From: Akkermansia muciniphila
GTDB lineage: Bacteria > Verrucomicrobiota > Verrucomicrobiia > Verrucomicrobiales > Akkermansiaceae
Reading direction: 5' to 3'
Assembly (NCBI GenBank): GCA_945901795.1
Contig: CAMDLP010000026.1
Coordinates: 1-42,444 of the forward strand
Length of the DNA: 42,444 nt
This document shows positions 1-42,444 of this stretch, one piece after another (position 1 is the first letter of the stretch; each line of letters begins with the position of its first letter). The translations under genes were made by a program, and so were the position numbers. The notes under the pieces were generated by a model, which saw only the letters and a list, made by a program, of their open reading frames with translations, was not told where the DNA came from and searched no databases.

Positions 1-618
1 GCCGAGGGCAGGCCCTACGCCAAAACCGGCTTCCAAAAGGGCGGCCCTGAAAAATACGTCACCCACCTCGACGAGCTCCGCGCCAAGAAGGACGTCCGTG
101 ACAAGTCCTTTGCCGAAGCCGCCAAGTTGGAAGGGCTGGCCAAGGCCAAGGTTCTGGTCGCCGCCCTCGATGCCATATCGGACATGAAGTTGGAAGACCT
201 CGTCGTCGCGAGGTTCTACCCGGACGTGGTTGACCAAATCAAGGCAGCCGACCCGAAAGACGAGACCGGCTACGGCAAGAAGCTCCTGGCCAAGGCCAAG
301 TTAGTCGATTTCCAAACCGAGTTGCAAGGCTTGTTGGCCAAGCAGGACTTTGCAGGCGCCATCGCCTTCATCGAGAAGTCGGCTGCCTCAGGTGATTTTG
401 AAGTCGAGACCAAGCAGGAGGTTATCCAATCGAAGATATGGACCTTCATCTGCATGAAGAAGTTCGACGACGCCATGAAAGCCGTCGAGGAAGCCAAAGC
501 CGTCGCGCCGGAAAGCGAACTCGCTCGCAGAGTCGACAAATACTGGCCGTCCGAGATCGAGAAAGCGAAAGCCGCCGCGAATGGTGAGGAAAAGCCCGCC
601 GAAAAGATCGAGAAGTAA
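1..618 (+). CDS. Probable thioredoxin-fold protein, C-terminal part (5' truncated)
   Basis: The frame is open from base 1 and stops with TAA at 616-618, giving 205 visible residues; the true start lies outside the window. The first visible stretch (PYAKTGFQKGGPEKYVTHL) resembles the last strand and helix of thioredoxin-like domains from this phylum, where a Gly-Tyr/Phe-Gln segment is followed by a final helix. The rest is helical, charged and rich in Ala, Lys and Glu, looks like a TPR-type or helical C-terminal extension, and ends in a Lys/Glu-rich tail. No CxxC motif is visible because that part would be upstream. A strong terminator follows 26 bases after the stop. The thioredoxin assignment rests on a short match, so it is tentative; that this is a real gene is well supported by frame length and the terminator. 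Confidence 0.6.
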   Translation, partial: AEGRPYAKTGFQKGGPEKYVTHLDELRAKKDVRDKSFAEAAKLEGLAKAKVLVAALDAISDMKLEDLVVARFYPDVVDQIKAADPKDETGYGKKLLAKAKLVDFQTELQGLLAKQDFAGAIAFIEKSAASGDFEVETKQEVIQSKIWTFICMKKFDDAMKAVEEAKAVAPESELARRVDKYWPSEIEKAKAAANGEEKPAEKIEK

Positions 619-644
619 GTTCTTCCGTCCCCGTTGCCTCTTGC

Positions 645-677
645 AACGCCGTCCGGTCATGCCGGACGGCGTTTTTT
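645..677 (+). terminator. Rho-independent terminator after the first gene
   Basis: Perfect 12-bp arms (645-656 AACGCCGTCCGG, 662-673 CCGGACGGCGTT) enclose a 5-base loop and run into six T residues (672-677). It lies 26 bases after the stop codon at 618, the classical layout of an intrinsic terminator. Confidence 0.93.
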
Positions 678-1002
678 GCGTGGAAAAGACCGGGCGGGGT
701 GGAAATGTGATGGAGAAAGTCATCCGAAGACCGTGGGCAGGCCTTTAGTCATTGAGACGCGCCGACCGACCTGCGTCCTGATCACGCCAGCACGACGAGC
801 CCGCTAACGAGATTTCCGGGGTAGGTTCCCTTGACCCGCCCGGATCGATCTCCAAGCTTGCGCCATCTGGTGCCGCGCACTTCCGCGCTTGTCAGCCATG
901 TGGCTAGGCCGAACGGCGCAGGCCCTCGACCGGCCCCTCGCACGGACTCTGCCGGTTCATCGACCTGCCAGGCCCGCCGCGGCACGGCGTTTCGCTCGGC
1001 AT
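678..1002. other. Gene-free stretch between terminator and DUF1854 gene
   Basis: About 325 bases with no open frame that I recognise on either strand. Short frames exist (for example minus strand 782-1006) but encode Arg/Pro/Ala-rich text typical of out-of-frame GC-rich DNA. The segment is the 3' flank of both neighbours, which converge on it: the plus-strand gene ends at 618 and the minus-strand DUF1854 gene ends at 1003. No clear terminator for the minus-strand operon was seen. Confidence 0.5.
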
Positions 1003-1470
1003 TCACAAAAACCGATCCAGAATCCTGCGGCTGGCAGCATCGAGGTTAAGCGGATTGCGAATCAGGAATTGAATGCCGCGGCTGTCCATGATCATCAGCG
1101 TCGGCGGAGCCAGCCGCCGGATGTCCTCCTCGGCATTAAGCACCAGGGTGGTGTCGCCGCGGTCCGTCTCGACGCGCCAGGTGCTGGGCGTGGCGTAGCC
1201 GGAGACGCTGCAAACCCGCTGGATGACCGGCATGAATTCCCTGCCTTGCAGTTCCTCTTCGATCAGGCGGCGGATTGCCTCCGGCTCCCCGTCCAGACTC
1301 GGAATCCACGCCACCTCTTTGCCGGCGCGGGTCATCAAGGCGATGCCCTCCTCGGGCGAGGTGATCGGAAACGCTCTCGCAGGTTCCACACCCACGTGTT
1401 CGATACCATCGGCACCGGTGAAAACCAGTTGTCCGAAGGCGTTGCGATGAAGTTGGAAATCCCCGGTCAT
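1003..1470 (-). CDS. DUF1854 family protein, cyanophycin-locus associated
   Basis: 155 residues starting MTGDFQLHRN. The start is set by a good Shine-Dalgarno (AAGGAG) placed about 9 bases upstream, and the ATG lies 5 bases after the stop of the ABC exporter gene, so the two form an operon. Family features visible: an N-terminal beta-rich part with the His-Val-Gly-Val-Glu-Pro-Ala-Arg-Ala-Phe-Pro segment (residues 25-35), a central Lys-Glu-Val-Ala-Trp-Ile (51-56), and a conserved C-terminal stretch Ile-Met-Asp-Ser-Arg-Gly (127-132) ending in RRILDRFL. DUF1854 proteins are repeatedly found beside cyanophycin synthetases and are annotated as associated with cyanophycin metabolism; their biochemical role is unknown to me. 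The divergent cphA pair 2.5 kb away fits that association. Cytoplasmic, no signal peptide. Confidence 0.9.
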   Translation of the reverse strand: MTGDFQLHRNAFGQLVFTGADGIEHVGVEPARAFPITSPEEGIALMTRAGKEVAWIPSLDGEPEAIRRLIEEELQGREFMPVIQRVCSVSGYATPSTWRVETDRGDTTLVLNAEEDIRRLAPPTLMIMDSRGIQFLIRNPLNLDAASRRILDRFL

Positions 1471-1475
1471 GTTTG

Positions 1476-3788
1476 CTAGATCTCCTTGAGAATCGGCATG
1501 GTGGAATCGACGCCTTCTTCGATTGCGTCCGTTGCCGGACCGCCATTGAGGAATTCCGTCTGCGCGCGCTCGAGCCGGAAATACGCGCCTTTCCTGGCGA
1601 GCAGTTCCTCGTGATTGCCTTCCTCCACCACTTCGCCGCGGTCGAGCACGACCAGGCGGTCGGCGCGCCGCAAGGTGGAGAGGCGGTGGGCGATGGCCAG
1701 GGTGGTGCGGCCGCGGATCAGGTTGTCGAGCGCGCCCTGGATCTCGAGTTCGGTCTCGGTATCGACCGACGAGGTGGCCTCGTCGAGAATCAGGATCGGC
1801 GGATCGATGAGCAAGGCGCGGGCGATCGAAATCCGCTGGCGCTCGCCGCCTGACAAAGCCTGGCCGCGCTCGCCGACTAACGAATCGTAACCCTGCGGCA
1901 GGCGCAGGATGAACTCGTGGGCGTGGGCCGCGCGGGCCGCGGCGATGATCTCTTCGTGCGTCGCCTCGGGATTTCCATAGGCGATGTTTTCGGCGATCGT
2001 GCCGAAAAACAGGAAGGGCTCCTGCAACACCAGGCCGATGTTGCGCCGGTATTCGGAAACCGGCAGGGAGCGGATGTCCACGCCGTCGATGCGGATCGAG
2101 CCTTCCGCCACGTCGTAGAAGCGGCAGATCAGGTTGACCAGGGTGCTCTTGCCCGATCCGCTGTGGCCGACGAGCCCGATCATTTCGCCGGGCGCGATCG
2201 TTAGGTTCACGTCGTGCAGGATGCCGCGCGTGCCATAGCGGAAACACACGTTGTGGAGTTCGAGCGCGCCGCTCACCTGCTTGAGATGCACCGGATGGGA
2301 CGGCTCCGGCACGCTTGAAACGTGGTCGAGAATGTCAAAGATCCGCTTGGCCCCCGCCGCCGCTTTTTGCGACACCGACACGATCCGGCTCATCGAGCCG
2401 AGTCGCGAGTAGAACCGGTTGATATAGGCGAGGAAGGCCACCAGCACGCCCACCGTGATCTCGTTCTTGGACACCAGCCAGATCCCGAAACCCCAGACGA
2501 CTAACAAGCCCGCCTCGGTGAGAAACGTCACCGTCGGGTTGAACAAGGCCCACACCTTGTTGACGCGGTTGTTGACGGCCAGATTGCGGGCGTTGGCCTC
2601 GCGGAAGCGCTGCGCCTCGCGTTTCTCCTGGGCGAACGCCTTGACCACGCGGATGCCGGGAATCGTGTCCGCCAGCACGCTGGTGACCTCCGACCAGATC
2701 CGGTAGACCTGGTCGAAACCATGATGAAGCTTGTTCCGCACCACGTGAATCAACCACGCGATGAGCGGCAGCGGCGCCAGGGTCACCAGGGCCAGCCACG
2801 GGTTGATCGAAAGCAGAATCGCCGACGTCATCAGGATCATCAGCAGGTCGGTCACGAAATCCAACAGATGAGAGGAGATGAACACGCAGATCCGGTCGCT
2901 GCCCGAGGAGATGCGGGCCATCAGGTCGCCGGTGCGCTTGCCGCCGAAGTATTCCAGCGAGAGCCCCTGCAGGTGCTCGTAGGTGGTGGTGCGGAGGTCG
3001 GAGCCGATGCGCTCGCTGATCAGGGCGAGCAGATAGGTTTTGGCCCAGTCGAGAATCCAGGCGAGGAATGCCGAGGCGACCAGTCCGCCTAGCAGCATCA
3101 TCACCAGGGTGGTGTCGATGGGCACGCCGTTTTGAAACGGGATCAGGACCCGGTCCATCAGCGGCATGGTCAGATAGGGCGGCACCAGGGTGGCGGCGGT
3201 GGCCAGCAGCGTGAGGACAAAACCCGCCAGCAAGGGGCGGGTGTAGGGTTTGGCGAAGCGCCACAGCCGGAGCAGCGTCCACGGCGACGGCGGCGCATGG
3301 ACGGTCTTCGCGCATGCGGGACACTCCTCCTGCCCGGCCGGGATCGGGTTCTCACAGATGGGGCACATGGCATGCGGCGGCGGAACCGCCGGCCGGTTGT
3401 CCACCATGGCCCTCAGATGCTCTTGGAATTGCACGATGAGCCGCCGCACCGCCGCGTCCCGGCCGAGAGTATGACGCCAGCGGGCCAGCAAGCCGTTTTC
3501 GTCCCGCAGGTCCAAGGTGCCGACTCCCGTGTGATCACGGTGTTCCAACTGCAACCCGGGGCGGAACCCCCAGCGCCGCCACGCCGCATCGCCCGCGGCC
3601 TTGGCGAGCAGCCCGTAGTCCGTTAGGACGACGACGCCCAGGTCAAACCGGAGCTCGAGGTTCAGGTCCAACTCAAGGCAGGCGATCACGGATTCCCTTT
3701 CGCCAAGCGCGGCGACAATTTCACCCCGCCACGGATCGGTTAGGACGGTGGCGGCGGATGGCGAACTCGAAAGGTCGGCTGACGTCAT
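1476..3788 (-). CDS. Cyanophycin-associated ABC exporter with N-terminal extension and zinc ribbon
   Basis: 770 residues from the ATG at 3788 (MTSADLSSSP). An upstream in-frame start would overlap the divergent gene region and adds only low-complexity text. Order of parts: an N-terminal cytoplasmic domain (about 1-130); a CPIC-x10-CPAC zinc ribbon (142-159); six-helix ABC exporter membrane domain (about 185-485); and an ATPase domain with Walker A GHSGSGKST (541-549), signature LSGGERQ (645-651), Walker B ILILDE (665-670) and the switch His (701). This is a half-transporter that should act as a homodimer, of the lipid/peptide-exporter type. The extra N-domain and ribbon are typical of exporters encoded next to DUF1854 and cyanophycin synthetase. 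The substrate is unknown. It is co-transcribed with DUF1854 and divergent from the cphA pair. Confidence 0.93.
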   Translation of the reverse strand: MTSADLSSSPSAATVLTDPWRGEIVAALGERESVIACLELDLNLELRFDLGVVVLTDYGLLAKAAGDAAWRRWGFRPGLQLEHRDHTGVGTLDLRDENGLLARWRHTLGRDAAVRRLIVQFQEHLRAMVDNRPAVPPPHAMCPICENPIPAGQEECPACAKTVHAPPSPWTLLRLWRFAKPYTRPLLAGFVLTLLATAATLVPPYLTMPLMDRVLIPFQNGVPIDTTLVMMLLGGLVASAFLAWILDWAKTYLLALISERIGSDLRTTTYEHLQGLSLEYFGGKRTGDLMARISSGSDRICVFISSHLLDFVTDLLMILMTSAILLSINPWLALVTLAPLPLIAWLIHVVRNKLHHGFDQVYRIWSEVTSVLADTIPGIRVVKAFAQEKREAQRFREANARNLAVNNRVNKVWALFNPTVTFLTEAGLLVVWGFGIWLVSKNEITVGVLVAFLAYINRFYSRLGSMSRIVSVSQKAAAGAKRIFDILDHVSSVPEPSHPVHLKQVSGALELHNVCFRYGTRGILHDVNLTIAPGEMIGLVGHSGSGKSTLVNLICRFYDVAEGSIRIDGVDIRSLPVSEYRRNIGLVLQEPFLFFGTIAENIAYGNPEATHEEIIAAARAAHAHEFILRLPQGYDSLVGERGQALSGGERQRISIARALLIDPPILILDEATSSVDTETELEIQGALDNLIRGRTTLAIAHRLSTLRRADRLVVLDRGEVVEEGNHEELLARKGAYFRLERAQTEFLNGGPATDAIEEGVDSTMPILKEI

Positions 3789-3970
3789 CAGGAAATAGGG
3801 GCCTCGGTATTCACAGCCGCCGTGCGGAGCTGAGCCGCGTTTTGACCCATTTCGGCGCGCATGCAACACATTTGTCCGGCCGATTGAGTCGATTTTCGAT
3901 ACGGGGCTTGATTTGGTGGCGGGAACCGGAAAGAAAGCGGCTTGTTACCGCAACGCGGGACCTCGGTTTC
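3789..3970. promoter_or_regulatory. Divergent promoter region of the cyanophycin locus
   Basis: This 182-base segment separates the divergent ABC exporter (start 3788, minus) and the cphA-like gene (start 3971, plus). It must carry both promoters. A small inverted repeat TCGATTTTCGA is visible near 3890-3900, but I cannot assign -35 and -10 boxes with confidence. Confidence 0.45.
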
Positions 3971-5818
3971 ATGACACGCAAAGACATCCGGTTTCTCAAT
4001 TTTCTTTCCCTTCGTGGCCCCAACCTCTGGACCTACCGGCCCGTGCTGGAGGCGTGGGTGGATATCGGCGAACTCGAAGAATGCCCGTCCAATACGATCC
4101 CCGGCTTTGTGGAACGGCTGTGCGCATGGCTGCCAACCTTGTCCGAGCACCGCTGCAGTTATGGCGAAGCGGGCGGGTTTGTGCGGCGCTTGCAGGAGGG
4201 AACCTGGCCGGCACACATCCTCGAACACGTCACGCTGGAACTCCAGAACCTCGCAGGCATGCCCGGCGGCTTCGGCAGGGCCCGTGAAACCGGTGTGCGC
4301 GGGGTTTACAAGGTGGTGGTGCAAGCTTGGCATGAGGATGTCACCCGCGCCTGCCTTCATGCGGCACGGGATTTGGTGATGGCAGCCATCGAGGATAAGC
4401 CTTTCGACATGGTCGCTACTCATGAACGCCTGCGAGAAATCGCCGTCAAACATCTTCCAGGGCCTAACACCGCCTGCATCGTCGATGCCGCCACCGCCAA
4501 AGAGCGCGGCATTCCCGCGATCCGCTTGTCCGCCGACAACCTCATTCAACTCGGCTACGGCTCGCGCCAACGGCGGATCTGGGCCGCCCAGAGCGACCGC
4601 ACCAGCGCCATCGCCCAAGGCATCGCCCGGGATCCCGAACTGAGCGCCGGTTTGCTAGTGTCGTGCGGCCTGCCAATCGTGGACCCCGATGAGGACAGGG
4701 CGGAACCGGACGGGCGCGGGCGATACCGATTGCTCGTGCTGGGCGGCACCTTGGTGGCCGCGGCCCGCATGGATGAGGATGGCGGCGCGGCGGACGTTAC
4801 CAATCAAGTCCATCCGTCGACGGCGACCGCGGCCTGTTTGGCCGTGCGGGTGGTCGGTCTCGACATCGCGGGAGTGGACGTTTTGGCGGACGACATTGCC
4901 CGCCCGTTGGCCGCTCAAGGCGGAGCGATTGCCGGAGTGCATGAGGCTCCCGCATTGGTCCCGCACCTGCACCCGGCTTCGGGCGAACCGCGTCCGGTTG
5001 GCCGCGCCATCGTCGACCACTTGTTTCCTAACGGAGATTCCGGGCGCATTCCGGTGGTGGGCATCACGGGTTCCAGCGGAACCACGGAGGTCGCACAGTG
5101 GGTGACGGAGTTTTTACGACTCTCCGGGAAATTCACCGGCCTGGCCTGTGGCGATGGCCTGTTTCTCGACCGCCGCAAGGTGGAGTCGGGGGATTGCGGC
5201 ACGTGGCGCCGCAGCACCCAGGTGTTGATGAACCGCGCGGTGGAAGCCGCCGTGTTAGAAAATGGCGCGGAGGTGATTCTCGGACAAGGCCTGGCTTACG
5301 ACCGCTGCCAAGTCGGGGTGGTCACCGGCATCGAGCCCGCGCGGCATTACGGGACTTATTACATCGAGAAGCCCGAGCAGGTGTTCCAAGTGTTTCGCAG
5401 TCAAGTGGACGTGGTTCTCCCCGGCGGCGTGGCGGTGCTTCATGCCGCGGACCCGATGGTGGTGGAAATGGCCCCTCTGTGTGATGGCGAGGTGATCTTC
5501 TTCTCCATCGACGCGGATCTACCAGTGCTCGCCGCTCACCGCGCGCAAGGCGGACGGGCTGTTTTTGTGCGCGGCGACCAATTGGTCCTGGCCACTGCGG
5601 CCGAGGAATCGCCTCTTCTGCCGCTGGCGGAGATTACCTTTCTCACCGGAGATTCTGCGAACATTCGTCTGAACTGCGTGTTGGCCGCCGTCGCCGCGGC
5701 CTGGGCGCTGGGTATCGCGCTGCATGTGATCCGCACCGGTGCCGAGACATTTTCCGACGACCCGGTACCGTCGTTCGACGTCACCGACCCATTTGTTCCG
5801 ATCACCCATACCGCATGA
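3971..5818 (+). CDS. Degenerate cyanophycin synthetase paralogue (CphA-like, ligase sites lost)
   Basis: 615 residues starting MTRKDIRFLN, chosen because homology to CphA begins there (LRGPNLW at residues 14-20). The N-domain is canonical and holds an HxxEH motif (HILEH, 82-86) followed by the Gly-Phe-Gly-Arg-x-Arg-Glu-Thr signature. The ATP-grasp region is cut down: between about 230 and 255 the VVIKPRDGNQGKGV-type nucleotide loop of the downstream CphA is missing, as are the later substrate segments. The Mur-like central domain is present, but its P-loop reads GITGSSGTTEV (364-374) where the active enzyme has SGTNGKTTT, so the lysine is gone. The C-terminal Mur ligase domain is absent; the protein ends near 615 where CphA continues to 851. 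ATGA overlap with cphA (5815-5818) predicts coupled translation. Probably a partner subunit rather than a polymerase. Confidence 0.9.
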   Translation: MTRKDIRFLNFLSLRGPNLWTYRPVLEAWVDIGELEECPSNTIPGFVERLCAWLPTLSEHRCSYGEAGGFVRRLQEGTWPAHILEHVTLELQNLAGMPGGFGRARETGVRGVYKVVVQAWHEDVTRACLHAARDLVMAAIEDKPFDMVATHERLREIAVKHLPGPNTACIVDAATAKERGIPAIRLSADNLIQLGYGSRQRRIWAAQSDRTSAIAQGIARDPELSAGLLVSCGLPIVDPDEDRAEPDGRGRYRLLVLGGTLVAAARMDEDGGAADVTNQVHPSTATAACLAVRVVGLDIAGVDVLADDIARPLAAQGGAIAGVHEAPALVPHLHPASGEPRPVGRAIVDHLFPNGDSGRIPVVGITGSSGTTEVAQWVTEFLRLSGKFTGLACGDGLFLDRRKVESGDCGTWRRSTQVLMNRAVEAAVLENGAEVILGQGLAYDRCQVGVVTGIEPARHYGTYYIEKPEQVFQVFRSQVDVVLPGGVAVLHAADPMVVEMAPLCDGEVIFFSIDADLPVLAAHRAQGGRAVFVRGDQLVLATAAEESPLLPLAEITFLTGDSANIRLNCVLAAVAAAWALGIALHVIRTGAETFSDDPVPSFDVTDPFVPITHTA

Positions 5819-8370
5819 ATATCCTTAACATCCGGGCGCTGCGTGGGCCCAATCTTTGGGGACTGCACACCGCGATCCAAGCGCTCGTCAGTTGCAGTGG
5901 ACAGGAACTCTGCCTGGATCAGCTGCCCGGCTTCGAGGACCGCCTGCGCGAACGATTTCCACAAATCTCCTCGTTCCAACCCGGTGCCCCTTTGGTTTCC
6001 GCGCTGGAACTCGCCGCCCTCGGTCTGCAAGCCCAGGTCGGTTGTCCGGTCGCGTTCAGCCGCTCGGTCGCCGTGCCCGAACCCGGAGTCTATCAGGTGA
6101 TCGTTGAATACACCGAGGAAGCCGTCGGCCGCCTGGCCATCGAGCTGGCTCTGGAATTGTGCGCGGCCGCGCTCAACGACCTGCCGTTCGACCTGCCGTC
6201 CGCCCTCACCCGGTTGCGCGAGCTCGACGAGGAGGTCCGGCTCGGCCCCAGCACCGGCGCCATCGTCGCCGCCGCCGTCGCCCGTGGCATTCCATACCGC
6301 AGGCTCACCGAGGGAAGTCTGGTGCAGTTCGGCTGGGGCAGCAAACAGCGGCGCATCCAGGCCGCGGAAATGGACAGCACCAGCGCCATCGCCGAATCGA
6401 TCGCCCAGGACAAAGAGCTAACCAAACATTTGCTGGAAGCCGCCGGCGTGCCGGTGCCCAAGGGCCGCCCGGTCACCGATGCCGAGGATGCCTGGGCCGC
6501 CGCCCGCGAACTCGGAGGTCCGGTGGTCATCAAACCCCGCGATGGCAACCAAGGCAAGGGCGTGGCCGCCAACGTCGAGACCCGCGAAGATGTGTTAGCC
6601 GGTTACGCCGCCGCGCATGAAGTCAGTTCCAATGTCATGGTGGAACAATACCTGCCCGGCCAGGATTATCGCCTGCTGGTCATCGGAAACCGCCTCGTCG
6701 CCGCCGCGCGCCGCGAACCGCCGCATGTCATCGGCGATGGCGAACACACCATCTTGGAACTCGTGGAAGAGGTCAACAGCGACCCGCGGCGCAGCGATGG
6801 TCACGCCACCTCCCTAACGAAAATTCACCTGGATGAAATCGCCCTCGCCACGCTCGCCCATCAGGATTTCGACGCCGGCTCGGTGCCGCGCAGGGGCGCG
6901 CGGGTGATCCTGCGCAACAACGCCAACCTCAGCACCGGCGGCACCGCTACCGATGTCACGGATGACGTCCATCCGGAGATCGCGGCACGCGCCGTCTCGG
7001 CGGCGCAAATGGTCGGACTCGATCTTTGCGGCGTCGATGTGGTGTGCGAAAGTGTCCTCACTCCCTTGGAAAACCAGTCCGGCGGAGTGATCGAGGTCAA
7101 TGCAGCACCCGGTCTTCGCATGCATCTCCAGCCCTCGTTTGGCAAAGGCCGCCCGGTGGGCGAGGCGGTGATTTCCACCATGTTCGACGAGCGCGAGAAT
7201 GGCCGCATCCCGGTCGTCGCCGTGTCCGGCACCAACGGCAAGACCACCACCGTGCGCCTGATCGCCCACCTGCTAGGCCTTACCGGCAGGCGCGTGGGCA
7301 TGACCAATTCCGACGGGGTTTACATCAACAACCAGCGCATCGACACCGGCGACTGCAGCGGCCCGCGCAGCGCCCGCAACGTGCTGTTCCATCCGGATGT
7401 GGATGCTGCCGTGTTAGAAATCGCGCGCGGCGGCGTCCTCCGCGAAGGCCTCGGCTTCGACCGTTGCGACGTCGCCGTGATCACCAACATCGGCATGGGC
7501 GATCACCTCGGCCTCAATTACATCAGCACCGTCGAGGACCTCGCGGTGGTCAAGCGTGTCATCGTCCACAGCGTCGCGCCCCATGGCGTGGCTGTGCTCA
7601 ACGCTGCCGACCCGATCGTCGCGGGCATGGCCGATGCCTGCCCGGGTTCCATCACCTTCTTCGCCCATGACCGCCACGAACGCGTGCTCGCCAATCACCT
7701 CGCCCAAGGCAAGCGCGGCGTGTTCGTCGATGGCGACGCGATCGTCGGGGCGAAAGGCAAACTCCGCTACCGCGTGTCGCTGAGCAACATCCCCCTCACC
7801 CGCAACGGCACCATCAAGTTTCAAGTCGAGAACTCGATGGCCGCCATCGCCGCCGCCTGGGGGCTTGGCATCTCATGGGAGAAGATCCGCCGCGGCTTGG
7901 CCACTTTTGTCAACGATGCAGCCACCGCGCCCGGTCGCTTCAATGTCTTTACCCATCGTGGCGCCACCCTCATCGCCGATTACGGCCACAATCCGGACGC
8001 CATCCTGGCGCTGGTCCAAGCCGTCGAGAGCATGCCCTCCAACCGCCGCATCGTTGTCATCAGCGGTGCCGGCGACCGCCGCGATTGCGACATCCGCTTG
8101 CAGACGGAAATCCTCGGCGAGGCCTTCGACGAGGTGATCCTCTATCAGGATGACTGCCAGCGCGGCCGCGCCGACGGCGAGGTGATGGCCTTGTTGCGCG
8201 ACGGCCTGGCCAACGCGCGCCGCACCACCCGCACCGAGGAGATCCGCGGCGAGATGCTGGCGATCGACACCGCCCTCTCCCGCCTCCAGGCCGGCGACCT
8301 GTGTCTGATCCTCATCGACCGCATCGACGAGGCCCTCGCCCACATCGCCGTGCGCAACGCGGAAGCTTGA
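5815..8370 (+). CDS. cphA: Cyanophycin synthetase CphA
   Basis: 851 residues, close to the usual length of bacterial CphA. It polymerises aspartate and arginine into the storage polymer cyanophycin (multi-L-arginyl-poly-L-aspartate) in the cytoplasm using two ATP-dependent ligase sites. Visible parts: N-domain (1-160); ATP-grasp domain with VVIKPRDGNQGKGV (237-250) and RNNANLSTGGTATD (367-380); EVNAAPG (427-433); Mur-ligase domain with P-loop SGTNGKTTT (471-479); and the C-terminal Mur domain with PGRFN (706-710), DYGHNPD (722-728) and GAGDRRD (751-757). Oddity: the N-domain lacks the HxxEH motif seen in typical CphA1 and in the paralogue upstream; the equivalent segment reads SALELAALGLQAQ. 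It starts inside the stop of that paralogue (ATGA). No cyanophycinase gene lies in the window. Confidence 0.96.
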   Translation: MNILNIRALRGPNLWGLHTAIQALVSCSGQELCLDQLPGFEDRLRERFPQISSFQPGAPLVSALELAALGLQAQVGCPVAFSRSVAVPEPGVYQVIVEYTEEAVGRLAIELALELCAAALNDLPFDLPSALTRLRELDEEVRLGPSTGAIVAAAVARGIPYRRLTEGSLVQFGWGSKQRRIQAAEMDSTSAIAESIAQDKELTKHLLEAAGVPVPKGRPVTDAEDAWAAARELGGPVVIKPRDGNQGKGVAANVETREDVLAGYAAAHEVSSNVMVEQYLPGQDYRLLVIGNRLVAAARREPPHVIGDGEHTILELVEEVNSDPRRSDGHATSLTKIHLDEIALATLAHQDFDAGSVPRRGARVILRNNANLSTGGTATDVTDDVHPEIAARAVSAAQMVGLDLCGVDVVCESVLTPLENQSGGVIEVNAAPGLRMHLQPSFGKGRPVGEAVISTMFDERENGRIPVVAVSGTNGKTTTVRLIAHLLGLTGRRVGMTNSDGVYINNQRIDTGDCSGPRSARNVLFHPDVDAAVLEIARGGVLREGLGFDRCDVAVITNIGMGDHLGLNYISTVEDLAVVKRVIVHSVAPHGVAVLNAADPIVAGMADACPGSITFFAHDRHERVLANHLAQGKRGVFVDGDAIVGAKGKLRYRVSLSNIPLTRNGTIKFQVENSMAAIAAAWGLGISWEKIRRGLATFVNDAATAPGRFNVFTHRGATLIADYGHNPDAILALVQAVESMPSNRRIVVISGAGDRRDCDIRLQTEILGEAFDEVILYQDDCQRGRADGEVMALLRDGLANARRTTRTEEIRGEMLAIDTALSRLQAGDLCLILIDRIDEALAHIAVRNAEA

Positions 8371-8449
8371 GCGCGGGTGCACAGCGGCCATATTCGCATA
8401 TTTGACCGCGATGTTGGCACCACACATCCATGCGGTATCAGCGATTCCC

Positions 8450-8491
8450 GCGAATTGCTCGCGCACGGGTGTTGCGGTCGCGAGCATTCGC
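8450..8491. repeat. Inverted repeat downstream of cphA
   Basis: The segment beginning GCGAATTGCTCGCG at 8450 pairs with CGCGAGCATTCGC at 8479-8491, one bulged base apart, around a 15-base spacer. It could act as a transcription barrier or RNA 3' hairpin for the cphA operon, but no T-run follows, so it is not a standard terminator. Confidence 0.6.
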
Positions 8492-8618
8492 CGGCCACCT
8501 TCATTTCCCTGCCTATCGGAAAACTCATCGATCCGGCCCGGAACCGCCGTCGGATCGGTCCGCAGAGCCGGAAAATGAGGGTTGGACCCGGATTGCAGGC
8601 CGCGTAGGATGCAAAGAA

Positions 8619-9119
8619 ATGAAGAACGTCCTCCCATGTTTCTGGATACTGATTGCGGCAGTTTCAGCCTTCGCTGAAGGGGGCGAAACCGGAAAATCCA
8701 CCCATCCCTTCGAGGTGACCTTCGTGAAGCGGCTTCCCGCCGCGGAGATCGCGCCGGTTTATGATCCGAAGCTGCCCGGCTATCGCTTCGACGCCGAGAT
8801 CGCGACGGTCAAGATACGTCCGCTCGCCGGCAAACCGCCCGACAAATTGGTCATGCTGATCCGCACCTCGCCAGGCATGCCGCCGATGCTGGAGGGGTTC
8901 ACCCTGCAAGCGCCCGACCGGAGCGTGACGACCGGGTTGAAACTTGCCTCCGAGGAAATCCGCTTCAACGCCACGCCTGGCAGGGCGGAGGTGAGGGCGC
9001 GCGAGTATTTTGAAGTGAACGTTGTCGGCCAGGACGTGCAGATCGTTTTTCTGCCGAAAGCCATGGGACTGCTCAAAAAAGAATGCACCGTCACCTGGGT
9101 GGATTGGTATAGGCACTGA
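8619..9119 (+). CDS. Small secreted protein of unknown function
   Basis: 166 residues starting MKNVLPCFWI. The start is chosen because it opens a clear Sec signal peptide (hydrophobic residues 5-18, predicted cleavage after AFA near residue 20); the frame upstream of it is basic, non-coding-like text. The mature protein is about 145 residues, has no cysteine until near the end, and ends CTVTWVDWYRH. It includes a beta-rich middle with repeated Lys/Arg-Leu-Ala patterns. I do not recognise a family. It stands alone on the plus strand, 248 bases after cphA and 299 bases before ilvD, so it is probably monocistronic. No functional link to cyanophycin can be shown. Confidence 0.75.
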   Translation: MKNVLPCFWILIAAVSAFAEGGETGKSTHPFEVTFVKRLPAAEIAPVYDPKLPGYRFDAEIATVKIRPLAGKPPDKLVMLIRTSPGMPPMLEGFTLQAPDRSVTTGLKLASEEIRFNATPGRAEVRAREYFEVNVVGQDVQIVFLPKAMGLLKKECTVTWVDWYRH

Positions 9120-9303
9120 AAAGGGAAGGCGCGGAAGACGGCATGCTTCCCGTTACATCGTTGGGTCGCCTGGAAATGCTTGTTTGAAACCAGCGGGCCA
9201 ATCAAGCGGTATCCGTCTGGTCTTCCCCATTCGGGTCCATGCAAAAGAAAGGAACCTTGATCCCGCCCTCCAGTCCGCCCCGGGGCGAGTAACGGGGGAA
9301 TGT

Positions 9304-9339
9304 CGCGCCGCCCGGATCCGTTGTTTCCCGGGTGGCGCG
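9304..9339 (+). promoter_or_regulatory. Strong hairpin in the ilvD leader
   Basis: CGCGCCGCCCGG (9304-9315) pairs with CCGGGTGGCGCG (9328-9339) over 12 positions, with one G-T wobble and a 12-base loop, about 80 bases before the ilvD start. No T-run follows. The 299-base leader 9120-9418 holds no gene. A short ATG-Ser-stop triplet set occurs at about 9375. I saw no branched-chain-rich leader peptide or T-box. Confidence 0.4.
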
Positions 9340-9418
9340 GCGCCGGACTCCCGGGATTGATCCGCACGTTCGCCATGTCTTGACGCGGCCCCCTGATCCG
9401 CAAGATGCTCCGCCCGCG

Positions 9419-11119
9419 ATGAACGACACCACCCGCCCATTCTCCAGTCCGCTAGTTGACGGCCCCGACCGCGCGCCCAGCCGCGCGATGCTTTACGCCG
9501 TCGGCTTCAAAAAAGACGATTTCACCAAGCCCCAGATCGGCATCGCCTCCACCTGGAGCCAAGTCACGCCCTGCAACATCCACATCGACAAGCTCGCCAT
9601 CGAGTCCGCCAAGGGCGTGGATGCCGCGGGAGGGAAGGGGATCATCTTCAACACCATTACGATCTCCGACGGCATTTCGATGGGCACCGAGGGGATGAAA
9701 TACTCGCTCGTTTCCCGCGAAGTGATCGCCGACTCTATCGAAACGGTGGTCGGCTGCGAAGGCATGGACGGCTTCGTCGCGATCGGCGGCTGCGACAAGA
9801 ACATGCCCGGCTGCCTGATGGCGATGGCCCGCATGAATCGAGCGTCCGTCTTCGTGTATGGCGGCACCATCCTTCCCGGTTGCGCCACTATCAAGGGCGA
9901 GAAAAAGGATCTCGATATCGTTTCCGTGTTCGAAGCCGTGGGCAAACACGCGAACGGCGAATATACCGACGAGGAGCTCGAAACCGTCGAGGCCAACGCC
10001 ATCCCCGGCGCGGGTTCCTGCGGCGGCATGTACACCGCGAACACGATGGCCAGCGCCATCGAAGCGCTCGGCATGTCGCTCCCGAACAGCTCCGCCCAGA
10101 ACGCGATTTCCGATGACAAGATGCGCGACTGCTTCGATGCCGGTGCGGCCGTGCTCAACCTCCTCAAGCTCGGCATCACGCCGCGCGACATTCTCACCAA
10201 GAAGGCTTTTGAAAACGCCATCACCGTGCTCATCGCCCTCGGCGGCTCGACGAATGCCGCGCTCCACATCCCCGCCATCGCCCATTGCGCCGGCGTCGAT
10301 ATCACCATCGACGACTTCGAGCGCATCGGGAAAAACGTCCCCGTTCTCGCCGACTTGAAGCCTTCCGGGAAATTCTCCATGTCCGACCTCGTCGCCATCG
10401 GTGGCACCGTTCCGCTGATGAAAATCCTGCTCGATGGCGGCCTGCTCCACGGCGATTGCATGACCGTCACCGGCCGCACGATGCGCGAGAACATCGAGAA
10501 ATTCTGCACGCCCTATCCGGAAGGCCAGGAAATCATCCGCCCTCTATCCAATCCTATCAAAAAGGACAGCCACCTCCGCGTGCTCTACGGGAACCTGGCG
10601 GAAGGCGGCGCGGTCGCGAAAATCTCCGGCAAGGAAGGCGAACTCTTCACCGGCAAGGCCCGCGTCTTCAATTCGGAGGATTGCGCCATGAAGGCCATTC
10701 TCGGCAAGGAAATCGTCAAGGGCGACGTGATCGTCATCCGCATGGAAGGCCCGAAAGGCGGACCCGGCATGCGTGAAATGCTCGGACCCACCAGCGCCGT
10801 CATGGGCATGGGCCTCGGCAAGGGCGTCGCGCTCATCACCGACGGCCGCTTCTCCGGCGGCAGCCACGGATTCGTGGTCGGCCACATCACCCCGGAAGCG
10901 TTCCTCGGCGGTACCATCGGCATCCTCGAAGAAGGCGACCCGATCACCATCGACGCGGTGAACAACCGCATCGACGTGAACATTTCCGACGAGGAAATCG
11001 CCAAACGCAAAGCCGCGTGGACCCAGCCCGCGCCGCGCTACACCCACGGCGTGCTCGCCAAATACGCCAAGCTCGTCTCCACCGCCAGCGAAGGCGCGGT
11101 GACCGACAAGTATCTGTGA
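9419..11119 (+). CDS. ilvD: Dihydroxy-acid dehydratase
   Basis: 566 residues from MNDTTRPFSS; an earlier in-frame start would add 29 Arg/Pro-rich residues with no family similarity. The enzyme dehydrates 2,3-dihydroxy-isovalerate and 2,3-dihydroxy-3-methylvalerate in isoleucine and valine synthesis, in the cytoplasm. Cluster cysteines are at 52 (VTPCNIH), 125 (IGGCDKNMPGC) and 201 (GAGSCGGMYTANTM), the three-cysteine pattern of [2Fe-2S] or [4Fe-4S] dehydratases. The C-terminal GRFSGGSHGFVVGHITPEA segment carries the catalytic serine region. Length is normal. A gene for a small VF530-family protein follows 11 bases later and may be co-transcribed. Confidence 0.97.
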   Translation: MNDTTRPFSSPLVDGPDRAPSRAMLYAVGFKKDDFTKPQIGIASTWSQVTPCNIHIDKLAIESAKGVDAAGGKGIIFNTITISDGISMGTEGMKYSLVSREVIADSIETVVGCEGMDGFVAIGGCDKNMPGCLMAMARMNRASVFVYGGTILPGCATIKGEKKDLDIVSVFEAVGKHANGEYTDEELETVEANAIPGAGSCGGMYTANTMASAIEALGMSLPNSSAQNAISDDKMRDCFDAGAAVLNLLKLGITPRDILTKKAFENAITVLIALGGSTNAALHIPAIAHCAGVDITIDDFERIGKNVPVLADLKPSGKFSMSDLVAIGGTVPLMKILLDGGLLHGDCMTVTGRTMRENIEKFCTPYPEGQEIIRPLSNPIKKDSHLRVLYGNLAEGGAVAKISGKEGELFTGKARVFNSEDCAMKAILGKEIVKGDVIVIRMEGPKGGPGMREMLGPTSAVMGMGLGKGVALITDGRFSGGSHGFVVGHITPEAFLGGTIGILEEGDPITIDAVNNRIDVNISDEEIAKRKAAWTQPAPRYTHGVLAKYAKLVSTASEGAVTDKYL

Positions 11120-11130
11120 GAACGACACCG

Positions 11131-11373
11131 ATGCCACTCCCTCCTTCCCACCCTAACGATCCCCTGCACGGCGTCACCTTGGAAACGGTGCTGCGGGCGG
11201 TGGTGGACCGTCACGGTTGGGAGCGGATGGCGGATCAAATTCCGATCCGCTGCTTCATGTTCGACCCGACGATCAAATCCAGCCTGACGTTTCTGCGGAA
11301 AAACCCATGGGCGCGCAAGAAGCTGGAGGACTGGTATGTCTATGACGCCCTCCGCGACCGCTCGACGTCCTGA
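11131..11373 (+). CDS. VF530 family (DUF2132) putative DNA-binding protein
   Basis: 80 residues starting MPLPPSHPND. The core DPLHGVTLETVLRAVVDRHG followed by the IRCFMFDPTIKSSLTFLRK region and the final Pro-Trp-Ala-Arg-x-Lys-Leu-Glu-x-Trp-Tyr is the complete signature of the VF530/DUF2132 family, small helical proteins named for a Vibrio fischeri structure and thought to bind DNA. The precise role is unknown. The gene starts 11 bases after ilvD stops and ends 8 bases before the convergent metG stop, so no room is left for a separate terminator. Confidence 0.92.
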   Translation: MPLPPSHPNDPLHGVTLETVLRAVVDRHGWERMADQIPIRCFMFDPTIKSSLTFLRKNPWARKKLEDWYVYDALRDRSTS

Positions 11374-11381
11374 AGAAGCGC

Positions 11382-12953
11382 TCAAGCCTCGGCCTCGGCG
11401 ACGATGCGCGGGAAGACCGGGCTTGGCTTTTCGATGACGTGGCCGTCCGGCAGTAGGCCCCAGTGGAGGTCCGTTAGCTTGAAGTGGGTGAGGGCGGGGA
11501 GGTTGAGCTGGCCGGCGAGTTTGGCGGCGGCGTCCGGCAGGATGGGGGAGAGCAGGACGGTGGCGTGGGCGACGCTTTCCGCCAGATGATAGAGGACGGT
11601 GGCGAGGCGTTCCTTGTTCTCCGGGTTCTTGTTGAGCTCCCACGGCTTCATGCGCTCGGCGTATTGGTTGCAATGGACGATGTGGCGGCTGAGCGCTTCG
11701 AGGCCTTTTGAAACGTCGAACTCATCCATCGCCGTTTGATAGGCGGCGATCGATTCTGTCAGTGAGATTTGCAGCGCGGTGTCGTCCTCGGTGAGCGGGC
11801 CGCCGTGGTGGAGGATGCCGCCGGTGAAACGCTGACTCATGTTGAGCGCGCGGTTGCAAAGGTTGCCGAGTTCGTTGGCGAGTTCGGTGTTGAAGAGCAT
11901 GATCAACCGGTCCATGTCGAAATCCGAATCCTTGCCGGTCACGATGTCGCGGACGAGGTAGTAACGGACGGCCTCGACGCCGAACTTGTCGGCGAGTTCG
12001 TTAGGATCGACGACGTTGCCGGTGGACTTGGCCATTTTTTCGCCGCGGATGTTCCACCAGCCGTGGACGAGCAGGCGCGGCATCTGCGTGTCGGTGAAGC
12101 CCATGGCGTGGAGCATGCAGAGCCAGTAGATGCCGTGGGCGGGGATCAGGATGTCCTTGCCGATGATGTGGACCGGGCGGCTGTCGGCGGGCCAGAGCTG
12201 GGCGAAATCCGGCAGGCCCGCCTCGGGCGCTGCCTGATAGCCGGCGAACGAGATGTAGTTGATGAGCGCGTCAAACCAGACGTAGGTGACGAAATTTTCA
12301 TCGAAGGGAAACTCGATGCCCCACTGCAGGCGCTCCTTCGGGCGGGAGATGCAGAGGTCGATGCCGGAGTTTTTTTCAAGCGCGTTGAGCAGCTCGGACT
12401 TGCGGAAGGCAGGGATGATGATTTCCGGATTGGCTTCGATGAAAGCCTTGAGCCAATCGGTGTGGTCGCTGAGTTTGAAATACCAGTTTTCCTCCTCGAT
12501 CTCGACGACCTCACCCCACTCGGGACCGAAATTTCCGGCTTCGTCGCGGTCGCGCTCTTGGAGGAATTGTTCCTGGCGGACCGAGTAAAATCCGGCGTGG
12601 GCTTTCTTGTAGAGTTGGCCCTGTTCCTTGAGTTCGGTGAGGATGCTGCGAACGCAGGTCTTGTGGCGCTCGTCGATGGTCTCGGCCCAGCCGTCGTATT
12701 TCACGTCGAGTTTCTCCCAGAGCGCGGAGAATTTCCGGGTCGTGCGTTTGACGAACTCCTCGGGAGAAATCCCTTCCTTTTCCGCGGTCTGTTGGACTTT
12801 CTGGCCGTGCTGGTCCACGCCGGTGAGGAAAAACACCTCGTCGCCACGGAGCCGGCGGTAGCGGGCGATCACGTCGGCGAGGACCTTTTCATAGGCGTGG
12901 CCGATGTGAGGCGAACCGTTGGTGTAGTCGATGGCGGTGGTGAGATAGAACAT
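11382..12953 (-). CDS. metG: Methionyl-tRNA synthetase
   Basis: 523 residues from MFYLTTAIDYTNGSPHIGHA; in-frame codons further upstream run through repeat DNA and are rejected. It charges tRNA-Met with methionine. The class I HIGH motif is at 16-19 and the KMSKS motif reads KMAKS (306-310, GEKMAKSTGN). The connective region at about 120-160 has no CxxC pairs (GFYSVRQEQFLQERD), so the zinc knuckles found in many MetRS are lost. There is no C-terminal tRNA-binding (EMAP/Arc1-like) domain; the protein ends shortly after the anticodon-binding helices. Convergent with the VF530 gene and divergent from aroC. Confidence 0.97.
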   Translation of the reverse strand: MFYLTTAIDYTNGSPHIGHAYEKVLADVIARYRRLRGDEVFFLTGVDQHGQKVQQTAEKEGISPEEFVKRTTRKFSALWEKLDVKYDGWAETIDERHKTCVRSILTELKEQGQLYKKAHAGFYSVRQEQFLQERDRDEAGNFGPEWGEVVEIEEENWYFKLSDHTDWLKAFIEANPEIIIPAFRKSELLNALEKNSGIDLCISRPKERLQWGIEFPFDENFVTYVWFDALINYISFAGYQAAPEAGLPDFAQLWPADSRPVHIIGKDILIPAHGIYWLCMLHAMGFTDTQMPRLLVHGWWNIRGEKMAKSTGNVVDPNELADKFGVEAVRYYLVRDIVTGKDSDFDMDRLIMLFNTELANELGNLCNRALNMSQRFTGGILHHGGPLTEDDTALQISLTESIAAYQTAMDEFDVSKGLEALSRHIVHCNQYAERMKPWELNKNPENKERLATVLYHLAESVAHATVLLSPILPDAAAKLAGQLNLPALTHFKLTDLHWGLLPDGHVIEKPSPVFPRIVAEAEA

Positions 12954-13163
12954 GATGGAAGAAAATGGGAACGCGGGAGGCGCAGGAAAGCAGACCGGGC
13001 CGGAGTGTGCAAGTCGGAGTGGCGACAGTCGGAGTGGCGGGTGGATGTGTCCCGGTTGTCTCAGCCGGGTTCCTGGCCTCCGCTTTCGACTGAGACAGTC
13101 GGAACACGTTGCTGCCATCCGCTTCCCGCTTGCTCCCCGCCGCTGTCTGCTTAACCTCCGCGC
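12954..13163. promoter_or_regulatory. Divergent metG/aroC intergenic region with repeats
   Basis: The 210 bases between the metG and aroC starts hold a 15-bp period tandem pair (AGTCGGAGTGGCG at 13012-13024 and 13027-13039) and one copy of the TGTCTCAG palindrome (13047-13107). Both promoters must lie here, so the repeat sits inside or between them. No convincing -10/-35 boxes were assigned. Confidence 0.5.
13047..13107. repeat. TGTCTCAG palindromic repeat, copy A
   Basis: 61-bp imperfect palindrome. The left arm starts GTGTCCCGGTTGTCTCAG and the right arm ends CTGAGACAGTCGGAACAC. It matches copy C (40135-40195) at 53 of 61 positions with no gap, and copy B (17458-17521) in both arms. It lies intergenically between divergent metG and aroC. 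Confidence 0.9.
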
Positions 13164-14246
13164 ATGTCATCCACCTTCGGCCACGTTTTCCGCATTCACA
13201 CTTTCGGCGAGTCGCACGGTGGCGGCGTCGGCGTCGTCATCGACGGCTGCCCGCCGCGCATTCCCGTTTCGCAGGCGCAAATCCAGCACGAGCTCGACCG
13301 CCGCCGCCCCGGCCAATCGGAAATCGTCACCCCGCGCAAGGAAGCCGACACTGCGAAAATTCTATCCGGCCTGCAAGATGGCGTCACCCTCGGCTGCCCC
13401 ATCGCCATCCTCGTCCGCAACACCGACCAACGCCCCGGCGCCTACGACGAAATGGCCGCGAAATACCGCCCCAGCCACGCCGACTACACTTATGATGCGA
13501 AATACGGCATTCGCTCCGGCTCCGGCGGCGGTCGCGCCTCCGCTCGCGAAACCATCGGCCGCGTCGCTGCAGCAGCAGTTGCTAGACAAGTGCTCGACCA
13601 ATTCCACCCCGGCATCGAAATCCTCGCCTGGGTGAAATCCATCCAAGAGCTCAACGCCGACGTCGAGCCGGAAACCGTCACCGCCGCCGACATCGAGTCC
13701 AACATCGTCCGCACCGGCGATCCCGCGATGGTCGAACCGATGATAGCCCGCATCAAAGCCATCCGCGCGGACGGAAATTCCGTCGGCGGCGTGATCGAGT
13801 GCGTCATCCGCAACTGCCCGCCCGGACTCGGCGAGCCGATCTTCGACAAGCTCGAAGCCGACCTCGCGAAAGCCATGCTCTCCATCCCCGCCACCAAAGG
13901 CTTCGAGATCGGCTCCGGTTTCGCCGGCACTCTCCTCACCGGCCGCGAGCACAACGACCCGTTCCGCATGGTTGATGGCAAGGTCCGCACCACCAGCAAC
14001 CGCTCCGGCGGCGTCCAAGGCGGCATTTCCAACGGCGAAACCATCATTTTCCGCGTCGCCTTCAAGCCCACCGCCACCATCATGAGCAGTCAGGAAACCG
14101 TCACCGCCGGCGGCGAAAACACCGAGCTCCAAGGCAAAGGCCGCCACGACGCCTGCGTCCTCCCCCGCGCCGTGCCCATCGTTGAGGCCATGGCCACGCT
14201 GGTTTTGACCGATCACCTGCTGCGCCAGCGCGCGCTGGCGCACTAA
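13164..14246 (+). CDS. aroC: Chorismate synthase
   Basis: 360 residues starting [20 protein letters not shown]. It converts EPSP to chorismate, the last step of the shikimate pathway, using reduced FMN. Family motifs: N-terminal [17 protein letters not shown]; the [18 protein letters not shown] region; [20 protein letters not shown] near residue 135; the conserved DPFRM and [13 protein letters not shown] segment at about 265-285; and the C-terminal [18 protein letters not shown]. Length is normal. The last codons lie in a perfect palindrome (14221-14242), and the stop is followed within 5 bases by a second, larger inverted repeat. Confidence 0.97.
14221..14242. repeat. Perfect 22-bp palindrome inside the aroC 3' end
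   Basis: The 22 bases are self-complementary with no spacer (core CCAGCGCGCGCTGG). They encode the LRQRALAH tail of AroC. Nine bases later begins the larger inverted repeat 14251-14310, so the aroC 3' end is a double palindrome. Confidence 0.9.
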
Positions 14247-14250
14247 CGTC

Positions 14251-14310
14251 GCGGCGATCACCGGTCGCCGCGAGTTCTTCATCCTCTTCGCGGCGACCGG
14301 TGATCGCCGC
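14251..14310. repeat. 23-bp perfect inverted repeat after aroC
   Basis: 14251-14273 is the exact reverse complement of 14288-14310, around a 14-base spacer. Each arm is itself palindromic (GCGGCGA ... TCGCCGC), so the DNA could form one large or two small cruciforms. No T-run follows. It may act as an mRNA 3' stabiliser or terminator for aroC, or be a dispersed palindromic element. The next gene starts only 17 bases later. Confidence 0.95.
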
Positions 14311-14327
14311 CACATTCGCACCTCCTC

Positions 14328-15119
14328 TTGTCTCCCGACTCCATCCCACAAATCAGCCTCGGCACCGCCGCGCTCGTGATCTTCGCGGTGTGCGCCGGTT
14401 TCGTGTTGCTGCGCGGGATGACCCGGATGATCGTCGGCACCATCGTCCTCAGCTTGAGCGCGTGGATCGGCTTCCGGGTCTGGCAGCAAGCGCCCACGCT
14501 ATCCGTCGAGTGGACCGGGCAATCCCTCGCCTGGATCACTAACGGCCTACCCGTTGCTGCCTTCCTCGCCTCGCTTTTCCTCATCCGGAAGCTCGCCAAA
14601 GCCATCGTCCGCCCCTTCGGGAAATCCCCCGATGAGGAAAAACCCCGCTCCATCATCAAGCTGGCGTTTCTCCTCCTGCTCGCCCTCATCCCCACCTCGC
14701 TCATCTGCGTCATCGGCGCCACCCTCGTCCATCACAACGGCTCCATCGCCGAAGTCCGCGCCTACTCGGAAAAATCCATCGGCGTCCCGGAAACCACCCC
14801 GGACGGTTTCAGCCAGAAACTCAAATCCTCCGTCGAGGCCGCGATCCCCGAAAGCTGGATCAAAGCCCTCGACCCACTCGCCGAGCCATCCCGCCTCGCC
14901 CTCGCCAAACTCATCACCGCCCAAGCCGACTCACCGCTCACCCCCGTCATCAATCCCCAGACCGGCAAGCTCATTCCCCGCGCCGTCATCGTCAACGACC
15001 CGGAGCTCCAAAACCTTGCCCGCGATGGAAATTACGGCACACTCCTGCGCCATCCACTCCTCACCAAAGCCCTCGCCGACCCCAAAGTGCAAAAACTCCT
15101 CAAGGATCTCAGTCTCTGA
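14328..15119 (+). CDS. CvpA-like integral membrane protein
   Basis: 263 residues if it starts at TTG 14328 (SPDSIPQISLG...); no ATG is available before the first membrane segment and no clear ribosome site is seen, so the start is uncertain. Four hydrophobic segments are visible at about 7-30, 35-55, 65-90 and 110-135, the topology of CvpA (colicin V production) proteins, followed by a soluble C-terminal tail of about 120 residues ending LKDLSL. CvpA proteins are linked to envelope homeostasis, but the molecular role is unclear. The gene begins directly after the aroC palindrome and ends 37 bases before gatB, with which it may be co-transcribed. Confidence 0.72.
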   Translation: MSPDSIPQISLGTAALVIFAVCAGFVLLRGMTRMIVGTIVLSLSAWIGFRVWQQAPTLSVEWTGQSLAWITNGLPVAAFLASLFLIRKLAKAIVRPFGKSPDEEKPRSIIKLAFLLLLALIPTSLICVIGATLVHHNGSIAEVRAYSEKSIGVPETTPDGFSQKLKSSVEAAIPESWIKALDPLAEPSRLALAKLITAQADSPLTPVINPQTGKLIPRAVIVNDPELQNLARDGNYGTLLRHPLLTKALADPKVQKLLKDLSL

Positions 15120-15124
15120 CCTCT

Positions 15125-15144
15125 CAGCTTTTCAGCTTTTCAGC
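15125..15144 (+). repeat. CAGCTTTT short tandem repeat before gatB
   Basis: CAGCTTTT occurs twice in tandem (15125-15132, 15133-15140) followed by CAGC, in the 37-base gap between the CvpA-like stop and the gatB start. It is a low-complexity tract of a kind also seen before mutL and inside nspC. Confidence 0.8.
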
Positions 15145-15156
15145 ATCTACCCGAAA

Positions 15157-16608
15157 ATGTCTTACCTCGTCACCATCGGCCTCGAAGTCCACTGCCAGGT
15201 CAACACGCAGACCAAGATGTTCTGCGCCTGCCGCACCTCCTTCGGCGACACGCCCAACACCCACACCTGCCCGGTCTGCCTCGGCCTGCCCGGCGCGCTG
15301 CCCGTCCTCAACCGCGAGGCGATCGAGAAGACCCTGCTCACCGGCCTGATGATCGGCTGCGGCTCGCCGGAAATCTCCAAGTGGGACCGGAAGAACTATT
15401 TCTATCCGGACATGCCCAAGAACTATCAGACCACCCAGATGGACCTCCCCCTCTGCATCGGCGGCGGCGTCCCGCTTTACGAACATTGCTACCCGACCGA
15501 TCACCGGAAGAACATCGCCAACCCGGACAAAACCGTCCGCCTCAACCGCATCCACCTCGAGGAGGACGTCGCGAAATCCACCCACCTCGGGAACTCGTCG
15601 CTCATCGACTTCAACCGCGCCGGCACGCCGCTGATGGAAATCGTCACCGAGCCCGACCTCGAGTCCGGCGAGGAAGCCTTCGCCTACGTCAGCTCGCTCC
15701 AGATGATCCTCCAGCAAGGCGGCGTCTCGGATGCCGACATGGAAAAAGGCCAACTCCGCTGCGACGTCAACATCTCGCTGCGCAAGAACGCCGCCGACCC
15801 GCTCGGCCAGAAAGTGGAGCTCAAGAACCTCAACTCCATCTCCGCCATCCGCCGCGCCATCCATTTCGAAATCATGCGCCAGACCGAGGAACTCAACCGC
15901 GGCATTCCGCAAATCCAGTCCACCCGCCGCTGGGACGACGACCGCGGCGAGACCCAGATGATGCGCACCAAGGAGGACGCCCACGACTACCGCTACTTCT
16001 CCTGCCCGGACCTCCTGCCGATTGAAACCGCGCCATTGTTAGCCAAAGTCCGCCCGCTCGTCCCCGAGCTGCCGCACGAGCTCGCCGCCCGCTTCGAACA
16101 CCAGCTCGGCGTCACCGCCTACGACGCCTCCGTCCTTTCCTCCGACAAGCACCTCGCCGCCTATTTCGAGGCCGTCACCGACGCCGCCATCCCCGGCAAG
16201 AAAGTCGCCAACTTCATCATCAACAACCTGCTAGGCACCCTCAACGAACGCGCCCTCGGCATCGGTGAATGCCCGGTCGCCCCGGAAAAACTCCGCGCAC
16301 TGCTGCTCCTGATGGAAAACGGCACCCTCGCCGCGAACCAAGCCAAGGATGTCTTCACCGTGCTCTTCGACAGCCCGGAAAAAGACCCCGCCGCCATCGC
16401 CGACAGCCTCGGCTTCAAACCCGCCGAAGCCGGCGAGCTCGAAGGCCTCGTCGATCAAGTCATCGCCAACAACCCGGCCGAAGTGGAAGCCGTGAAAGCC
16501 GGCAACGAGAAACTCCTCAACTTTCTAACAGGCCAAGTCATGAAGTCCGCCACCACCAAGCCCAACCCCAAGCAAGTCACCGACCTGCTGCGCGCCAGGC
16601 TGCTGTAA
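15157..16608 (+). CDS. gatB: Aspartyl/glutamyl-tRNA amidotransferase subunit B
   Basis: 483 residues from MSYLVTIGLEVHCQVNTQTK. The same frame is open further upstream only because it shadows the CvpA-like gene. GatB is the kinase/transamidase subunit of GatCAB, which converts Glu-tRNA(Gln) and Asp-tRNA(Asn) to the amides. Motifs: GLEVHCQ (8-14), THTCPVCLGLPGALPVLN, the magnesium-site region DFNRAGTPLMEIVTEPD, KVELKNLNS and GETQMMRTKEDAHDYRYF. The C-terminal YqeY-like tail domain is complete. GatA and GatC are not in this window. Its presence suggests the organism makes Gln-tRNA and/or Asn-tRNA indirectly. Confidence 0.97.
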   Translation: MSYLVTIGLEVHCQVNTQTKMFCACRTSFGDTPNTHTCPVCLGLPGALPVLNREAIEKTLLTGLMIGCGSPEISKWDRKNYFYPDMPKNYQTTQMDLPLCIGGGVPLYEHCYPTDHRKNIANPDKTVRLNRIHLEEDVAKSTHLGNSSLIDFNRAGTPLMEIVTEPDLESGEEAFAYVSSLQMILQQGGVSDADMEKGQLRCDVNISLRKNAADPLGQKVELKNLNSISAIRRAIHFEIMRQTEELNRGIPQIQSTRRWDDDRGETQMMRTKEDAHDYRYFSCPDLLPIETAPLLAKVRPLVPELPHELAARFEHQLGVTAYDASVLSSDKHLAAYFEAVTDAAIPGKKVANFIINNLLGTLNERALGIGECPVAPEKLRALLLLMENGTLAANQAKDVFTVLFDSPEKDPAAIADSLGFKPAEAGELEGLVDQVIANNPAEVEAVKAGNEKLLNFLTGQVMKSATTKPNPKQVTDLLRARLL

Positions 16609-16722
16609 CTGGAGCGCGGAATCCAGAGTCTACGCTAGCAGGCCTTGGAAACCTGGCGAAGCCCATTCTGGCTGGCCCATAGGCAATTTATTCCGCGCGA
16701 CAGTTCTACCTTTTATAACACG

Positions 16723-17250
16723 ATGCTCCCCGAGTTCGCCCATTCCCTCTATCAATCCTTCGAGCGCGAGGGCATCCCCCTCCTTCTCGCAGGCGGTTGG
16801 GCGGTGTGTCATCACGGCTACACGCGATACACGAACGACATCGATTGGATTTGTTCCCGCGCTGACGAAACCCGCGCATTGAACCTCATGAGTTCGCTCG
16901 GATTCGAGATCATTTCCGAGTCCATGGCCACCCGCTTCCTGCACCCGAAGCACTTCGACTTGCTACCCGTGGACTTGTTGTGGGTAAGCGTCGAAACTTT
17001 CGCCAGAATGTCGGCCACCGACCAGAGAACCGGAAAACACTCCGAGATGCCGGTCATCGATTTCGAATCATTGCTCGCCATGAAGCTTTACGCGCTGAAG
17101 GACGACCAGGAACGCGATGGAAAGGACCTTCTGGACATCCGGCTGCTTTTGAGGGAAAACAAAAGCGTGCTGACCGAAGACCATCTTCGCGAAATTTGCG
17201 AGCGATACGCAGGTCCCGATGCTTACAAACTGGTCCGAATGATCCCATGA
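16723..17250 (+). CDS. Nucleotidyltransferase-fold protein (AbiEii/DUF6036-like)
   Basis: 175 residues from MLPEFAHSLYQSFE; the frame is open upstream but lacks homology. The minimal nucleotidyltransferase signature is visible: GGWAVCHHG (residues 26-34) followed by the DID metal pair in TNDIDWICS. A later region (FESLLAMKLYALKDDQERDGKDLLDIRLL) is typical of the C-terminal helices of such proteins. Related proteins act as toxins or as parts of abortive-infection and toxin-antitoxin pairs; others are housekeeping. Its ATG-to-stop overlaps the following gene by four bases (ATGA), so the two are translationally coupled. Codon use is more mixed and less GC-rich than in gatB, which hints at horizontal transfer. 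Confidence 0.8.
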   Translation: MLPEFAHSLYQSFEREGIPLLLAGGWAVCHHGYTRYTNDIDWICSRADETRALNLMSSLGFEIISESMATRFLHPKHFDLLPVDLLWVSVETFARMSATDQRTGKHSEMPVIDFESLLAMKLYALKDDQERDGKDLLDIRLLLRENKSVLTEDHLREICERYAGPDAYKLVRMIP

Positions 17251-17507
17251 ACGTGATTGATCTCGATCTTCCTGACTTCTCCAACCACCCGCCGCCGCCG
17301 AAGCTTAGCTTCGAGCAATACGAGCGTTGGATCTGTGAGGAGATCGTCCCTGCGCTGGCTCGTGAAGGGAAAATGACTCGTGAGCATCTGATCGCCGACT
17401 TCATGCGCAACGAAGGCAGCCAGACCGAAGAGTGGCCCGACTTCGGTGCCAGCCAAAGTGTCCCGGCTGTCTCAGACGGGAGCGATGCCCCAGCAAAATC
17501 CCCCTGA
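17247..17507 (+). CDS. Small partner protein of the nucleotidyltransferase, 3' end replaced by repeat
   Basis: 86 residues starting MNVIDLDLPDFSNH, overlapping the nucleotidyltransferase stop by ATGA. Helical core at about 20-55 (LSFEQYERWICEEIVPALAR). I do not recognise a family; by position it is the coupled partner of the nucleotidyltransferase. From about residue 71 onward the protein is encoded by repeat copy B (17458-17521), which also supplies the TGA stop, so the native C-terminus has probably been replaced or lost. Confidence 0.7.
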   Translation: MNVIDLDLPDFSNHPPPPKLSFEQYERWICEEIVPALAREGKMTREHLIADFMRNEGSQTEEWPDFGASQSVPAVSDGSDAPAKSP

Positions 17508-17521
17508 GACAACCGGGATAC
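17458..17521. repeat. TGTCTCAG palindromic repeat, copy B
   Basis: 64-bp imperfect palindrome: left arm GTGTCCCGGCTGTCTCAG, right arm CTGAGACAACCGGGATAC. The arms pair with two mismatches over the outer 16-18 positions, and the centre differs from copies A and C. It provides the final 16 codons and the TGA (17505-17507) of the small gene 17247-17507. Confidence 0.9.
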
Positions 17522-17583
17522 GTTCCAGAACGCGCATTCTGGGACGAACCCAAAATCCGCCACCGATCGAAGAGTTAGAAACT

Positions 17584-17709
17584 GCGAATCCGGCGAATCG
17601 AGCGAATCGTTGGAGATAAAGGGAGGATTTCAAGAGCCGACGCTCCAAGTTCTTTGCCATCTCGGCGTCATGCCGCTAAGTCTCCTCTTGGAAGATTCGC
17701 TAGATTCGC
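17584..17709. repeat. Element with iterated GCGAATC units and inverted end
   Basis: GCGAATC occurs three times at 9-bp spacing (17584, 17593, 17602) and twice inverted as GATTCGC at 9-bp spacing (17694, 17703). The block GCGAATCGAGCGAATC at 17593-17608 is therefore the inverse of 17694-17709 with one mismatch. The layout is like that of 37753-37826. Confidence 0.8.
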
Positions 17710-17762
17710 GGTGCCTAAATCGAAATGAGGCCGTCCTGTGAGCACATTCCAAGGACCCGCAA

Positions 17763-17904
17763 GGGGAGCACACGCGCCCACGCGTGTGGTTTTCAGCGCC
17801 ATCGCTGAAAACATGCGCCTGCCATGGGAGACGGGCTTACTCGTGATGCGGCCGTCCATGCCGCGAGGCGCGACATGGAACACGCGAGGGCGCGTGTGCT
17901 CCCC
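17763..17904. repeat. 142-bp element with 25-bp terminal inverted repeats
   Basis: 17763-17787 (starting GGGGAGCACACGCGCCC) is the reverse complement of 17880-17904 with a single mismatch. A perfect 9-bp hairpin TTTTCAGCG-CCAT-CGCTGAAAA lies inside the left half (17790-17811). No open frame is present. It looks like a MITE-type or large palindromic element; no target duplication was identified. Confidence 0.88.
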
Positions 17905-17970
17905 GCTCAATGGGGCCATAGTAATCGGATTCACATCAACCAGGTTTTGCCGCATCTCACCACAGCTCAT

Positions 17971-18651
17971 TCACTCCGCGCTCAGATACTTGTAATCCTG
18001 GAAGGTCTTCGAGCAAAGCACACCTTTGTCGTCTTCATAAAGAACCGAGACGAAGTTTCCTGCGGCTCCCACGGACACCGCAGACAAGTCCTGCCCCTTG
18101 CAGCGCACGGACATGTAGCCGCGCGATTGTTTGATTTCCGCGCGGGCGATGCCGAGGCGCTTGACGAAGACGGGTTCCCATTTCCCATCGGCCTGCCGGA
18201 TCTCCACCTTGAGTTCGGGTTCCCGTGAAACGGAGACGAAGGAGGCCGTCGGCTTGTCTTCCGATTGATGCTGTTTCAATTTTAAAATTCGGATGTCCCA
18301 ACGGGCCGGCTTATTGTCGGTAGCAGGAATCTCTTCGGCAAAGGGAATGAGAATGGTGGTGTCATCGGCCTTCACCTGCACCTGCGTCTCGCCTTCTTTC
18401 ACGCCCTTCCGGCGAAATGTCACTTGGTAGTTAGCCGGTTTCAGCGCGATCCCTCCGGTGACGTTTCCCAACTGATAGCCATCCGGTCGCACGGCTTTCC
18501 CGTCGATCATAAACTCCAGCTTTCCCGTCCCGATCCCGACGGCATTGAGCATGCGGACGAAACCAACTGGCCCCTGCGTGGCTTCCTGGCCTTGTAGCAA
18601 TGGAGCCAGGCACATGAACAAGACCCAGACGAAACGACTGCTAGAATTCAT
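17971..18651 (-). CDS. Secreted protein, fifth gene of the pseudopilin operon
   Basis: 226 residues starting MNSSSRFVWVLFMCLAPLLQG; a Sec signal peptide with likely cleavage near residue 21-22 (LQG/QEA). The mature part contains beta-rich segments (KLEFMIDGKAVRPDGYQLG; YQVTFRRKGVKEG; DDTTILIPFAEE) and ends KTFQDYKYLSAE. I do not recognise a family; the pattern is that of a beta-sandwich extracellular protein. Its start lies inside the end of cassette protein A (11-bp overlap, 18641-18651), so it is the last gene of the pseudopilin operon and probably acts at the same envelope structure or is its client. Confidence 0.78.
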   Translation of the reverse strand: MNSSSRFVWVLFMCLAPLLQGQEATQGPVGFVRMLNAVGIGTGKLEFMIDGKAVRPDGYQLGNVTGGIALKPANYQVTFRRKGVKEGETQVQVKADDTTILIPFAEEIPATDNKPARWDIRILKLKQHQSEDKPTASFVSVSREPELKVEIRQADGKWEPVFVKRLGIARAEIKQSRGYMSVRCKGQDLSAVSVGAAGNFVSVLYEDDKGVLCSKTFQDYKYLSAE

Positions 18652-21616
18652 TGGAGGAGATGACTGTAGTTTTGAATTTTTCGGGAACGATGGAGCCGTC
18701 GGCAGCCCGTTCTCCGGGATCGGCGAACAGCGTGTGGACTTTCCTGACCTCGGCGAGGACCTGCGGAACCGCGCCCGGGGCGAGCGCCTGCGCCACGATC
18801 CATACCCGGAAATTTCGCGAGCGCACCGTGCTGCCCTCATAAACGCGGGCGAAGATTTCCTCGGCGGCCGCGTCGCTCCATTCGATTTCGGTGTTGTCCG
18901 GATACATGGCGCGGTTCCCGAAAACGGCGGTGCCGTCCGGTTCCCTGGCACGCGCCAGATCTGCGGCACTGTGATAGGGGCGGCTGTGGAGAATCGCATC
19001 GGCGATGCGGTTGGCTTCATTGGTTAGGGTGGGAGCGGATAGCAAAAGCGGCGAGACGGGCGGACCCATGCTTGGCGCGCCGAGGTGGTCGCCGCCCGAG
19101 CGCTTCGCTAACAAAGGATCCATGGCAAGCGCGCCGGCCGCCATCGTGCGGAGCGCGTCACGGGAGGCGGTGTTGAGATTCACGTGGCCCTCAATGCGCG
19201 TCACCGGCCCCTCGCGGTCCGCCGGATTTGCGGAGCGGGAACGCCCGGCATGGAAAAGGTCCAGCAGGCGCGCCGCGTGAAGACCGGGCTGCCCGCTCAA
19301 ATCGAATTCCGGATGCTCCGGACGACCGATGCGCAGGGTGTTTCCGCCACCATAGAACGGGCTGGGCTGGTTGCCGCGGACATCCGGCCACGACGAACTG
19401 GATGACGGCATTTTCCCCTTGTTGCGGAGTTGACCGGTTTCATCGCTGCTAGGAAAAGCGGGCGCGTGCATGACCGGATCGAAGACGCGGCCGAGCTCCG
19501 TGGCGCTGTAGAAACGGCCGCGGTTGGAAACCGCTTGCGGCGCGGCCATTTCCATTTCCGGATCATACGGAAAGTCGAACTTGGCGTCGGTCATCTCGGT
19601 CTTGTCATTGCTCCCCGGCGACCACGAGCCCACGGCCGCGTTGTGCCCGCCATCCGGCCACTCGGAGGGAAGCATTCGCGCGTACACCTTGGGTTTGGTT
19701 GAAATATCATTCTTGTAAATTTCGAGTCGGATGTTCCGGCGGTTCGGACTGATATTCTCCGGATAGGCGTTCTCATCCAGCGGCGCGGCCCTGAGATAAT
19801 GCGTGATGCGCGGGTCGCCCATGTTGTAATACATGTTCGGATAGTCATCATAAACATGTCCTGGCAGGACCGCTTTGGTGATGGTTTCGGGCTCCCCCGT
19901 TTCGAAACCACCGGTGACGACACCGTTCTTCTTCGAGTAGATCAGGCCTGCCTGCCGCAAGATGCCATCAGCCCGCTCCAACACCATTCCGTCCCACATC
20001 AGTGACAAGCCGGACGCGGCCCGGGTTTCATTGAGACTAAAGGGAGTCTCTTTCGGGATGAAATCGGACGACCCGCCCACGTCCATCCGATAGGTGACAT
20101 CAGCGAAAAGATAGCAGCGGTATTGATTGGGTTGGAGCGCGACATCGACCTGGCGGGTCCAGTAACGCCCGTCGATGAGGGTGAGATCATGGGTCGAAAC
20201 CGCCGGATCGGAGAGCAGGGCCGGAGAGTCAAACGGCTCGCCACCGATCCCGGCCCCGATGCTGTCCATCGGCAGCGCCACCTCGTAACTGAGCCTGGCA
20301 TCACCCGAGACCGGCTGGCTCGTCGGGTTGCAGAGCTCGGCGAAAAGTTTGAACCGGAAAGTCATGATTTTCCGATCCTGCTGATCGGAAATACCGACAT
20401 AGTTCACTTGCAGGGCGATCTCGCTCATCAGCGGACACGCATCCAGCCCCCGGTATTCGCCAGATTTCAGGGTTGGCTTGGAATCCGCGTCTGCGTAGTC
20501 GATCGCGTTGGCCGCCAGTGTTTTCACATAATCCTCGGGAAAGCCGCCCTTGCGCTTGTCGAAATCCGGCAGCGCTACGCGGATGAATCCGGCCATTTCA
20601 TCGACGGCGGCGTCCGGACTACTGGCTAACAAGGCATTCAGATTCTTGCGTGGCTTGCCTGCGACGGCGGAATCGATGCCCGGCGCGAAGGGAATAAGCG
20701 GACGCTCGAAATAGGGCTGGAGATTGGCTGCTAGAGATTCCTCGACGGCCCGCGCTTTCAAATCGCCGAGGCGGCCGGCACCATCACGAACGAGCGGGGG
20801 CTTGATGTTGGCGGCGGCGAGCGTGGAATTGGGCGACAGCAGAAGGGCCCGGTTCTCGACCAGGGTTTTGCCAATCGTTCCCTGACTGCTAGAGGTGGTG
20901 GCTGGCTCGATCGCGAAGAGCGCGATCTGATTGAGAGGAGCCTCGCCATCCGATTCAGGAGCCGGATTGAGGCCGGGCGCGGGGAACGGGTGGGCGGCGC
21001 GCGCGTGTGATAGATCCGCTCCATCGAGATTGCCCACATGCACGGGGTCGAGCTTCCCCTGCAAATCCTCGACCCAATAGGCATAGCGGGCGACGGTCCT
21101 ACCCTTCTCGTCCAGGATCGGCAACCAGGCCGCACGCACCTTGTCGTGGTAGGGCAAGGTGGTGAAATCGACGCGCCCGCCCACCGCCGGTCCGACCAAC
21201 GGTTCGACCACGGGTGGAGATAGGAGATTCTTGTTAGCTGGAAGAACGGCGCTGCTGAAAAGAGGAATATATCGATAGGAACACGCTCCCTGATCCACAC
21301 GCCCGCGGGCGATGAAGAGTTGCGGTGCTGCCTGACGGCCGGAGATGATCGGAGCGGCGAGAGCCGATTGAATGACTAGGAAATCATCGTTGGCGGCTTC
21401 GAGATTCAGGACGCCGCAGATGTCTTGCAAACCGGCGCGGGCGGCGAGTTCCGCACGCTGGCGGTCGGCGAAGGAACGGGCGGTGCCCCGCTCGACACCC
21501 GCAACGAGGAGAATGCCGACTGCTAGAACCAACAGCGCGCCGACGACTACGAGGATGGCCGGCAGGGTGAACCCATCGGAGTTCTTGCCGTGACGCGTTG
21601 ATCGATCAATTCGCAT
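18641..21616 (-). CDS. Verru_Chthon cassette protein A (large prepilin-like, GspK-like)
   Basis: 991 residues from MRIDRSTRHG. A prepilin-type leader ends in DG before FTLPAILVVVGALLVLAVGI (residues 16-35), a single N-terminal membrane helix. Position +5 of the mature helix is Ala, not the usual Glu, which is the hallmark of GspK/PilX-type minor pseudopilins. The large periplasmic or extracellular region includes a polar middle part and the segments HVNLNTASRDALRTMAAGAL and GDHLGAP. The NLNTA helix-hairpin-like segment is also seen in GspK proteins. It matches the long 'cassette protein A' family restricted to this phylum. 11-bp overlaps join it to protein C upstream (21606-21616) and to the secreted gene downstream. 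Confidence 0.88.
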   Translation of the reverse strand: MRIDRSTRHGKNSDGFTLPAILVVVGALLVLAVGILLVAGVERGTARSFADRQRAELAARAGLQDICGVLNLEAANDDFLVIQSALAAPIISGRQAAPQLFIARGRVDQGACSYRYIPLFSSAVLPANKNLLSPPVVEPLVGPAVGGRVDFTTLPYHDKVRAAWLPILDEKGRTVARYAYWVEDLQGKLDPVHVGNLDGADLSHARAAHPFPAPGLNPAPESDGEAPLNQIALFAIEPATTSSSQGTIGKTLVENRALLLSPNSTLAAANIKPPLVRDGAGRLGDLKARAVEESLAANLQPYFERPLIPFAPGIDSAVAGKPRKNLNALLASSPDAAVDEMAGFIRVALPDFDKRKGGFPEDYVKTLAANAIDYADADSKPTLKSGEYRGLDACPLMSEIALQVNYVGISDQQDRKIMTFRFKLFAELCNPTSQPVSGDARLSYEVALPMDSIGAGIGGEPFDSPALLSDPAVSTHDLTLIDGRYWTRQVDVALQPNQYRCYLFADVTYRMDVGGSSDFIPKETPFSLNETRAASGLSLMWDGMVLERADGILRQAGLIYSKKNGVVTGGFETGEPETITKAVLPGHVYDDYPNMYYNMGDPRITHYLRAAPLDENAYPENISPNRRNIRLEIYKNDISTKPKVYARMLPSEWPDGGHNAAVGSWSPGSNDKTEMTDAKFDFPYDPEMEMAAPQAVSNRGRFYSATELGRVFDPVMHAPAFPSSDETGQLRNKGKMPSSSSSWPDVRGNQPSPFYGGGNTLRIGRPEHPEFDLSGQPGLHAARLLDLFHAGRSRSANPADREGPVTRIEGHVNLNTASRDALRTMAAGALAMDPLLAKRSGGDHLGAPSMGPPVSPLLLSAPTLTNEANRIADAILHSRPYHSAADLARAREPDGTAVFGNRAMYPDNTEIEWSDAAAEEIFARVYEGSTVRSRNFRVWIVAQALAPGAVPQVLAEVRKVHTLFADPGERAADGSIVPEKFKTTVISSNEF

Positions 21617-22334
21617 GATTTCCAAAAGGCAGGGAGGTTGCGTAAACTTCGAGGTCTTTGTGACGAGCCGCCTGTGCCGCGCCGTCCCAGTCACCCGGCG
21701 ATTTGAGCCTCCCGGCGAGCTCGCGGCGCGCAAGGACCAGCTTCACCTCGAATGCTTCCGGCCCGATGACGTCATCCTTCTGCCAGTCGATCCATTTACC
21801 GGCGGCATCCCGCGACATGGGGCTGGCCTCGAAGGATACGACACCGAAGGCGACAGGTTCATCCAGGTTTGCCCGCTCGGCGAAAAGAGCCGCCACCGCG
21901 CCGCCGCGAAGGGCGTCGAACGTCTCGCCACTTTCACGAAATCCACGCATGAGGCAGCGGACGGTTTTCCCGCCGATGCTCAGATCCTTGATGTAATAGT
22001 TCACCGCACAGAGATCGCCGATGCGCCCCGCGTCCGTTTGTGCCTGCGCGGGCTGGAGACTGAGAAATCCAAGACAATCCCCAGACCGGGAGGCAGTTTG
22101 TCTTTCAATCACTCCGTCAACGTGAAATCTAGCAGTCGCAAGATCGGATGAAAGCTGGGTGATCAGCGCGCGCGCCTCTCTCTCGCTAGCGACACCGCCG
22201 CTGATGCGCTCGTAGCCATCTCCGGACCTGCCAAGAACCGCCGCCGCCAGGAGCAGGATGATCGAACCGATCGCCATCGAGCACATCAGTTCGATGAGCG
22301 TGAATCCACGGATTTTCGGATGGCTGGGCCTCAT
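21606..22334 (-). CDS. Verru_Chthon cassette protein C (prepilin-like, GspJ-like)
   Basis: 242 residues from MRPSHPKIRGFTLIELMCSM; an in-frame extension upstream is rejected because it lies in gene B. Prepilin peptidase site RG/FTLIEL with Glu at +5, then a hydrophobic helix to about residue 33. The following region (VASEREARALITQLSSDLATARF) resembles the long helix and first strand of GspJ-type minor pseudopilins. Coupled by ATGA to gene B (22331-22334) and overlapping gene A by 11 bp. Confidence 0.88.
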   Translation of the reverse strand: MRPSHPKIRGFTLIELMCSMAIGSIILLLAAAVLGRSGDGYERISGGVASEREARALITQLSSDLATARFHVDGVIERQTASRSGDCLGFLSLQPAQAQTDAGRIGDLCAVNYYIKDLSIGGKTVRCLMRGFRESGETFDALRGGAVAALFAERANLDEPVAFGVVSFEASPMSRDAAGKWIDWQKDDVIGPEAFEVKLVLARRELAGRLKSPGDWDGAAQAARHKDLEVYATSLPFGNHAN

Positions 22335-22834
22335 GGAATGCGGGTGTGGAAGTCGAGCTTCTGCCGTTTTGCCACCGGAGATGCGGACGGATATTCGAGG
22401 GAAATCCGGGCGCATAGCTTCGGCGTGGCCCCCGTTTCCGCTAGATCCACCGCCGCGCTGAGCGAGGCAATGTAGCGAACCGCCTGGCCGTTGAGCTCCT
22501 TGACTCCCTTGTCATAAGCCGCCTTGCCGACCTTGCCGATAGGCTTGCCTTCTGCGGAAAACGTCAGCGCCCAGACATCGCCGCTAGGAGGGAAAGCCTG
22601 GGCGGTCACGGTCGGGGCGAAATACTGCGGGCGGCCTTCGCGGGACGCACGAATCTCGTCCATGCAGGCGGGGACCATCCAGATGCAGCGGGTTTCCGCT
22701 TCGGAAGACAGCCCGCTTTTCCCGGATTCCGCCAAGGCCCCGAAGACCAGCGGAATGGCCACGGCGAGTACGCCCATGGCGATCACTGTTTCTATCAACG
22801 AGGAGCCTCGTCGGGTTGCCCGGAAGCCGATCAT
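22331..22834 (-). CDS. Verru_Chthon cassette protein B (prepilin-like, GspI-like)
   Basis: 167 residues from MIGFRATRRGSSLIETVIAM. Leader RRG followed by SSLIE, with Glu at +5, and a helix through residue 32 (GVLAVAIPLVFGAL). The small globular part of about 130 residues has two cysteines (Cys50 and Cys57). Size and position fit the GspI-type minor pseudopilin. ATGA overlaps join it to D (22831-22834) and C (22331-22334). Confidence 0.87.
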   Translation of the reverse strand: MIGFRATRRGSSLIETVIAMGVLAVAIPLVFGALAESGKSGLSSEAETRCIWMVPACMDEIRASREGRPQYFAPTVTAQAFPPSGDVWALTFSAEGKPIGKVGKAAYDKGVKELNGQAVRYIASLSAAVDLAETGATPKLCARISLEYPSASPVAKRQKLDFHTRIP

Positions 22835-23484
22835 CCGTCGGTCCGGTATGGACGCGCCGTGACGCGACCGATTTTCAGGCGATTTTCGGCCCCTGGACGC
22901 CCGCTGGAAATCAGCTTGCCGCCGCGATAACCACCTTCCGCGATCCGGATCGCGATGGGCGTGGAGCCCGGCGGATAGTGAAGCCCGCCGCAGGCATTGA
23001 AGGCGATGATGTGGACCTTCGTGCTGTGGTTCCGAGACTCTCCGTAGTTGATAGTGACTTGCTCCCCGTCCATCGGATTGGTGACTCCGTCCACATCTCC
23101 GCCGCCCAGCACGACGCCCGTGTTCAGGGTTTGCCAGCGGTTCAAGAGCACCCCCGTGAGGACGGGCGATGAAGTTAGAGAATCAGGCCATTCCTCGATT
23201 TTAAAGAGTCCGAGCCGGCAGCGCCCGTCATCCCCGGGTAGATCTCCGGGCTCGGCGATCGCCAGCACCATGTGAGACCGCGAGGTGATCGCCGTGGTCC
23301 GCGCCTGTTCGATCAAGCCGGTAAGTATGTCAGCTCCCGCCTTGCGGGACTGCGCGCCGGATCCGCTCAAAAGACCGACGCCCGCGGCCATCAAGGTGCC
23401 GAGAATGGCGGTCACCGCCACCATTTCAATGAGCGAAAAGGCGGGAGCTGGACACGCGACGCTGGATTTGGGGAGGGATCTCAC
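22831..23484 (-). CDS. Verru_Chthon cassette protein D (prepilin-like, GspH-like)
   Basis: 217 residues starting with GTG (MRSLPKSSVACPAPAFSLIEM). The cleavage site is PA/FSLIE with Glu at +5 and Ala instead of Gly at -1. The helix extends to about residue 42. The globular domain follows the GspH pattern: long helix ILTGLIEQARTTAITSRSH, then beta strands (MVLAIAE, CRLGLFKIEEW). First gene of the five-gene operon. Upstream 500 bases are gene-free and should contain the promoter; no sigma-54 site was recognised. Confidence 0.88.
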   Translation of the reverse strand: MRSLPKSSVACPAPAFSLIEMVAVTAILGTLMAAGVGLLSGSGAQSRKAGADILTGLIEQARTTAITSRSHMVLAIAEPGDLPGDDGRCRLGLFKIEEWPDSLTSSPVLTGVLLNRWQTLNTGVVLGGGDVDGVTNPMDGEQVTINYGESRNHSTKVHIIAFNACGGLHYPPGSTPIAIRIAEGGYRGGKLISSGRPGAENRLKIGRVTARPYRTDG

Positions 23485-23649
23485 GGACGTATGATGTTAG
23501 CACGGGAGTGGATAATCGCTTATTCACTTCTCGCAGCTAACGAAACATCGTCACTCCAGCGCAATCTCAAAATGGGAAAAATTCAAATTGCAGGAACCTC
23601 CGCGTCAATCTTGGCCTTTGTCCTGCTGAAGATGATCAGCCGCTTTAGG

Positions 23650-23688
23650 AAAACGCCCTGCGGCCGAAGGCGGCCGAGAAGCGTTTTT
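23650..23688. repeat. Stem-loop with outer AAAACGC/GCGTTTT arms
   Basis: Outer arms 23650-23656 and 23681-23687 flank inner GGCCG/CGGCC (23662-23666, 23671-23675). On the plus strand it ends in a T-run. Possibly a bidirectional barrier; the role is unclear. Confidence 0.4.
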
Positions 23689-23850
23689 GCGCGGCCGTGT
23701 TTCGAGCAGTTTTTCCGGGTGAACGTGGCGACGAGGCAGCGCGGGCAGCGGGCGCCTTGGGGAAGCCATCCGAGAATGACGGTTACGGCGGGTTTCCCGG
23801 GGCGATTGCAGCGGCAGCGCGGACGCCGGATTCATCGCGGATGCGGGCAT

Positions 23851-23891
23851 AAAAACCACGGGCGTCGGATCCCTTGTTCCGACGCCCGTGG
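23851..23891 (-). terminator. Terminator of the MoxR-DUF58 operon
   Basis: Perfect 14-bp arms (23856-23869, 23878-23891; CCACGGGCGTCGGA) with an 8-base loop. On the minus strand the stem is followed by TTTTT (complement of 23851-23855). It lies 92 bases past the DUF58 stop at 23984, the right side and orientation for that operon. Confidence 0.9.
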
Positions 23892-23983
23892 GCCCTTTGG
23901 GGGGCTGATGTGCTATCCCTTACGAAAATGAGAATGCCACAAACCGGCCGCATCTCCATACCGCGATCGCGTATTTCCGAAAA

Positions 23984-25288
23984 TCAAATCCTGCCCGCCG
24001 CCTTGATGTCGAAATAACAGTTCGCCAGCGCCACCGCGAAATCCCGCGCCGTGGAATCGAGCGTCAGAACACCCGCGGCCCCCAGCCCGGCGAGGATTTC
24101 CCGGCGCTCCTGCACGTAGCGGTCCGCCGCCAGGAATTTCAGCGCCGAGGAGAACGACTCCACCGGATCGGAAAACGCGTCCTCCACCACCCGCTCGCGC
24201 ATGCTGGCGAGCAGAACGAGGTGGCGGGACTTCAAGACCTGCAAGGCCGGTATCAGTTCCTTGCCGTCCTCGCCGCGCAGGTTGGTGAGTAAGATCACCA
24301 GCGAGCGGCGGCGCTGGCGGGTCATCAACTGCTCCACCGCCCCGCTGAAATCGCTCGGCGCGGCGGTCGTCTGATAGTCATAAAGATGGTTCAGCAAAAC
24401 CGGCATCGCGTGCGAGCCCTTCACCGGCGGCAGCCAACGGTCGGTGCCGCCGAAGGATTTCACCGCGACCTGATCACCCTGCCGCAGCGCCACGTGCGAG
24501 ACCAGCAGCATGGCGTTGAGAATGTGGTCGAACTGCGGGACCCCGCCGTCGAGCGCGCGCATCCGCCGCCCGGTATCGAGCAGGAAAACGACCGACTGGT
24601 TGCGCTGCTCCTGATAGTCCCGGCTGATCAACATCTGCCTGCGGGAAGAAGCCTTCCAGTCGATCTGCCCCAGCGGGTCGCCGTCGCGGTAGTCGCGGAG
24701 CTGATGGAAATCCCGGCTCGATCCCGCGCGCGGGCGCCGCACGATGCCCATCGGGCTCTCGCGGTGCTGCATGGCGAGCAGCGCGAAACGGATCACCGGC
24801 TCGTAGTTCGGATAGACCTTCACCATTTCAGCCAGCAGGTCCCGGGTTTGCCTCGCCCAGAATCCCATCGGGGAAAACCGCCGCACGTGCACGGGGCCGA
24901 ACACCGCCTCGCCCCGCTGCGACAAGGTCACCGGATGAAACACCCTGATCTCCCGGTTAGGCGGCACCTCGCCGCCCCACGGCAGCGTCGGAGCCAGCGC
25001 GCCCTGCGGAATGCCGTCGAAAACCTCCACCTTGGCGGCGCGGCCGCTTTCGTTCCGTAAAACTAACAGCACCTCGCCCGCTTCTCCCGAAGCGAATCGT
25101 CCGGGCAAACGCCGCTCCAAATCCAGCGGTTTCGTGAACCGCGCGATGATCGCGTCGATGAGAACCACCAGCGCCCCCGCCCCGCCGAGCCACAACCACG
25201 GTCCGCCCAGCGACGGCACCGCCACGGCGACCGCCGCGAGCAGCAGCCACGCGAAGGTTAGATTCAGCAGTCGGGAACTCGGACTCAT
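23984..25288 (-). CDS. DUF58 domain-containing protein
   Basis: 434 residues from MSPSSRLLNLTFAWLL. Two N-terminal hydrophobic segments (about 5-22 and 25-42) anchor it in the membrane; the rest is cytoplasmic. The DUF58 core is visible as the RAGSSRDFHQLRDYRDGDP segment, then DWKASSRRQMLISRDYQEQ and the vWA-like VVFLLDTGRRM. DUF58 proteins nearly always accompany MoxR ATPases and are thought to be their partner or client; biochemical function is unproven. Starts 6 bases after the moxR stop. Confidence 0.93.
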   Translation of the reverse strand: MSPSSRLLNLTFAWLLLAAVAVAVPSLGGPWLWLGGAGALVVLIDAIIARFTKPLDLERRLPGRFASGEAGEVLLVLRNESGRAAKVEVFDGIPQGALAPTLPWGGEVPPNREIRVFHPVTLSQRGEAVFGPVHVRRFSPMGFWARQTRDLLAEMVKVYPNYEPVIRFALLAMQHRESPMGIVRRPRAGSSRDFHQLRDYRDGDPLGQIDWKASSRRQMLISRDYQEQRNQSVVFLLDTGRRMRALDGGVPQFDHILNAMLLVSHVALRQGDQVAVKSFGGTDRWLPPVKGSHAMPVLLNHLYDYQTTAAPSDFSGAVEQLMTRQRRRSLVILLTNLRGEDGKELIPALQVLKSRHLVLLASMRERVVEDAFSDPVESFSSALKFLAADRYVQERREILAGLGAAGVLTLDSTARDFAVALANCYFDIKAAGRI

Positions 25289-25294
25289 CGGATG

Positions 25295-26287
25295 TTATTG
25301 CCTCGGTGCCGGAACGCTTTCCACGATGGCGCGGAGCACCTCGTCCACGTCCTGCCCGCTGATCGCGATCTCCGGCGTGAGCTGCACGCGGTGGCGCAGC
25401 ACCGGCAGGGCCGCGCGTTTGATGTCGTCCGGCGTGACGAACTCCCTGCCGTCTAACGCGGCGAAAGCCTTGCCGATCCGCACCAGACTGATCGCGGCGC
25501 GAGTTCCCGCGCCGAGCGAAATCGAACGCGATTCGCGGGTAGCCTGGGCCAGCGCCACCGCGTAGCCGACGACTTCCGGCACGACCTGAACCGCCGCCGT
25601 CGCCTGCTGGGCCGCGACGATTTCGCGAGGACCGCAGATTACAGAAACCCCGCCGCCCGCGCCACCGGGCGTCTCGGCGGAGGCGCGGGTGACGATCTCA
25701 CACTCGGCCTCGCGCACCGGATAGTCGATGAGCACCTTCATGATGAAGCGGTCCAACTGCGCTTCCGGTAACGGATAGGTACCCTCGTGCTCGACCGGGT
25801 TCTGCGTGGCGAGGGTCATGAACGGCGGCGTAAGTTTGAGCGTCTCGCCATCGATGGTGACCTGCTGTTCCTGCATCACTTCCAACAGCGCGGACTGGGT
25901 TTTCGCGGGCGCGCGGTTGATTTCATCGGCTAGTAGAAGGTTAGTGAAAACCGGACCCTGTCGGAGTTGGAACGTCTGGCTCTTCATGTCGAACAAGCGG
26001 AAGCCCGTCACGTCGGAAGGCATCAGGTCCGGCGTGAATTGAATCCGCGCCGACGCACCACCGAAGGTTTTCGCGAGCGTGGTGACGAGATGGGTTTTCC
26101 CCAGTCCGGGCTTGCCTTCGAGCAACACGTGGCCGCCCGCGAGCAAGGCGGCGATGACTTGCTCGATGACGACATCCTGGCCGAGGATCACGCCGCGCAC
26201 TTGCTCGCGCATCCGGTGGATCAATTCCGCGAGGCTGCGGACAGGCTGCATTTCATCGGTGATTGGGGCGTAGGGATCTGGATTCAT
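25295..26287 (-). CDS. MoxR family AAA+ ATPase
   Basis: 330 residues. Walker A GKPGLGKT (58-65), Walker B LLLADEINR (117-125), sensor-1 region FMTLATQNPVEHEGTYPLPEAQLDRF and C-terminal helical lid. MoxR ATPases act as chaperone-like remodelling factors. Here it lies between the DUF4350 lipoprotein (12 bases upstream) and DUF58 (6 bases downstream), the standard MoxR-DUF58 pair, but with no BatA/BatB vWA membrane genes. Confidence 0.96.
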   Translation of the reverse strand: MNPDPYAPITDEMQPVRSLAELIHRMREQVRGVILGQDVVIEQVIAALLAGGHVLLEGKPGLGKTHLVTTLAKTFGGASARIQFTPDLMPSDVTGFRLFDMKSQTFQLRQGPVFTNLLLADEINRAPAKTQSALLEVMQEQQVTIDGETLKLTPPFMTLATQNPVEHEGTYPLPEAQLDRFIMKVLIDYPVREAECEIVTRASAETPGGAGGGVSVICGPREIVAAQQATAAVQVVPEVVGYAVALAQATRESRSISLGAGTRAAISLVRIGKAFAALDGREFVTPDDIKRAALPVLRHRVQLTPEIAISGQDVDEVLRAIVESVPAPRQ

Positions 26288-26299
26288 GGATTCGTGGGG

Positions 26300-27388
26300 T
26301 CAGTGGAGAACTTTGAGAAGCTGCTGTAAATCGGCGGCCGTGCGGGTGAGAATGGCCGAGTCCGCCGGGGCCGCTTCGGCAAGCGCGCGGAACACCCGCT
26401 CGCGGGGCAGCCCGGCGCGGTCGGCGAGGAATTGAAAAAAATCATCGTCGCGCCGCCCGGACCTAACGGTCATCCGCTGTCCGAGCTCTACGATCTGCGT
26501 GCGCAGCGGGACCAGCAGCGCCGCCGCCCGGTCCAACCGCCATTGGAAATCGCCGAGCGCTTCCAGATGGTGTTCGTAACCGCGCAAGGTCGAGGCGCCG
26601 TCCGCCGCTTCAAGCGGGCCGAAGCGGGTGAAATTTTTCCACAGCCAAAACAAAGTCAACACCCCGAGACCGATCAGCACCGGCCACAGGTATTTGCCAA
26701 GAAGCCCCCACAGCGAGAGTCCCGAGCCGCGCACAAATCCGATATTCCCCTCGTATTCCGTCGCCAGGATCAGGGCTTCCAACAGCGCCGCGTGATCCTT
26801 GTCACCGATCCAACGGTTGCGGAACAAGCGCCCGTCCGTGAGCACCGTCATCCGCCCGTCGCCGCTGGAAACGGATGCGAAAACACCCGGCTCGCCGCCA
26901 TCGGGCGCCACGCGGGTCTTGGAACTCGCCGCCACTTCGAAAGGCTCACCATCCAACTCGATCTCCGTCACCGGCTCCTTGGTTTTTTTCCACTCACTCA
27001 CCTCGATGCCCGCGCGGGCTAACATTTCCACGAGCGCGGGCTCCAGACTCGGTTCCACCGGATCATCCGACCAGTCATTCGTCTCCGCGTCGGCATGCTC
27101 TATCAGCAGGACCAGATGCCCGCCCTCCTCCACCCAGTCCTCGATCTGGCGGGTGAAACTCGCGTTACTCAGAACCGATGCCGGGACGATCCACACGGCG
27201 TCCTCGAATTCCGGCGCGGTCCACGCCGCCAGCGAGCGCACCTCGCCGTCGTATCGGGCGGCGAAGCGCTCGGCGGCGAGCCACGGATTGATCCGCGCCT
27301 TGCCCTTGTAGCCGATCTCGCGCTTCACCTCGGTGTAGTCGCAGGCGGATAGAGCGACAGCCATCACGAGCAGTGCCAAAAATTTCAA
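26300..27388 (-). CDS. DUF4350-type lipoprotein
   Basis: 362 residues from TTG at 27388, read as MKFLALLVMAVALSACDY. The start is supported by a strong GGGAGGG ribosome site just upstream and by a lipobox (LSAC, Cys16). The TTGA overlaps the DUF4129 gene stop by 4 bases. A DUF4350-like domain follows (WIVPASVLSN, then EDWVEEGGHLVLLIEHAD), then a membrane helix near 225-245 (YLWPVLIGLGVLTLFWLW) and a cytoplasmic helical tail. It is a usual member of MoxR-DUF58 operons; function unknown. Confidence 0.87.
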   Translation of the reverse strand: MKFLALLVMAVALSACDYTEVKREIGYKGKARINPWLAAERFAARYDGEVRSLAAWTAPEFEDAVWIVPASVLSNASFTRQIEDWVEEGGHLVLLIEHADAETNDWSDDPVEPSLEPALVEMLARAGIEVSEWKKTKEPVTEIELDGEPFEVAASSKTRVAPDGGEPGVFASVSSGDGRMTVLTDGRLFRNRWIGDKDHAALLEALILATEYEGNIGFVRGSGLSLWGLLGKYLWPVLIGLGVLTLFWLWKNFTRFGPLEAADGASTLRGYEHHLEALGDFQWRLDRAAALLVPLRTQIVELGQRMTVRSGRRDDDFFQFLADRAGLPRERVFRALAEAAPADSAILTRTAADLQQLLKVLH

Positions 27389-28812
27389 AGCGCCCTCCCT
27401 TCTCCGAACGGCCACTGCCGGCAAAGCGCCTGCACCTCCGCATCCGCCGGACTCACTCCGGCGTATGCCAGCCGGATCCACGCCCCGGTGATGCCGCGGA
27501 AGTAGGCCGGATGCACCGCCGCACCGGCCTGATCGACGCGCCGCACGCAGTCGCCCTCGGTGTCCGACTCGTGGATTTCCACCCGCCCCAGTTCCATCAC
27601 CCGGGAAATCGATCCACGGTAAAGCAAGCCTAACGACTCCTGATGCCGTCCCTGCTGCCACAGCAACCACGCCGCGCCCGGCACGTCGGCCGGCAGCGAG
27701 TGCGGGGAAACCTCCATGCCCATCACCACCCGCGCGGACGGCGCGATCTTGTCATCCTTCACGCCCGGCCCGCGCAGCATGAAAACGTGGCGGTATTTCC
27801 ACAACATCCAGCCGAGCAATCCCACCAGCAAGGCCGCCGCGCAGATCGCGAAAACTTGCATCAGGATTTCGACCCAGTCGCCGGACCATTGGATAGACGA
27901 CTTCCGGGGCTTCGGGATCTTATCCGTCACCGTGTGCACCTTGAACGCCTCGTCCGCCTTCACCTCGCGGATCACCTCCGCCGGTGTCCTCGATTCCGCG
28001 CCATGGGCGGAGAAGCCGATCATGAAAAACGAAAGCATCACGACCGCGATTTTCCCCAACCGCTGTGCCAGCCGCTTGAATGCCAGCTCCACATCCCAGC
28101 CCTCGATCCACGTCCGGTTGTTGATATAAATCCCGAACCCCGCGCCGGTCACGAACACGTCTGCTAGAGGAATCGCCAGCATCACGCAGGCCACCACCGT
28201 CCGGGTGATCAGCAGCGGCAGCTCCATCGGGAAATTCGGATCCCACGACTCGATCGCCCGGGTCCACGCGCCATCCTGGCCCTCCGGCACAAGCATCAGG
28301 AACAGCGCGAGAATCCCGAACCCCAGCCAGGCCGCCGCGATGTCGGAGAGGAAATAGAGCCACATCACCACGCCCTCGCCGCGGCGGACCATCTGGCTGC
28401 AGCGTTGTTTGTATGCCTTTCCGCGCAAGCCTTCCAAGTCCTCCACCGCCAGCGTCACCGGCAGCCACGGCGAGAACCGGGCCCATAGAAACCGATAGAA
28501 AAACCGCCGTGTCCACGCCTTTGGAATCTCCCGCCAGACCGAGCGCCACGACGGCTCCTCGCCGAACAAGCGCCGACTCAGCTCGAACAAAACCATCCGC
28601 GAGCCCGCCGGTTTGCACCACCAGAACAAGGCCAGCAGCAGCATGGGATGATCCCATAACAACCAAACACCGGCGGACGTGGGAACTCCCAGCGCCAGCC
28701 ACCAGAGCGCGATGCAGCGCCAGAAGTCACGCCGTGCCAGCGCGAAACCGAGGTCCACCGCCTCCCAGTCGCTGCGCGGGCGGATCTCCGCCGTCACCGT
28801 GTCAAGCCGCAT
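27385..28812 (-). CDS. Multi-pass membrane protein with C-terminal DUF4129-like domain
   Basis: 475 residues. Hydrophobic helices at about 30-70, 145-180, 205-235, 255-275 and 320-345, then a soluble C-terminal region with the DUF4129 signature (AAWLLWQQGRHQESLGLLYRG region, followed by an acidic ESDTEGDCVRRV motif). Overlaps the SpoIIM gene by 11 bases upstream and the lipoprotein by 4 bases downstream. In related operons DUF4129 proteins are of unknown function. Confidence 0.82.
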   Translation of the reverse strand: MRLDTVTAEIRPRSDWEAVDLGFALARRDFWRCIALWWLALGVPTSAGVWLLWDHPMLLLALFWWCKPAGSRMVLFELSRRLFGEEPSWRSVWREIPKAWTRRFFYRFLWARFSPWLPVTLAVEDLEGLRGKAYKQRCSQMVRRGEGVVMWLYFLSDIAAAWLGFGILALFLMLVPEGQDGAWTRAIESWDPNFPMELPLLITRTVVACVMLAIPLADVFVTGAGFGIYINNRTWIEGWDVELAFKRLAQRLGKIAVVMLSFFMIGFSAHGAESRTPAEVIREVKADEAFKVHTVTDKIPKPRKSSIQWSGDWVEILMQVFAICAAALLVGLLGWMLWKYRHVFMLRGPGVKDDKIAPSARVVMGMEVSPHSLPADVPGAAWLLWQQGRHQESLGLLYRGSISRVMELGRVEIHESDTEGDCVRRVDQAGAAVHPAYFRGITGAWIRLAYAGVSPADAEVQALCRQWPFGEGRAL

Positions 28813-29773
28813 GGCCGGACCTCCTTCCTGCTAGTGAGAAATAAGCGATGTGCAGCACCCAGCCGAAGATCCCCGCCAGGTATTTCCATTCCGAGGGAAT
28901 CCCCTGGGCCGACCAGAACCCCTCCACCACCGCCGCCAGAGTGGTCATCAGCGCGGCTCCGTAGATCAATGGCAGTGCCTGTTTCCCCGCTTCCGCCAGC
29001 GCCCTAACTCGCGGCAACCTACCCGGCCGCAGGATCGCCAGGCCCAGGCGCATCCCCGCCATTCCAGACACGACCATTCCTAGCAGCTCGAACGACGAGT
29101 GCCCCGCCACGAAGGACCAGAACGATTCCGGATTGCACGCGTGGTTCACGTAGCCCGCCGCCGCGCCGAGATGGAGGCCGTTGAACAACAGGAAAAACAA
29201 AGTACCGACACCCGCCGCCATTCCGCCCGCGAAGATCCGGAAGTCGATCGCCACGTTGTTATAAATATAGAAGCAGAACATCATGAAATTCGAGCCATAC
29301 TCCGAGCGCAAGTGGCTCAGCTGCTCTTCCCTGCCGCCATACATCTGCTCCATCCCCGCCATCCCGTCCGCGCCCAGCACCGCCTGAATCCAGCGGATGT
29401 CGTGTTCAGCCGAGAGCATCATCGCCAAGAACGGCAGCCAGAACACCGCGTTGCACAGCCAGAACAAACGCCACTCCCGGCGCACGGCCTGCGGAAATTT
29501 CACCGCCACGAACGAGATCACGTTCTCCCAAGTTCCCCGCCGCGTTCGATAGATCAGTTCGTAGCCGCGGATCACCAGTTCATTGAGCCGCTCGGTGACG
29601 CGCGCGCCATACATCCGGGACTCCGCCAGCGAAAGGTCCAGACTCAGCTCGCGGAACAAGCGCGGCAGTTGCTCAGCGTCCGGTCCCGCCTTGCCCTTTT
29701 CCATCAGCTCTACCAGCCGTTGGTATTCCATCCAACGCGCCTCGTTGCGGTGCTCGAAATCCCCGGAGGTCAC
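28802..29773 (-). CDS. Stage II sporulation protein M-like membrane protein
   Basis: 323 residues from GTG at 29773; GTGA overlaps the RDD gene stop (29770-29773). A soluble helical N-terminus (1-100) is followed by about six membrane segments, with the SpoIIM-type polar loop NGLHLGAAAGYVNHACNPES and FVAGHSSFELLGMVVSG, a conserved feature of this family. The organism is not a spore former; SpoIIM-like proteins are regular members of MoxR/RDD clusters in many phyla. Confidence 0.88.
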   Translation of the reverse strand: MTSGDFEHRNEARWMEYQRLVELMEKGKAGPDAEQLPRLFRELSLDLSLAESRMYGARVTERLNELVIRGYELIYRTRRGTWENVISFVAVKFPQAVRREWRLFWLCNAVFWLPFLAMMLSAEHDIRWIQAVLGADGMAGMEQMYGGREEQLSHLRSEYGSNFMMFCFYIYNNVAIDFRIFAGGMAAGVGTLFFLLFNGLHLGAAAGYVNHACNPESFWSFVAGHSSFELLGMVVSGMAGMRLGLAILRPGRLPRVRALAEAGKQALPLIYGAALMTTLAAVVEGFWSAQGIPSEWKYLAGIFGWVLHIAYFSLAGRRSGHAA

Positions 29774-30498
29774 CGTTCCCTCCTTTTCTCCTGCACCCAG
29801 TGCGCCATTGCCATCAACCGGTTCACGCCCTCTGCGCCCGTCGCCCCGCTCAGCGCCGTCGCCTGGTCCGCGATCTCGGCCCGCCTGCCGTCCGACCACA
29901 GTCCAGCCCGCTCGCGGAACAATGCGAGCGCCCGTGTCTCATTCACGGTTAGACCGACCGGCAGCGGCACCGCGACGATCGGTGGTGGCGCGGCGATCAT
30001 CGGCGGCTTCGGCATCCGGTCGTAAATCACCACCGTCCCCGCCGCCAGATCGCCCAGCCGTTGGAAGCGCTTCGTCGCCAGACAACTCGTCAGCCCGAAG
30101 CAGTAGGTGAAAAACGGCATGCCATCGATGAAGCGCAGGAAATTCCTCACCACCGCCTGGCCGAAGGTGATCGGCGAGCCCGTCGCCTGCACCACCCGCA
30201 GCCCCATCAACCGTTTTCCCGGTGTGGCCCCGCGTTTCCCCGCTTCGAAAAACACCGGATACAGCCAGTCCATCAGAAACCATGCCAGCAACATCACCCC
30301 GCCCGCGATGTTGCCGCCGATGGCGATTCCAGCGAAGGCCACCGCGATTCCGCCGATGGCGAGCACCGCCGAACGGATCATGAAATCAATCGTATAAGCG
30401 ACCGCGCGCAGCATCGGCCCGGCCATCCGCAGGCGGATTTCAATTCCCTCGGCGAGCTCCACCGCTTGCAAGGTGTCGAGTTTTTCGGGTTCCGCCAT
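29770..30498 (-). CDS. RDD family membrane protein
   Basis: 242 residues. The RDD signature is visible in RAVAYTIDFMIRS near residue 31 (Arg and Asp-Phe), then a second helix (LLAWFLMDWLYPVFFEAG) and the GATPGKRLMGLRVV segment typical of RDD proteins. The tail is proline-rich. First gene of the MoxR group, 64 bases after the methyltransferase stop; it may have its own promoter there. Confidence 0.9.
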   Translation of the reverse strand: MAEPEKLDTLQAVELAEGIEIRLRMAGPMLRAVAYTIDFMIRSAVLAIGGIAVAFAGIAIGGNIAGGVMLLAWFLMDWLYPVFFEAGKRGATPGKRLMGLRVVQATGSPITFGQAVVRNFLRFIDGMPFFTYCFGLTSCLATKRFQRLGDLAAGTVVIYDRMPKPPMIAAPPPIVAVPLPVGLTVNETRALALFRERAGLWSDGRRAEIADQATALSGATGAEGVNRLMAMAHWVQEKRRER

Positions 30499-30562
30499 GG
30501 TCGGGTCTCGCCGCCGAAGTTAGCCCGCCCGCCGGCGAGGTAAAGCCCGGGCTTGCGACAGT

Positions 30563-31549
30563 TCACCTGAGCGCCAATAGCGCGAACTCCTTGTGATGCA
30601 CGCTGAGCTGCTGGAGGCGGAGGGTTTTGAAGCCCATTTCCGCGAGCGAGGCGAACCATTGCGCCTTGTCGGCCACCTGTAATAAATCCGTTAGTTTCAG
30701 GGTGATCAGCACGCCGCGGATCGACGGGGCCATCTTGCAAAAGCGGGCGCATTCCTTGAGCACTACCTCCGGCGACTGGTTCATGTCGGACATGAACCAG
30801 GTGACGCCCTGCCCGAGGTCGCGCTTGCTGGTCAGCGCGGCGGGCTTGCGGCATTGGAAAAACCACGGCCTATCGATCGGCGCGTCCTGCCGCCCCGCGA
30901 TGGCGGAGGCGAGCACGACTTCCGCCATCTTCGCGGGGTCCACGCCGATGACCGGCACCCCGCGGTTGATCAGCGCGAGGACGACGCCGCCAGGCGCGCA
31001 GCCGAGCTCGACGACGATGTCCTTGCGGGTGAATTTCAAATCAAAAAACCGCGCAGCCTCTTCCAGTTTCAACCAGGCCCGCGAGGGCGATTCGGCGGGC
31101 ATCGCGATCCCGGCATCGCCCGCCGGATCGGGGCTTAAAAACGGCGCGTGGCGGTGTAGCCCCGCCCAAAACTCGGAGGCTCCCAGCTCGACCACCGTGC
31201 CGATGATTTCACCGAACTGTGGCTTCGCTGGAATCTCGACGTCGGACACGCCCTGCATCTTTCGGTCCGCAAACCGGGCGTGATGGATGATCCGTGTCTC
31301 GCCGAGCCGCGCGACCGCTTCTTCCCGCGTGGCCGCCTTCCCTAACGAAAGGCAGAGCCGCCGCGCGGTGGCGATTCCCACATCGAGCGAGTCGAACGAG
31401 AAGGGCTCGTCCGCCTTGAAGGTCACGAATCCACGCCGCTGATAGCCAGGCCGCCAGCCGAGTTTCATCGTCTCGACTTCCAGCTTCAGCGCCTTCTCGG
31501 AGCCGGGATTGGTCAGGGCGAAAACAAACTCGGATGCGGTGGATTTCAT
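30563..31549 (-). CDS. RlmM-like rRNA 2'-O-ribose methyltransferase
   Basis: 328 residues. The N-terminal half is a THUMP-like RNA-binding region; the C-terminal half is an FtsJ/RrmJ-fold methyltransferase with the SAM loop ELGCAPGG (181-188). The catalytic K-D-K-E tetrad can be placed at Lys161 (SRAWLKLEEA), Asp255 (MSDMN), Lys285 (LKLTD) and Glu321 (HHKEF). E. coli RlmM methylates C2498 of 23S rRNA; the target here is inferred. Starts 12 bases after the CPBP protease stop. Confidence 0.85.
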   Translation of the reverse strand: MKSTASEFVFALTNPGSEKALKLEVETMKLGWRPGYQRRGFVTFKADEPFSFDSLDVGIATARRLCLSLGKAATREEAVARLGETRIIHHARFADRKMQGVSDVEIPAKPQFGEIIGTVVELGASEFWAGLHRHAPFLSPDPAGDAGIAMPAESPSRAWLKLEEAARFFDLKFTRKDIVVELGCAPGGVVLALINRGVPVIGVDPAKMAEVVLASAIAGRQDAPIDRPWFFQCRKPAALTSKRDLGQGVTWFMSDMNQSPEVVLKECARFCKMAPSIRGVLITLKLTDLLQVADKAQWFASLAEMGFKTLRLQQLSVHHKEFALLALR

Positions 31550-31561
31550 AATGTTAGCAAG

Positions 31562-32329
31562 TCACCAGAGCCCGTAATTGCCGGTCTTCATGATGTAGAG
31601 TCCCATCAGGAAATTCGCGGTGGCGTGCATGATGACGCAGGCGCCGAGGTTCTTGCTCCAAACGCAAAGCAGGTAGGTGAGGCTGCCGTAAACGAAGGCC
31701 CCGGCGTAATCGACGGACGCGTGGGCCATCGTGAACAGCCCGGTGACGACGCAGTAGGAAAGCCAGCGGGCGCGGCCGAAGGGCTGCTTCCAGTATTCCC
31801 CTTCCCAATCGCAAACGAAGCGCATGAGGAAGCCGCGCCAGAAGATCTCCTCCACCAACGCGACGACCACGGCGGCCCGGATGAACCGGAAAACCAACGC
31901 GGCCCAGTAGGCGAGGGGATTCTCAAACAGACCGGGATCGAAGCCTTCCTTGCGTTCCGCCACGCCGAGCATTTTGAGGACTCCATCGGTTTTTCCCGTC
32001 AATCCCCAGGCGTCGTAAAGCGCCGTGGGCAGCAGCCAGAAGCCAATTCCCACCGCGCCGAAAACAATGCCGGCAAGCGCCCATTTCAACGACCAGTTGA
32101 AGGTATAAAACCGCCGGTAATGCACGAGCACGCCGAGGACGACGAGCGTCTGGATCGGATAGACAAACTGCGCCGGGTCCTGCCGCCACCACGGCGCGTC
32201 CGGGTGCTTCCACTCGACGGCCGCGCCGACGAGCATCAGCAGAATCATGAACCCCATGAACACCGCGAACGGCACCACGTGCGCCCGCGTGAGCTGCTCG
32301 GGATCGGAGACCTGCGGTTGCGCGCTCAT
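31562..32329 (-). CDS. CPBP/CAAX-type intramembrane protease
   Basis: 255 residues with about seven membrane segments. The catalytic EExxxR motif (EEIFWR, 160-165), a second-motif His (FTMAH, 203) and the third motif HATAN (His235, Asn239) are present, so the active site is complete. Related to CAAX prenyl protease-like proteins found with exosortase systems, though no exosortase gene is visible here. Starts 5 bases after the aminotransferase stop. Confidence 0.9.
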   Translation of the reverse strand: MSAQPQVSDPEQLTRAHVVPFAVFMGFMILLMLVGAAVEWKHPDAPWWRQDPAQFVYPIQTLVVLGVLVHYRRFYTFNWSLKWALAGIVFGAVGIGFWLLPTALYDAWGLTGKTDGVLKMLGVAERKEGFDPGLFENPLAYWAALVFRFIRAAVVVALVEEIFWRGFLMRFVCDWEGEYWKQPFGRARWLSYCVVTGLFTMAHASVDYAGAFVYGSLTYLLCVWSKNLGACVIMHATANFLMGLYIMKTGNYGLW

Positions 32330-32334
32330 GGCGA

Positions 32335-33504
32335 TCAGAGCCTGCCCACGAAGCGCTCGATTCGATCGGTCGCGGTGCGGATGTCGTCGAAGGCGGTGGC
32401 GTAGCAGCAGCGCAGGAAACCCTCGCCGGAAGCTCCGAAGGCGCTGCCCGGCACGCAGGCGACGTTCTCCTCTTCCAGCAGTTTCATCGCGAACTCCTTG
32501 CTCGTTAGGCCGGTGCTGCGGATGTCCGGGAAGACGTAGAACGCGCCGCCCGGTAGGTGGCAGTCGAGTCCGATCTCGTTGAGCCGCTTGACCAGGAAAT
32601 CGCGGCGCTGGTGATAGCTGTTACGCATTTCGATCATCGCGGGCTGGCCGTTTTCGAGCGCCTCGATGGCGGCGTTCTGGCTCATGATCGGCGCGCAGAG
32701 CATCGAGTATTGGTGGATTTTCATCATCGCCTCGATGATCGGCTGCGGCGCGCAGGCATACCCTAACCGGAAGCCGGTCATCGCGAACGCCTTGGAGAAT
32801 CCATGCAGCAGGATCGTGCGCTCCTTCATCCCCGGCAGCGAGGCGATGGAGACGTGCGGCTCGGTTTCGTCGTAGCGGAGCTCGCTGTAGATCTCATCCG
32901 TCATCACGATCAAGTCATGCTCGATGGCGAGCTTGGCGATGCCTTCGAGATCCTCGCGGGAGGCGCAGGCGCCGGTCGGGTTGGTCGGGAAATTGATAAA
33001 AATGATCCGGGTCCGCGGCGTGATGACGGCGGCGACTTGCTCCGGTTTCAGCGAGAACGCGTTTTCCTTGGTCGTCAGCACCGGCACCGGCACGCCGTGC
33101 GCCATGACGATGCTCGGGCTGTAGGAAACGTAGCAGGGCTCGTGGTAAATCACCTCGTCGCCGGGATTGAGCAGCGCGCGCAGGGCGATGTCGATGGCCT
33201 CGGAAACACCGACCGTCACAAGCACCTCGGTCGCCGGCTCGTAGCTGACATGGAAAAAACTCTCGACGTATTTGGAAATCGATTTGCGCAGCGAGAGCAG
33301 GCCGAGATTGGAGGTGTAGGTGGTCTGGCCTTTTTCGAGCGAGTAGATCGCCGCTTCGCGGATGTGCCATGGCGTGACGAAGTCAGGCTCGCCGACGCCG
33401 AGCGAGATGACGTCGTCGCGACCTTGGACGAGTTCGAAAAAGTCGCGGATTCCCGAGCGCGGGATCGAGGCGACGTTGGTGGCGATTTTCGCTTGATAGT
33501 CCAT
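32335..33504 (-). CDS. PLP-dependent aminotransferase, class I/II
   Basis: 389 residues from MDYQAKIATNVASIPRSGIR; an in-frame extension upstream is Ala/Pro/Arg-rich and rejected. Fold type I markers: SLGVGEPDF (34-42), NFPTNPTG (171-178), TDEIYSELRYD, and the PLP Schiff-base lysine in GFSKAFAMTGFRLGY (Lys238). Most like MalY/PatA and aspartate aminotransferase family members; substrate not assignable. Start of the long minus-strand run. A structured leader lies just upstream. Confidence 0.93.
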   Translation of the reverse strand: MDYQAKIATNVASIPRSGIRDFFELVQGRDDVISLGVGEPDFVTPWHIREAAIYSLEKGQTTYTSNLGLLSLRKSISKYVESFFHVSYEPATEVLVTVGVSEAIDIALRALLNPGDEVIYHEPCYVSYSPSIVMAHGVPVPVLTTKENAFSLKPEQVAAVITPRTRIIFINFPTNPTGACASREDLEGIAKLAIEHDLIVMTDEIYSELRYDETEPHVSIASLPGMKERTILLHGFSKAFAMTGFRLGYACAPQPIIEAMMKIHQYSMLCAPIMSQNAAIEALENGQPAMIEMRNSYHQRRDFLVKRLNEIGLDCHLPGGAFYVFPDIRSTGLTSKEFAMKLLEEENVACVPGSAFGASGEGFLRCCYATAFDDIRTATDRIERFVGRL

Positions 33505-33507
33505 GGC

Positions 33508-33578
33508 AAAGCCCGCCGGACGGCGGGCGGGAATCTCAGCGGGCTGAGCCGCCCCCGTCAATCCCCGGGGCGGGCTTT
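33508..33578. promoter_or_regulatory. Structured region between aminotransferase and nspC
   Basis: Arms AAAGCCCGCC (33508-33517) and GGCGGGCTTT (33569-33578) pair perfectly. Read plus, the right arm runs into a T-rich stretch (CTTTTATTT), as in a terminator or attenuator before nspC. Read minus, an inner GCCCGCC/GGCGGGC hairpin ends six bases before the aminotransferase ATG and may mask its ribosome site. Confidence 0.55.
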
Positions 33579-33747
33579 TATTTGGCGGGCGAATAAGTCC
33601 GTGAAACTGGAGAAGACCGAAATTCTCTGCCGACGGTTCCCGGGCTGTTCGGTTCGCGCCGCGTGCCCGTCAAAAACCCCTAAGCCGGAAAAACCGCCAA
33701 AAGTTGCTGGATTTTCCCGTCCTTTCGCCTCTCAGTCGGTGGCAGCC

Positions 33748-34962
33748 ATGTTTGTCATTTCGATCGCCGCCCTCAAACACAACAGCCGGATTTTGCGCGA
33801 GGTGAAGGAGGCCGCCGGCTGCCATCTTGTCCTCGCGCTCAAGGGCTTTTCCTGCTGGAAGGCGTTCCCGTATTTCCGCGACGATCTCGACGGCTGCTGC
33901 GCGTCCGGCTTGTGGGAAGCCTGGCTGGCGCGGGATTATTTCCAAAAACACATTGTCACCTATTCTCCGGCTTACGACGAGGGCGACATCGCGGCGCTTT
34001 GCGGCTTCACCGATCACCTCGATTTCAACTCGCTCTCGCAGTGGTTCCGCTTCCGCGAAATGGTCATGGCGCATCCCCGCTTCAAAAACGGCGAGCTGCT
34101 TTGCGGACTCCGCATCAACCCGCAATGCTCGACCGGAGAAACCCCGCTCTACGACCCCTGCGTCGCCGGATCGCGCCTCGGCATCACCGCGGAACAACTC
34201 GCCGGTGCCGACCTAACCGGACTCTCCGGCCTCCACTTCCACACGCTCTGCGAGCAAAACTCGGACGACCTCGAAAAGACCCTCGCCGCCGTCGATGAAA
34301 AATTCGGCCACCTGCTGCGCTCGCCGCAATTCACCTATCTGAACATGGGCGGCGGCCACTGGATCACCAAGCCGTTCTACGACCGCGAGCGCCTCGTCTG
34401 CCTCGTCCGGGAAGCCCGGGAGAAATACCAGGTGGATGTCTGGTTAGAACCCGGCGAGGCCGTCGCCATCCATACCGGAGTCCTGCGCGCCACCGTGATG
34501 GATGTCTTCGAATCCGCCGGCCACCGCCTCGCCATCCTCAGCATTTCCGCCACCGGCCACATGCCCGACGTCATGGAAATGCCCTACCGCCCGGATGTTT
34601 TCCTGGTCGATTCCGCGCCATCGGATGGCAAACCCGCCGTCGTTTTCGAAGGTGAGAACTATCACCCCGCCGGCGATCTATCTTCCAACTCAACATCCAA
34701 AATCCAAAATCCAAAATCATACACCTACCGTCTCGGCGGACCAACCTGTTTGGCCGGCGATGTCATGGGCGACTTCTCATTCCACCGCGAACTCAAGATC
34801 GGCGACGTCTTGGTGTTCGACGACATGGCGCACTACACGATGGTCAAGACGACGACGTTCAACGGCGTCAAACACCCGGCCATCGCGCTGCAGCATGAGA
34901 ATGGGGAAATCGAAGTGATCCGCGAGTTCACCTACGCCGACTTCCGCGACCGGCTTTCCTAA
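33748..34962 (+). CDS. nspC: Carboxynorspermidine decarboxylase
   Basis: 404 residues from MFVISIAALKHNSRILREVK; the long in-frame extension upstream is antisense to the aminotransferase and is rejected. NspC makes norspermidine/spermidine from its carboxy precursor, as an alternative to S-adenosylmethionine decarboxylase. Fold III signs: PLP lysine in ALKGF (Lys32), NMGGGHW (199-205), EPGE (234-237), CLAGD (334-338). Odd: residues 311-324 are a Ser/Asn/Lys-rich insert encoded by ATCCAAA tandem repeats, directly before the conserved YTYRLGG. It does not disturb the frame. The gene is separated by 7 bases from the next, but a metabolic link is not obvious. Confidence 0.93.
   Translation: MFVISIAALKHNSRILREVKEAAGCHLVLALKGFSCWKAFPYFRDDLDGCCASGLWEAWLARDYFQKHIVTYSPAYDEGDIAALCGFTDHLDFNSLSQWFRFREMVMAHPRFKNGELLCGLRINPQCSTGETPLYDPCVAGSRLGITAEQLAGADLTGLSGLHFHTLCEQNSDDLEKTLAAVDEKFGHLLRSPQFTYLNMGGGHWITKPFYDRERLVCLVREAREKYQVDVWLEPGEAVAIHTGVLRATVMDVFESAGHRLAILSISATGHMPDVMEMPYRPDVFLVDSAPSDGKPAVVFEGENYHPAGDLSSNSTSKIQNPKSYTYRLGGPTCLAGDVMGDFSFHRELKIGDVLVFDDMAHYTMVKTTTFNGVKHPAIALQHENGEIEVIREFTYADFRDRLS
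34695..34718 (+). repeat. ATCCAAA tandem repeat inside nspC
   Basis: ATCCAAA three times in perfect tandem plus ATC, in an AT-rich island of about 45 bases within a GC-rich gene. The 21-bp tract is a multiple of three, so the reading frame is kept. Confidence 0.93.
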
Positions 34963-34969
34963 CTCACCC

Positions 34970-35758
34970 ATGATGAAGACTGCGATCACCCTTTGCCAAG
35001 TCCCGGAAGCCGTCGCCGGCCCGTTTGTCCTGCGCACGCCGCTGCCGGAAGCCTTCGCCACCGCCGCCGCCATCGGCTTCGATGCGGTGGAGCTTTTTCT
35101 ACCGGGTCCGGATTTCATCACCGTGGACGAGGTGAAATCACTGGCCGTCACGCACGGACTCACGATCGCCGCCGTCGGAACGGGTGCCGGGATGCTGCGC
35201 CACGGGCTGTCCATCACCGCTGCGGACGCGGAAAAGCGCGAGGCTGCCATGAACTTCGTGCTCGCGATGATCGACTTCGGTGGCCGACTCGCAGCCCCGG
35301 CGATCCTCGGCTCGATGCAAGGCACAGGTTCGCTCGAACTACTAACCACCGGCCTGCGCCGCTGCGGCGAACGTGCGGCGACTCACGGCGTGCCATTCAT
35401 CTACGAACCGCTCAACCGCTACGAGACCAACCTCTTCAACCGGCTGGGAGACGCCGCGAAATTCATCGAACTCCACGATCTGAAAAACGTCGTGCTCCTC
35501 GCCGACCTCTTCCACATGAACATCGAGGAACGCGATCTCCCGGCCGCCATCCGCGAGGTGGGCAAGCACATCGGCCACGTCCATTTCGCCGACTCGAACC
35601 GCAAGGCGATGGGCTTCGGACACACCGACGCCAAACAGGTGATTGCAGCCCTGCGGGAAATCCAATATTCAGGCTACCTCTCCGCCGAAATCTTCCCGCT
35701 GCCCGATCCCGAAACCGCCGCCCGTCAGACGATTTCCTCCATCCAATCCCTTCGATAA
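34970..35758 (+). CDS. Sugar phosphate isomerase/epimerase-fold enzyme, 5-keto-L-gluconate epimerase-like
   Basis: 262 residues. TIM-barrel with metal-site segments IYEPLNRYET (about 143-152), LADLFHMNIEE, HVHFADSNR and GHTDAKQV. These match the pattern of 5-keto-L-gluconate epimerase (IolO), including the 'GTGAG' turn near residue 65 and the DSNR...GH signature. IolO interconverts 5-keto-L-gluconate and D-tagaturonate, which connects it to the UxaE-like enzyme further down. First gene of a sugar-acid cluster; 7 bases after nspC; the next gene starts directly after its stop. Confidence 0.82.
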   Translation: MMKTAITLCQVPEAVAGPFVLRTPLPEAFATAAAIGFDAVELFLPGPDFITVDEVKSLAVTHGLTIAAVGTGAGMLRHGLSITAADAEKREAAMNFVLAMIDFGGRLAAPAILGSMQGTGSLELLTTGLRRCGERAATHGVPFIYEPLNRYETNLFNRLGDAAKFIELHDLKNVVLLADLFHMNIEERDLPAAIREVGKHIGHVHFADSNRKAMGFGHTDAKQVIAALREIQYSGYLSAEIFPLPDPETAARQTISSIQSLR

Positions 35759-35759
35759 C

Positions 35760-36698
35760 ATGAAAACACGTCCACTCGGTAAAACCGGCATCGACCTGCC
35801 CATCCTCTCGTTCGGAGCCTCCTCGCTCGGCGCGGAATTCCGCTCCATCACGCTCGAAGAGGCGATGCTCTCGACGAAAACCGCCATCGACCTCGGCATG
35901 AACTTCATCGACACCTCGCCGTTCTATGGACGCGGAATGTCGGAAATCATGCTCGGCCTCGGGCTGAAAGGAATCCCACGCGACAACTACTTGCTAGGCA
36001 GCAAACTCGGTCGCTACTCGGACATCCACTTCGATTTCTCGGCCAGGCGCGTGGAGGAATCGCTGCACGTTTCGCTCCAGCGCCTCGGCACTGATCATCT
36101 CGATGTCTTGTTGCTGCACGATGTGGAGTTCGTGCCGCTCCAACAGATCTGGGAGGAAACTCTTCCCGCCGTGCTCAAGCTCAAGCAACAGGGAAAAGTC
36201 CGCGCCATCGGGTTTTCCTGCTATCCGCTCAAGACCTTCAACACCGTGCTCGATCATGTGGAAAACGATATCGACTGCGTGCTTTCCTACAACCGCTACA
36301 CGCTGCAAAACACTTCGTTCGTCGATGATCTCCTGTCGCGCCTCGAAGCGAAAAACATCGGTGTGATCAACGCCGGCCCGTTCTCCGCCCGCCTCCTCAC
36401 CAACGCGCCGCTGCCCGACTGGCTCAAGGAACCCGAGGAAGTCAAAGCCGCCGCCCGTGCTGCCGCCAAGCTCTGCGCCGACCGCGGCGTGGACATCGCC
36501 CAGCTTGCCATCCAGTTTTCCTGCGAACACCCCGGCCTTGCCACCACCATCGCCGGTTCCGCGAATCCCGCTAACATCCGCAAGTGGGCGGAGTGGCTGG
36601 AGCAGCCTATCGACCGGGCGCTGCTCGCCGATGTGCTCGCGATTTTCGCCCCGGTCAAAAACTTGGGCCACCTCGAAGGCCTTCCCGAAAACAACTGA
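35760..36698 (+). CDS. Aldo/keto reductase, L-galactose dehydrogenase-like
   Basis: 312 residues from MKTRPLGKTG, starting one base after the epimerase stop. AKR signs: FGASSLG (18-24), the catalytic Asp/Tyr in IDTSPFYGRG (Tyr at about 60), a catalytic Lys in GSKLGRYS and the His in LLLHDVEF. The C-terminal segment APVKNLGHLEG resembles that of plant L-galactose dehydrogenase, whose ends read PVKNLTW. That enzyme oxidises L-galactose to L-galactono-1,4-lactone with NAD. Substrate is inferred. Overlaps the following gene by one base (TGATG). Confidence 0.82.
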   Translation: MKTRPLGKTGIDLPILSFGASSLGAEFRSITLEEAMLSTKTAIDLGMNFIDTSPFYGRGMSEIMLGLGLKGIPRDNYLLGSKLGRYSDIHFDFSARRVEESLHVSLQRLGTDHLDVLLLHDVEFVPLQQIWEETLPAVLKLKQQGKVRAIGFSCYPLKTFNTVLDHVENDIDCVLSYNRYTLQNTSFVDDLLSRLEAKNIGVINAGPFSARLLTNAPLPDWLKEPEEVKAAARAAAKLCADRGVDIAQLAIQFSCEHPGLATTIAGSANPANIRKWAEWLEQPIDRALLADVLAIFAPVKNLGHLEGLPENN

Positions 36699-37729
36699 TG
36701 CAAGCCATTCAATTCACCTCACCCAAGGAAATCAACATCGTCGATCTGCCTGAGCCGGCCGCGCCCGGCCCGGGCGAAGCGCTCGTCCGCACCCACCGCA
36801 TGGGCATCTGCGGCACCGACCTTGCCTGCTATCTCGGCAAGTTTCCGTTCTTCGCCTATCCGCGCACACCCGGCCATGAGTTGGGACTGGAAGTCGTCGC
36901 CGTGGCGGGTGACGTGACGAACGTGAAACCCGGCGACAAGTGTTCGTTAGAGCCTTACGTCAACGATCCGGCTTCCCCGACCTCGCAAAAAGGAAACTCC
37001 AACTGCTGCCCCGGCGTGCAGGTCATCGGCGTCCACAACAACGGCGGCCTCCGTAAAGGTGTTTTCGCAGTGCCCGCCCGCAAGCTCCATCCGGGAAACG
37101 ATCTTTCCTATGACCAGCTCGCGCTCGTAGAGACGCTTGCCATCGGCTACCACGCCGTGCAGCGCGGAAATCCCCAACCCGGCGAGACCGTGCTCGTCAT
37201 CGGCGCGGGGCCTATCGGACTCGCGTGTTTGGAATTCCTCAAGCTGATGGATGTGAAGACCATCGTCATGGACATGGTTCAGAGCCGTCTGGATTTCTGT
37301 CAGAAGAACCTCGGCATCCAGCACGCCATGAAGTTCCAGCCGGATGACTCCCATCTCGCCGAACTTGAGAAAATCACCGGCGGCCAACTGGCGGATGTCG
37401 TCATCGACGCCACCGGCAGCCCGAAGTCGATGTCCACCTGTTTCAACTACGCCGCCTTCACCGGCCGCGTCGTGTATGTGGGGATCACCACTTCCGCCCT
37501 AACCTTCCAGCACGCTCCCGTTTTCCATCGGCGTGAAATCACGCTGCTCGCCTCGCGCAACGCGCTGCCGGAGGATTTCGACAACATCATCCAGTTGATC
37601 CGCGACGGAAAAATCGACACCAACCTCTGGATCACCCACCGCATCGCTTTCGAAGAAGTGCCCGCGGAGTTCGAAAAATTCACCGATCCCGCACTCGGCG
37701 CGATCAAAGCCATCATTGAAGTTCGATAA
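36698..37729 (+). CDS. Zinc-containing MDR alcohol dehydrogenase, sugar-acid type
   Basis: 343 residues from MQAIQFTSPK. Catalytic zinc ligands Cys38 (GICGTD), His60-Glu61 (TPGHELG) and Glu145; Rossmann loop GAGPIG (169-174). The structural-zinc loop is reduced: only NCC (102-104) remains of the usual four cysteines. By context it could be an L-galactonate 5-dehydrogenase giving D-tagaturonate (as LgoD-type enzymes), or another polyol or L-gluconate dehydrogenase. The position between an L-galactose-dehydrogenase-like gene and a tagaturonate epimerase supports the former. Confidence 0.85.
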   Translation: MQAIQFTSPKEINIVDLPEPAAPGPGEALVRTHRMGICGTDLACYLGKFPFFAYPRTPGHELGLEVVAVAGDVTNVKPGDKCSLEPYVNDPASPTSQKGNSNCCPGVQVIGVHNNGGLRKGVFAVPARKLHPGNDLSYDQLALVETLAIGYHAVQRGNPQPGETVLVIGAGPIGLACLEFLKLMDVKTIVMDMVQSRLDFCQKNLGIQHAMKFQPDDSHLAELEKITGGQLADVVIDATGSPKSMSTCFNYAAFTGRVVYVGITTSALTFQHAPVFHRREITLLASRNALPEDFDNIIQLIRDGKIDTNLWITHRIAFEEVPAEFEKFTDPALGAIKAIIEVR

Positions 37730-37752
37730 TCCAATCCGCCAAATTTTTTTTA

Positions 37753-37826
37753 ACCACTGATTTCACTGATGACACTGATTTTAAAGAGGTGGAATCCGTA
37801 GGTTCTTCAATCAGTAAATCAGTGGT
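37753..37826. repeat. CACTGATTT tandem with inverted end before uxaE-like gene
   Basis: CACTGATTT, CACTGATGA and CACTGATTT occur in tandem (37755-37781, 9-bp period). An exact 11-bp inverted arm closes the element (37753-37763 versus 37816-37826, ACCACTGATTT). It is AT-rich against the GC-rich neighbours and occupies the gap between the dehydrogenase and epimerase genes. Confidence 0.88.
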
Positions 37827-37844
37827 CAATTCTTCTACACTACC

Positions 37845-39095
37845 ATGAAAACATGTCCTAAATACACCTTCGGAGTCGGCGATCGATTCGCCAACGGAGC
37901 CCACGCGCAACTCACCGCGTTCATCGAGGCCAAACAACTCGGCATCGACATCACGCCGGTCTGGAACAAGTCGAACCGCGAGCACAACATCATCGGCTCC
38001 GAGCCGGTCCAGACCCGCCAGGCCGCCGACAAGGCGGTGGCCGACCTCGGCTGGACGGGCGAATATCTGTTGGACGCCGACCACATCAACCTCTCCACCG
38101 TGGACCGCTTCGTCGCGCCCTGCGATTTCTTCACGCTCGACGTCGCGGACGACATCGGTGAAGCCGCCGATCCGGCGGATGTTAGTGCGTTCATCGCGAA
38201 ACATCCCGAGCTGATCGGCTCCGTCGCCATCGAAGGTATTTCCGAGCCGTTCGAAATCACCCGCGCGGATGTGGAAAAAACCGCGAACCAGTTCCTCAAG
38301 GCCACCCAGAAGGCCGCCGCCATCTATCAACACATCGTCGCGGCGAAGGGTGGCGTGGACAATTTTGTTACCGAGGTTTCCATGGACGAAACCGACAGCC
38401 CGCAGACTCCGCCGGAGTTGCTTGTCATCCTCGCCGCGATCGCCGACCAGGGCATCCCGATTCAGACGATCGCGCCGAAGTTCACCGGCCGCTTCAACAA
38501 GGGCGTCGATTACGTCGGCGATCCGCTGCAGTTTGAAAAAGAGTTCAACGACGACCTCGCCGTCATCGCACATGCCATCAAGACCTACGGCCTGCCCGCG
38601 ACGTTGAAGCTTTCCGTTCACTCCGGCTCTGACAAGTTCTCGATCTATCCATACATCAAGAAGGCCATTCAGCGCACCGGTGCCGGTCTTCACATCAAGA
38701 CCGCCGGGACGAACTGGCTGGAGGAAATCGTCGGCCTCGCGGAAGCCGGCGGCGAAGGACTCGTCCTTGCCAAACAGATCTACGCGAAGGCGCTGGAGAA
38801 AAAGGAAGCGCTCTGCGAGCCCTACGCCACCGTCATCGACATCAAGGACACCAATCTTCCTTCCGCCGAGGAAGTCAACGGCTGGACCAGCACGCAGTTC
38901 ACCGACGCGCTCCGCCACATCCCGACCAACCCCGGCTACAACGCGGACCTCCGCCAACTCCTGCACGTCGGATTCAAGATCGCCGCGCAACTCGGCGACA
39001 CCTACATCCAGGCGCTCAAGGACCACTCGGAAGTGGTCGCGAAGAACGTCACCGGCAACCTGCTGGACCGCCACATGAAGCCGCTGTTCTTATAA
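37845..39095 (+). CDS. uxaE: Tagaturonate epimerase family protein (UxaE-like)
   Basis: 416 residues starting MKTCPKYTFGVGDRFANGAH, a start with strong family similarity. UxaE family enzymes epimerise D-tagaturonate and D-fructuronate, replacing uronate isomerase/altronate steps in some bacteria. TIM-barrel features include the LDADHINLSTVDRF segment, the IAPKFTGRFNKGVDYVGD segment, and KLSVHSGSDKFSIYP with a His-Ser-Gly-Ser-Asp metal-like pocket. I rely on overall pattern rather than single residues. It is separated from the dehydrogenase by 115 bases of repeat and ends exactly where a 113-bp palindrome starts (its TAA is the palindrome's left end). Confidence 0.82.
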   Translation: MKTCPKYTFGVGDRFANGAHAQLTAFIEAKQLGIDITPVWNKSNREHNIIGSEPVQTRQAADKAVADLGWTGEYLLDADHINLSTVDRFVAPCDFFTLDVADDIGEAADPADVSAFIAKHPELIGSVAIEGISEPFEITRADVEKTANQFLKATQKAAAIYQHIVAAKGGVDNFVTEVSMDETDSPQTPPELLVILAAIADQGIPIQTIAPKFTGRFNKGVDYVGDPLQFEKEFNDDLAVIAHAIKTYGLPATLKLSVHSGSDKFSIYPYIKKAIQRTGAGLHIKTAGTNWLEEIVGLAEAGGEGLVLAKQIYAKALEKKEALCEPYATVIDIKDTNLPSAEEVNGWTSTQFTDALRHIPTNPGYNADLRQLLHVGFKIAAQLGDTYIQALKDHSEVVAKNVTGNLLDRHMKPLFL

Positions 39096-39205
39096 GGAGG
39101 GTGGACACTCCTGTCCGCTTGGCCAATGAGAGGTGAAAGCGAAGTGCTTCAGCGCGTTTCATTTCACCCCGCATTGGCCTACGACAAAAGTGTCGTAGCT
39201 CCTTA
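39093..39205. repeat. 113-bp nested palindrome after the uxaE-like gene
   Basis: Outer ends TAAGGAG (39093-39099) and CTCCTTA (39199-39205) pair. Inside them GGCCAATG (39121-39128) pairs with CATTGGCC (39172-39179), and GGTGAAA pairs with TTTCACC. Each arm has its own hairpin: GGACACTCCTGTCC on the left and CTACGACA/TGTCGTAG (39179-39198) on the right. The left end includes the stop codon of the gene. Confidence 0.92.
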
Positions 39206-39262
39206 AGCCCGTGACGGCATTTTCTTTGTCATTCCCCAAATTTCCCTCAACCTCGCTTCCTC

Positions 39263-39892
39263 ATGATTGACCGCATCCTCGCCAAGCGCATTGTCCCCGT
39301 CGTCGTCCTTGACCGTGTCGAATCCGCCGAACCGCTCGCCGAAGCATTGCTCGCTGGCGGTCTCGACATCATGGAAATCACCTTCCGCACCTCGGCCGCG
39401 GAGGAATCCATTCAGCGCATCGCCGCGCGCTTCCCGGAGATCCTGCTCGGTGCCGGAACGCTGCTTGAAATGGACCAGGTCAAGCGCGCCAAGGATGCCG
39501 GAGCCGTCTTCGGCCTTGCCCCCGGCCTCAATCCTAACATTATCGCCGCCGCCAACGAGATCGGCCTGCAGTTCTCCCCCGGCGTGATGACTCCCAGCGA
39601 TGTGGAACTCGCGCTCTCGCTCGGTTGCAAGCTGCTCAAGTTTTTCCCCGCCGAAGTCGCGGGTGGCGTGAACATGCTCAAGGCGCTCGCCGGTCCCTAC
39701 TGCCACACCGGCGTTAGATTCATCCCTACCGGTGGAGTTTCCCTGGGAAACCTGGCAGCCTATCTGAAGCTCCCCGTCGTCGCCGCCATCGGTGGTTCGT
39801 GGATGGTGGACAAGCAGCTCGTCAACGACGGCAAGTGGGCGGAAATCACCCGCATCACCAAAGAGGCCCTCGAAGCCGCAGCAGCGGTGTGA
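39263..39892 (+). CDS. eda: 2-dehydro-3-deoxyphosphogluconate (KDPG) aldolase
   Basis: 209 residues from MIDRILAKRI. Family markers: EITFRT (38-43) with the catalytic Glu, GAGTLLE, FGLAPGLNP, FSPGVMTPSD, KLLKFFPAE with the Schiff-base lysine at 126, and a GGVS phosphate loop. Cleaves KDPG to pyruvate and glyceraldehyde-3-phosphate. It would be the last step of the uronate route fed by the genes upstream. A broken kinase gene follows 7 bases later. Separated from the uxaE-like gene by the palindrome. Confidence 0.96.
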   Translation: MIDRILAKRIVPVVVLDRVESAEPLAEALLAGGLDIMEITFRTSAAEESIQRIAARFPEILLGAGTLLEMDQVKRAKDAGAVFGLAPGLNPNIIAAANEIGLQFSPGVMTPSDVELALSLGCKLLKFFPAEVAGGVNMLKALAGPYCHTGVRFIPTGGVSLGNLAAYLKLPVVAAIGGSWMVDKQLVNDGKWAEITRITKEALEAAAAV

Positions 39893-39899
39893 CAAAAGT

Positions 39900-40181
39900 A
39901 TGATCGCAGGCATTGAACTGGGCGGAACGAAAACCGTCGTCGCGATCGTCTCCCCGTCACGCATCATCGTCGGCGGCGGAGTCTGTCAGGCGGAGGGCTT
40001 GCACCGGAAAATCAACGCGCGGTTGATAGAAATCGCCGCGGGTTATTTTTCTCCGGTGTTAGGAGGCGACTATGTCGTGCCACCTGCGCTCGGCCAGCAA
40101 GCCGGGATTTGCGGAGCCTTGCTGCTGGCGGATTGTGTCTCGGTTGTCTCAGCCGGGTTCATTGTCTCCGCTTCCGGCTGA
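39900..40181 (+). pseudogene. ROK family sugar kinase remnant with internal deletion
   Basis: 93 codons in an open frame. Residues 1-16 are the ROK N-terminal nucleotide-binding strand (IAGIELGGTKTVVAI), and residues 17 onward jump straight to the C-terminal part of a ROK/fructokinase protein (SRIIVGGGV; YVVPPALGQQAGICGALLLA). About 200 residues that carry the rest of the ATPase domain, the catalytic Asp and the sugar/zinc region are missing. The deletion joins in frame near 39948. The last codons (after about residue 78) and the TGA come from repeat copy C. No kinase activity is expected. Probably once a KDG or other sugar kinase of the cluster. Confidence 0.88.
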
Positions 40182-40195
40182 GACAGCCGGGACAC
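40135..40195. repeat. TGTCTCAG palindromic repeat, copy C
   Basis: 61-bp imperfect palindrome: left GTGTCTCGGTTGTCTCAG, right CTGAGACAGCCGGGACAC. Matches copy A at 53 of 61 positions. It fills the space between the ROK remnant and the ftsY stop (40197) and supplies the ROK remnant's stop codon. Confidence 0.93.
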
Positions 40196-40196
40196 T

Positions 40197-41048
40197 TTAC
40201 AGGATTTCCCTAACGAATTTTTCCTTTTCAAAAATCGAGAACGCCCCCGGCTCTTCGCCGGTGCCGAGGAAGCGCGGCGGGATGCCGAGCTGGTCGTGGA
40301 TGGTCACGGCGATGCCGCCTTTTCCCGAACCGTCGAGCTTGGTCACGATGAGTCCGTCGAGCGGGCTGGCCTTGTGGAATTCCTTCGCCTGTTGGAGCGC
40401 GTTAGAGCCGGTGGTGGCGTCCACGACCAGCAGCGTGAGGTGCGGCGCGGTCTCGTCCTGCTTGGCGAGCGTGCGGCGGATTTTCCCGAGTTCTTCCATC
40501 AGGTTGTGGCGGGTGTGGATTCGGCCGGCGGTGTCGCAGATGAGGAACTGCGTTTGGTCAGCGATGGCTTTCTGATGGGCGTGGAAACAGACGGACGACG
40601 GGTCGGCGTTCGGGTTGCCCGTCACGACCGGAAGTTTCAGGCGCTCACCCCAGCGCTGGAGCTGCTCGACGGCGGCGGCGCGGAAGGTGTCGGCGGCGGC
40701 GAGGATCACGGAATGGCCGCGCTGGTGCAGCCAAAGGCCGAGTTTCGCGGACGAGGTGGTTTTGCCGGTGCCGTTCACGCCGACGACGAGGATCACGAAC
40801 GGCTTCCCATCGGCGCGCGGCGTGGGTGGCGGAGAATTTTCCGGCAGTCGTTTGGAAATGTGGCGGCGAGTGGTTTCCACCACGTCATCTGCAGAAACTT
40901 CGCGGCCGAGGTCGCGGAGTTCGTCGATGATCGAGGTGCTCATGCGGACGCCGAGATCGGCGCTGATGAGGTCGGCCTCGAGGTCGTCCCAATCGATTTC
41001 CGCGCGATTGGTGATCTTGTTAAGTAGGGATTTGAAAAAGCCAGCCAT
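40197..41048 (-). CDS. ftsY: Signal recognition particle receptor FtsY
   Basis: 283 residues from MAGFFKSLLNKITN, the short NG form without the acidic A domain. The four-helix N domain (about 1-75) is followed by the GTPase domain with GVNGTGKTT (90-98), AADTFRAAA (118-126), DTAGR (172-176), TKLDG (236-240) and the final GTGEE-to-FVREIL segment. It binds the SRP receptor site to deliver inner-membrane proteins. Its stop lies one base from repeat copy C. Divergent from the unknown gene at 41130. Confidence 0.97.
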   Translation of the reverse strand: MAGFFKSLLNKITNRAEIDWDDLEADLISADLGVRMSTSIIDELRDLGREVSADDVVETTRRHISKRLPENSPPPTPRADGKPFVILVVGVNGTGKTTSSAKLGLWLHQRGHSVILAAADTFRAAAVEQLQRWGERLKLPVVTGNPNADPSSVCFHAHQKAIADQTQFLICDTAGRIHTRHNLMEELGKIRRTLAKQDETAPHLTLLVVDATTGSNALQQAKEFHKASPLDGLIVTKLDGSGKGGIAVTIHDQLGIPPRFLGTGEEPGAFSIFEKEKFVREIL

Positions 41049-41129
41049 GGGTGCGCGGCGACACTAGCCGCGGGATGGGGCGGGTCAATGGGATTGCAGA
41101 TGGCGGGCGGCTGATTTACGGATGTCCGG

Positions 41130-42263
41130 ATGAGACAGTGGATTTTGGGAATCGGGATCTTGGTGGTGACGGGTTTTGGCGTTTGGTATGGGCTGGAACT
41201 CCGGGCGCGGAGTTGGGAAGGGAAGTGGCGCGCGTTTGTGAATCAATGGGAGGCCAAGGGGGAGTCGTTCGGAGTGGAGGAGAATTTGCCGGCGACAATG
41301 GCGGATGATGATGAATTCGCATCTCACCCGTGGATCCGGCGGATTGCGGCGGATGATCCCGAAGTGCTCGAGCGACTTCGGGAAATGGAACCCGAAACGG
41401 TCGCGGGGTATCCGGAGTGGCAGGCGACGGAGGCGGCCGAGGATGTGGCTGCGCCGATGCCGGTGGAATTGGCGGAGCGGCTTCGCAAGCACGCTGCCGG
41501 ATTCAGGCAAGAGCTGGATGCGTTTGCGGATGCGCTGCGGAGGCCCGGCTGCCGGATCAGTCCGGTCGATGCGGAAGGTTCGCCGACATTTGCGGGTTGG
41601 GTGAAACAGCTGACTCCGCTGTGTCATCTTTTGGAGGGTTTGTCCCATGCCGCGATTGCGATGGATGATTCCACGGCGTTTACCGAGGCGATTGAAATTT
41701 CACTGCGGGCGGGCGAGAAGCTGCGGGCTTCAAATGTAATGCTGCCCGTCGTCGTGGGCTGCGGTTTTGAGGTGGCGGCTTATCAGTCGCTCCGGAGCGT
41801 GCCGGTGCCAGACGTTTGGACGCGGGACGAGCCGTTGAAATGGATGGCCGCGCTCGACTACCGCAGGCGGAGTCTCGAAGACGAATATGTCGCCGTCGCG
41901 AGAGCGGAGCGCGGGTTGTTTCTCGGGATATTCGCCAAGTTAGAGAAAGCCCCGGCCGGGGAAGCTGCGATTCCTCGATTCGATCTGTTACGCCGTGTTT
42001 TTATTGCCCGTGCCAAGCTGACACCTTGCGAGGCGATGCAAGGGATGTTGCTCGCTGCGGGTGGGAAAATGGGTGCGCCCGTGGATTTGGAGCGCATCGC
42101 ACGTTTTGAAACCTACTCCGGACACAAGCGCCACAAGAGCGATCCTGCGTTGGATTTTGGTCTCTGGATGTTGGTGGGAGCTCGCCGGGGGATTCATGCA
42201 GCGCTGCTCGTTCAGGAGAGCGACCGGGCTGCCATTCGGAAAAAATTGAGTGAAGCGCGATGA
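41130..42263 (+). CDS. Membrane-anchored protein of unknown function
   Basis: 377 residues from MRQWILGIGILVVTGFGVWY. A single N-terminal membrane helix (about 4-22) is followed by a soluble, mostly helical region. An early acidic stretch (DDDEFASHPWIRRIAADDPEVL, about 64-85) is followed by Glu/Arg-rich helices. I recognise no family; similar lone anchored helical proteins occur as lineage-specific proteins in this phylum. It stands between divergent ftsY (81-base gap) and mutL, 69 bases downstream, so it may be transcribed with mutL. Confidence 0.75.
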   Translation: MRQWILGIGILVVTGFGVWYGLELRARSWEGKWRAFVNQWEAKGESFGVEENLPATMADDDEFASHPWIRRIAADDPEVLERLREMEPETVAGYPEWQATEAAEDVAAPMPVELAERLRKHAAGFRQELDAFADALRRPGCRISPVDAEGSPTFAGWVKQLTPLCHLLEGLSHAAIAMDDSTAFTEAIEISLRAGEKLRASNVMLPVVVGCGFEVAAYQSLRSVPVPDVWTRDEPLKWMAALDYRRRSLEDEYVAVARAERGLFLGIFAKLEKAPAGEAAIPRFDLLRRVFIARAKLTPCEAMQGMLLAAGGKMGAPVDLERIARFETYSGHKRHKSDPALDFGLWMLVGARRGIHAALLVQESDRAAIRKKLSEAR

Positions 42264-42280
42264 GCGCGCGGCGGTAAGAC

Positions 42281-42327
42281 TCTTCTCTTGCGTCTTGTGT
42301 CTTGAAGTCTTCTGTCTTTGTCTTTCT
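42281..42327 (+). repeat. GTCTT-iterated tract before mutL
   Basis: GTCTT occurs five times at 42292, 42299, 42307, 42314 and 42320 (spacing 7, 8, 7, 6) in a pyrimidine-rich tract ending six bases before the mutL ATG. Similar low-complexity tracts precede gatB and lie inside nspC. Confidence 0.75.
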
Positions 42328-42332
42328 CCCCG

Positions 42333-42444
42333 ATGCCCAAGATCCGAGTGCTCTCCGACATTCTCGCCAGCCAGGTGGCGGCGGGCGAGGTGGTCGAGCG
42401 CCCGGCCTCGGTGGTCAAGGAGCTGGTGGAAAACAGCATCGACG
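42333..42444 (+). CDS. mutL: DNA mismatch repair protein MutL, N-terminal start (3' truncated)
   Basis: The first 37 codons are in the window, from [14 protein letters not shown]. The GHKL ATPase start is clear: [20 protein letters not shown] with motif I residues (Glu and Asn-Ser-Ile-Asp) at the window edge. MutL couples MutS mismatch recognition to strand excision. Confidence 0.95.

Follow-up and report, generated by a model that had tools for sequence, protein, structure and literature searches.

Cyanophycin synthetase active sites divided between two tandem paralogues in Akkermansiaceae kin and Burkholderiales-type bacteria

This report describes a form of cyanophycin synthetase in which the active sites are divided between two adjacent paralogous genes; the split is real and widespread. 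It is seen on contig CAMDLP010000026.1 of Akkermansia muciniphila, and the whole stretch of 42,444 nt that was analysed is referred to below as the window. The upstream gene, UP (3971–5818, plus strand, 615 aa), specifies a CphA1 paralogue in which the lids are lost and the N-domain zinc site is intact, as judged by HMMER, profile scores and a structure model, and the downstream gene, DN (5815–8370, plus strand, 851 aa), specifies a full-length CphA with an inactive-looking N domain, the presumed polymerase according to curated models and residue mapping. The two genes have complementary anatomies, are conserved together, are under reciprocal constraint, form sister clades and lie in a four-gene neighbourhood. 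They probably make up a cyanophycin-synthetase-type machine split over two paralogous subunits, with UP cutting and DN building.

We infer cleavage by UP, its association with DN, priming and the exact polymer as follows. DN would lengthen and decorate an aspartate-type backbone by its ATP-grasp and Mur-ligase reactions. UP, a gutted synthetase, would supply its folded G and M cores as a scaffold, and its N-domain zinc endopeptidase would cleave the polymer as it grows, giving short fragments from which synthesis restarts or fixing product length. Both proteins would sit in a mixed oligomer, as suggested by the retention of the UP cores. Statements credited below to PMC9262961, PMC9427784, PMC10687191, PMC8560796, PMC11362209 and PMC5178258 concern the accessible parts of those papers.

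Complementary anatomy of UP and DN

The first-pass annotation had given the coordinates and frames of both genes and an ATGA (5815–5818, plus strand) in which the UP stop overlaps the DN start, and these were confirmed on the sequence. Its argument from the ATGA to equal expression is weak, because the overlap is not conserved: with DN start codons picked automatically, four bases are shared in only 6 of 68 non-redundant pairs, and the median spacing of the 68 is 42 bp.

The zinc site lies in UP. The motif HILEH (residues 82–86, including His82, Glu85 and His86; 4214–4228, plus strand) is present as annotated, and Cys62 (4154–4156, plus strand) stands exactly 19 residues ahead of His82, giving a complete Cx19HxxEH. 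When both proteins were aligned with a studied CphA1 (HMMER, 7lg5), Cys62, His82, Glu85 and His86 of UP fell on C59, H79, E82 and H83 of the known N-domain site of SuCphA1 (in the SuCphA1 structure 7txv, E82 is Gln). Equivalents of H57, F67, R70 and E87 were also found, which agrees with the earlier description of an otherwise canonical N domain, and UP matches the N-domain family PF18921 with 124.8 bits (cut-off 27). A cysteine upstream of HxxEH is the ground on which PMC9262961 sets CphA1 N domains apart from M16. An AlphaFold2 model places the metal helix at residues 80–95. The Cys62 equivalent is invariant in 20 aligned UPs and in all 68 non-redundant UPs, and the whole set of H57, C59, F67, R70, H79, E82, H83 and E87 is kept in 68 of 68.

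The site is lost in DN, and the annotation was right that HxxEH is missing there. The window DN lacks SuCphA1 residues 61–74 (deletion at approximately 5977–6000, plus strand), has Ser, Glu and Leu at the HxxEH columns, and has a residue other than Cys at the C59 column. Among the non-redundant pairs, F67 and R70 are each kept in none of the 68 DNs, owing to the deletion, and C59 is kept in one and H83 in two, the letters beside the deletion being alignment-dependent. Since the H79 column is still His in 51/68 and the E82 column still Glu in 46/68, the loss was mainly through the loop and H83.

As a ligase, DN is close to complete. It passes the curated CphA models TIGR02068 (969.7 bits, cut-off 850) and NF010623 (1221.4 bits, cut-off 877). 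The M domain has its P-loop with Lys499 (Mur-ligase motif GTNGKTTT, 7228–7251, plus strand), Asp585-His586, and an Mlid with Arg731 and His748. The aspartate site of the G domain is present (Arg323, Asn394, Ser396, Arg458); R323, S396 and R458 are kept in 68, 67 and 67 of the 68 DNs, one of which is cut by its contig, and all three are kept in 19/19 single N+ CphAs, that is, CphAs with the N site. Both P-loops of DN had been annotated as intact, and this holds for the Mur-ligase loop (GTNGKTT). The ATP-grasp P-loop departs from this in one residue: the catalytic His267 is replaced by Gln in the window DN (Gln246; 6550–6552, plus strand) and in 66 of the 68 non-redundant DNs. The two DNs that have His267 (loci L176 and L178) are accompanied by UPs with Leu or Arg at that position, and in six pairs where UP has no residue at 267 the DN still has Gln. 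The mutation H267A inactivates the SuCphA1 G domain and makes TeCphA1 less active (PMC9262961, PMC9427784). A structure model of DN was weak (pLDDT 63.8) and was left out of the analysis.

The annotation of UP as lacking the ligase machinery was borne out: it falls below the CphA cut-offs (TIGR02068, 508.3 vs 850 bits; NF010623, 728.3 vs 877), its lids are gone, and the P-loop of its M domain is changed to GSSGTTE. The modules of CphA1 are Gcore, Glid (235–305), G-omega (325–399), Mcore (488–723) and then Mlid (PMC9427784). The window UP is missing SuCphA1 residues 248–306, 325–375, 380–400 and nearly everything past 727, deletions that nearly coincide with Glid, G-omega and Mlid, the mobile catalytic modules, and leave both cores: a G core without Glid and G-omega (4460–5035, plus strand, limits approximate and set after PMC9427784) and an M-core remnant with the altered P-loop and no Mlid (5036–5764, plus strand, limits approximate). 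Both cores are present in 68/68 non-redundant UPs. R323, S396 and R458 (TeCphA1 positions) are kept in 0, 0 and 0 of these; S396 is deleted together with its loop in all 68. The loss of R323 is less certain than that of S396 or R458, because 48 of the 68 carry an Arg one residue before the R323 position. K499 and Mlid are retained in 13/68 UPs, with the P-loop status of beta-proteobacterial UPs taken from residue mapping, and Mlid is gone in the other 55; the M domain of the 13 may, going by these residues, be active. One full-length UP (genome G504) passes TIGR02068 at 910 bits.

The AlphaFold2 model of UP (pLDDT 74.0, pTM 0.58) aligned with TeCphA1 (7wae_C) over 573 of 615 residues (Z 33.4, rmsd 3.8; VIA-align) and with SuCphA1 (7txv_A) over 574 (Z 33.1, rmsd 4.0). 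That the window UP is itself a CphA2 was ruled out, as the N-site motif is present and most of Glid and G-omega is missing. A related proposal is that proteobacterial UPs are CphA2-like ligases of the beta-Asp-Arg dipeptide that also prime, the Akkermansiaceae UP being a reduced form. It would account for His267 in 60/68 UPs, Leu458 in 60/68 and the fixed loop deletion, and CphA2, like most UPs, is described as having lost P-loop M and Mlid (PMC9427784). However, the accessible text of PMC9262961 describes CphA2, a ligase of dipeptides, as having no N-site motif, the window UP has the motif and no Glid or G-omega, and Foldseek scores the UP model higher against CphA1 (TMq 0.72–0.79, SuCphA1 and TeCphA1 best) than against CphA2 (0.52–0.55); the proposal is decidedly unlikely.

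Distribution, constraint and descent of the pair

The order of the two genes is fixed. In all 132 same-strand tandem pairs the N+ gene comes first and the N- gene second (68 pairs non-redundant, part of the pairs coming from the best 80 among 286 loci of a contig scan), and their hosts are Akkermansiaceae kin and many Burkholderiales-type bacteria. The 132 comprise 78 from a contig protein scan, 48 from an order sample, 5 from a class sample and the window. The contig scan kept 80 loci, the best of 286; because UP was its seed, these loci are biased towards UP. Non-redundant pairs are those whose DNs are less than 90% identical to each other; one of these DNs (L250) is cut. Altogether 161 loci were taken (the window, L009–L088 and L174–L253), and L001–L008 and L089–L173, mostly repeats of the same genes in short stretches, were excluded together with G069, which has one N+ gene, and G076, whose genes lie on separate contigs. 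Three divergent pairs in which both genes are N-dead (L242, L244 and L245) were not counted as pairs, and their genomes (G936, G1148 and G1177) also carry UP and DN. One N-domain gene was present in 26 loci, among them two UPs severed from DN by contig ends (L011 and L037) and a DN at a contig start (L246); L191 and L193 are incomplete. Without L037, the 20 full-length single N+ genes become 19.

The class sample was independent of UP and consisted of 369 genomes from the class of a Pandoraea genome, with two candidates scored per genome, so that a third CphA gene could escape. In 17 of them a gene exceeded the TIGR02068 cut-off, 11 being single N+ CphAs and 6 DNs; UP adjoins 6/6 of the DN-type genes and 0/11 of the N+ singles. 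For one N-dead CphA-like gene below the cut-off, in G744, a UP partner was not found. The order sample consisted of 300 genomes from the Pandoraea order, of which 113 had an N-domain match, 103 of these having at least two and 10 having one. The regions of 48 of the 103 were fetched, hand-picked from the list and so non-random, and all 48 proved to be UP–DN pairs. Completeness is unstated for nearly all of the sampled genomes, and absences may be gaps.

Within the phylum, PF18921 is rare, with matches in 3/387 genomes, the window's own included, and in 4/145 genomes of the family. In a tree of 32 of the 68 pairs, all 32 UPs grouped together (SH-aLRT 100) as sister to the 32 DNs (99); it was built by a quick method from 402 columns of the cores, excluding the N domain and lids, and has several long branches. 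The Akkermansiaceae UPs and DNs form clades inside both, and their nearest relatives are proteobacterial sequences. This placement and the scarcity of PF18921 within the phylum suggest that the Akkermansiaceae pair was gained horizontally. Searches of plasmids with DN and UP gave only matches below 60% identity (22 and 19 records), and for the four window ORFs that flank the module no match, and so no shared insertion site, was found in the L009–L015 stretches. Contamination of the assembly was ruled out: the UPs and DNs of the window, L010, L012, L013 and L014 form clades with support of 100, which shows that the pair occurs beyond this bin.

Constraint on the two copies is reciprocal. For the N module, UPs resemble one another more than DNs do in 76% of 2,278 comparisons, which are not independent, and in 10/10 comparisons within the Akkermansiaceae kin. 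The share of comparisons in which UPs are the closer set is 0.00 (rounded) of 2,211 for Mcore, 0.00 of 231 for Mlid and 63% of 1,953 for Glid, a module in which UP is no less conserved than DN. In seven genomes of Akkermansiaceae kin, the median dN/dS of UP was 0.086 for the N domain, 0.157 for Gcore and 0.136 for Mcore, the medians being from the 15–20 of 21 comparisons with estimable dS. The low dN/dS and the 132 of 132 tandem pairs rule out chance or a pseudogene.

Retention of the G and M cores in every non-redundant UP after loss of the catalytic modules, with even the gutted M core under purifying selection, would also fit a structural or regulatory pseudo-synthetase, in which the zinc site stabilises the fold and does no cutting. 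Against this, the general base Glu and H57, R70 and E87 are as invariant as the ligands (68/68 UPs), and it is in UP that the N module is the better conserved. We regard such a pseudo-synthetase role as unlikely, and a cutting UP beside a building DN as the better account. What counts against the latter in UP itself is the conserved Glid with His267 of most proteobacterial UPs, for which a pure scaffold has no use, as well as the 13 UPs whose M domain may be active and the UP of G504 that passes the CphA cut-off.

Neighbouring genes and the product

Two further genes accompany the pair. Divergent from UP is a gene for an MsbA-like ABC transporter (1476–3788, minus strand, start codon inferred) that matches NF052233, 'cyanophycin metabolism-associated ABC transporter', with 1327 bits (cut-off 880), and beyond it lies a gene for a DUF1854 protein (1003–1470, minus strand, start codon inferred) that matches NF052234, 'cyanophycin metabolism-associated DUF1854 family protein', with 215 bits. 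The ABC gene is on the opposite strand upstream of UP in 81/81 loci, and the DUF1854 gene is on the ABC strand in 80/81 and beyond the ABC gene in 79; in L054 the contig ends there. In the order sample, DUF1854 was present in 102/103 genomes with at least two N-domain matches, in 0/10 with one and in 0/187 with none. The exception, G1001, is a fragmented assembly, as its UP lies on contig 285. Of 29 genomes tested, all 23 with the pair had DUF1854 vs none of the 6 with a single CphA. No paper on DUF1854 was found in a literature search that had most subscription journals outside its coverage. The first-pass annotation had treated UP and DN as a two-gene unit; the split it described is conserved in 132/132, and the near-obligate putative ABC exporter and DUF1854 gene, half of the gene set, were missed.

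Genes for breakdown differ as well. A cyanophycinase above the TIGR02069 cut-off was found in 0/23 pair genomes, with weak sub-threshold matches in G504 and G511, vs 6/6 single-CphA genomes (of the 11 singles in the class sample); this absence concerns TIGR02069 rather than the CphI and CphE types or IadA. An asparaginase-type PF01112 gene was present in 9/23 pair genomes and 2/6 singles, and no PF01112 match was found in the window's own genome. The missing cyanophycinase, and the endo-cyanophycinase activity of the SuCphA1 N domain (PMC9262961), raise the idea that UP is a degradative enzyme that uses its N domain to break the polymer down gradually. The reaction known for N domains takes hours to days, however (PMC9262961), adjacency on one strand in 132/132 pairs fits synthesis better than breakdown, and the window's genome is without a PF01112 match too. 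This role for UP is very unlikely.

The same data bear on what is made. Ralstonia eutropha (Cupriavidus necator) H16 is reported to make no cyanophycin, even with its homologues overexpressed (PMC8560796, PMC11362209); the pair is present in other C. necator strains, at L061, L079 and L088. An Achromobacter genome has been named as having cyanophycin potential, and the polymer was not reported (PMC12509546). The replacement at position 267 of DN, the R. eutropha report, the lack of a cyanophycinase and the linked putative exporter are the reasons why a different or exported polymer has to be considered, and the product may be other than ordinary stored cyanophycin. The proposed division of labour between polymerase and primer-making subunit stands as to the complementary anatomy and the reciprocal conservation of N in UP and M in DN; the simple cyanophycin reading of it is what Gln267 and the missing cyanophycinase speak against.

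It could be speculated that the genes form an export module, in which DN makes a cyanophycin-like peptide, the zinc site of UP trims it to short pieces of defined size and the ABC protein exports it, with the DUF1854 protein in the same pathway, the cut by UP being processing rather than, or besides, priming. The pieces cut by the studied N domain, mainly of four units (PMC9262961), and the R. eutropha reports would suit such a pathway. So would the link of DUF1854 to multi-match genomes (102/103 vs 0/197 others), the fixed position of the ABC and DUF1854 genes (81/81 and 80/81 loci), the cyanophycinase contrast, and a window genome also lacking PF01112. Yet a few MsbA-type proteins import, and we know of no extracellular product of a UP/DN system. 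An export module of this kind is possible but on the doubtful side. A broader claim is put forward tentatively, as a little less doubtful: that a widespread set of four genes produces, cleaves and exports a peptide resembling cyanophycin, that DN as polymerase and UP as zinc peptidase parted after a duplication and work with a dedicated MsbA-type ABC exporter and the DUF1854 protein, and that the product is not the intracellular storage polymer of single-gene CphA1 bacteria.

Relation to known synthetases and outlook

SuCphA1 (Synechocystis sp. UTEX2470) and TeCphA1 (Trichodesmium) have the same N-G-M architecture as the pair; UP shares their Cx19HxxEH, and DN shares their M P-loop and aspartate-site residues. 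The difference is that they carry three sites on one polypeptide, whereas here N is in UP and G and M are in DN, with Gln replacing His267 in DN and the lids missing from UP. The N site of SuCphA1 is a metal-dependent endo-cyanophycinase that makes primers, zinc having been tentatively assigned (PMC9262961). Supplied in trans, an isolated N domain made the N-dead TmCphA1 primer-independent, and SuCphA1 heterodimers with N on the opposite protomer were active, somewhat slower without primer (PMC9262961). By analogy, UP and DN are the natural counterpart of these results. The engineered heterodimer N-G+M+/N+G-M- likewise has its sites spread over two protomers, but it consists of point mutants of one protein, whereas UP and DN are two diverged genes with deletions. 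TmCphA1 (Tatumella morbirosei) is primer-dependent, with G and M active and an N domain that is DN-like in being without the four motif residues (PMC9262961); it differs from DN in retaining His267 and was studied as a single enzyme.

Neighbouring cphA copies are already in print (PMC10687191, citing Fuser and Steinbuchel 2007; PMC5178258). The 'Group 1' cluster of PMC10687191 resembles the present one in its tandem cphA, ABC transporter and lack of cphB. In Accumulibacter both cphA copies are evenly transcribed (PMC10687191), and from the shared layout these would be UP and DN. Tetrasphaera MAGs are reported with two cphA copies, a cphB and uneven expression (PMC10687191), which would speak against the division if those copies are UP and DN. 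The accessible parts of PMC10687191 and PMC5178258 (where the genes are 'CphA1, CphA2') give two copies and propose no division of active sites, and a wider literature search found no statement of such a split, which is weak evidence as most subscription journals were outside its coverage.

CphA1s that have no N site have been held likely to take their primers from residual chains or from other molecules (PMC9262961), and the natural split would be an alternative answer for part of the N-dead CphA1s. Where one enzyme holds both synthesis and cutting, expression cannot set the balance between them (PMC9262961); the natural split would offer a ready two-part system for yield tuning. The reported lack of cyanophycin in R. 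eutropha, despite its two synthetase homologues, could be put to the test in the same way. The close association with the ABC and DUF1854 genes, together with the lack of a cyanophycinase in the tested pair genomes, suggests that many Burkholderiales-type 'cyanophycin synthetase' genes may have a role other than nitrogen storage.

Position 267 within the pairs

Among 68 non-redundant pairs of UP, the lid-less CphA paralogue that carries the N-domain zinc site (3971-5818 in the window, forward strand), and DN, the full-length CphA without that site (5815-8370, forward strand), His at position 267, the catalytic His of the ATP-grasp P-loop (SuCphA1 numbering, as throughout), is found in DN only at loci L176 and L178. 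The UPs that partner these two DNs are the only ones in which the position is occupied by a residue other than His (Leu, Arg).

DUF1854 and MsbA-like ABC neighbours

In the window, a DUF1854 gene and an MsbA-like ABC gene (1003-3788) are divergent from the UP/DN pair. The pair and DUF1854 co-occur almost without exception, and no mention of DUF1854 was found in any paper of the searched literature. A CxxC...CxxC motif lies near the N terminus of the ABC protein at 78 of the 81 loci examined for these neighbours.

Other arrangements of CphA genes

Besides UP and DN, three genomes of the order sample (300 genomes of the order to which a Pandoraea genome belongs) contain a divergent pair of CphA genes (L242, L244, L245); in each, both genes lack the N site and have Gln at position 267. 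A divergent CphA-like gene in genome G744 (L190) also lacks the site, has Lys at position 267 and a Mur P-loop altered to GSVGKTT; no UP partner was found for it in that genome. A further Verrucomicrobiota genome, G189, has on separate contigs (L191, L192, L193) one CphA with the N site, cut by the contig, and two without it, in which C59 is replaced by Thr and H83 by Asn. In the class sample (369 genomes of the class of the same Pandoraea genome), 7 of the 11 single CphA genes with the N site (L180, L181, L182, L185, L187, L188 and L189) have downstream of them a distinct gene for a Mur-ligase-like protein (561-596 aa) that is similar to the CphA M domain.
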